The notes under the pieces were generated by a model. The model saw only the letters and a program-made list of their open reading frames with translations, was not told the origin of the DNA and did no database searches. This document shows positions 1 through 37,625 of a DNA stretch of 37,625 nt, in pieces; the first letter of the stretch is position 1; each line of letters opens with the position of its first letter. Source of the DNA: Candidatus Blautia merdipullorum (GTDB lineage Bacteria; Bacillota; Clostridia; Lachnospirales; Lachnospiraceae); assembly GCA_019118685.1 (NCBI GenBank), contig DWYL01000215.1, forward strand, positions 1-37,625, in the 5' to 3' direction. Position numbers and translations under genes: made by a program.

Positions 1-63
1 TAATTAGTTTCTAGGCAATTCTATTTTACCATAAACCTTGAGGAGATATTTTATTTTTAACAA

Positions 64-110
64 GAAAAAATGCCGTGTTTATGCGGCTTTTGGCGTTTCG
101 CAAACGCCTA
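64..110 (+). terminator. Tandem small hairpins, possible terminator of an upstream gene
   Basis: Two small hairpins lie back to back before the first gene. The first pairs GCCG (72-75) with CGGC (84-87), with A-rich and T-rich flanks. The second pairs GGCGTTT (92-98) with AAACGCC (102-108) around a 3-base loop. A run of Ts follows the first stem. They may end transcription of a gene left of the window, but the stems are short and the role is inferred. Confidence 0.35.
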
Positions 111-138
111 AAATAAATTTAGAATCAAAGGAGAAACC

Positions 139-465
139 ATGGAAATATCAAAAAGAGACTGGAAGCTTTTCAGAGAAAAATTACCTGCCTGGCAGGAGAA
201 TTATATGGATCGTCTGATAAATGAGTATATTGGTCTGTTAAGTGATCAGGATAAAAAGGCGTCTGATAAATTCTGGGAGCTTGACAAACAGATCAAGGCT
301 GACAGGCGCCATCCGGGAGTGATTCTGAATGTGGGAAAATCTGAAGCTATATATGATATGGTTAGGCTCATCAGACTCGAAGTGATTACTTTTGATGACC
401 TGGCCGACTTCAGTGAAGACTTGCAGCAGGCAGTAAAGCTGATCCTAGGCAGAGAGCGGAGATAG
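139..465 (+). CDS. Small conserved hypothetical protein (MEISKRDW family)
   Basis: This 108-residue, soluble, highly charged protein has no signal peptide and no membrane segment. The start is supported by an AAAGGAG ribosome binding site about seven bases upstream of the ATG. It opens with MEISKRDWKLFREK and has a 'DKFWELDKQIK' stretch near residues 43-53, then a C-terminal helix rich in acidic residues ('FDDLADFSEDLQQAV'). From memory, similar ORFs are frequent in Lachnospiraceae and are sometimes labelled multidrug transporter, which the hydrophilic sequence does not support. The function is unknown. The next gene starts 139 bases downstream with its own ribosome binding site, so the two may be unrelated. 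Confidence 0.75.
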   Translation: MEISKRDWKLFREKLPAWQENYMDRLINEYIGLLSDQDKKASDKFWELDKQIKADRRHPGVILNVGKSEAIYDMVRLIRLEVITFDDLADFSEDLQQAVKLILGRERR

Positions 466-604
466 AGAAAGCTGAAAGAGGCATTTCAGGATTTAAATCA
501 TTTTATCCTTGAATGGTCGCATATGATGGGATGGACAGGAAGGAATATCAGCCCAAAACAGACCTTATAGAAATTTTACAGGATACAGCAAAAGGAGACA
601 AAGA

Positions 605-886
605 ATGCAGGACGAAAAGCTACAGGGAAATGAAAAGATTGAGGCAGCCATTGAAGGCCTTAAAAAGGAGCTTACCCAGGATATGCTTGCCCATACTCTG
701 ACAGTGATCCGCCGCCGGATGAAAGAGGCGGACAAGGTTATGTCCGCCTTTATGGGGAATATGAGACAGCTGTTTGAAGCAGTCTTAAAAACAGAAGAAG
801 TGAAGGGGATCATCGTGAATCCCTGGAACCGGACGATCATGCTGGACAAAAATCTGATCCGCATTATCTTGGGCGTGACGGCATAA
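605..886 (+). CDS. Short SseB-like protein, apparently missing its central part
   Basis: A 93-residue soluble protein follows an AAAGGAG site eight bases before the ATG. The N-terminal helix (residues 1-43) ends in 'IRRRMKEADK'. The C-terminal half carries 'KGIIVNPWNRTIMLDKNLIRIIL', which fits the end of the SseB N-terminal domain (an N-P motif followed by a conserved 'l.k.li' strand/helix). Family members I recall have some 30-60 residues of beta-rich sequence between these two parts. Here the helix runs directly into 'VMSAFMGNMRQLFE', so an in-frame internal deletion is likely. SseB-like proteins have no settled role in Firmicutes. The family assignment is inference from short motifs. A clear terminator follows at 909-945. 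Confidence 0.6.
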   Translation: MQDEKLQGNEKIEAAIEGLKKELTQDMLAHTLTVIRRRMKEADKVMSAFMGNMRQLFEAVLKTEEVKGIIVNPWNRTIMLDKNLIRIILGVTA

Positions 887-908
887 AGGAATAGCAGCTG
901 ATGGGAAA

Positions 909-945
909 GGGAACTGTCATTAAACAGAGGACGGTTCTCTTTTTT
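909..945 (+). terminator. Rho-independent terminator after the SseB-like gene
   Basis: GAACTGTC (911-918) pairs with GGACGGTTC (929-937) with one G-U pair. The stem extends by two more pairs at its base and is followed at once by a run of six Ts (940-945). It lies 23 bases after the stop codon of the SseB-like gene. Confidence 0.8.
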
Positions 946-949
946 GTGC

Positions 950-1122
950 GATACGCCCGGCAAGCGGCTGCCATGCTTGCACGAGCAGACATTTGCCGGG
1001 CAAGTACAGCGAGCAGCAAAGCAGCGAGCTGTGCGTTATCGCAGTAATCGTGAGGCGGAGCCGAAACGATTAGATACGCCCGGCAAGCGGCCGCCGCACT
1101 TGCACGAGCAGACATTTGCCGG
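950..1122. repeat. Pair of 50-bp direct repeats with nested palindromes
   Basis: Copy 1 (950-999) and copy 2 (1073-1122) match at 46 of 50 positions, 123 bases apart. Both begin GATACGCCCGGCAAGCGG and end GACATTTGCCGG. Within each copy the ends are inverted repeats, CCGGCAA against TTGCCGG; in copy 1 the arms extend to nine bases (955-963 with 993-1001). Between the copies is another inverted repeat, TAATCGT (1045-1051) and ACGATTA (1066-1072). The block is locally GC-rich and fills most of the 314-base gap between the SseB-like gene and the BceA-like ATPase. No gene is seen in it. ORFs called here on either strand are repeat translations. Confidence 0.85.
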
Positions 1123-1200
1123 AAAACCTTTCATTCGCTGTAAGTGTTATCTTTTCTCCTCTTATGTTATCATCAGATCAGAACAAGGGAGGTGCTGATC

Positions 1201-1974
1201 ATGAAGACGATTCTTGAGATTGAGAATTTAAGAAAATATTATGGGAAGCAGGGCAGTCAGACAAAAGCCCTGGACGGAATTACACTTCAGGTTATGGAAG
1301 GAGAATTTCTTGGCATTATGGGGAGCAGCGGTTCTGGAAAATCAACGCTGCTGAACTGTATTGCCACGGTGATACAGCCGGACAGCGGCAGGATCAGGAT
1401 GAAGGGAAGGGAGATCCAGTCTCTGAAAGGAAAGAAACTGGCACAATACAGGGGAAGGGAGATCGGCTATCTGTTTCAGAATTTTGAGCTGATCGATAAT
1501 CTGACTGGAAGGGAAAATATTATGCTTCCTATGTCCCTGCATAATATATCGGATCAGGAGAGCAGGGAGAGGATAGAGAAACTGGCGTCTTATTTTGAGA
1601 TTACAGAGGTCCTTGAGAAATTTCCTGCCCAGATGTCCGGGGGACAGAAGCAGCGGATCGCCGCCGCCAGAGCTTTGATCATGAATCCGGGGATCATTCT
1701 TGCAGATGAGCCTACCGGGGCTCTTGACTCCAGAAATGGGAAAATACTCATGAAGAAGCTGGCAGGATTAAATCAGGATGAGAATGCAACAATTCTCATG
1801 GTGACTCACGATACCAATGCGGCCAGTTACTGTAAAAGAATTCTTTTTATCCAGGATGGGGAGATCTTCCATGAACTCCGCCGGGATGTTCCGGAGGAAA
1901 CCCAGCAGGATTTTTATAAGAGGATTCTGAAGGTAATGGCACAATTAGGAGGGGGTAGTGCAAATGTTCTTTGA
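1201..1974 (+). CDS. BceA-type ABC transporter ATP-binding protein
   Basis: This 257-residue ATPase energises the FtsX-like permease encoded next. All nucleotide-binding elements are visible: Walker [10 protein letters not shown] (41-49), Q-loop Q93 in 'LFQNFEL', signature MSGGQKQR (145-152), Walker B IILADEP (165-171) and the switch histidine in VTHD (H203). The '[10 protein letters not shown]' string and size are typical of the MacB/LolD/BceA branch. The ORF track begins at 1144, but GGGAGGTG sits just before the ATG at 1201 and the homology starts there, so that start is used. The gene overlaps bceB by 11 bases, indicating translational coupling. Known BceAB modules remove bacitracin- or lantibiotic-like peptides from their lipid-linked cell-wall targets. 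The particular peptide cannot be told from sequence. Confidence 0.93.
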
Positions 1975-4048
1975 ACTGATCAGACGCAACAGCAGAAGAA
2001 GCAGGAAAGAGAACGGGCTGTTTTTTGCCATGCTGCTGATTGCGATCATAGCATTTTACATTATACTGTCATTGTCCAGGCAGGATATTATGCTTTTTCT
2101 CAGGGAGATGGAAAGCGATGCGGTGAATCGTCTCCTCAGCCTGATCCCTGTTTTTTATGTAATGACTCTGGTGATCCTGTTTTTCCTGATCTATTTTGCC
2201 AGTAAGTACCAGCTGGAGAGACGGAGGCATGAATTTGGAATGTATCTGATGATGGGAATGACACGGAACAGACTGTTCTTACTCCTTCTGGCGGAAGATG
2301 TGGGCAGCAGTCTTGTGGCTCTTCTCATCGGACTTCCCGCAGGAGTGCTGCTGTCTGAAGTGATCAGTCTGGTGACTGCACGTCTGGCGGGGCTGGGGAT
2401 CATCGGACATCAGTTTACACTGTCTCTTCAGGCGGTCTTATTGACAGCAGCAGGTTTTTTCGCTATTAAATTTGCCGCCTTCCTGATACTGAGCGCAAAG
2501 ATCAGCCGGCAGGAAATAGGCTCTCTTCTGGCAGAGAGGCCGGAGGAAATCCCCGTACAGCTTTCGCCTGGCGCCTATGGTCTGGCATTTTTCGGAGGTT
2601 TGTTCTGCCTTGGCACAGCGTATTATCTGGCGGTCCGGGGGACGGCGTGGAGAGAAATTCCTGTGATGGGGCTTACCCTTCTTCTTGGACTTTCGGGAAC
2701 CTTTCTTGTTTTTTACGGACTTCGATTTGTGTTTGAGCTGATCATCAGGTCAAAAAGGGGAGACAGGCGTCTTTATGTTTTTAACATGCGCCAGCTCCAG
2801 GAAAATGTGATCCGCCGGTCCGGCGCAATGGCTGTCAGCTCCCTGCTGATTCTGGGGGCGCTCTGCTGTTTCGGAGCGGGAGCCTCTATGGCTGCCTATT
2901 ATGGACAGTCAGAGGAACATGTGCTGGATTATACGTTTATGCCGGAAGAAACAGAGGTTCAGGAAGAAAATCCGGAGCAGGAAGCCTGGAAAGTCCTTGA
3001 CACACTGAATGACAAGGGGCTCTCTGGAGAGTTTTCACAACTGTTTGAGATGAAGATCGGACATATCCGTACTACAGAGGAGTACGAAGATGTTTTTACA
3101 ATGGATGAGATCATGGACCGTGTCAGGAGTCTTCCTGATTCAGAGGATAAAGATGTGCTTCTGAATAATCTGGAATATGCAGATTATCCTCATCTGATCG
3201 CTCTGTCCAGCTACAATCAGCTTCTTTCCGCAGCAGGGCTTCCACGGCTGGAACTGGGGGAAAAGGAAGGGGCGGTATATATGGATCCTGAGTTTGTTAC
3301 AGACGGCCGTATAAAGATCATGGATGAGATTCTTGCTGAAAGACCAAAGACAGAGCTGGACGGAGATCCTGTCTGGCTGACCGGGGATCTTCAGACCACA
3401 GCGGTGGTGACGGATCAGTCGATCACCTTGTCCTTTGCCCTGATCCTTCCGGACGAAACTTTTGCTCATTATACCCGGAACCAGTACGATGTCTATATAA
3501 ATGGAATCCTGAAAAGCAGTGGTTCAGGAAGCGCCAGCCTTTTGGAAAGGATTTCTGAAATGAACCACAGACTTGATGATACGGGCCTGAACTATGAGAG
3601 CTATCTCCAGAATATGGGCCGCCAGCTTTTCTATATAGCCGCGGCAAGCTACCTCACCATCTATCTGGCTATTATTTTCATCATTGTGGCCAATACAGTG
3701 ATCGGGGTCCAGTTCCTGATGAACCAGCAGAAAGCCAACCGGCGGTATAAAACCTTGATCCGGCTTGGGGCGGTGTATGAAACTCTGCGCGGATCTGCAG
3801 ATAAACAGATTAACTGGTATTTCGGCATCCCGGTTCTCGCAGCGGCGGTCAGCAGCCTGTTTGGAGTAAGAGCATTGTTTTCCGGTCTGCTTTCCTCCAG
3901 GACCCAGGGGTCAGTAAAAGAACTGATGGTAATATCGGCGGCTATGATTCTGGTGCTCTGTGTGGTAGAATATATCTATATGACCGCTGTGAAGCGTTCC
4001 AGCAGCCGGTACCTGCTGACGCTTATGGAGCCGGAGAGAGAAGAGTAG
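1964..4048 (+). CDS. BceB-type FtsX-domain ABC permease
   Basis: A 694-residue membrane protein that is the permease partner of the preceding ATPase. The N-terminal segment is followed by a first membrane helix (about 19-37). Further paired helices form the first FtsX domain ('YQLERRRHEFGMYLMMGMTRNRL', about residues 75-97, is typical). A large extracellular domain spans roughly residues 310-540, and the last three helices form the C-terminal half. This ten-helix layout with a big loop before helix 8 is diagnostic of BceB-type permeases, where the loop contacts the peptide and the sensor kinase. The ORF track begins at a GTG (1958), but AGGAGGGGG is better spaced for the ATG at 1964. The response regulator follows after 65 bases. 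Confidence 0.92.
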   Translation: MFFELIRRNSRRSRKENGLFFAMLLIAIIAFYIILSLSRQDIMLFLREMESDAVNRLLSLIPVFYVMTLVILFFLIYFASKYQLERRRHEFGMYLMMGMTRNRLFLLLLAEDVGSSLVALLIGLPAGVLLSEVISLVTARLAGLGIIGHQFTLSLQAVLLTAAGFFAIKFAAFLILSAKISRQEIGSLLAERPEEIPVQLSPGAYGLAFFGGLFCLGTAYYLAVRGTAWREIPVMGLTLLLGLSGTFLVFYGLRFVFELIIRSKRGDRRLYVFNMRQLQENVIRRSGAMAVSSLLILGALCCFGAGASMAAYYGQSEEHVLDYTFMPEETEVQEENPEQEAWKVLDTLNDKGLSGEFSQLFEMKIGHIRTTEEYEDVFTMDEIMDRVRSLPDSEDKDVLLNNLEYADYPHLIALSSYNQLLSAAGLPRLELGEKEGAVYMDPEFVTDGRIKIMDEILAERPKTELDGDPVWLTGDLQTTAVVTDQSITLSFALILPDETFAHYTRNQYDVYINGILKSSGSGSASLLERISEMNHRLDDTGLNYESYLQNMGRQLFYIAAASYLTIYLAIIFIIVANTVIGVQFLMNQQKANRRYKTLIRLGAVYETLRGSADKQINWYFGIPVLAAAVSSLFGVRALFSGLLSSRTQGSVKELMVISAAMILVLCVVEYIYMTAVKRSSSRYLLTLMEPEREE

Positions 4049-4113
4049 GCGGCACAGTCTCTGAGGCACGGCAGGAATTTTGAAAGCAGGAGACCGGGAG
4101 GTGGATATAAGGA

Positions 4114-4803
4114 ATGAAGAAAATCGCAGTTGTGGAGGATGAGCCTTTGATGCGTGAGGAACTGGCTTTAATGCTCAGGAAAGCAGGATATGAAGTAGAA
4201 GAGATCCGGGAATTTGACAGAGTTGCGGATCAGCTTGAAATGCTATCCCCGGATCTGGCGGTGCTGGATCTGAATCTTCCGGGTATCAGCGGATTCCAGA
4301 TCTGCCGGGAGATAAAGGGCAGAAGTCCTTTTCCGGTTCTTGTGCTGACCTCCCGGGATCAGATGAAGGATGAACTTCATGCTCTTGAGCTGGGCGCAGA
4401 TGAATATCTGACAAAGCCCTGCCGTAGAGAACGGCTTCTTGCCCGGGTGTCAAATGTTCTGAAACGCTATGAGGGAAGGCAAAATCTTCTGGAAGGCCCT
4501 GGTTTTCTCCTGGACCGGCAGACTTATACGGTATATGTCCATAATCATTCTGCAGTTCTTCCAAGGAATCAGGGAAAACTGCTGGAGACTTTTCTCTCCC
4601 GGGGAGACCGGACGGTGACGAAAGAAGCGCTGTGCCTGGCAGTATGGGGAACCACAGAGTTTATTGATGAAAATGCTCTGCAGGTGAATCTTACCAGGCT
4701 TAAGAAGACCATGACAGGATTGGGTATGACCCAGAAGATCATCCCGGTCCGGGGTATCGGGTATCGGCTGGCTGAGGGGACAGAAGAGAATCGGAAACTT
4801 TGA
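4114..4803 (+). CDS. BceR-type response regulator (OmpR family)
   Basis: A 229-residue two-domain regulator. The receiver domain (1-120) has the acidic pocket 'VEDE' (7-10), phospho-acceptor D52 in 'AVLDLNLPG', a T/S at 'LTS' (79-81) and K101 in 'LTKP'. A winged-helix DNA-binding domain fills the C-terminal half, ending with the usual 'GIGYRL'. The gene sits between the permease and its kinase. The kinase start codon is 11 bases after this stop, so co-transcription and coupling are likely. By family knowledge it activates its own ABC transporter genes when the peptide is being transported. I could not recognise a binding site with confidence upstream of the ATPase gene. Confidence 0.93.
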   Translation: MKKIAVVEDEPLMREELALMLRKAGYEVEEIREFDRVADQLEMLSPDLAVLDLNLPGISGFQICREIKGRSPFPVLVLTSRDQMKDELHALELGADEYLTKPCRRERLLARVSNVLKRYEGRQNLLEGPGFLLDRQTYTVYVHNHSAVLPRNQGKLLETFLSRGDRTVTKEALCLAVWGTTEFIDENALQVNLTRLKKTMTGLGMTQKIIPVRGIGYRLAEGTEENRKL

Positions 4804-4814
4804 AGGGGGATATA

Positions 4815-5900
4815 ATGGAAAAAATAATAAGGAACATAAAACGGAGGGTATCCTGCTTATGCAGATACCTTCCGTGGCTTTTTCTTCTTCTGGGGGTGGA
4901 CGCTATGGCTGCACTTTTGCTCTGGATTTCTGAGGCAGAGGCTTTTGAGGTGCTGCTTCCGATGATCCTCCTTGGGACAGTCTTGCTGTTTACGGGGACG
5001 GCTGTTGTGCTGGGAAACAGAGAACTTAGGAGAGAAGAGGCTTTCCGGGCTTTTTTAGATAATCCGGATCTTATAAAGGAAGAAGATCTGCTCAGGATAG
5101 TCAGTAAGCCTGAGAGGGAGTCGGTCCGCCTGCTGGGAACTGTACTCAGGGAAAAGGATCTGGCATGCAGCAGGGCAAAAGCTGATGCTGAAGACTATGA
5201 AGAATACGTGGAAGCCTGGGCTCATGAGACAAAGACTCCTTTGTCTCTTCTCACGATGGTGCTGGATAACCAGAGAGAGGAAATCCCGGCTCCTGTTGCT
5301 TTTAAGCTGGAATATATCCGCAGCCGGCTTCAGGAGCACATCAGCCAGATCCTTTATTACGCCCGGCTCAAAAGCGGCAGAAAGGATTATTTTTTTGAGT
5401 ATACAGATCTGAAGGAATGCATTGAAGAAGTTCTGGAAGATTATAGTCTGCTTCTGACAGAGAAAAACTTCCAGGTCAGTCTCCAGGTACCTTCTATATT
5501 AGTATTTACTGACCGGAGAGGGATCCGGTTCCTGATCGGACAGATTGTGAGCAATGCAGTGAAATACTGTTGGAATCAGTCTGACGCCTCAGAAAATCCC
5601 GGGAAGGGGACCGGCAAAAACCAGCCAAAGCTTAAGATCACCCTGGAATCCGGGGAAACAAAAGATATTCTGCACATACGGGATAATGGCATCGGAGTAA
5701 AAGAATGCGATATGCCGTACATCTTTGAAAAAGGCTTTACCGGGGATTCCACAGATCCAGAAAAGAAAGCTACAGGAATGGGTCTGTATCTGTCTAAGAA
5801 GATGGCAAATGATCTGAACCTTGGGCTGGAAGCCTGGTCTGAGAGGGGAAAGGGATTTGAGATGAAGATCAGTTTTCCCAAAGTAGAGTCTAAAATTTAA
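4815..5900 (+). CDS. BceS-type intramembrane-sensing histidine kinase
   Basis: This 361-residue kinase has two closely spaced membrane helices (about 20-38 and 47-67) and almost no extracellular loop, the hallmark of the BceS group, which senses through the BceAB transporter. The phospho-acceptor is H137 in 'EAWAHETKTPLS'. The N box is 'QIVSNAVKYC', the G1 box 'IRDNGIGV', the F box 'IFEKGFTG' and the G2 box 'TGMGLYL'. The track uses a TTG at 4800, but AAGGGGGAT is placed for the ATG at 4815. A run of 'SENPGKGTGKNQPK' is an inserted loop in the ATPase domain. Its stop codon lies directly against the 5'-truncated DUF2935 remnant that follows. Confidence 0.93.
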   Translation: MEKIIRNIKRRVSCLCRYLPWLFLLLGVDAMAALLLWISEAEAFEVLLPMILLGTVLLFTGTAVVLGNRELRREEAFRAFLDNPDLIKEEDLLRIVSKPERESVRLLGTVLREKDLACSRAKADAEDYEEYVEAWAHETKTPLSLLTMVLDNQREEIPAPVAFKLEYIRSRLQEHISQILYYARLKSGRKDYFFEYTDLKECIEEVLEDYSLLLTEKNFQVSLQVPSILVFTDRRGIRFLIGQIVSNAVKYCWNQSDASENPGKGTGKNQPKLKITLESGETKDILHIRDNGIGVKECDMPYIFEKGFTGDSTDPEKKATGMGLYLSKKMANDLNLGLEAWSERGKGFEMKISFPKVESKI

Positions 5901-5901
5901 G

Positions 5902-6561
5902 CCGCTGAGTGAAAAAGAACTGCCCAAATTTCCCATTGATTCCCGGATTACTCAGGCGGAGAAGAGACTGGGGGCAGACTGCAGAGAATGTGCAGATGAA
6001 AGAATGGTCTGGCAGATACGCCAGTTAAACCAGCGTGTGTTCCGCTTACTTCAGGGGCTGATCATGTTTAAAAAACAGATCTTGGAGGAAGTTGTCTCAT
6101 GCAGGCTGTATACAGCTAACTATCCCCTGCTGCTCCAGCATATTATCCGGGAAGCAGAATTATATCAGCAGACGGTCTCCATGCTGGAGGAAAGAAAATG
6201 TGTTTCAACAGAAAATATCATGGAGACAGAGCTGTTCTGGAACCAGATCATGATGGAGCATGCTTTGTTCATACGGGGGCTTCTGGATCCCACGGAGTGT
6301 GAACTGGTGGAAACAGCGGATACCTTTGCCGGGGATTACTGCCGGCTGCTGGAGGAGGCCAGGAACCAGGACTGCAGAGCTATAAAGGGCCTTACAAGGA
6401 AAACCTTGGAAACTACAAAAAAATACCGGGATTTTAAAGCTGCGGGGACAAAAGGGATTACGGAATGCGATATACGCTCTATTATCCTTCCCCTTCTGGC
6501 GGATCATGTGCTTCGGGAAGCGAATCATTATCTGCGGGTTTTAAAACAGGAAGGGAAATAG
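5902..6561 (+). pseudogene. 5'-truncated DUF2935 (ferritin-like) gene remnant
   Basis: The listed ORF starts at ATG 6004, but the same frame is open from just after the kinase stop, and the homology also starts before that ATG. The segment 'FPIDSRITQAEKRLG' (about 5929-5973) looks like the linker between the two helical repeats of DUF2935 proteins. The second repeat is then intact: 'NYPLLLQHIIREAELY', 'FWNQIMMEHALFIRGLLDPTE', and the conserved end 'RSIILPLLADHVLREANHYLR'. Complete DUF2935 proteins have an earlier repeat beginning near the N-terminus that is absent here. No good ribosome binding site precedes ATG 6004. I read it as the 3' two-thirds of a gene joined by deletion to the end of the kinase gene. 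A short coupled protein cannot be ruled out. Confidence 0.7.
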
Positions 6562-6608
6562 ATTATGGAGCTGTGCAGATGCAGGGAAATACGCGGAAGA
6601 ATATAAAG

Positions 6609-6708
6609 AGGCAGAAAGTAAAGAAGACGCAGGGATATTTGTACATTTTATGGGAATTTGCCGAGTACGGCTTAAAATGTATAAATATCCCTGATTTGGT
6701 TCCTGCCT
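6609..6708. repeat. Palindromic intergenic element, copy A
   Basis: A 21-base arm (6630-6650) pairs with 6673-6693 with a single mismatch, and the tip contains a second stem GCCG/CGGC. Weak outer arms AGGCAG (6609-6614) and CTGCCT (6703-6708) flank it. The 32 bases 6629-6660 match the reverse complement of 33958-33989 at 28 of 32 positions, so it is a copy of the same element found near 33.9 kb, in the opposite orientation and without that copy's long inner hairpin. It fills the gap between the DUF2935 remnant and the hydrolase-GNAT gene and may act as a terminator, but there is no clean T-tract. Confidence 0.85.
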
Positions 6709-6788
6709 TTGGATAATGCAGGGTTTGTATGGCATTTTTGGGGAAAAGCTGTATAATGGAGATAATAATAAACAGAGGAGCAGAGATT

Positions 6789-7865
6789 ATGGAGAAGAGG
6801 ATTGCAGTAATCTTTCCGGGGGTGGGTTATCATGTAGACAAGCCCCTTTTATACTATAGCAGAAAGCTTGCAGGAAAGTATGGATATGAGATTGTCTGTG
6901 CAGATTATGGAACCTTGCCTTCCGGCATTAAGGGAGATGAAAAAAAGATGTATGACGCCTATGAACAGGCTCTTGCCAATGTGACGGCAGGATTGTCGGA
7001 AGTGGACTTTTCCTCTTATGACCGGGTGCTGTTTATCTCCAAAAGTATCGGGACGGCGGTGGCCGCTTCTTATGACGCCGGGAACCAGATCGGAGCGGGG
7101 CATGTTTTTTATACTCCGGTGGCGGCTTCTTTTCAGGCAATCGGCAGAGAAGGAATTGTTTTTCATGGAACAGGAGACGATTGGGCAGAGACGGATGTGA
7201 TCGCAGCGGAGTGTGAGAAACGAGGGCTGCCCCTGTATCTGACTGAACAGGCAAATCATTCCATGGAGACCGGGGATGTATTCCGGGATCTGGAGATTTT
7301 GGAAACTATTATGAAGGAGACAGATAAGTATATCAAAGAGTTTTCCGGCTCCTGCAAGCTGGAGAAGCGCTTTGAGTTTCGGTACATCCATCCGGAGGAA
7401 GGGGATCAGGCAGCAAGAATCGAACAGATCTGTTTTCCTCCTAATGAGGCATGTACAGAGAAAATGATGAAAGACCGGGCAGCGGCAGCTCCGGAGCTGT
7501 TTCTGGTGGCAGTTGACCGGGAAAAGGGACGGCTTGCGGGGTTTTTATGCGGCTTGGCTACAGACGAAGAACGGTTCAGGGATGAATTCTTCTATGATAA
7601 CACCCTGTATCAGCCTGAAGGAAAGAATGTCATACTTCTTGGACTGGATGTGCTCCCGGAGTATCGGGGACAGGGAGTAGCAAAGGAGCTGATGAGCCGG
7701 TATCTGCAAAAGGAGAGGGAACGGGGCAGAAAGAAGGCGATTCTTACCTGCCTGGAGGATAAGATCCCGATGTATGAAAAAATGGGATTTACCGGGCAGG
7801 GACTGTCCCGGTCTGCCTGGGGCGGCATACCATGGTATGAAATGAGCTGCCAGCTGAATAGATGA
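6789..7865 (+). CDS. Fusion of an alpha/beta-hydrolase-like domain with a GNAT acetyltransferase
   Basis: This 358-residue protein has two parts. Residues 1 to about 185 resemble a small alpha/beta-hydrolase fold: 'IAVIFPGVGYHVDKPLLYY' at the start, a nucleophile-elbow-like 'FISKSIGTAVA' near residue 83-93, 'VFHGTGDDWAE' as the acid loop and 'QANHSME' as the histidine loop. Residues of about 200-358 form a GNAT domain with the acetyl-CoA loop in 'LDVLPEYRGQGVAKELM' and 'YEKMGFTGQG' near the end. The start at 6789 has AGAGGAG just upstream; the track start at 6729 lacks one. A TATAAT at 6752-6757 may be the -10 element. CYTH and DUF4317 genes follow closely (19 and 28 bases). The substrates of both halves are unknown. 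Confidence 0.85.
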   Translation: MEKRIAVIFPGVGYHVDKPLLYYSRKLAGKYGYEIVCADYGTLPSGIKGDEKKMYDAYEQALANVTAGLSEVDFSSYDRVLFISKSIGTAVAASYDAGNQIGAGHVFYTPVAASFQAIGREGIVFHGTGDDWAETDVIAAECEKRGLPLYLTEQANHSMETGDVFRDLEILETIMKETDKYIKEFSGSCKLEKRFEFRYIHPEEGDQAARIEQICFPPNEACTEKMMKDRAAAAPELFLVAVDREKGRLAGFLCGLATDEERFRDEFFYDNTLYQPEGKNVILLGLDVLPEYRGQGVAKELMSRYLQKERERGRKKAILTCLEDKIPMYEKMGFTGQGLSRSAWGGIPWYEMSCQLNR

Positions 7866-7884
7866 GCCTACAGGAGAAAAAGCT

Positions 7885-8445
7885 ATGATTGAGGTAGAAA
7901 TTAAGCTTCCGGTTCAAAATCTGGAAGAAATCAGGAAAAAGCTTCTGGAGTCCGGCTTCCGGGAAGAAAGTCTGATCGAGGAACGGGACCGGTATTTTGA
8001 CAATGACCGGGGAGAGATCCGGGCCGGCCAAGAGGCTCTCCGTGTCCGGGAAACCAGGGATTGTCTTACAGGGAAGACCCGGGCTCAGATGAATTTCAAA
8101 GGGCGGAAGCTGGATGACCGGACCATGACCAGGAAGGAACTGGAAACAGAAGTGGAAGACGGAAACGTCTGCAGGGAGATCCTTCAGGCAATAGGTTATA
8201 GGCCGGTGGAGCCTGAAGTGATCAAAGTAAGAAGGATGCTGGTGAAAGAATCTGTGACGGCCTGTCTGGATTCTGTACATGGCCTTGGGGACTTTCTGGA
8301 ACTGGAGATCCTGACTGACAGGGAGGAGAAAAGAGAACAGGCCCTTGGGCACATAGAAGATATTCTGAAGGGAATGGGCTATCAGATTTCCGACACGGTC
8401 AGGACGTCCTATTTATCTATGCTTCAAAGCCAGGCTGGGATATAG
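7885..8445 (+). CDS. CYTH-domain protein (CyaB / thiamine-triphosphatase-like)
   Basis: This 186-residue protein carries the CYTH signature ExExK at its very start (E3, E5, K7 in 'IEVEIKL'). It also has the expected alternating charged strands of the tunnel fold: 'ALRVRET', 'AQMNFKGRK', 'RKELETEVED', 'VIKVRRM', 'ACLDSV' and 'FLELEIL'. Family members hydrolyse or cyclise triphosphates (class IV adenylate cyclase, thiamine triphosphatase, inorganic triphosphatase), and the activity cannot be assigned from sequence alone. AGGAG precedes the ATG at good distance. The gene lies 19 bases after the hydrolase-GNAT gene and 28 before the DUF4317 gene, so the three are probably one transcript. Confidence 0.88.
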   Translation: MIEVEIKLPVQNLEEIRKKLLESGFREESLIEERDRYFDNDRGEIRAGQEALRVRETRDCLTGKTRAQMNFKGRKLDDRTMTRKELETEVEDGNVCREILQAIGYRPVEPEVIKVRRMLVKESVTACLDSVHGLGDFLELEILTDREEKREQALGHIEDILKGMGYQISDTVRTSYLSMLQSQAGI

Positions 8446-8473
8446 CCAAAAAGAAAGACAGGAATTTAATTTT

Positions 8474-9118
8474 ATGGAAAAGATTAGTGAGAATATCAAT
8501 AGAGAAGATATGCTGGAGCTGACCAGAAGGATGACTCCCGCCAGAACCTCCTTTACCAGGATCGCAGGCTGCTATGTGGATCAGGAGGGAGATTTCGACG
8601 GAAGCTTTAATATAAACTTTTTAAAGCTGTCCCAGAAGGATAAGGCAAAGAACCTGGAGATCGCCAAGACCATTCCTTTTTCAAAAACCAATGTGCAGCT
8701 GAAGAAATATAAAATTGAAGCCGCCGGGAAAGGGCAGGAACTGTTCCGGCTTCTGAGTGCGGTAAAAGAATGCGGATTAAAGAATGACGCGCTGATGGAC
8801 ACCTTCTATGACAGAATCATGGAGAACTATCAGCCCAGAGAACCTTATGGGGTTCTGGTATTCCATGATCGGTATGATGTGCCTGTGAAAACGTCGGATA
8901 AAGAAAGGCAGTGGGAGTCGGAAGAAGTTTATGAATACCTGATCTGCGCCTTATGCCCTCTTGTTGATGAGTATGAACCGGATAAACCTTTCTGGGGATT
9001 TTTATATCCGGCATTCACAGACAGAAGCTGCGACTGGAATCATATAAATATTTTTCACGCCGATGACAGGAACTATGATAAACTGGACAGCCTGTTCGGG
9101 TTGGAAGGAAAAAGATAA
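8474..9118 (+). CDS. DUF4317 family protein, short form
   Basis: A 214-residue soluble protein with features I associate with DUF4317: 'RRMTPARTSFTRIAGCYVD' near the start, 'FHDRYDVPVKTSD' near residue 136-148, 'SEEVYEYLICALCPL' at about 155-169, and 'FLYPAFTDRS' towards the end. Members I recall are often about 390 residues, so this one corresponds to the N-terminal half only, yet it ends cleanly and shows no frame damage. No catalytic motif is evident and the function is unknown. A modest AGGAA ribosome binding site lies nine bases upstream. The 134 bases to the next gene show no strong hairpin. Confidence 0.75.
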   Translation: MEKISENINREDMLELTRRMTPARTSFTRIAGCYVDQEGDFDGSFNINFLKLSQKDKAKNLEIAKTIPFSKTNVQLKKYKIEAAGKGQELFRLLSAVKECGLKNDALMDTFYDRIMENYQPREPYGVLVFHDRYDVPVKTSDKERQWESEEVYEYLICALCPLVDEYEPDKPFWGFLYPAFTDRSCDWNHINIFHADDRNYDKLDSLFGLEGKR

Positions 9119-9252
9119 AAGAAGGGGTTTGGAAAAATGTTTTCTAAAGCGGAGGTCCTGTTATTTATTCCAACGGGAGGAAACGGCTGATTCTTTGCAT
9201 AAGCGGATAATTACAGGGAACAATCACTGAAAAAAACTGGAGGAGGTTCAAG

Positions 9253-11784
9253 ATGGAAACGCTGAAACTGAGAGATAATTTTTACTGGACAGGTATTGTA
9301 GATGACAAGCTCCGGGTATTTGATATTATCATGTACACGGAATTTGGAACGACTTACAACTCCTATGTGATGAAAGCCGGAGACAAGACTATTTTATTTG
9401 AGACTGCCAAGGCCAAGTTCTTTGATGAATATCTGGAAGAGCTGAAGCAGATCACAGATGTGGAGAAGATCGACTATCTGGTGGTGAACCATACAGAGCC
9501 GGATCATGCGGGAAGTGTAGAGAAGCTTCTGGAGATCAATCCCGGCTTAAAGATCATTGCTACAGGCTGCGCCATTAATTTCCTGAAGGAGATCGTCAAC
9601 GGGGAGTTTACGGCTCTTCCTGTAAAGGACAACCAGGAAATGAAGATCGGAGACAAGACGCTGAAATTCCTGATCGTGCCCAATCTTCACTGGCCGGATA
9701 CGATGTATACTTATATAGAAGAAGAGCAGATCCTGGTGACCTGTGATTCTTTCGGCTCCCATTATGGATTTAAGGATATCCTCCTGAGCAAGGTTACAGA
9801 TCAGGAAGGTTACATGAGAGCCACAAAGTATTATTTTGACAATATTATCGGGCCCTTTAAGCCCTATATGTTAAAGGCCCTGGAAAGAGTCCGGGAACTG
9901 GATATCTCTATGATCTGTACCGGCCACGGACCGGTTCTGGATACACGCATCGATTTTATCCTGGATACCTATCAGGAGTGGTGCACGGTGGTCAATCCAA
10001 ATAAGAAAAAGACAGTGATCATTCCTTATGTAAGCGCCTATGGATATACAAAGGAGCTGGCAGGAGCCATAGCTAAGGGAATCCAGGAAAGCGGAGACAT
10101 TGATGTGCGGTGCTACGACATGGTGGAAGCAGATCAGGCAAAGGTACTGGAAGAGCTGGGATTTGCCGACGGATTCCTTCTGGGATCTCCTACTATTGTA
10201 GGAGAAGCTTTAAAGCCCATCTGGGATCTGACTACCTCTATCTTCGCAGGAACCCATGGAGGCAAGCTGGCCAGCGCTTTTGGAAGCTATGGCTGGAGCG
10301 GAGAGGCAGTGCCGCACCTTATTGAGAGACTGAAACAGCTGAAGATGAGAGTGCCTGACGAAGGATTCCGGGTAAAGTTTAAGCCAAGCCAGGATAACCT
10401 TATTGATGCTCACGATTACGGATATAATTTTGGCTGCCTCCTGCAGAATAAGGAGAATGTGAAGAAATCTACAGGACCGAAAAAACTGGTGAAATGCCTG
10501 GTATGCGGAGAAATTTTTGACGCTTCTCTGGAGGTATGCCCGGTTTGCGGCGTGGGGAAAGAGAACTTTGTACCGGTGGATGTGGAAGAGAGTTCTTACC
10601 GGAAAGACACGAAGAATTTCTATGTGATCCTGGGCGGAGGAGCTGCAGGCTTTTACGCAGCTTCTGCTATCCGGGAGAGAGACAGGACAGGTTCTGTCAT
10701 CATGATCTCTGATGAGCCTTACCGTCCTTACAACCGTCCTATGCTGACCAAGTCTATTATGGCAGAACTGGACGGGGAACAGATTGCTATTGAAGATGAA
10801 AGCTGGTATGAAGAAAACAAGATACGTCTGCTTCTGGAAAAACAGGTGGAGGCTATTGACACAGAAAATAAAGAAGTGATCCTGAGTGACGGGTTGAAGC
10901 TGACCTATACGAAACTGATCTACGCCCTTGGATCCGAATGCTTTATTCCTCCTATTAAAGGAAAGGATAAAAAGGAAGTTATTTCCATCCGCCGTCTTGA
11001 GGATACAAAGAAGATCGGAGCTATGCTTCCGAAGGTGAAGAATGTTGTTGTGATCGGCGGCGGTGTTCTGGGACTGGAGGCTGCCTGGGAAATGAAGAAA
11101 GCGAAATGTCATGTAACGGTTCTGGAAGCGGCTCCCCTTCTGATGGGAAGACAGCTGGATCAGGGAGCGGCAGATATGCTGAAGCTGATCAGCGAAGGGA
11201 AGGATATCCAGATCCATACAGGAGCCCAGATCACGGAAGTCCTGGGAGAGGAGCATGTGACAGGAGTACAGCTGGCAGGGGGAGAAATCTTCCCGGCCGA
11301 TTTGGTGATCGTTTCTGCAGGAGTAAGGGCTAATATTGCAGCGGCAAGTCAGGCAGGGATTGAAACTGACCGGGCAGTAGTTGTCAATGAGCATATGGAA
11401 ACCAGCATTCCGGATATTTATGCCTGCGGCGACTGCGCTCAGTACCAGGGGATCAATTATGCTATCTGGCCCCAGGCTATGGAGCAGGGCAAGGTTGCCG
11501 GCGCCAATGCGGCAGGAGAACCTCTTGTTTACGAAGGGGTATCTGCGGCCCTGAATTTCCATGGTATGGGAACCGCCCTGTTTGCAGCAGGAGATAATGG
11601 AAAGAATTCCAATCTGGTATATAAAACTGTGGAATTTAAAGACATGGGCAAAAAACAGTATCGGAAATATTATTTCCTGAATAACCGGCTTTGCGGTGTG
11701 ATCCTGATCGGAGATGTAAGCGCTATGGCTAAGATGACACAGCTGCTGGAAAAACATGCTACTTATCAGGAAGTAATGGAATGA
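9253..11784 (+). CDS. Class F-like flavodiiron protein: diiron core, flavodoxin, short-spaced rubredoxin and NADH:rubredoxin reductase
   Basis: This 843-residue single-chain enzyme is expected to reduce O2 to water (possibly NO) with electrons from NADH, protecting the anaerobe. The metallo-beta-lactamase-like core (1-250) keeps all iron ligands: H80-x-E82-x-D84-H85, H146, D165 and H225. A flavodoxin domain follows (about 254-400, 'SAYGYTKELA' and 'GSPTIVGEAL'). A rubredoxin-like knuckle (C415, C418, C429, C432) has only ten residues between its CxxC pairs, instead of about thirty. The FAD/NAD reductase part starts at 'ILGGGAAGFYAA' (459-470), with a second nucleotide fold at 'VVVIGGGVLGLEAAW' and 'DIYACGDCAQ'. 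The domain order and short spacing match class F enzymes such as that of Clostridioides difficile. A GGAGGAGG site precedes the ATG. Confidence 0.95.
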   Translation: METLKLRDNFYWTGIVDDKLRVFDIIMYTEFGTTYNSYVMKAGDKTILFETAKAKFFDEYLEELKQITDVEKIDYLVVNHTEPDHAGSVEKLLEINPGLKIIATGCAINFLKEIVNGEFTALPVKDNQEMKIGDKTLKFLIVPNLHWPDTMYTYIEEEQILVTCDSFGSHYGFKDILLSKVTDQEGYMRATKYYFDNIIGPFKPYMLKALERVRELDISMICTGHGPVLDTRIDFILDTYQEWCTVVNPNKKKTVIIPYVSAYGYTKELAGAIAKGIQESGDIDVRCYDMVEADQAKVLEELGFADGFLLGSPTIVGEALKPIWDLTTSIFAGTHGGKLASAFGSYGWSGEAVPHLIERLKQLKMRVPDEGFRVKFKPSQDNLIDAHDYGYNFGCLLQNKENVKKSTGPKKLVKCLVCGEIFDASLEVCPVCGVGKENFVPVDVEESSYRKDTKNFYVILGGGAAGFYAASAIRERDRTGSVIMISDEPYRPYNRPMLTKSIMAELDGEQIAIEDESWYEENKIRLLLEKQVEAIDTENKEVILSDGLKLTYTKLIYALGSECFIPPIKGKDKKEVISIRRLEDTKKIGAMLPKVKNVVVIGGGVLGLEAAWEMKKAKCHVTVLEAAPLLMGRQLDQGAADMLKLISEGKDIQIHTGAQITEVLGEEHVTGVQLAGGEIFPADLVIVSAGVRANIAAASQAGIETDRAVVVNEHMETSIPDIYACGDCAQYQGINYAIWPQAMEQGKVAGANAAGEPLVYEGVSAALNFHGMGTALFAAGDNGKNSNLVYKTVEFKDMGKKQYRKYYFLNNRLCGVILIGDVSAMAKMTQLLEKHATYQEVME

Positions 11785-11826
11785 AAATGCAGGCAGAAAC
11801 AGCTTAAAAATTTCCTGACAGAAAAG

Positions 11827-11921
11827 GAGACGGATAATACAGACAATGGAGCAGCAGCTTTAAAGTTTATATATCCGTCTCAGTTTATGTCCGGGGCAGT
11901 CTAAAAGAGGAAGATGCCCGG
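11827..11921 (+). other. Two hairpins between the flavodiiron gene and the sigma factor gene
   Basis: GAGACGGATA (11827-11836) is perfectly complementary to TATCCGTCTC (11872-11881). A second hairpin pairs CCGGGGCA (11891-11898) with TGCCCGG (11915-11921) with one bulge. A T-rich tract (11934-11946) follows after about a dozen bases. This could be a terminator for the flavodiiron gene or structure in the sigma-factor leader. The gap to the T-tract is longer than usual, so neither role is firm. Confidence 0.4.
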
Positions 11922-12008
11922 CAGTCAGAAAAATTTTTATTTTTTTAGAAATGTATGTAACGAATCTGCTCTTTTTTGGATATATGGGTAAAGGAGGTGA
12001 GAAACAAG

Positions 12009-12482
12009 ATGATGGATATGGACTCCATATACAGAGAGTACGCAAATCCAGTGTTCAAGTACCTGATGACACTGTGCTATGAGGAGGAGACGGCCCAGGA
12101 GCTGACCCAGGAAACCTTTTACCAGGCAGTGAAAGGCGCAGGAAAGTATGACGGCTCCTGTAAGGTGTCTACCTGGCTCTGCCAGATCGCCAAGCATCTT
12201 TGGTACCAGGAACTGGACCGGAGAAAAAGAAAAGAAACCAGTCCGTTAGATGAGAATCTTGTTTCCCCCAAGGCAGCCCTGGAAGAGGAATTATGTATCC
12301 GGGAAGAAAAGATGGAATTGTTCCGGAAAGTTCATGTTTTGGAGGAAACCGCGAAGGAAGTCGTACTTCTCAGACTGACGGGAGAGTTCTCCTTTCGGGA
12401 GATCGGAGACATTTTTGGAAAGAATGAAAACTGGGCCAGGGTGACATTTTACCGGGCCAAACAAAAATTAGTGAAAGGATGA
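12009..12482 (+). CDS. ECF-type RNA polymerase sigma factor
   Basis: A 157-residue sigma-70-family factor with only regions 2 and 4. Region 2 covers about residues 5-70: 'YREYANPVFKYLMTLC', 'AQELTQETFYQAVKG' and 'VSTWLCQIAKHLWYQELDRRKR'. Region 4 covers about 105-155, with the helix-turn-helix 'FSFREIGDIFGKNENWARVTFYRAKQKL'. AAGGAGGTGA precedes the ATGATG pair at 12009, which is therefore preferred over the track's upstream start. The anti-sigma gene begins six bases after the stop, so the two are co-expressed. Families of this kind respond to envelope stress and often control their own promoter. A TGTAAC at 11955-11960 could be a -35 element but no matching -10 was convincing. Confidence 0.92.
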   Translation: MMDMDSIYREYANPVFKYLMTLCYEEETAQELTQETFYQAVKGAGKYDGSCKVSTWLCQIAKHLWYQELDRRKRKETSPLDENLVSPKAALEEELCIREEKMELFRKVHVLEETAKEVVLLRLTGEFSFREIGDIFGKNENWARVTFYRAKQKLVKG

Positions 12483-12488
12483 GAAGAT

Positions 12489-13460
12489 ATGAAGATAAAA
12501 TGTGAAGTTATCCGGGACTTATTCCCCAGCTACATAGACGGTCTGACCAGCAGGGAGAGCAACCAGCTGATCGAAGAGCATCTGGGAGAATGCAGGGAAT
12601 GCAGAGAATATTTAGATGAGATGAAAGAGGACATTGCAGGTGAGGCGCAGCCTGTGAAGAATAAAAAGGCCATACAGCCTTTTCGGAAGCTGAGGCAGAA
12701 GACCAGGAGAAAAATTCTTTTGGCAGCAGTGGGAGCAGTTCTGATCTGCGGCCTGATCTTTGGAGGAGGCTTTCTGTATTACGGGAGGACCTGGACGGCA
12801 GATTCTGAAGACGTGAAGATGACCATAGAGACCTGGGACGGGGTTGCCTCCATTCGCTTTTCTCCGGAGAAGAAGAACAGCAGGCTTTACGCAGAAACTG
12901 GAGAAGACAATACCATTACCATAGTGGAAGGTAAGCTGGCCCCCTTTGCAAAAGCCTATAATGCCAACGCTTACTGGAGCTGTACGTTTATTGACGAAGA
13001 CACAGCTATGGGATTAGACGGCCAGAATATGGATTTTAGTGAAGACCAAGTGCTGACCATTAAATACAAAGATCGGACAGAGACCATTTCTTTGGCAGAT
13101 CTGGCCCGGGAGGCACTGGAGAATCCTCCTGCACAGTCTGATGAGGTGAAGATGACCTGGGAAAAAGATGATTCCGGAAATGTGATCCTGGGATTTTATC
13201 CGGAGATCTTGGGAGTCTCTCTGAAAGTGGAGGAGACAGGAGAGAATCAGATCCTGATCCGTCAGTATTATAACGGAGAAGATGAGCCTGAAGAAAACGG
13301 CTGCTATTATACCTTCCGGTTTTTAGAAGAAAACAAGATCCAGAAAGGAGACGGAACCGTTCAGGACATTTCCCAGGGAGATGCACTTACTGTCCAGTAT
13401 GAGGACAAAGAAGAAAGCATTTCCTATCAGAGCCTCTGGGAAGGAAAGAACGAGGAATAA
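12489..13460 (+). CDS. Zinc-finger anti-sigma factor with a duplicated extracellular domain
   Basis: This 323-residue, one-helix membrane protein is predicted to hold the preceding sigma factor inactive. The cytoplasmic part has a zf-HC2-like anti-sigma motif: C5, then H31-x3-C35-x2-C38 in 'HLGECRECREYL'. A membrane helix follows at about 76-98. The outer part consists of two copies of a roughly 100-residue unit. Each begins 'DVKMT/EVKMT', continues with a strand 'IRFSPE/LGFYPE', then 'ETGEDNTITI/ETGENQILI' and 'DGQNMDFSEDQVLTIKYKD/DGTVQDISQGDALTVQYED', and closes with 'ETISLADL/ESISYQSL'. The duplicated unit presumably senses a signal outside the membrane. No known sensor domain is recognised. 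A bidirectional terminator follows. Confidence 0.88.
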   Translation: MKIKCEVIRDLFPSYIDGLTSRESNQLIEEHLGECRECREYLDEMKEDIAGEAQPVKNKKAIQPFRKLRQKTRRKILLAAVGAVLICGLIFGGGFLYYGRTWTADSEDVKMTIETWDGVASIRFSPEKKNSRLYAETGEDNTITIVEGKLAPFAKAYNANAYWSCTFIDEDTAMGLDGQNMDFSEDQVLTIKYKDRTETISLADLAREALENPPAQSDEVKMTWEKDDSGNVILGFYPEILGVSLKVEETGENQILIRQYYNGEDEPEENGCYYTFRFLEENKIQKGDGTVQDISQGDALTVQYEDKEESISYQSLWEGKNEE

Positions 13461-13464
13461 AGGT

Positions 13465-13502
13465 AAACAGAGCTGCCCTATCAATTTAGGGCAGCTCTGT
13501 TT
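13465..13502. terminator. Bidirectional Rho-independent terminator
   Basis: AAACAGAGCTGCCCT (13465-13479) is perfectly complementary to 13488-13502 around an eight-base loop. A-rich and T-rich ends lie on both sides, so it can terminate the sigma/anti-sigma transcript from the left and the convergent phosphorylase transcript from the right. Confidence 0.85.
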
Positions 13503-13523
13503 GAAATGCAAGTGATACAGTAT

Positions 13524-15959
13524 CTAGCCCATAAGGACTTCTACTGTATATTTTTTTATACCTTCTGATGGAAGGAGGCAGGTGTTTTCCACAGGTTTTC
13601 CGTTGACTTTTACAGAACGGATTCCTTTCTGTACATGGTCTGGATTCTGTACATGAATGTGATATTCAGCTCCCCGGTACTTCCGGATCACAGTAAATTC
13701 TTCCAGATCAGAGGGAATGCAGGGATCGATCTCCAGGCCCCGGAAGGAGGGACGGATGCCCAGAATATACTGAGACACATTTACAAAAGTCCAGGCTGCC
13801 GTACCGGTAAGCCAGCTGTTTTTGGCTTCTCCATGTTTCGGAGCGTCTTTTCCTGCGATCATCTGAGAGTAAACATAAGGTTCCGTACGGTGGATCTCAC
13901 TGATATCCTCAATATAGGCGGGACAGGTCCTGCGGTAGATCTGGAATGCCCGGTCTCCCCGGCCGATCCGTGTCTCAGCAATGGATACCCAGGGATTGTT
14001 GTGACAGAAAATGCCGGCGTTTTCTTTGTATCCCGGGGGATAGGAAGAAATCTCTCCCAGATTTACATAATATTTTGTGTAAGCAGGCTGCTGAAGGACA
14101 ATCCCATATTTAGTGTCCAGCCGTTCCTTCACAGAATCCAGAGCTTTTTTAGCATGTCCTTCTCTAATGCCGATATCAGCCAGGACACAGAAGCCCTGAG
14201 GCTCGATATATATTTTCCCTTCTTCACATTCATCAGATCCTACCTTTTCTCCGAAGGCGTCGTATGCCCGGATAAACCATTCTCCGTCCCAGCCTGCGTC
14301 CAGTACGGTCTGGTACATTTTTTCCACTGCCTCGTCAGCACGGAGCCCTTCTTCTTTCTGTCCGGTAAGCCGGCAGATCTCAGCGTATTCCCGTCCGTAT
14401 TTTACAAACATTCCTGCAATGAATACAGACTCCGCGACCGGTCCTTCTGACGGACCGAAGGTCTGGAAAGATTCCCCGGGCTCTCTTGAGAAACAGTTCA
14501 GATTCAGGCAGTCATTCCAGTCTGCCCGTCCGATGAGAGGGAGTCCATGAGGGCCAAGGTGAGTCAGAGTATAGTTAAAGGAACGCCGCAGATGCTCCAT
14601 CAAAGGCTGAGCCAGAGAAGGATCGTTGTCGAAATCCACCATTTCTTCCAGAATCGTCAGATCTCCTGTTTCTTTAATATAAGCTGCGGTCCCGGCAATG
14701 AGCCAGAGGGGATCATCATTAAAGCCGCTTCCGATATCGGAATTTCCTTTTTTGGTCAGAGGCTGGTACTGATGATAGGCACTTCCATCTTCAAACTGTG
14801 TGGCCGCAATATCCAGGATCCTTTGACGGGCTCTGTCCGGGATCAGATGTACGAATCCCAGAAGATCCTGACAGGAATCCCTAAAGCCCATGCCTCTGCC
14901 GGTTCCTGATTCGAAGTAAGAAGCAGACCGGGACATGTTAAAGGTAACCATGCACTGATACTGATTCCAGATATTCACCATCCGGTCCAGTTTTTCATCT
15001 TTGCTTTCTACAGAATAGATGGAAAGGAGATCCTCCCAGTACTTTTTCAGAGCTGCCAGAGCTTCCTCTGCCTGACGGTCTGTGGAAAAACGTTTCATGG
15101 CTTCCCGGGCTCTGTCCTTTTTGATCACGTTGGGAGCTTCCCATTTGTCTTCGTAGGGATTTTCACTGTAGCCCAGGATGAAGATAAAGCTTTTGGATTC
15201 TCCGGGAGCCAGTGTGACTTTCAGATGATGGGAGCCAATGACTGCTCCTCCGCTGGCCACAGAATTTCCGGCAGTGCCCTCCCAGACATTTTTTGGATGT
15301 TCAATGCTTCCATAAACCCCCAGAAAATCATCACGGCTTGTATCGAAGCCGTCAATTTCCGCGTTCACCGTATAATAGGCAAAGTGGTTCCTGCGTTCTC
15401 TGTATTCTGTTTTGTGGTAGATTTCGGAGCCGTGGATTTCCACCTCTCCCAGGCTCAGATTCCGCTGAAAATTTGTGGAGTCGTCTACTGCGTTCCAGAA
15501 ACAGAATTCTACATAAGAGGTAAGGTCCAGTGTCTCTATAGAGGCATTGTCGTTTGTCAGCACGAAACGGTTTATCTCGCAGGATTCATGTAGAGGAACA
15601 AAGGCTGTGAGATCTGCCCGGATCCCGTTTTTAGAAGCAAGAAATCTGCTGTAGCCCAGTCCGTGGCGGCACTCATAGGAGTCCAGGGGAGTTTTTACAG
15701 GCTGCCATCCCGGGGTCCATACCGTGCCCCGGTGCTTGATAAAGTAGTACCGGCCGTTGGTATCCGCAGGCACATTGTTATAGCGGTAGCGGGTAAGGCG
15801 GAGGAGCTTTGCGTCTTTATAAAAGCTGTAGCCTCCGCAGGTGTTAGAGATCAGGGAGAAAAAGTTTTCGTTTCCCAGGTAATTGATCCATGGAAGGGGA
15901 GTAGCGGGAGATGTGATGACATACTCTTTGTCCTGATCATTAAAGTATCCGAATTTCAT
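13524..15959 (-). CDS. GH94 glycoside phosphorylase, probably cellobiose phosphorylase
   Basis: An 811-residue cytoplasmic enzyme expected to phosphorolyse cellobiose, or a close beta-1,4-glucoside, to glucose 1-phosphate and glucose. The length equals that of typical bacterial cellobiose phosphorylases. The N-terminus '[16 protein letters not shown]' and the stretch '[16 protein letters not shown]' (47-62) are characteristic. The general acid is D483 in '[10 protein letters not shown]', and the phosphate/substrate loops '[15 protein letters not shown]' (354-368) and '[13 protein letters not shown]' are present. The track starts five codons early, where the ATG lies inside the ribosome binding site itself. 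GGAGGA spaced seven bases from the second ATG decides for 15959. It follows the yesL gene on the minus strand and belongs to the glycan locus diverging from 16.7 kb. Other GH94 specificities remain possible. Confidence 0.9.
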
Positions 15960-15994
15960 GTGAATTTCCTCCATTTATTAAAAATCTTTACTTC

Positions 15995-16657
15995 TTAAAG
16001 GCTGATATTCAAAGCAGCTTCTTCTCTTTTCTGTTCTTCTGCTTTTTCCAGCTCTTTTTCATAGGGTTCAAATACCTTTTTAAATACAAAAGACTGGCAG
16101 TAAGCAATGAAGGCAAATCCGAAAAGTACCATCATCAGCTTCATGGGAGCCAGGAAGACGCAGAGGAAAAGCACCATAGCATAGATGAGCAGGAGAGCCA
16201 GGGTTGCCTTTACATTGCTCATCATCAGACAAAAGGCATTGATCAGAGTCTGCTTCGTGGAATTGTTAAATCTGGCGATCAAAGGAAAGGTGTAAGTAAA
16301 AGTAAAAAGCCAGACAATCGCTCCCACAGCCATGAGTCCGGTAATCACTGCTGCCGGGATCCCTCCCAGGTTAAACCAGAACGCCAGATTAAAAAGAATG
16401 ACAGCTCCGATCACAAAAAGGACGGCAAAAGCAGCAGTGCCGGATTTTAAGTTTTTACGGAATTCCTTTATATAGGTACGCACCAGGTACCCGTATTCTC
16501 CCCGGGCTTCTCTCAGCGTTACATAATATAGAGAAGAAAGGGCTGTGCCAATGGTAATCACCGGCAGACAGGAAATAAGAAATACTAGATTCAGTACCAC
16601 AAAATTACAGAGTGTGTTGATAAAATCAAGCACAGGGTTAGCCAGCGTTGTTTTCAT
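15995..16657 (-). CDS. YesL-like DUF624 membrane protein
   Basis: A 220-residue protein with about five hydrophobic helices: 'FVVLNLVFLISCLPVITIGTAL', then segments near residues 75-95, 103-125, 150-170 and 172-190. It ends in a charged tail 'EPYEKELEKAEEQKREE'. The N-terminal 'NPVLDFINTLCNFVVLNLVFLI' and 'FTYTFPLIARFNNS' are typical of DUF624 (YesL), which is nearly always encoded with LplB/LplC-type sugar importers but has no proven biochemical role. AGGAGGG precedes the ATG. It is the first gene of the minus-strand arm, 35 bases upstream of the GH94 gene, and shares a 258-base divergent intergenic region with the importer operon. Confidence 0.88.
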   Translation of the reverse strand: MKTTLANPVLDFINTLCNFVVLNLVFLISCLPVITIGTALSSLYYVTLREARGEYGYLVRTYIKEFRKNLKSGTAAFAVLFVIGAVILFNLAFWFNLGGIPAAVITGLMAVGAIVWLFTFTYTFPLIARFNNSTKQTLINAFCLMMSNVKATLALLLIYAMVLFLCVFLAPMKLMMVLFGFAFIAYCQSFVFKKVFEPYEKELEKAEEQKREEAALNISL

Positions 16658-16742
16658 AGAAAATGATCCCTCCTATTTTTTATGATTAAATATTCTCATC
16701 AGATAATTCCTGATGTACTTAATATATAAAGGGAAAAATAAA

Positions 16743-16800
16743 TTGACTACCATAAAAAATCGCACTGAAATACGGAAAAAAATAGATATTTTCCGGAAAA
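16743..16800 (+). promoter_or_regulatory. Probable promoter and TTTTCCGG half-sites of the divergent glycan-locus control region
   Basis: TTGACT (16743-16748) lies 17 bases before TGAAAT (16766-16771), a fair -35/-10 pair for the importer operon with a long leader. Directly after it are CGGAAAA (16773-16779), TTTTCCG (16789-16795) and a perfect 12-base palindrome TTTTCCGGAAAA (16789-16800). These are overlapping inverted half-sites that look like an operator. No regulator gene lies next to it, so the cognate factor is unknown. Confidence 0.45.
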
Positions 16801-16915
16801 ATATAAAAAAAATCTAATTTAAACATGAAATAAGCATGAATTATTCCGGTATTCTTTTTAAAATCCAGGTGCTAGGATAAATCCAGACAAGCAGTTGAGA
16901 TAGGAGGTAGGGAAA

Positions 16916-17863
16916 ATGAAAAAAGGCAATACTGCTGTAAAGAGCATGCCTCAGAGCAGAACGGCAAAAAAAAGCGGCTTCAAATATTTTCTCTGGATTC
17001 TGCCGTTTCTGATCCTGGCGTTTTTGTTTTCATATTTTCCGCTGCATGGATGGATCTATGCGTTTTTTGATTACAAACCGCCCAGAAGCCTTGCAGACTG
17101 CGAATTCGTAGGACTGCAGTGGTTCAAGATGCTCTTTACCAACGAAACACAGGTGGCACAGCTGATTCAGGTTATGAAGAACACATTTGCGATGAGTTTA
17201 CTGGGAATTGTGACTTCAATCCTTCCTCTTGGGTTCGCGATTTTCCTGAATGAGATTAAGTGCAAAAAGTTTAAGTCGTTTGTCCAGACATTTACGACTT
17301 TGCCCAACTTTATAAGCTGGGTGCTTGTTTATTCAGTGGCGTTCGCATTGTTTTCTTCAACCGGTATGGTAAACAGCCTGCTGGAGAATGCGGGGATCAT
17401 AACGGAACCCATCAAGTTCCTGGACAGTGATGCCCATACATATCTGTGGATGCTTCTGTGGAACACATGGAAAGGCCTTGGATGGGGAGCGATTGTTTAC
17501 CTGGCATCCATCGCAGGAATCGATCAGGAGCTTTACGAGGCGGCCAGCATTGACGGCGCGGGACGCTTTCAGCTGATGAGGCACATTACGCTGCCGGCTC
17601 TGCTGCCAACATTCTTTATTATGCTGATGATGGCGATCTCCAATTTCCTGAATAATGGCCTGGATCAGTACTTTGTATTCCAGAACTCATTTAACAAGGA
17701 GCATATTCAGGTTCTGGATCTGTATGTTTACAACATCGGTATGACAGGCAGCAGCTATTCACTGGCAACTGCCATCAGTATGCTCAAGAGTATTATCAGC
17801 GTGGTGCTTCTGTCCATATGTAACGTGGTATCCAAGAAGACACGCGGAGAATCCATTATTTAG
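16916..17863 (+). CDS. LplB-type sugar ABC transporter permease
   Basis: A 315-residue inner-membrane permease with six hydrophobic helices. The cytoplasmic EAA loop that docks on the ATPase reads 'EAASIDGAGRFQLMRHITLP', near residue 205. The charged N-terminus is followed by 'FLWILPFLILAFLFSYFPLHGWIYAFFDY', which is typical of LplB proteins (CUT1 family, importers of oligosaccharides). The ribosome binding site is GATAGGAGG. It is the first gene of the importer operon, with the partner permease 20 bases downstream. No ATPase gene is found anywhere in this locus, so the complex most likely uses a shared MsmK/UgpC-type ATPase encoded elsewhere (inference from how the family works). Confidence 0.92.
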   Translation: MKKGNTAVKSMPQSRTAKKSGFKYFLWILPFLILAFLFSYFPLHGWIYAFFDYKPPRSLADCEFVGLQWFKMLFTNETQVAQLIQVMKNTFAMSLLGIVTSILPLGFAIFLNEIKCKKFKSFVQTFTTLPNFISWVLVYSVAFALFSSTGMVNSLLENAGIITEPIKFLDSDAHTYLWMLLWNTWKGLGWGAIVYLASIAGIDQELYEAASIDGAGRFQLMRHITLPALLPTFFIMLMMAISNFLNNGLDQYFVFQNSFNKEHIQVLDLYVYNIGMTGSSYSLATAISMLKSIISVVLLSICNVVSKKTRGESII

Positions 17864-17883
17864 AAAGGAGGAAAGAGAGAAAG

Positions 17884-18795
17884 ATGAATTTTAAAAAGAA
17901 AAAACTCACTGCCGGGGACGTGTCCTTTAACATTATCAACTATGCAGTTTTCGGGATTTTTACTTTGATCTGTATCTATCCTTTCTATTATATGGTGATC
18001 AATACCTTAAGCGCCAATGACCTAAGCGCTGCAGGTGCGATCAATTTCCTTCCAAAAGGAATTCACTTTGAAAATTATAAGGCACTTTTGGAACTGAAAG
18101 GACTTGGCACAGCAGCTCTTGTTTCTGTGGGAAAGACAGTCATTGGAACCGCGCTTACCGTTATTGCCACAGCTTTTCTGGGCTTTATGTTCACGCAGGA
18201 AAAGATGTGGAAGAGAAAGTTCTGGTACAGATTCATTGTGATCACGATGTACTTTAACGCCGGACTTATTCCAATGTTTATCACAATGAAAAACCTGCAT
18301 CTGACCAATACTTTCTGGGTATATGTGATCCCCACGATCATCCAGCCCTTTAATATCATCCTGGTGAAGACTTATGTGGAATCTCTTCCAAAGGCTCTTC
18401 AGGAGGCGGCGGAGATCGACGGAGCAGGAATCTTTAAGATCTTCTATAAGATCATCCTTCCTACATGCACCCCGATCCTGGCAACTGTGGCAATCTTTGC
18501 CGCTGTAAACCAGTGGAACAATTACCAGGACACCCTGATCTATATTACAGATCAGAAACTGTATTCCCTTCAGTATTTATTGTATACTTACATCAACCAG
18601 GCAAGCTCCCTTGCGGCAATGGTGCGGAACAGCGGCGCCGGCGCGGTAAGTGCCGCGGCTTTGGCTACCCAGCAGACTGGAACTTCCATACAGATGACTG
18701 TATCGGTAGTGGTAGTGCTTCCTATTCTCTGCATCTATCCCATGTTCCAGCGGTTCTTTGTAAAAGGTATTATGATTGGTTCTGTTAAGGGATGA
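17884..18795 (+). CDS. LplC-type sugar ABC transporter permease
   Basis: A 303-residue permease forming a heterodimer with the preceding LplB-type protein. Six hydrophobic helices are visible and the EAA loop is 'EAAEIDGAGIFKIFYKIILP' (about 176-195). The N-terminal 'ISTL...FYYMVINTLSANDLSAAGAINFLPKG'-type pattern and the end 'YPMFQRFFVKGIMIGSVKG' are typical of LplC/YtcP proteins. AAAGGAGGA precedes the ATG. Between helices 5 and 6 is a long alanine-rich stretch 'SGAGAVSAAALATQQTG', usual for this subfamily. It is followed after 75 bases by the binding lipoprotein. Confidence 0.92.
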   Translation: MNFKKKKLTAGDVSFNIINYAVFGIFTLICIYPFYYMVINTLSANDLSAAGAINFLPKGIHFENYKALLELKGLGTAALVSVGKTVIGTALTVIATAFLGFMFTQEKMWKRKFWYRFIVITMYFNAGLIPMFITMKNLHLTNTFWVYVIPTIIQPFNIILVKTYVESLPKALQEAAEIDGAGIFKIFYKIILPTCTPILATVAIFAAVNQWNNYQDTLIYITDQKLYSLQYLLYTYINQASSLAAMVRNSGAGAVSAAALATQQTGTSIQMTVSVVVVLPILCIYPMFQRFFVKGIMIGSVKG

Positions 18796-18870
18796 GAAAC
18801 TTATGAAAAACAGAATTATAACTTTACCATTTGATGTTTGGTATATTAAAATTAAGAAAAGGAGCGTATT

Positions 18871-20664
18871 ATGAAAAAGAAATTAATCAGTGCTTTACTG
18901 TGTACTGCAATGGCGGCATCTCTTCTTGCCGGCTGCGGCGGAGGAGAAAAGAAAGCCGAAAACACAGGATCGAAAGATGGAAACTACGAAGACTTTATTA
19001 CGGTAGACGTATATGATGAGTTTGCTAACTATCAGGGGATCCAGAGCGGATGGTTTGCAAAGATCGTAAAGGATAAGTTCAATATGGAATTGAACATCAT
19101 CGCCCCGAATGTAGCCGGCGGCGGACAGACCCTGTATCAGACCCGCTCTGCGGCAGGAGAACTGGGAGATCTGGTCCTGATCAATACTTCCAATGGAAAA
19201 CTGAATGATGTAGTGGAAGCAGGGCTTGTTATGGACGCTACAGATCTGATGGAAGGAAAAGATATTGTAGCCAACTATGGAGACGCCATTGAGGTGACCA
19301 ATGAAGGACTCTCAGAAGAAGGCATGTTTGCGTTCCCCAACTCTGTATCCTCAGATGCCGCAACAGAGCCCAGCGAAGGTCTTGAACCTACCTTTGGACC
19401 ATATATCCGCTGGGATTATTACAAACAGCTGGGATATCCGGAGATGAAAAATCTGGATGATTTCCTGGATGTTCTGGAGGATATGCAGAAAATGGCAAGA
19501 GAGCAGGAAGGCTCTGATGATATTTATGCCATTTCCCTGTTTAAAGACTGGGACGACAATATGATGAACAATGCAAAACAGCCATGCTGTATGTATGGAT
19601 TTGATGAAGTTGGATTTGTTCTTTTAAGCGCAGATGGAACGGAAAAACAGAGCATCATTGATGATGATTCAATCTATGTAGATGTTCTGAATTTCTTCTA
19701 TGAGGCAAACCAGAGAGGTCTTGTAGATCCGGATTCTACCACACAGAACTATGATACCTGGTCTGCAAAATATACAAACGGAAAAGTACTCTACTGCCCA
19801 TGGCCATGGGTAGGCCAGAACCTGTATAATACGGCAGAGAACAAAGAAGCCGGCAGAGGCTTTATGTTTGCTCCTGTTGAAGATATGAAGATCTTCTCCT
19901 ACGGAAGCTGTCCGGAAGGCAACTCAACTCAGATCATTGCTATCGGCAGCAATGCGGAAGATCCCCAGAGAATGGCTGACTTCATTGACTGGCTTTATTC
20001 ACCGGAAGGAATCCGTCTGAATGGACAGGCAAACGGCGCCGCTGGTATTGAAGGCCTTACATGGGAAATGAACGAGGAAGGCAAGCCGGTCCTTACAGAC
20101 TTTGGCAAACAGGCGCTTCCTATGAATGATGTGGAAGTACCGGAAGAGTATGGCGGCGGCAACTGGAAAGACGGCGTATCTGCCCTGAACTTTAAGACAG
20201 TGAACCTGGAAGACATTGATCCGGCAACGGGAGAGGCATACGACTACCAGACCTGGGAGACTACCATTGCCAATAATCAGACACCTCTGGATAAAGACTG
20301 GGCAGAGCATATGGGCGCTTCCTCTACTATGGAGTATCTGGAAAACAACAATATGCTTGCAGTAGCTCCGGGCTCCAGTTATGCAGTACCGGAAGCTGAT
20401 TCCAATATTACTACCATCCGTGGACAATGCAAGGCAACAGTTATCGACAATTCCTGGAAGATGATCTTTGCTGAAAATGATTCTGACTTTGACAGTCTCC
20501 TTAAGAACATGCAGGATACTGCAGAAGGACTGGGCTATGCAGATGTCCTTGAAGTTGATATGCAGAATGCAGATGACTGGACTGCAGCAAGACAGGAATC
20601 CGCAGAAAACTATCCGGAAGGCAAGACAGCAGAAGCTGAGACTACAGAGACACCAGCTGAATAA
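18871..20664 (+). CDS. Extracellular solute-binding lipoprotein of the sugar importer
   Basis: A 597-residue substrate-binding protein. The signal peptide (MKKKLISALLCTAMAASLLAG) ends in a lipobox with C22 as the lipidated residue, followed by a flexible 'GGGEKKAENTGSKDG' linker. The size, and motifs such as 'FAFPNSVSSD', 'WDYYKQLGYPEMKNLDDF' and 'FIDWLYSPEGIRLNGQ', fit the large LplA/YtcQ-like group of family-1 binding proteins that serve LplB/LplC permeases. Acidic residues and threonines are enriched at the C-terminus (EAETTETPAE). AAAGGAG lies upstream. It is the third importer gene. The terminator-like hairpin just after it probably reduces, rather than blocks, expression of the enzyme genes downstream. 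Confidence 0.92.
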   Translation: MKKKLISALLCTAMAASLLAGCGGGEKKAENTGSKDGNYEDFITVDVYDEFANYQGIQSGWFAKIVKDKFNMELNIIAPNVAGGGQTLYQTRSAAGELGDLVLINTSNGKLNDVVEAGLVMDATDLMEGKDIVANYGDAIEVTNEGLSEEGMFAFPNSVSSDAATEPSEGLEPTFGPYIRWDYYKQLGYPEMKNLDDFLDVLEDMQKMAREQEGSDDIYAISLFKDWDDNMMNNAKQPCCMYGFDEVGFVLLSADGTEKQSIIDDDSIYVDVLNFFYEANQRGLVDPDSTTQNYDTWSAKYTNGKVLYCPWPWVGQNLYNTAENKEAGRGFMFAPVEDMKIFSYGSCPEGNSTQIIAIGSNAEDPQRMADFIDWLYSPEGIRLNGQANGAAGIEGLTWEMNEEGKPVLTDFGKQALPMNDVEVPEEYGGGNWKDGVSALNFKTVNLEDIDPATGEAYDYQTWETTIANNQTPLDKDWAEHMGASSTMEYLENNNMLAVAPGSSYAVPEADSNITTIRGQCKATVIDNSWKMIFAENDSDFDSLLKNMQDTAEGLGYADVLEVDMQNADDWTAARQESAENYPEGKTAEAETTETPAE

Positions 20665-20670
20665 ATGAAT

Positions 20671-20709
20671 AAAAAATATCCCGGAAGCATTTCTCCCGGG
20701 ATATTTTTT
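20671..20709 (+). terminator. Terminator between the binding protein and the GH42 gene
   Basis: AAAAAATATCCCGG (20671-20684) pairs with 20696-20709 around an 11-base loop and ends in a seven-T tract. It begins seven bases after the lipoprotein stop codon and ends just before the GH42 ribosome binding site. This is a common arrangement giving high levels of binding protein and lower levels of downstream enzymes. Confidence 0.8.
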
Positions 20710-20726
20710 TGCAGGAGGTACAGATT

Positions 20727-22748
20727 ATGATTTATAATAAAATAAAGAAGATCCTATACGGAGGAGATTATAATCCGGAACAATGGCCGAAAGAAATCTG
20801 GAAAGAAGATATGAGACTTTTGAAAGAAGCCCATATTGACACCCTGACCTTAAACGTGTTCAGCTGGGCGGCTCTTCAGCCTTCTGAGGAGGAGTATGAT
20901 TTCTCAAGGCTGGATGAGATCATGGATATGGTTAAGGAGAATGGTTTTCAGGTGTGTCTGGCTACTTCTACCGGAGCGCATCCTGCCTGGATGGCGAAAA
21001 AATATCCGGATATCCTCCGCAGGGATTTTAACGGAATGAAACGTAAATTCGGGGGCAGACATAATTCCTGCCCAAACAGTCCCACCTACAGGAAGTATTC
21101 CCTGCGTCTGGCCCAGAAGCTGGCCCGGCGTTATAAAGATTACGACAATATTATCGCATGGCATATTTCTAATGAGTACGGTGGAGAGTGCTACTGTGAG
21201 AACTGTGAGAAGGCTTTCCGGGTCTGGCTGAAGAAAAAATATAAGACTCTTGAGGAACTGAACAGAGTCTGGAATACGGCCTTCTGGGGACATACCTTTT
21301 ATGATTGGGAGGAGATTGTCCTTCCTAATCTGCTCAGCGAGCATTTTGAAGAGAACCGGAGCCAGTTTCAGGGGATCACTCTGGACTATAAAAGATTTAA
21401 TTCAGAAAGCATCCTGGAATGCTGCCGGCTGGAGTATGAGGCTATTAAAAAGATCACGCCTCACATCCCCATTACAACTAATCTGATGGGATTTTATAAA
21501 GGCCTGGATTATAAGATGTGGGCAAAATATCTGGATGTGGTATCCTGGGATAATTATCCTGCCAATGAGGACTCACCGGCAATGATTGCTATGAGCCATG
21601 ACCTTATGAGAGGCATCAAGGGAGGACAGCCATTCCTGCTTATGGAACAGACACCAAGTGTGACCAACTGGCTTCCTTATAATGCCTTGAAGCGTCCGGG
21701 AGTGATGAGACTTTGGAGTTATCAGGCGGTGGCTCACGGGGCAGACGCAGTGATGTTTTTCCAGATGCGGCGTACAGTGGGAGCATGTGAGAAACTCCAT
21801 GGAGCAGTGATCGATCATGTGGGAACCAATCAGACAAGGGTTTACCGGGAGGTTCAGGCTTTGGGAGCTGAGCTGGAAAAGATAGGACAGGAGACCCTGG
21901 GAGCAGTGACAGAAGCAAAAGTGGCTTTGTATTTTGACTGGGATAACTGGTGGGCCGCTGAGTGTTCCGCAGGCCCCAGCTGTGAACTGAAGTACAAAGA
22001 AGAGGTCCTGAACTATTATGAAGCCTTTCACAGCCTGAACATTCCTGTGGATATTGTGGGACCGGAAGATGACCTTGGCAGCTATAAAGTTCTGGCAGCT
22101 CCTCTTTTGTATATGACAAAGACAGGATATGATGAAAAGATCCGGAAGTTTACACAGAATGGGGGAATTTTTATCACTACATTCTTCAGTGGAATCGTGG
22201 ATGAACATGACCTGGTGATCCTGGGAGGATATCCCGGAAGGCTCCGGGATATTCTGGGCATCTGGGTGGAAGAAGAGGATGCTCTTCCCTCCGGGACGGA
22301 AAACAGTTTTGTATACAGAGGAACACGGTATCCTGCCAGACTTATCTGCGACTTGCTCCATTCAGAAGGGGCGGAGGTTTTGAGTACCTATGAGTCTGAT
22401 TTTTACGCAGGCATGCCGGCTGTGACGGTAAACCATTTCGGAAAAGGCCGGGGCTACTATGTGGCAGCCCGTTCCGGCAAAGCCTTTTACAGGAAATTCC
22501 TTGGAGATATCTGTGAAGAGGCAGGTATCCAGCCTGTTATTTTGCCTCAGGAAGGATTGGAAGCTGCAGAGCGGAAAAATGAAAACGGCCGGTTTTTGTT
22601 CCTGCTGAACCATGGAAACCGTGAACTGGAAGTAAAAGTCCGGGAAGGGGGAAAGGATCTGATCAGCGGAGAGGCATATTCTCCGGGCGGCAGGATCTTC
22701 CTTGAAGCAAAAGGCGTGAGGATTCTTAAGATTGAGGAAAAGATTTAA
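20727..22748 (+). CDS. GH42 beta-galactosidase
   Basis: A 673-residue retaining glycosidase, probably cytoplasmic since there is no signal peptide. The acid/base is E150 in 'WHISNEYGG' and the nucleophile E307 in 'FLLMEQTPS'. A cysteine cluster (C115, C155, C157, C160 in 'ECYCENCEKAF') matches the zinc site of GH42 trimers. The N-terminal '(Y)GGDYNPEQWP' is a GH42 hallmark, and the middle and C-terminal parts fit the trimerisation and beta domains. The track start is a TTG (20709); AGGAGG spaced for the ATG at 20727 is preferred. It sits in an enzyme set with a fucosidase and an esterase, so it probably removes galactose from imported branched oligosaccharides. Alpha-L-arabinopyranosidase activity is also known in the family. 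Confidence 0.93.
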   Translation: MIYNKIKKILYGGDYNPEQWPKEIWKEDMRLLKEAHIDTLTLNVFSWAALQPSEEEYDFSRLDEIMDMVKENGFQVCLATSTGAHPAWMAKKYPDILRRDFNGMKRKFGGRHNSCPNSPTYRKYSLRLAQKLARRYKDYDNIIAWHISNEYGGECYCENCEKAFRVWLKKKYKTLEELNRVWNTAFWGHTFYDWEEIVLPNLLSEHFEENRSQFQGITLDYKRFNSESILECCRLEYEAIKKITPHIPITTNLMGFYKGLDYKMWAKYLDVVSWDNYPANEDSPAMIAMSHDLMRGIKGGQPFLLMEQTPSVTNWLPYNALKRPGVMRLWSYQAVAHGADAVMFFQMRRTVGACEKLHGAVIDHVGTNQTRVYREVQALGAELEKIGQETLGAVTEAKVALYFDWDNWWAAECSAGPSCELKYKEEVLNYYEAFHSLNIPVDIVGPEDDLGSYKVLAAPLLYMTKTGYDEKIRKFTQNGGIFITTFFSGIVDEHDLVILGGYPGRLRDILGIWVEEEDALPSGTENSFVYRGTRYPARLICDLLHSEGAEVLSTYESDFYAGMPAVTVNHFGKGRGYYVAARSGKAFYRKFLGDICEEAGIQPVILPQEGLEAAERKNENGRFLFLLNHGNRELEVKVREGGKDLISGEAYSPGGRIFLEAKGVRILKIEEKI

Positions 22749-22765
22749 AGAAAGGAAAGGGAATT

Positions 22766-24250
22766 ATGACAGAACAACAGGAAAAAGAATATCTGGAAGA
22801 GATCCACAGAGTTGCAAAAGGGGGACCTTATACTCCGGACTGGAATTCTCTGTCCCGGCTGGAACCTCCTCTGTGGTTCAGAGAGAGCAAATTCGGGATC
22901 TTTATCCACTGGGGGCTGTACAGTGTTGCAGCTCATGCAAATGAGTGGTACTCCAGGAATATGTATATAAAGGAAAAAGAAGAATGGGAATATCACAGAA
23001 AGACCTTTGGTGAACATACAAAGTTTGGCTATAAAGATTTTATCCCTATGTTTACAGCGGAAAAATTTGATCCTCAGCAGTGGGCGGAGCTTTTCAGGGA
23101 AGCAGGAGCAAAGTATGTATTTCCAGTGGCAGAACACCATGACGGATTCCAGATGTATAAAAGTGAAATTTCAAAATTCAATACTTGGGATATGGGACCT
23201 CATAGGGATATCCTGGGAGAACTGAAGACAGCTGTGGAAAATCAGGGGATGACATTCTGCACTTCTTCCCACCGGGCAGAGCACTGGTGGTTCATGAGTC
23301 ATGGAAGAGAGTTTGACAGTGATGTGAAGGAACCTATGAAAAGAGGAGATTTCTACTGGCCGGCGATGCCGGAGCCGGATGAGGCGGATCTTCAGAGCCG
23401 TCCTTATCCTTCCCGGGAATTTCTGGATGACTGGCTGCTGCGGACCTGCGAGATCATAGACCGGTATCAGCCTTCTCTTCTTTATTTTGACTGGTGGGTT
23501 CAGCATGAAGCCTTTAAGGAGCCCCTTCAGACTCTTGCCGCTTATTATTACAACCGGGGGGCCCAATGGGGAAAGAAAGTGGCCATTTGTTATAAGCATG
23601 ATGCTATGATGTTCGGAAGCGGCATCCTGGAAGTGGAAAGAGGCGCTCTGGCAGAGGCCAAGCCGTATGTGTGGCAGACAGATACTGCCATTGCAAAAAA
23701 TTCCTGGTGCTATACAGATACTTTGGAGTATAAGACCAGCGGACAGATCATCCGTACCTTGATCGAAGTGATCAGCAAGAATGGGAACCTGCTTTTGAAT
23801 GTAGGACCTAAAGGAGACGGCACTATTCCTTCCGAGGACGCCCGGATCCTGGGGGAGATCGGCCGGTGGATGGAAAAAAACGGAGAAGGAATATATGGCA
23901 GCAGGCCCTGGCGCAGATCCGGAGAAGGAAAAGTACAGATCCGGGAAGGACAGTTTACAGATAATGAAGAACTGCCCTATACAAAAGAGGATATTCGATT
24001 CACTGTAAAGGGAGACAGCATCTATGGGTTTATTATGAAATTCCCAAAGGACGGACAGGTAACGATCCGCTCATTGGCGGACTCAGAGGATCAGAACCGG
24101 GCGGAATTTCACGGGCTGATCCGGGAGGTAAGCCTGCCGGGATATAAGGATGCCCCGCTGACCTGGACAAAGGACCGGAGGGGCCTTCATCTGACAGTTA
24201 CTGGAGTAGAGACAGAGCTTCCGGTGGCAGTTAAGATCCAGGTGAAATAA
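22766..24250 (+). CDS. GH29 alpha-L-fucosidase
   Basis: A 494-residue cytoplasmic enzyme without a signal peptide. 'LWFRESKFGIFIHWGLYSV' (36-54), 'VAEHHDGFQMY' (121-131) and 'YFDWWVQH' with the predicted nucleophile D242 are GH29 landmarks, and 'NGNLLLNVGPKGDGTIP' closes the catalytic barrel. A short beta-sandwich follows (about 385-494). The acid/base residue of this family is variable; E in 'GILEVERG' is a candidate. It starts 17 bases after the GH42 gene with an AAAGGAAAGGG site, so both are translated from one message. An intracellular fucosidase beside an importer indicates that fucosylated oligosaccharides are taken up intact. Confidence 0.92.
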   Translation: MTEQQEKEYLEEIHRVAKGGPYTPDWNSLSRLEPPLWFRESKFGIFIHWGLYSVAAHANEWYSRNMYIKEKEEWEYHRKTFGEHTKFGYKDFIPMFTAEKFDPQQWAELFREAGAKYVFPVAEHHDGFQMYKSEISKFNTWDMGPHRDILGELKTAVENQGMTFCTSSHRAEHWWFMSHGREFDSDVKEPMKRGDFYWPAMPEPDEADLQSRPYPSREFLDDWLLRTCEIIDRYQPSLLYFDWWVQHEAFKEPLQTLAAYYYNRGAQWGKKVAICYKHDAMMFGSGILEVERGALAEAKPYVWQTDTAIAKNSWCYTDTLEYKTSGQIIRTLIEVISKNGNLLLNVGPKGDGTIPSEDARILGEIGRWMEKNGEGIYGSRPWRRSGEGKVQIREGQFTDNEELPYTKEDIRFTVKGDSIYGFIMKFPKDGQVTIRSLADSEDQNRAEFHGLIREVSLPGYKDAPLTWTKDRRGLHLTVTGVETELPVAVKIQVK

Positions 24251-24273
24251 GAAAGGACGGCTGAAAGATTTAT

Positions 24274-24972
24274 ATGAGTACGACTATTTTATTTACGGGG
24301 GACAGTATTACAGACGGGAACCGGTATAAAGAGGAAAAGGACCGGGGAGACCTGAACCATCAGATCGGGCACAGCTATGCTTATGTGATCAACGCCCTTC
24401 TGGGCAGCAGATACCCGGAAAGGGATTTCCGGTTTCTGAACCGGGGGATTTCCGGGAACCGGATCATCGATCTGTATGCAAGGATGTATGAGGATATGAC
24501 AGAACTGAAGCCGGATATTGTGAGTATTCTTGCAGGAGTCAATGACGGCCCCCAGGCTGAACATGCATACCATGCTACAGGAAGAGAAAAGTATGGGACC
24601 CTGTACCGTATGATGCTCCGGGAACTGAAACAGGAGCTGCCTGAGGTGAAGATCATCCTGTGCGAACCATTTATAGGACAAAAAGGACCGGTATATGACA
24701 GCAATTTTGAAAGATGGAAGTCCTGTATGGAAGGTTATCAGGAAGAGGTCCGTATAATCGCGGAGGAGTTTGGAGCTGTGTTCGTGCCTCTTCAGGAATG
24801 CTTTGACCAGGCATGTGAAAAGCAGGATACAAAATACTGGATCTGGGACGGAATTCATCCTACAGAGAACGGTCATGGACTGATCGCAAGGCAATGGCTG
24901 AAGTACGCCTCAGAGCTTTTGGAGATTCCCCGGGAAAGAAAAATGTACGGTATTCCGAAGGAGTCTTTGTAG
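24274..24972 (+). CDS. SGNH/GDSL-type esterase, C-terminus altered by a fusion
   Basis: A 232-residue hydrolase probably removing acyl (acetyl) groups from the imported glycan. Block I is 'FTGDSITDG' with catalytic S11, block II 'GISGNR' (59-63), block III 'GVND' with N90, and block V 'DGIHPTENGH' with D192 and H195. All catalytic residues are present. The natural part seems to end near 'QWLKYASELLEIPR' (residue 220). The last dozen residues, 'ERKMYGIPKESL', are an out-of-frame reading of a GH3 gene fragment that begins there. The enzyme may still be active because the active site is complete. It follows the fucosidase by 23 bases. Confidence 0.85.
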   Translation: MSTTILFTGDSITDGNRYKEEKDRGDLNHQIGHSYAYVINALLGSRYPERDFRFLNRGISGNRIIDLYARMYEDMTELKPDIVSILAGVNDGPQAEHAYHATGREKYGTLYRMMLRELKQELPEVKIILCEPFIGQKGPVYDSNFERWKSCMEGYQEEVRIIAEEFGAVFVPLQECFDQACEKQDTKYWIWDGIHPTENGHGLIARQWLKYASELLEIPRERKMYGIPKESL

Positions 24973-25331
24973 GCTACCGGTATAACGACAGCTTCCACAT
25001 TTCTCCTCAGTTTTGTTTTGGACACGGGCTTTCGTATACAAGCTTTGAATACAGAACTCCGGAACTGATCCAGGAAGAAGGAGAAAGATATGTCTGCTGT
25101 ACTGTAGTTAATGCCGGCGAAGTGGAGGGAAAGGAAACCGTTCAGATTTATCTGGCCCCCTTAGAGAGAAAGGCAGAAGAGCCGGTGCAGCAGCTGAAAG
25201 GATTTGAAAAAGTAACATTAAGGCCGGGAGAAGAGAAGAGGATAAAGATCCGGTTAGAAGAAAGTACAGAAGGAATGGAGATAAGGATCGGAAGCTCATC
25301 AAGAGACACCAGGCTGACCATCAGACCATAA
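24930..25331 (+). pseudogene. 3' stump of a GH3 beta-glucosidase gene (FnIII-like domain)
   Basis: In a frame different from the esterase, about 133 codons encode the C-terminal end of a GH3 beta-glucosidase: 'VRYSEGVFVGYRYND', then 'FCFGHGLSYTSFEY', followed by the fibronectin-III-like domain ('AGEVEGKETVQIYLAP', 'QLKGFEKVTLRPGEEKRI'). The catalytic barrel and the sandwich domain are missing. The track places a start at an ATG inside the esterase gene (24894) with no ribosome binding site. I read it as the remainder of a gene lost by a deletion that joined its 3' end to the esterase. A terminator follows within 20 bases. Confidence 0.88.
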
Positions 25332-25350
25332 AGAAAATAAGAAAAAATAG

Positions 25351-25408
25351 GAAAGCAGCCCCCAGAAGAGGAAATCCGGAAAGCCTCTTCCGGGCGCTGC
25401 TTTCTTTT
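25351..25408. terminator. Terminator at the end of the glycan locus
   Basis: GAAAGCAGC (25351-25359) pairs with GCTGCTTTC (25396-25404), and an inner AAGAGG pairs with CCTCTT. T-rich sequence follows on the plus strand and an A-rich stretch precedes it, so it can serve the glycan genes and also the convergent treR gene, which ends at 25423. Confidence 0.75.
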
Positions 25409-25422
25409 GATGTGCAGAGAGA

Positions 25423-26157
25423 TCAGCTTACAGATCTGCGCACCGCATTATCCTGGAAACGAAAATAGTCCGGCCGGTGCCGGGACTGGGTAAACTCAAA
25501 CATGACCCCGTCGCTGTTATAAGTATGACTGGTGATCACAGCCAGGCAGTTGTAGTCATTCACATCTAATTCCAGATATTTCTCATCGATCTGTGTGATT
25601 TTTTCTACGGTCATCACCCGCTTGCTGTTTACAATGGTCATGTGGAGGGTGTTTTCCAGATATTCATAAATAGAATTTTCGGCAATTTCCGGAGTCAGGC
25701 CGCAAGCAGCGCTTTTCAGAAAATAGTTGTGATTGATGATCAGAGGTTTTTCGTCTAAAAAATGGAGACGCTGAATATAATATAATTCAGAACCCACCGG
25801 GAAGCCTGTCCGCCTGGAGATTTTCTCGTCGGCGGTAAGCTCCATGAACTGAAGGACTACGGAACGGCCTTTTTTATGATTGCGGATAGAAGACTCCTTA
25901 AAAGATTCGATACCGCCGATGGTATAGGCCGCCTGTTCCACAGGCCGATAGATATTCCGGACACCTTTTCCCTGCATGGTCTGGACATAGCCGTCCATGA
26001 CCAGACGGCTCACTGCCCGGCGGATTGTGTTGCGGGAGCAGTTATAAGACTGTACCAGCTGATTTTCGGAAGGGAGCAGCTCCTGATAGGCATATTCTTC
26101 CTCTTCTATTTTTTGTTTTAAATCTTTGTAAATAGTTTCATACTTACTTTTCGGCAT
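25423..26157 (-). CDS. treR: GntR-family trehalose operon repressor (TreR-like)
   Basis: A 244-residue repressor. The N-terminal winged helix-turn-helix covers residues 1-70 ('ELLPSENQLVQSYNCSRNTI' and 'RRAVSRLVMDGYVQTMQGKG'). A UTRA effector domain follows (about 85-240), with 'YYIQRLHFLDEKPLIINHNYF' and the end 'EFTQSRHRPDYFRF'. It would respond to trehalose 6-phosphate (family knowledge). The track start, 12 codons upstream, overlaps an operator. The start 'MPKSKYETIYKDL' is used because the family homology begins there and AGGA lies ten bases before it. It is divergent from treP, and operator sites flank both promoters, indicating autoregulation and repression of treP-treC. Confidence 0.9.
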   Translation of the reverse strand: MPKSKYETIYKDLKQKIEEEEYAYQELLPSENQLVQSYNCSRNTIRRAVSRLVMDGYVQTMQGKGVRNIYRPVEQAAYTIGGIESFKESSIRNHKKGRSVVLQFMELTADEKISRRTGFPVGSELYYIQRLHFLDEKPLIINHNYFLKSAACGLTPEIAENSIYEYLENTLHMTIVNSKRVMTVEKITQIDEKYLELDVNDYNCLAVITSHTYNSDGVMFEFTQSRHRPDYFRFQDNAVRRSVS

Positions 26158-26175
26158 ACTATGATCACGTCCTGT

Positions 26176-26189
26176 CTTGTTTAAACATC
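26176..26189. promoter_or_regulatory. TreR-like operator site 1
   Basis: CTTGTTTAAACATC matches the palindrome CTTGTTTAAACAAG at 12 of 14 positions. It lies just downstream of the -10 element of the treR promoter, where a bound repressor would block treR transcription. Confidence 0.75.
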
Positions 26190-26199
26190 TCATGTTTTC

Positions 26200-26227
26200 A
26201 TTATATAAAAAAAATTGAAAAAGTCAA
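26200..26227 (-). promoter_or_regulatory. treR promoter
   Basis: On the minus strand TTGACT (26222-26227) is followed after 16 bases by a perfect TATAAT (26200-26205). Operator site 1 lies immediately downstream and site 2 immediately upstream. Confidence 0.75.
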
Positions 26228-26237
26228 GAAAACAATG

Positions 26238-26266
26238 TTGACATGTTTAAACAAGTGTGCTATTTT
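26238..26266 (+). promoter_or_regulatory. treP-treC promoter
   Basis: A perfect TTGACA (26238-26243) is followed after 17 bases by TATTTT (26261-26266). The spacer contains operator site 2, and operator site 3 covers the expected start point. The leader to the treP start codon is about 35 bases and carries AAGGAGG. Confidence 0.75.
26241..26256. promoter_or_regulatory. TreR-like operator site 2
   Basis: ACATGTTTAAACAAGT overlaps the -35 and spacer of the treP promoter. The inner 14 bases match the palindrome CTTGTTTAAACAAG at 13 positions. Confidence 0.75.
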
Positions 26267-26268
26267 AT

Positions 26269-26284
26269 ACTTGTTCAAACAAGT
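26269..26284. promoter_or_regulatory. TreR-like operator site 3
   Basis: ACTTGTTCAAACAAGT is a 16-base palindrome broken only at its centre, located at the expected transcription start of treP-treC, 28 bases centre-to-centre from site 2. Confidence 0.78.
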
Positions 26285-26308
26285 TCGTGAAAAGAAGGAG
26301 GTACAAGC

Positions 26309-28273
26309 ATGGCAAAATATACAGATGACGTCAAGGCATTGCTGGAGCTGATCGGCGGAAAAGAGAATATTGCGGCAGTGTCTCACTGTATGACAAGAAT
26401 GAGATTCGTTCTTGCAGACGAAAAGAAAGCAAACGCAAAGGAAATTGAAAAGCTGAAAAGTGTAAAGGGAACCTTTACCCAGGCAGGGCAGTATCAGGTA
26501 ATCATCGGAAACGATGTATCTACTTTTTATAATGAGTTTACTGCCTATGCGGGGATTGAAGGTGTGAGCAAAGAGGCGGCCAAACAGGCGGCTAAGACCA
26601 ATCAGAACCCGATCCAGAAGATCATGAGCAACCTGGGAGAGATTTTTGCTCCCATTATCCCGGCTCTTATCTGCGGCGGTCTTGTACTGGGCTTCCGTAA
26701 TGTGATCGATGCCATTTATTTCTTTGACAATGGAACCAAAACGATCGTTGATATTTCTCAGTTCTGGGCAGGAGTGGACAGCTTTCTGTGGCTCATCGGT
26801 GAAGCCGTATTCCACTTATTGCCCGTAGGCATTGTCTGGTCTATTACCAAAAAAATGGGAACCACCCAGATCCTTGGTATTGTATTAGGTCTGACACTGG
26901 TATCTTCCCAGCTTCTTAACGGCTTCAGTGTGGCTTCAACCCCGGCGGATCAGATACCATACTGGGATTTCGGATTTGCCAAGGTAAATATGATCGGTTA
27001 TCAGGGACAGGTTATCGCAGCCATGATGGCAGGTTTTGTACTGGTATACCTGGAAAAGTTTTTCCGGAAGATTTGTCCGGCGGTGGTCAGTATGATCGTA
27101 GTTCCGGTCTGCTCTCTGGTGCCGGCAGTATTTATCGCACATATGGTAGTAGGCCCCATCGGCTGGACCATTGGAAACGCTATTGCAGACGTGGTTTACG
27201 CAGGTCTGACTTCTAACATCCGATTTGTATTTGCAGGAATCTTCGGATTATTATATGCGCCTATCGTAATGACAGGTCTCCATCATATGACAAACGCTAT
27301 TGACTCTCAGCTGATCGCAGGTCCCAGCAAAAGCACCATCCTGTGGCCCATGATCGCACTGAGCAACATCGCACAGGGATCTAGTGTGCTGGCTATGACA
27401 GTTCTTCAGAAGAAAAATGAGAGAGCTCAGCAGGTCAACGTTCCTGCATGTATTTCCTGCTACCTGGGCGTAACAGAGCCGGCGCTCTTCGGCGTAAACT
27501 TAAAATACGGATTCCCGCTGGTTTGCGGTATGATCGGTTCTGCCTGCGCAGCAGTGATCTCTGTAGGCTTTGGAGTGGAAGCTCTGAGTATCGGTGTTGG
27601 CGGCCTTCCGGGTATCTTGTCTATTAAGCCAGAGTATTACCTGATCTTCCTCCTGGCTATGGCTGTAGCGATCGTAATTCCTTTTGCACTGACATTTATC
27701 GTAGGAAAGGCAAAATTATCTGCTGCAGACAGACTGGGAGAAGACTACGGAGAGGAGTCTCAGGTTGTTGAAGAGGTACAGGGACCGGCGGCACAGACAG
27801 AAGAAGCAGCAGAACCTCTCACAGAATTAAAGGCCGGACTTACCGGTAAGGTAATTCCTCTGGATGATGTTCCGGATGATGTGTTTTCACAGCATATTAT
27901 GGGCGACGGCGTTGCCATTGAGCCTGAAAATGATACCGTAGTAGCCCCTGCAGACGCAAAGGTAGGAGTAGTTATGGCAGACTCCGGACATGCCTGTGGT
28001 CTGATCTTTGCGAATGAGATGGAACTGCTGATTCATGTAGGAGTAGATACCGTTGATATGAACGGAGATGGATTTGAGCTTCTTGTAAAAGAAGGAGATC
28101 AGGTAAAACAGGGACAGCCCCTGATACGTTTTGATAAGGAAAAGATCAAAGCGGCAGGTCATCCTTATGTGACTGTATTTATTGTTACCGAGGAAGGACA
28201 GGCTAAGAATATCCAATACCTTACAGGTATGGAAGCAGAGGCAGGAAAGACACCGGTTATCAAGTTTGAGTAA
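26309..28273 (+). CDS. treP: PTS trehalose-type EIIBCA transporter
   Basis: A 654-residue membrane permease that imports and phosphorylates its sugar, predicted to be trehalose. The EIIB domain (1-85) has the phospho-cysteine C27 in 'SHCMTRMRF'. EIIC (about 105-475) has the glucose-superfamily motif 'LGVTEPALFGV' and many helices. EIIA (about 510-654) has the active H576 in 'ELLIHVGVDTVDM', joined by a Glu/Ala-rich linker. Because EIIA is fused, phosphate can pass from HPr to this one protein. Trehalose as substrate is inferred from the adjacent phosphotrehalase and TreR-like repressor; the EIIBC alone would also fit a beta-glucoside or sucrose type. The start codon follows AAGGAGGTACAAGC. 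It lies 12 bases from treC. Confidence 0.92.
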   Translation: MAKYTDDVKALLELIGGKENIAAVSHCMTRMRFVLADEKKANAKEIEKLKSVKGTFTQAGQYQVIIGNDVSTFYNEFTAYAGIEGVSKEAAKQAAKTNQNPIQKIMSNLGEIFAPIIPALICGGLVLGFRNVIDAIYFFDNGTKTIVDISQFWAGVDSFLWLIGEAVFHLLPVGIVWSITKKMGTTQILGIVLGLTLVSSQLLNGFSVASTPADQIPYWDFGFAKVNMIGYQGQVIAAMMAGFVLVYLEKFFRKICPAVVSMIVVPVCSLVPAVFIAHMVVGPIGWTIGNAIADVVYAGLTSNIRFVFAGIFGLLYAPIVMTGLHHMTNAIDSQLIAGPSKSTILWPMIALSNIAQGSSVLAMTVLQKKNERAQQVNVPACISCYLGVTEPALFGVNLKYGFPLVCGMIGSACAAVISVGFGVEALSIGVGGLPGILSIKPEYYLIFLLAMAVAIVIPFALTFIVGKAKLSAADRLGEDYGEESQVVEEVQGPAAQTEEAAEPLTELKAGLTGKVIPLDDVPDDVFSQHIMGDGVAIEPENDTVVAPADAKVGVVMADSGHACGLIFANEMELLIHVGVDTVDMNGDGFELLVKEGDQVKQGQPLIRFDKEKIKAAGHPYVTVFIVTEEGQAKNIQYLTGMEAEAGKTPVIKFE

Positions 28274-28285
28274 GGAGGATTTTCC

Positions 28286-29935
28286 ATGGCAGATTTTAAG
28301 AAAAGCGTTGTGTATCAGATATATCCCAAGTCCTTTTATGACAGTAACGGAGACGGACTGGGAGATTTAAGAGGTGTAATAGAAAAGCTGGATTATATAA
28401 AGGAACTGGGTGTGGACTACATCTGGATGACGCCGTTTTTTGTATCTCCTCAGAAAGACAATGGATATGACGTAGAGGATTACTATAACATTGATCCCAG
28501 ATACGGCACCATGGAAGACGTAGAAGAGCTGTCACGGGAAGCCGAAAAAAGGGGTATCCGCCTGATGTTTGACATGGTGTTCAACCATACCTCTGACAGG
28601 AATCAGTGGTTCCAGAAAGCTCTGGCAGGAGATCCCAAGTACAAAGATTTCTATATCTTTAAAAAAGGACCAAAGCCGGGAGTTCCTCCAACCAACTGGG
28701 AGAGCAAGTTCGGCGGAAATGCCTGGGAATATGTAGAGAAGTTTGACGAGTATTACCTTCATCTTTTTGATGTATCTCAGCCTGACCTGAACTGGGACAA
28801 CCCGGAAGTAAGAAAAGAAGTCCAGAATGTGATTAAATTCTGGATGGGAAAAGGGATCAAGGGCTTCCGTTTTGATGTGGTAAACCTGATCAGTAAGGGA
28901 GAATTTGAAAACGATTACGAAGGGGACGGCAGAAGGTTTTATACCGACGGTCCCAATATCCATAAGTATCTCCGGGAACTGAACGAAGCCACTTTCGGAA
29001 CAGACGCAGAGATCATCACCGTGGGAGAGATGTCCAGTACCACCATGGAAAACTGTTATCAGTATGCAAACGAGGACGGTAAAGAATTGTCCATGGTTTT
29101 CAGCTTCCACCATCTGAAGGTTGACTTTATGGGAAATGAGAAGTGGGTCATTGTTCCCTTCGATTTCCAGAAGCTGAAAAAAATCCTCTTTGACTGGCAG
29201 GTGAACATGGGAAAACACCATGCCTGGAATGCTGTATTCTGGTGCAACCATGATCAGCCGAGAGTGGTTTCCAGATTTGGAAATGTGGAAAAATACTGGA
29301 AAGAATCTGCCAAAATGTTGGGAACTGTGATCCACTGCCTCAGAGGAACTCCTTATATTTACCAGGGGGAGGAACTGGGAATGACCAACGCCGGATTCAC
29401 AGATATTTCTCAGTATAAAGATGTGGAGAGCCTGAATCATTTCCGGATTCTTCAGGAGAAGGGCTTGACGGAGGAAAATGCTTATCAGATCCTTCAGATC
29501 CATTCCAGAGACAACAGCCGGACCCCGATGCAGTGGACCAGCGGAGAAAACGGCGGATTCACCACAGGAGAACCCTGGATCCAGGTAAATAAGAATTGCT
29601 CCTATATTAATGCGGAGGCAGAGCTTCAGGACGAAGACTCTATTTTCCATTACTACCGGAAACTGATCGAACTAAGGAAAAAGTATGATGTGATCGCTTA
29701 TGGAGATCTGAAGCCTTTAGATGAGAAAAATCCTTCCGTTTTTGCTTACGAGAGAGAATATCAGGGAGAGAAGATGCTGGTGATCTGCAACTTCTACGGC
29801 AAGAATACAACATGGGATTCAGAGACAGAGCTGGGAGAGTACCAGTGCGTTCTGAGCAATTATGAAGAGCACAGCATAGTGGACAGCAGGATAGACCTAA
29901 AGCCTTATGAGGCAGTTGTGCTGTATAAGAAATAA
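28286..29935 (+). CDS. treC: Alpha,alpha-phosphotrehalase (GH13)
   Basis: A 549-residue cytoplasmic GH13 enzyme that cleaves trehalose 6-phosphate to glucose and glucose 6-phosphate. The barrel motifs are in order: 'DMVFNHTS' (96-103), 'GFRFDVVNL' with nucleophile D197, 'ITVGEMSS' with acid/base E248, and 'FWCNHDQPR' with D323. The strings 'FSFHHLKVD' and 'YIYQGEELGMTN' and the N-terminal 'SVVYQIYPKSFYDSNGDGLGD' are typical of TreC rather than of oligo-1,6-glucosidase, which is its closest alternative. The neighbouring EIIBCA and TreR support the call. AAGGAGG precedes the ATG, and a strong terminator follows seven bases after the stop. Confidence 0.93.
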   Translation: MADFKKSVVYQIYPKSFYDSNGDGLGDLRGVIEKLDYIKELGVDYIWMTPFFVSPQKDNGYDVEDYYNIDPRYGTMEDVEELSREAEKRGIRLMFDMVFNHTSDRNQWFQKALAGDPKYKDFYIFKKGPKPGVPPTNWESKFGGNAWEYVEKFDEYYLHLFDVSQPDLNWDNPEVRKEVQNVIKFWMGKGIKGFRFDVVNLISKGEFENDYEGDGRRFYTDGPNIHKYLRELNEATFGTDAEIITVGEMSSTTMENCYQYANEDGKELSMVFSFHHLKVDFMGNEKWVIVPFDFQKLKKILFDWQVNMGKHHAWNAVFWCNHDQPRVVSRFGNVEKYWKESAKMLGTVIHCLRGTPYIYQGEELGMTNAGFTDISQYKDVESLNHFRILQEKGLTEENAYQILQIHSRDNSRTPMQWTSGENGGFTTGEPWIQVNKNCSYINAEAELQDEDSIFHYYRKLIELRKKYDVIAYGDLKPLDEKNPSVFAYEREYQGEKMLVICNFYGKNTTWDSETELGEYQCVLSNYEEHSIVDSRIDLKPYEAVVLYKK

Positions 29936-29941
29936 AAATTT

Positions 29942-29978
29942 AAGAGAAAGAGGTGCGACAGCCTCTTTCTCTTCTTTT
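29942..29978 (+). terminator. Terminator of the trehalose operon
   Basis: AAGAGAAAGAGG (29942-29953) is perfectly complementary to 29962-29973 around an eight-base loop, followed by a short T-rich tract. The 13 bases TGCGACAGCCTCT (29954-29966) are also found at 34002-34014 in the right end of palindromic element copy B. Confidence 0.85.
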
Positions 29979-29982
29979 ACCC

Positions 29983-30004
29983 TTTGTGTAAAATTTGTGT
30001 AAAA
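29983..30004. promoter_or_regulatory. Pho-box-like 11-bp tandem repeat
   Basis: TTTGTGTAAAA occurs twice with no gap (29983-29993 and 29994-30004). On the minus strand this reads TTTACA-N5-TTTACA, the spacing and sequence of Bacillus-type PhoP boxes (TT[A/C/T]ACA repeats every 11 bases). It lies 16 bases upstream of the -35 element of a phosphate transporter gene. Confidence 0.65.
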
Positions 30005-30019
30005 TCAAAGAAATAATTC

Positions 30020-30048
30020 TTGAATTAATTCTTTATAACGGGTATAAA
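30020..30048 (+). promoter_or_regulatory. Promoter of the Na/phosphate cotransporter gene
   Basis: TTGAAT (30020-30025) and TATAAA (30043-30048) are separated by exactly 17 bases. The leader of about 50 bases contains TAACTGTACGGTTA, a small inverted repeat, and then GGAGG before the GTG start. Confidence 0.7.
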
Positions 30049-30107
30049 TGTAACTGTACGGTTAAATTAAAGTGAAAAATATGTGAAAGTACTAATGGAG
30101 GAGAAAA

Positions 30108-31754
30108 GTGAAGATTACAGATTTTTTCAGTCTTTTAGGAGGACTGGCCTTGTTCCTTTACGGTATGCAGATGATGAGCAACGGCCTGGAGGCTGCTGCC
30201 GGAAACAAAATGAAACAGATCCTGGAAAAGCTGACAGCCAACCGCATTCTGGGAGTCCTGGTGGGAGCCGGGATCACAGCAGTTATCCAGTCCTCATCTG
30301 CTACCACAGTTATGGTGGTAGGCTTTGTTAATTCAGGTATGATGACTCTGCAGCAGGCAGTATGGATCATCATGGGAGCCAATATCGGTACCACTATTAC
30401 CGGACAGCTGATCGCCCTTGACGTAGGAGCTGTGGCGCCTCTTCTGGCATTTTTGGGAGTGGCCCTGGTAGTATTTATTAAGAAACAAAAGGTTCATCAT
30501 TACGGCTTGATCCTTGCTGGATTGGGTATCTTGTTTGTAGGTATGGATATGATGAGTGCGGCAATGATGCCGTTGAGAGATTCCGAAGCCTTTATTGCCC
30601 TGCTGACCCAGTTTTCTAATCCTATTCTGGGAATTCTTGCCGGCGCGGTATTTACTGCGATCATTCAGTCTTCCTCTGCTTCTGTAGGTATTCTTCAGGC
30701 ATTGGCTTCCAGCGGACTGATCGGACTGGGAAATGCGGTGTTTGTACTGTTCGGACAAAACATTGGTACTTGTATCACGGCCATTCTGGCGGCGATTGGG
30801 ACCAGCAGGAACGCTAAACGCACGACAATCATTCATCTGATGTTTAACCTTATTGGCACAACGATTTTTACTATTGTCTGTATACTGACTCCTCTGACAG
30901 AGGTGGTAGAGGCATTTACTCCTGATAATGTGGCAGCTCAGATCGCAAATATGCACACATTATTTAATGTTGTGACAACCTTGCTGCTGCTTCCTTTCGG
31001 CACATACCTGGCGAAGCTGGCTACAAAGATTCTTCCAGAAAAGAAAGACGAAAATGCAGATGTTATGCATATGGAGTTTATCCGTCCTATGGAAACTAAG
31101 AGGGATACGCAAATAGGGCTTTCCGCTATTGCCGTTACAAGCATTCGTAAAGAAATCCACAGGATGATGACCATGGCAAAAGAAAACGTGGATATGAGCT
31201 TTGAGGCAGTAAAAGAAGGAAAAACTACGCTGCTGGAGGAAGTCAGGGAGAGAGAAGAGTATATTGATTTCCTGAATAAGGAGATTTCAAAGTATATCTC
31301 TAAGACACTGGTAAATGAAAGCAATCCCAGAGATTCCAGATACATTAGCGCACTATTTAAAGTATGCGGGAATGTGGAGCGTATCGGTGATCATGCTATG
31401 AATATCTGCGAGTATACCAAGACTATCGAGCGCCAGAAAATTTCTTTTTCTTCCGAGGTAAAGAGAGAGATCGATGAGATGAAGAAAATCTGCGATCAGG
31501 CAATCAATTATCTTTCAGAAATCGGACAGGAACCGGGACAGAAAGAAGATATCAAGGTAATCGAGGATATTGAACAGAAGATCGATGATATGACAGAAGA
31601 CTATCGTCAGAAACAGCTGGAGCGTATGCAGAAAGGCACTTGCTCAGAAGAAGGCTGTATCATCTATTCCGAAATGCTCACAGACTTTGAACGTATCGGC
31701 GACCATATCCTGAATATCGGGCAGGAAATGGGAAGAGGAAAAGTGAGCGCATAG
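30108..31754 (+). CDS. Na/phosphate cotransporter with PhoU-like C-terminal domain
   Basis: A 548-residue protein. The N-terminal half (1-305) is the Na/Pi cotransporter II fold with its two inverted repeats, each marked by a QSSSA motif: 'AVIQSSSATTVMVV' (59-72) and 'AIIQSSSASVGIL'. The C-terminal third (about 345-548) is a PhoU-like helical bundle with two copies of the signature 'VERIGDHAMNI' and 'FERIGDHILNI'. The start is a GTG at good distance from GGAGG; no ATG is available before the first helix. The Pho-box-like repeat upstream suggests induction by low phosphate. PhoU-domain fusions are thought to link transport to phosphate signalling. A terminator follows. Confidence 0.93.
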   Translation: MKITDFFSLLGGLALFLYGMQMMSNGLEAAAGNKMKQILEKLTANRILGVLVGAGITAVIQSSSATTVMVVGFVNSGMMTLQQAVWIIMGANIGTTITGQLIALDVGAVAPLLAFLGVALVVFIKKQKVHHYGLILAGLGILFVGMDMMSAAMMPLRDSEAFIALLTQFSNPILGILAGAVFTAIIQSSSASVGILQALASSGLIGLGNAVFVLFGQNIGTCITAILAAIGTSRNAKRTTIIHLMFNLIGTTIFTIVCILTPLTEVVEAFTPDNVAAQIANMHTLFNVVTTLLLLPFGTYLAKLATKILPEKKDENADVMHMEFIRPMETKRDTQIGLSAIAVTSIRKEIHRMMTMAKENVDMSFEAVKEGKTTLLEEVREREEYIDFLNKEISKYISKTLVNESNPRDSRYISALFKVCGNVERIGDHAMNICEYTKTIERQKISFSSEVKREIDEMKKICDQAINYLSEIGQEPGQKEDIKVIEDIEQKIDDMTEDYRQKQLERMQKGTCSEEGCIIYSEMLTDFERIGDHILNIGQEMGRGKVSA

Positions 31755-31776
31755 TCTGATAAAAATACAGAAGGAT

Positions 31777-31830
31777 ACAGGGCTTTTACAATGGCGGAAG
31801 AAAAACGCTGAGTAAAAGCCCTGTCTTTTG
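31777..31830 (+). terminator. Terminator after the Na/Pi cotransporter gene
   Basis: ACAGGGCTTTTAC (31777-31789) is perfectly complementary to GTAAAAGCCCTGT (31812-31824) with a 22-base loop, followed by CTTTTG. Confidence 0.75.
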
Positions 31831-31851
31831 TTAATTCATTGTAAAAAAGCT

Positions 31852-31879
31852 TTGCAAAAAAACAGGCCTCTGTTATGAT
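31852..31879 (+). promoter_or_regulatory. Promoter of the CmpB-like membrane protein gene
   Basis: TTGCAA (31852-31857) lies 16 bases before TATGAT (31874-31879). The -10 contains the ATG at which the ORF track starts this gene, so that ATG cannot be the start of translation if this promoter is used. Confidence 0.6.
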
Positions 31880-31919
31880 TAGATTTGTATGTTACGAAAG
31901 AAGAGAGAGGAGAAGAACT

Positions 31920-33272
31920 TTGAATTATACTTGGGATGATCTCTTTTGGATCTTTATTGTGTACTCTTTTATCGGATGGTGTGCGGGAGTGACCGCTAAT
32001 GCTCTCAGAAGAAAGCGCTTTATTAATACTGGATTCCTGAATCTGCCCATCTGCCCTGTCTATGGAGTGATCGGCGTAGCTTACTGTATTTTCCTTACGG
32101 AATTAAAGGAAGAAGTGTTTTTCCTGTTCCTAGGCGGCGCGGTAGTCGCCTTCCTGCTGATCGTTGTGACAGGAGTTATCCTGGAAAAAGTATTCAACCG
32201 AAAGTGGTGGGACTACAGCCAGGCCAGATTTCAGTTTCAGGGATATCTGAACTTTGTCCACCTGCTATTTTTCGGTGCTGCGGCTGTTTTGTGTATTTGG
32301 TTCGCAAACCCGCTGCTGCTGGACATGGTCCATATGCTTCCGGACAAGGTGGAGATGGCTTTGGAAATCTGTCTGGGAATTCTGGTGCTGACAGATGTAG
32401 TATTTTGTGTGGCCACAGTGACTCAGATGCACCGTTCCGCGGCCCAGGCTGTATTTTTTGACTATGTTCAGAACTTTACAGAGGATTTCGGAAATGCCCT
32501 TACAAGAAGAGTCCAGAAACGTATGACAAAGGCTTATCCTAATATCCAGCTGGGAAAGATCCTGGAAGTGCTGAAGCCAAAGGAGAAGGCTACAGTCTTT
32601 GCTCAGGGATGCAGCTTTTATAAGCTGGTCTGGATGTTTATCATCGGCGCTGTGGGAGGAGTCGTGGTAGAGACCATTTTCTGCAGGTTTTCCATGGGAG
32701 AATGGATGAGCAGGAGCAGCTTTGTCTGGGGCCCCTTCAGTATTGTCTGGGGATTTGGCTGCAGCTTTCTCACTGCCTTGCTGTATCGTTACCGTGACAG
32801 AAGCGATCGGTATATTTTTCTTTACGGAACCATTTTAGGCGGCTTTTATGAATATGCCTGCAGCGTACTTTCCGAGAGAATCTTCGGGACTGTTTTCTGG
32901 GATTACAGTGAGATTCCCTTTAACCTGGGAGGAAGGATCAACCTTCTCTACTGTTTTTTCTGGGGGATCGCCGCGGTAGTCTGGATCAAGATCCTGTATC
33001 CCAGATTTTCTGACTGGATTGAAAAGATTCCCATGAAGCCCGGAAAGATCATTACCTGGTGTGCAGTGATTTTCCTTACTGTGGATATGGTGATGTCAGC
33101 CCTTGCCCTTTATCGCTACAACGGCAGGCTGACAGATCCGGAACCGGACAATGCCCTTGAAACATTTCTGGATCAGCATTTTGACGATCAGAGAATGGAA
33201 AAAGTTTATCCAAACGCAAAAGTACAGGGAGAGGACGGAACATGGGAAAAAATGAATGAATTGAACCCATGA
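31920..33272 (+). CDS. Tandem CmpB-type (ABC_trans_CmpB) membrane protein
   Basis: A 450-residue integral membrane protein made of two homologous halves. Half one: 'VYSFIGWCAGVTANALRRKRFINTG', then 'ICPVYGVIGV', 'VTGVILEKVFNRKWWDYSQ' and 'GYLNFVHLLFFGAAAVL'. Half two: 'IGAVGGVVVETIFCRFSMGEW', then 'VWGPFSIVWGFGC', 'YEYACSVLSERIFGTVFWDYSE' and 'GRINLLYCFFWGIAAVV'. The [WF]WDYS motif recurs in both. Pfam names the family ABC-transporter type IV, but its function is not established. The ATG at 31875 lies in a -10 element. The TTG at 31920 has AGAGGAG nine bases upstream and gives the usual N-terminus 'MNYTWDDLFWIF', so it is chosen. It stands alone, with 67 bases to the next gene. Confidence 0.85.
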   Translation: MNYTWDDLFWIFIVYSFIGWCAGVTANALRRKRFINTGFLNLPICPVYGVIGVAYCIFLTELKEEVFFLFLGGAVVAFLLIVVTGVILEKVFNRKWWDYSQARFQFQGYLNFVHLLFFGAAAVLCIWFANPLLLDMVHMLPDKVEMALEICLGILVLTDVVFCVATVTQMHRSAAQAVFFDYVQNFTEDFGNALTRRVQKRMTKAYPNIQLGKILEVLKPKEKATVFAQGCSFYKLVWMFIIGAVGGVVVETIFCRFSMGEWMSRSSFVWGPFSIVWGFGCSFLTALLYRYRDRSDRYIFLYGTILGGFYEYACSVLSERIFGTVFWDYSEIPFNLGGRINLLYCFFWGIAAVVWIKILYPRFSDWIEKIPMKPGKIITWCAVIFLTVDMVMSALALYRYNGRLTDPEPDNALETFLDQHFDDQRMEKVYPNAKVQGEDGTWEKMNELNP

Positions 33273-33339
33273 ATCTTTGTATGATCTGTGATATAAAAGG
33301 AAATGTATGAATGCAAATAGAAGAAAGGCGGGATGATAT

Positions 33340-33858
33340 ATGAAAAAATTGCTGGTAGTAGTGGATATGCAGAAAGACTTTATTGATGGGGTCCTGGGAA
33401 CGGCGGAAGCTGTAAAAATTGTGGAACCGGCGGCTGCAAAGATCAGGGAGGCTAAAGAACAGGGCGAAGATATTATCTTTACAAAAGACACCCATCATAA
33501 GGATTATCTTATGATCCAGGAGGGAAGAAAACTTCCTGTGCCTCACTGTGTGAAAGGAACTCGTGGATGGGAACTGGATGACAGGATCGGGGAACTGGCC
33601 CGGGGCTGCAGGATCCTGGAAAAACCTTCTTTTGGAAGCATGGAGCTGGCTGCGCTGGCACAGCAGGAAAATTATGAAGAGATTGAACTGATCGGATTGT
33701 GTACGGATATCTGTGTGATCTCTAATGCTATGCTTTTAAAAGCTGCCTTGCCGGAAGCAGTGATCAAAGTAGATCCTTTCTGCTGTGCAGGAGTTACTCC
33801 GGAGAGCCATAAAAATGCTCTGGAGGCTATGAGAACCTGCCAGATAGAGTTGTCCTAG
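33340..33858 (+). CDS. Isochorismatase-family cysteine hydrolase, nicotinamidase-like
   Basis: A 172-residue enzyme with the complete Asp-Lys-Cys triad of the family: D9 in 'VVVDMQKDF', K95 in 'LEKPSFGS' and C125 in 'GLCTDICVISN'. The zinc-binding pattern D50-x-H52 ('FTKDTHHKDY') is that of nicotinamidases such as PncA, so deamidation of nicotinamide to nicotinate for NAD salvage is the best guess. The protein is somewhat shorter than typical PncA, and other amidase activities are possible. GAAAGGCGGG precedes the ATG. Palindromic element copy B begins seven bases after the stop. Confidence 0.85.
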   Translation: MKKLLVVVDMQKDFIDGVLGTAEAVKIVEPAAAKIREAKEQGEDIIFTKDTHHKDYLMIQEGRKLPVPHCVKGTRGWELDDRIGELARGCRILEKPSFGSMELAALAQQENYEEIELIGLCTDICVISNAMLLKAALPEAVIKVDPFCCAGVTPESHKNALEAMRTCQIELS

Positions 33859-33864
33859 AAAACG

Positions 33865-34014
33865 AGAGGCTGTCCCATTAATCAAAATCGAGAATATTTA
33901 TACATTTTATTGCTCAGTCTGCGCAGCTTTGAGCCTATGGTCTCAAAGCTTGCTTGACAAATTCGCATAAAATGTATAAATATTCCTGACATATGATTAA
34001 TTGCGACAGCCTCT
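33865..34014. repeat. Palindromic intergenic element, copy B
   Basis: A 150-base nested palindrome between two convergent genes. Outer arms: AGAGGCTGTC (33865-33874) and GACAGCCTCT (34005-34014), then ATTAATCA/TGATTAAT. Middle arms: 19 perfect bases, 33892-33910 with 33967-33985. Inner hairpin: AGCTTTGAG (33925-33933) with CTCAAAGCT (33942-33950). The middle arm is shared with copy A at 6.6 kb in reverse orientation (28 of 32 bases). The right outer arm reaches into the stop codon of the kinase gene on the minus strand. It probably works as a bidirectional terminator; a mobile origin is possible. Confidence 0.88.
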
Positions 34015-36349
34015 ATGGTTTTAGAAAAGTAATTTCCGCGGTGAAAAGATCAGCGTCTGTGAAGATTTCCAGCCTTCCGCCCTGAAGCTCTGTAAAACTT
34101 TTAGCAATAGCCAGGCCAAGACCGCTGCCTTCTGTATTTCTGGAAGTATCTCCTCTGACAAACCGTTCCGTGATTTCGCTGGGATTGAAAGTCAGTTCGG
34201 TAGCTGAGATATTTTTCATTGAAATTTTTACATGATTTTCAGTATTTTCCATAGTGATATACACTCTGGTATGAGGCATGGCATATTTTGTGATATTTAT
34301 TAACAGGTTTTCGAATATCCGGTAGGTGCGCTGGGAATCCAGGGAAAGGATCACCTTTTCCTCCGGGAGCTGCCAGCGGAAATACAGATCTGTGGCATCA
34401 ATTTTATCCTGGAGTTCCAGTTTCACCTGGCGCAGCAGGCTGACAATGTCAACATCCATTATATTCAGCTGCACGGTTTTGCTGGTAGCCTTGCTGATCT
34501 CAAATAGGTCTTCGATAAGTACCTTCAGACGGTTGGCTTTTTGATCCAGGATTTGAATGTATTTTCCCTGGTCTTCTCTGGAAAGTCCGGGGTCTTTCAA
34601 GAGATCCACATAGGTGATGATCGCCGTAAGAGGTGTCTTCAGGTCATGGGACACATTGGTGATCAGATCTGTCTTCATTTTTGTGCTTTTTACCTCTTCA
34701 TCCACAGCCCTTTGGAAACCGGTGCGGATCTTGTCGATCTCTTCACGGAAGGGTTCAAAGACACCCAGATCATCAGGGATCGTCCCGTTTAAATTTCCCT
34801 GGGCCAGCTCATTGGTAGCCTGAAGGAGGAGCTGATACTGATCCTGGATATTACGCACATATCTGCGCAGAAGGAAGAACAAAATGACCGAGTAAATAAT
34901 CAGGGCAGCCAGTCCCCAGTACCATAGAAGGCTGATGAAGCCCAGTATGATGAAATTTATCAGAACAAGCTTTAAAAGCACCCGGGAAGCATTATCCCGA
35001 AGATCTATATGGAGAAGTCCCTGATAGATCCGTTTCGCCCATTTTACCATCCATGGCCAGATCCGGTAGGTAAGCACCCGTCTGCGGAGATATTCTCTGG
35101 GACCCATGACAAAAATATGCCGGAAACAGGCAGCAGTCCAGTAGCAGACCGCAAAGATCAGCACCCAGCCCAGAAGCCCCCAGAGATACTGGATAACAGT
35201 AGCAGCGCCTTCATGAAGACCTATACTCACAAGCACACTCCGGATAGACTGATGATCCAGAGTACTGGGATCTGCCGTTACACTGACTCCAAGGCTGACT
35301 ATACACAGAGAGATCAGGCATACCGGTTCAAAGGGATAAGAGAAGATTTTCTCATTTCCTGTCTCTAAAACCTTTACAAAGGGAAGAAGAAGGGCTGCCG
35401 CAGCCACAAATCCCACAAAGGTCATAAACAGCACAAGGAGATCTCCTGCAGCATCATAAGTATCGCCTGCGTATAAAATAGAGGGATCATAGTCTGAAAA
35501 AGATTCCAGAGCTGTTTTTGTCATGGCGAAGCAATAGATCCTGTTCTGAGGAGGCTGAAAAGTTTCCGAAAAAGAAAAAGAATAGTACTCCCTGAGGGAA
35601 TCTGCAGGATCATTTCTTGCAATTTCATTTAAAGCCTGGGAAGCATTATCCTTCTCATGGGTAAGGAAAGTAGTAGATTCAATATTTCCTTTCGCACCGT
35701 ATTCGATCACTGCCACAAAGGCATAACCGCTGCTGGAGTCCAGCACAGAGTTTGTCTGGATATTGTCCAGAGACTCATAAAGGGAATCCTGACTATCTGC
35801 CAGAGACTGGTTGGAATCCAGTGTGCTTCCGGTTTCATCCAGCACTTCATATTCGATAAAGGAACGGATCTCGGAAAATTTCGTATTCCAGTTATTATAC
35901 ATAGTTTGAAAATCATCGGAAACCCCATAGAGATCCTCTTCGGGGGTTGCTTCTGCGGCGTCTTCTTCCGGGGAAGATTCTTCAGTGTCTGGACTTTGAG
36001 CAGCCCCATCCTCTGAAGAAGGTTCTTCGGAGTCGGTATCTTCTGAAGTCTCCTGATCAGAAGAATTCTGTTCCCTTTGTGTTTCCAGGGAAGTATCTCT
36101 TTGAAAAAAGATCTCAAAAGGAGTCAGGCTGCTTCCATGTTCCCTCTGGTATTCTTCTGCATAGAGGACGTAAGTATCCTTTACGAGCTGATCCATCAGA
36201 TCTGTATTGGAATAGGAGATCTGTCCGTTTTCTTTCTGCTGGCTGATGTAATGAGGCCGTATGAACATCATTGCCAGGGACGGCAGAAGGATGACCAGAG
36301 CGATGATCACAGCAGCCAGTTTATGATAGTTTTTCGATTTTATATCCAA
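34013..36349 (-). CDS. Membrane sensor histidine kinase with acidic extracellular linker
   Basis: A 778-residue kinase. A first helix (about 10-30) is followed by a large outer region (31 to about 300), which includes a low-complexity Glu/Asp/Ser/Pro stretch (about 95-140). Four or so further membrane helices lie between 305 and 480. A HAMP-like segment ('LLLQATNELAQGNLNG') leads to the phospho-acceptor H568 in 'TNVSHDLKTPLT'. The N box is 'NLLINITKYA' and the G2 box 'GSGLGLAIAKS'. The usual G1 aspartate motif is replaced by 'ISMKNISAT', as in some other clostridial kinases. The start is a TTG, supported by AAAGGTGGTG seven bases before it and by the membrane helix. It overlaps the response regulator gene by 29 bases. 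The signal is unknown. Confidence 0.88.
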   Translation of the reverse strand: MDIKSKNYHKLAAVIIALVILLPSLAMMFIRPHYISQQKENGQISYSNTDLMDQLVKDTYVLYAEEYQREHGSSLTPFEIFFQRDTSLETQREQNSSDQETSEDTDSEEPSSEDGAAQSPDTEESSPEEDAAEATPEEDLYGVSDDFQTMYNNWNTKFSEIRSFIEYEVLDETGSTLDSNQSLADSQDSLYESLDNIQTNSVLDSSSGYAFVAVIEYGAKGNIESTTFLTHEKDNASQALNEIARNDPADSLREYYSFSFSETFQPPQNRIYCFAMTKTALESFSDYDPSILYAGDTYDAAGDLLVLFMTFVGFVAAAALLLPFVKVLETGNEKIFSYPFEPVCLISLCIVSLGVSVTADPSTLDHQSIRSVLVSIGLHEGAATVIQYLWGLLGWVLIFAVCYWTAACFRHIFVMGPREYLRRRVLTYRIWPWMVKWAKRIYQGLLHIDLRDNASRVLLKLVLINFIILGFISLLWYWGLAALIIYSVILFFLLRRYVRNIQDQYQLLLQATNELAQGNLNGTIPDDLGVFEPFREEIDKIRTGFQRAVDEEVKSTKMKTDLITNVSHDLKTPLTAIITYVDLLKDPGLSREDQGKYIQILDQKANRLKVLIEDLFEISKATSKTVQLNIMDVDIVSLLRQVKLELQDKIDATDLYFRWQLPEEKVILSLDSQRTYRIFENLLINITKYAMPHTRVYITMENTENHVKISMKNISATELTFNPSEITERFVRGDTSRNTEGSGLGLAIAKSFTELQGGRLEIFTDADLFTAEITFLKP

Positions 36350-37034
36350 CTCCCCACACCACCTTTAAATATTTTGGCTCTTTAGGGTTGATCTCGATTT
36401 TCTCCCGGATATTCCGGACGTGGACCATAACGGTTTCTGTATTCACTGCCCGTTCATTCCATACCCGTTCGTAAATTTCATCTGCCGAGAAAACCCTGCC
36501 AGGATTTTTTACAAGCAACAGAAGAATTTTAAATTCCATAGGAGTCATTTTAACAGGAGTGCTGTCCACACGTACCTCAAAAGTGCTTTCGTTAACTTCC
36601 AGCCCGCCTATGGCATAGACGGTATCGGTGTTTTTTTCCTCTTTTTCCTGGAGCTTTTCCATGAAACGGCGGTAGCGGCGCATCTGGGAATTCACTCTTG
36701 CCATCAACTCCATGGGAGTGAAAGGCTTTGTTACATAGTCATCGGCGCCGATATTCAGTCCCATGACTTTATCTACTTCTTCTGACTTGGCTGAGAGCAT
36801 GATGACAGGGAAATCGTGTTTTTCTCTGAGTTTCATGGTCATAGTGATCCCATCCATTCTTGGCATCATAATATCCACGATCGCCAGATGTATCTCTTCT
36901 TTTTCCAATACCTCCAGTCCTTCAACGCCGTCGGCGGCCATGAAGACCTGATAACCCTGGCTTTTCAGATAGATTCCCACACCCTCTCTGATATCTTTGT
37001 CGTCCTCCACGATTAAAATGTGATTCATTTCCAT
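36321..37034 (-). CDS. OmpR-family response regulator
   Basis: A 237-residue regulator. The receiver domain has 'VEDDKD' (9-14), phospho-acceptor D54 in 'AIVDIMMPRMDG', S81 in 'VIMLSAKS' and K103 in 'YVTKPF'. A charged linker ('MEKLQEKEEKNTD') precedes the winged-helix domain with 'KMTPMEFKILLLLVKNPGRVFSADEIYE' and the end 'VVWGVGYKIEKL'. The first ATG is preferred because AGGAG lies eight bases before it. It is the first gene of a two-gene unit with the kinase and overlaps it. In other Firmicutes this VanR/VirR-like type controls envelope functions, but no target gene lies next to it here. Confidence 0.92.
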   Translation of the reverse strand: MEMNHILIVEDDKDIREGVGIYLKSQGYQVFMAADGVEGLEVLEKEEIHLAIVDIMMPRMDGITMTMKLREKHDFPVIMLSAKSEEVDKVMGLNIGADDYVTKPFTPMELMARVNSQMRRYRRFMEKLQEKEEKNTDTVYAIGGLEVNESTFEVRVDSTPVKMTPMEFKILLLLVKNPGRVFSADEIYERVWNERAVNTETVMVHVRNIREKIEINPKEPKYLKVVWGVGYKIEKLS

Positions 37035-37067
37035 GTTTGATTCTCCTGTCTTATGCTGTAAATATAG

Positions 37068-37097
37068 ATTACAATATTAAAAGGTGACATGTGTAAA
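37068..37097 (-). promoter_or_regulatory. Probable promoter of the two-component system
   Basis: On the minus strand TTTACA (complement of 37092-37097) is followed after 18 bases by TGTAAT (complement of 37068-37073). Each differs by one base from consensus. The leader to the response regulator start is about 30 bases. Confidence 0.5.
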
Positions 37098-37157
37098 AAC
37101 GAAAGATTTTCTTAATAATTACAAATGAAAACCTGGATTTTCTGGTTTTTTATCCCA

Positions 37158-37625
37158 TTACAATAAGGGGGCAAAGAAATCTTTGATCCGGTCCATTCGT
37201 GTAGTCATAGATCCCAGCAGTGCGTCTAAGATCACAAGAGCTGCCATAGACTCCACTACCACTACCGCCCGGGGTACAATAATAGGATCATGGCGGCCTT
37301 TGATCCGGATCTCCATAGGCTCTCCCTTGCGGTTTATAGTTTTTTGAGGAGATGCAATAGATGGAGTAGGCTTAAAAGCGGCCCGGAAGACGATAGGGGC
37401 ACCGTCGCTGATGCCGCCGGTGATACCGCCGGAATGATTTGTGATTTTCACCGGCTTTCCCTGCTCATCCGCATCATAGCCGTCGTTGTTTTCAAGTCCT
37501 GTGGATCTGGCAGCGTCCATACCGGAGCCGATCTCAAAACCTTTTACTGCTCCAATAGAGAGGACGGCTTTTGCCAGGGCAGCATCCAGTTTGTCAAATA
37601 CCGGTTCTCCCAGACCGGCTGGAAC
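37158..37625 (-). CDS. aroC: Chorismate synthase, C-terminal part (runs off the window)
   Basis: The last step of the shikimate pathway, converting 5-enolpyruvylshikimate 3-phosphate to chorismate with reduced FMN. About 155 residues are visible; the frame is open to the window edge, so the track's ATG start (37520) is internal. Conserved family strings are present in order: '[12 protein letters not shown]', '[16 protein letters not shown]', '[16 protein letters not shown]', '[10 protein letters not shown]', '[12 protein letters not shown]' and '[16 protein letters not shown]'. The gene ends 123 bases before the response regulator start on the same strand. A weak AAAACC/GGTTTT hairpin lies near 37131-37150 but is not a convincing terminator. 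Confidence 0.95.

Follow-up and report, generated by a model that had tools for sequence, protein, structure and literature searches.

The nested palindrome at 33865-34014 of the window, the whole 37,625-nucleotide stretch of Candidatus Blautia merdipullorum DNA that was analysed, belongs to a family of mobile elements without earlier description. The explanation that we prefer, and consider probably correct, is that the palindrome is a transposable element of about 146 bp that is non-autonomous, carries a terminator and replaces stem-loops, an IS1182-like transposase mobilising it in trans. Insertion would take place at a hairpin already present, in most cases the intrinsic terminator at the 3' end of a gene, and that hairpin would be removed wholly or partly without duplication of the target site. 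The outer stem of the element would be substituted for it and, together with the adjacent A- and T-tracts, would form a bidirectional terminator. An IS1182-family-like transposase would supply the mobilisation in trans. Internal deletions, which are frequent, reduce the palindrome to its outer stem, in appearance a plain terminator. The dispersed copies, the replacement at orthologous sites, the insertion into the hairpin of another copy, the two orientations per site, the compensated stems and the genomic context are directly observed.

A preliminary description of this DNA had read three concentric inverted repeats in the palindrome, and all three levels are present. The outer arms (33865-33877 and 34002-34014) match at 12 of 13 positions and the middle arms (33892-33910 and 33967-33985) at 19 of 19; the inner arms (33925-33933 and 33942-33950) are taken from direct reading of the sequence. 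The outer stem is G+C-rich and the 19-bp middle stem is A+T-rich, in a unit of about 146 bp. Folded as RNA, the window copy reaches -68.5 kcal/mol as compared with a shuffled mean of -30.0 (z -9.9), and the opposite strand also folds far better than its shuffled versions (z -11.1). The features, with the evidence for each in brackets, are as follows.

33340..33858, + strand: upstream convergent gene, isochorismatase domain; its 3' end adjoins the element
33865..34014, + strand: whole element copy, ends GAGGCTGTCCC...GCGACAGCCTC (inverted repeats, copy searches, covariance model)
33866..33883, + strand: left arm of the outer stem, doubling as terminal inverted repeat and predicted terminator stem (repeat search, fold, covariation)
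33892..33910, + strand: left arm of the middle stem, GAATATTTATACATTTTAT (repeat search, copies, covariation)
33911..33966, + strand: asymmetric core conserved in three genera, TGCTCAGTCTGCGC ... TGCTYGACAAATTCGC (core model searches)
33925..33933, + strand: left arm of the inner hairpin, AGCTTTGAG (sequence reading, fold, covariation)
33942..33950, + strand: right arm of the inner hairpin, CTCAAAGCT (sequence reading, fold, covariation)
33967..33985, + strand: right arm of the middle stem (repeat search, copies, covariation)
33995..34013, + strand: right arm of the outer stem (repeat search, fold, covariation)
34013..36349, - strand: facing convergent gene, sensor histidine kinase; its 3' end adjoins the element
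6603..6714, - strand: shortened second copy, inner hairpin lost and with another outer stem, AGAGGCAG / CTGCCTTT (covariance model)

The second copy was recovered by the covariance model at about 6603-6714 with an E value of about 1e-8, and the 28 of 32 matches reported earlier between 33958-33989 and 6629-6660 are correct on direct comparison. The preliminary description had also seen the outer arm recur in the treC terminator (29954-29966) and had proposed on that basis that the outer and middle stems are separable modules. This recurrence is not clearly above chance: the outer-arm motif has 5 matches in the window against 2.07 expected, and 5 of 100 shuffles reach 5. The treC terminator is an ordinary hairpin; we dropped it as a separate module because the motif is at chance level, and the modular reading built on it is unsupported.

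The suggestion that the palindrome belongs to a dispersed family is borne out by copy number, location and pairs of occupied and empty sites. Further copies are plentiful in its own genome (G000; 3.67 Mb in 362 contigs), which holds about 30 near-full copies with 82-100% identity as well as partial ones, and the 17-base middle arm has 81 matches there as against 8 for a reversed control. The family occurs in 13 of the 20 Blautia genomes searched (this one and 12 of the 19 others), and a BLAST search of 41 genomes outside the genus Blautia returned no copies. Named carriers are Candidatus Blautia pullistercoris, avicola, stercorigallinarum and stercoripullorum and Blautia sp. An81, the last corresponding to our genome G019, with identical copies and flanks. 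Altogether our collection comprises 122 distinct full copies, each with its flanks, from 82 independent sites. No Rfam 15 model scored at its gathering threshold (the sub-threshold matches were chance ones, mainly to microRNA models), searches of phages, plasmids and viral contigs gave no copies of the palindrome, and nothing relevant was found in the literature on terminator-targeting repeats or on Blautia repeats.

Orthologous sites in relatives reveal how the element inserts. The comparison of occupied and empty sites that had been proposed earlier succeeded, including at the window locus itself: in the nearest relative (G018) the same pair of genes is separated by a simple terminator hairpin whose right-hand flanking bases match those of the window, and in G003 an unrelated hairpin takes the position of the element. 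At this locus, G019 has the element in the window orientation, G001, G002 and G011 have it inverted, and the copy of G014 is internally deleted. At locus L029, three genomes (G001, G014 and G018) carry a 24-base hairpin between ACAAAGCG and CAATGTTT, and G019 carries an internally deleted element between the same two sequences, both flanks being intact. The same exchange is seen at the left junction of locus L010. Clean pairs of this kind come from three loci, and the G019 copy at the best of them is internally deleted. In two further cases (L173 and L099) a resident copy has had its inner hairpin replaced by another copy, and in three (L013, L036 and L192) copies lie within the stem of an older terminator. 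Complementarity between the two flanks of the element exceeds chance, which fits leftovers of a target hairpin. Both orientations occur in 8 of 24 ortholog groups, so that one terminator can be occupied either way. Target-site duplications, which the preliminary description had proposed to look for, were not seen, because insertion replaces a stem-loop. These observations support insertion by stem-loop replacement, a better-defined mechanism than the mobile terminator first suggested.

The outer stem travels with the rest of the unit, since recent G019 copies share the same ends, including a left/right mismatch (GGAG / CCCC) that is repeated at many unrelated sites. The same observation rules out that the outer stem is taken from pre-existing terminators; another argument against that origin is that simple, short hairpins whose stem reads GGCTGYCGCA are rare, with 0-2 sites in each Blautia genome.

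This behaviour has a close counterpart. IS1272 and TnSha1, members of the IS1182 family, target hairpins including terminators, delete the stem-loop and make no target duplication (PMC5678879, PMC4923244), and one site can be used repeatedly and in both orientations (PMC5678879, PMC4923244). The Blautia element is alike in each of these respects, and its ends resemble those of Blautia IS1182 copies; it differs from IS1272, which has a transposase gene, in being gene-less, 146 bp long and palindromic throughout, with its own terminator. The family ends in GGRGCTGTCGC...GCGACAGCCCC, and Blautia IS1182 copies end in GGGGCTGTCGG (six copies in G008) or GGGGCTATCGG (G001 and G019), so that about 10 terminal bases agree and the subterminal sequence differs. 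In G008, near-identical IS1182-family copies (L222, L232, L211, L355, L356 and L357) end in GGGGCTGTCGG; several G008 IS1182 copies have paired flanks and no duplications, and the flanks of L355, AAAAGTAA / TTACTTTT, are complementary, as expected for insertion into hairpins. Full-length or strong matches to an IS1182 transposase are present in G001, G006, G007, G013 and G019, and the search found none in the fragmented assembly G000 or in G012, G014 and G017. No transposase recurs beside the copies; the recurrent neighbours are only the abundant transporter, response-regulator and kinase families. The palindromic target and the absence of target duplication, as seen in the hairpin exchange, the nested case and the complementary flanks, are those of an IS1182 MITE. 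We do not file the element as one, because no IS sharing its long (27-base) ends was found in G000 or G019. From the behaviour of IS1272 and TnSha1 and the likeness of the Blautia IS1182 ends, which together make mobilisation in trans by an IS1182 relative plausible, we infer the enzyme; that an IS1182-family-like transposase does move the palindrome strikes us as roughly an even chance. In the literature searched, no gene-less element with stem-loop-replacing behaviour was found.

The copies sit where terminators would be expected. At the 73 sites with usable flanks, neighbouring genes, taken from mechanically called ORFs, are convergent at 26, codirectional at 41 and divergent at 6 (67 of 73 not divergent), and the nearest ORF lies at a median of 28-37 nt. 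A T-tract follows the element at 47 of 82 sites and an A-tract precedes it at 51 of 82; 50 nt further out, the background is 10 and 12 sites, respectively. The tracts and the placement at gene 3' ends are the setting of bidirectional intrinsic terminators, and the family as a whole shows the structure that defines an intrinsic terminator, in which a T-tract comes after a G+C-rich hairpin where a gene ends. We infer from these sequence features that the outer stem and the neighbouring A- and T-tracts would act as a bidirectional terminator in vivo. The element shares with rho-independent bidirectional terminators the G+C-rich outer stem between A- and T-tracts and the location at gene 3' ends, and differs from them by its 19-bp A+T-rich stem, by a conserved core superfluous to termination and by its mobility. 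The proposal that the palindrome is a mobile element serving as a bidirectional terminator, or else a structured RNA, thus stood as to mobility, location and site pairs, with termination predicted; the RNA alternative we keep, as an unlikely one.

According to that alternative, the core serves the cell as a structured RNA or as a DNA hairpin (for example in 3'-UTR processing or protein binding), the copies are under selection and their spread is secondary. What speaks for it is conservation of the core across three genera: a 60-nt core model finds copies in two further Lachnospiraceae genera, at least 13 in G358 and three each in G144 and G435, with long, nearly perfectly paired stems whose sequence varies by site. 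The core helices of G358 carry compensatory changes relative to Blautia (GUC:GAC to GCC:GGC and UUUGAG:CUCAAA to UUCGAG:CUCGAA), and an ortholog pair from G144 and G435 (L377 and L378) has an identical core amid compensated changes in the arms. Among Blautia orthologous copies, the inner stem (0.8% change) and the middle stem (3.5%) evolve more slowly than the flanks (7.2%). The unpaired core, at 5.3%, does not differ significantly from the flanks, and an early reading of clear purifying selection on it weakened with independent pairs. Against a functional core also stand the patchy distribution (3 of 334 genera sampled across Lachnospiraceae with the core model) with tens of copies, the speed with which orthologous sites gain, lose and invert the element, and the frequent removal of the core by internal deletion. 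Several points count against the transposable element that we prefer: the searches found neither an IS with its longer ends in G000 or G019 nor an IS1182 transposase in G000, its identity to IS1182 ends covers only about 10 bases, the clean pairs of occupied and empty sites come from only three loci, and a conserved core with slower inner and middle stems is not predicted for a purely selfish element. The mobilising machinery may read the core as a recognition site, or the element may have acquired a function through its RNA or DNA structure. Directly upstream of one full copy, in the left flank of L389 (G144), lies a truncated second core (GGGTCTGCGCTCGGTTTGAG).

REP and BIME elements, which are mobilised by RAYT transposases, are likewise palindromic, dispersed, located at gene 3' ends and compensated in their stems, and a REP element is a 20-40 nt palindrome with a GTAG-type foot. 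A REP/BIME-like element moved by a Y1 transposase (RAYT or IS200/IS605-type) that recognises the hairpin as single-stranded DNA would account for these shared properties, and palindromes of this kind with a conserved unpaired core are akin to the hairpin substrates of HUH enzymes. The Blautia element is much longer, at about 146 bp, with a conserved central core and with GGRGCTG rather than GTAG at the base of its stem, and the precise exchange of hairpins is better matched by IS1182-type behaviour; we regard a Y1 origin as improbable. Short dispersed repeats of another genus offer a different comparison. In the excerpts of two papers that describe SPRITE, RUP and BOX of Streptococcus pneumoniae, these repeats insert into one another and SPRITE is similar to a rho-independent terminator (PMC10969869, PMC3049150). 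Compared by description rather than by sequence, the Blautia element is alike as a short dispersed, terminator-like repeat with nested insertion; stem-loop replacement is a feature of the Blautia element that those excerpts do not mention for SPRITE, RUP or BOX.

Compensatory base changes, whose absence had been named as evidence against a structured element, are abundant. Across 78 copies, two-sided changes occur in 22 of 22 outer pairs and 9 of 19 middle pairs; cells with two-sided changes number 204 as compared with 70.6 in shuffles and far fewer in slid controls, a count that overstates the number of events as the copies are related. The outer stem changes faster than the flanks yet remains 82% paired, a percentage biased towards the structure, which was derived from the same sequences. 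Even strong covariation in dispersed hairpins is, on its own, insufficient proof of an RNA gene. Part of it could arise without selection, through strand-switch correction of palindromes, and L023, L028 and L109, whose arms have changed places around the centre, suggest that such events occur. These swapped arms and the inversions of whole elements, both of which point to inversion or template switching, together with the fast but paired outer stem, would also suit ordinary terminators kept alike by recombination or gene conversion without transposition, with quasipalindrome correction supplying the covariation, a reading we consider very improbable because gene conversion can neither put a 146-bp unit at an unrelated hairpin with unrelated flanks kept intact nor insert one copy into another. 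Resident copies may still undergo strand-switch correction as a secondary process.

Decay of the element is also visible. Remnants that lack the middle and inner parts and keep the outer stem are frequent (L036, L042, L043, L242 and L243; L033 and L035 possibly retain the outer stem only), and internally deleted remnants are found in G014 at the window locus, in G002 and G011 at L010 and in G018 at L017. Such remnants resemble ordinary terminators. One half copy (L330, G000:C273:37270) stops at TTTTATTGCTC within the core and continues as unrelated sequence, and thus one-sided truncations occur too.

Other repeats were noted around these loci. Upstream of the deleted window-locus copy of G014 (L258) is an extra stretch bounded by ATGATACC / GGTATCAT and then a GGGGGCTTTTGCCCCC hairpin, which looks like a second palindromic repeat or an inserted element. 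Orthologs of the L017 locus (L303 in G011, L304 in G002, L306 in G001 and L294 in G014) have other short palindromes, with CCGCCCTNCGGGCTCC and TCTCATGCGGG motifs, at the intergenic position where the element would lie, which hints that terminators host other repeat families as well. In G015, G019 and G007 (L268, L269 and L270), a 68-base fragment of an isochorismatase gene 3' end is followed by an IS1182-like end, GGGGCTGTCGGTTAATA, as if the gene end had been captured by an IS or transposon.

The element brings a replacement hairpin for the terminator that it removes, and it can therefore probably spread with little harm to the host. A more far-reaching version, which we hold only tentatively and think somewhat doubtful, is that the family is a distinct gene-less class in which a structured core is read by a dedicated factor, the arms are free in sequence and fixed in pairing, and spread proceeds by swapping host terminators, making the terminators of whole genomes interchangeable mobile parts. 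If the explanation that we prefer is right, a mobile element equipped with a terminator of its own is exchanging terminators, a niche in which a selfish element does almost no harm, and the mode of insertion that replaces hairpins would extend from gene-carrying IS to gene-less palindromes. The family is a source of many natural pairs of occupied and empty sites for the study of structure-directed insertion.
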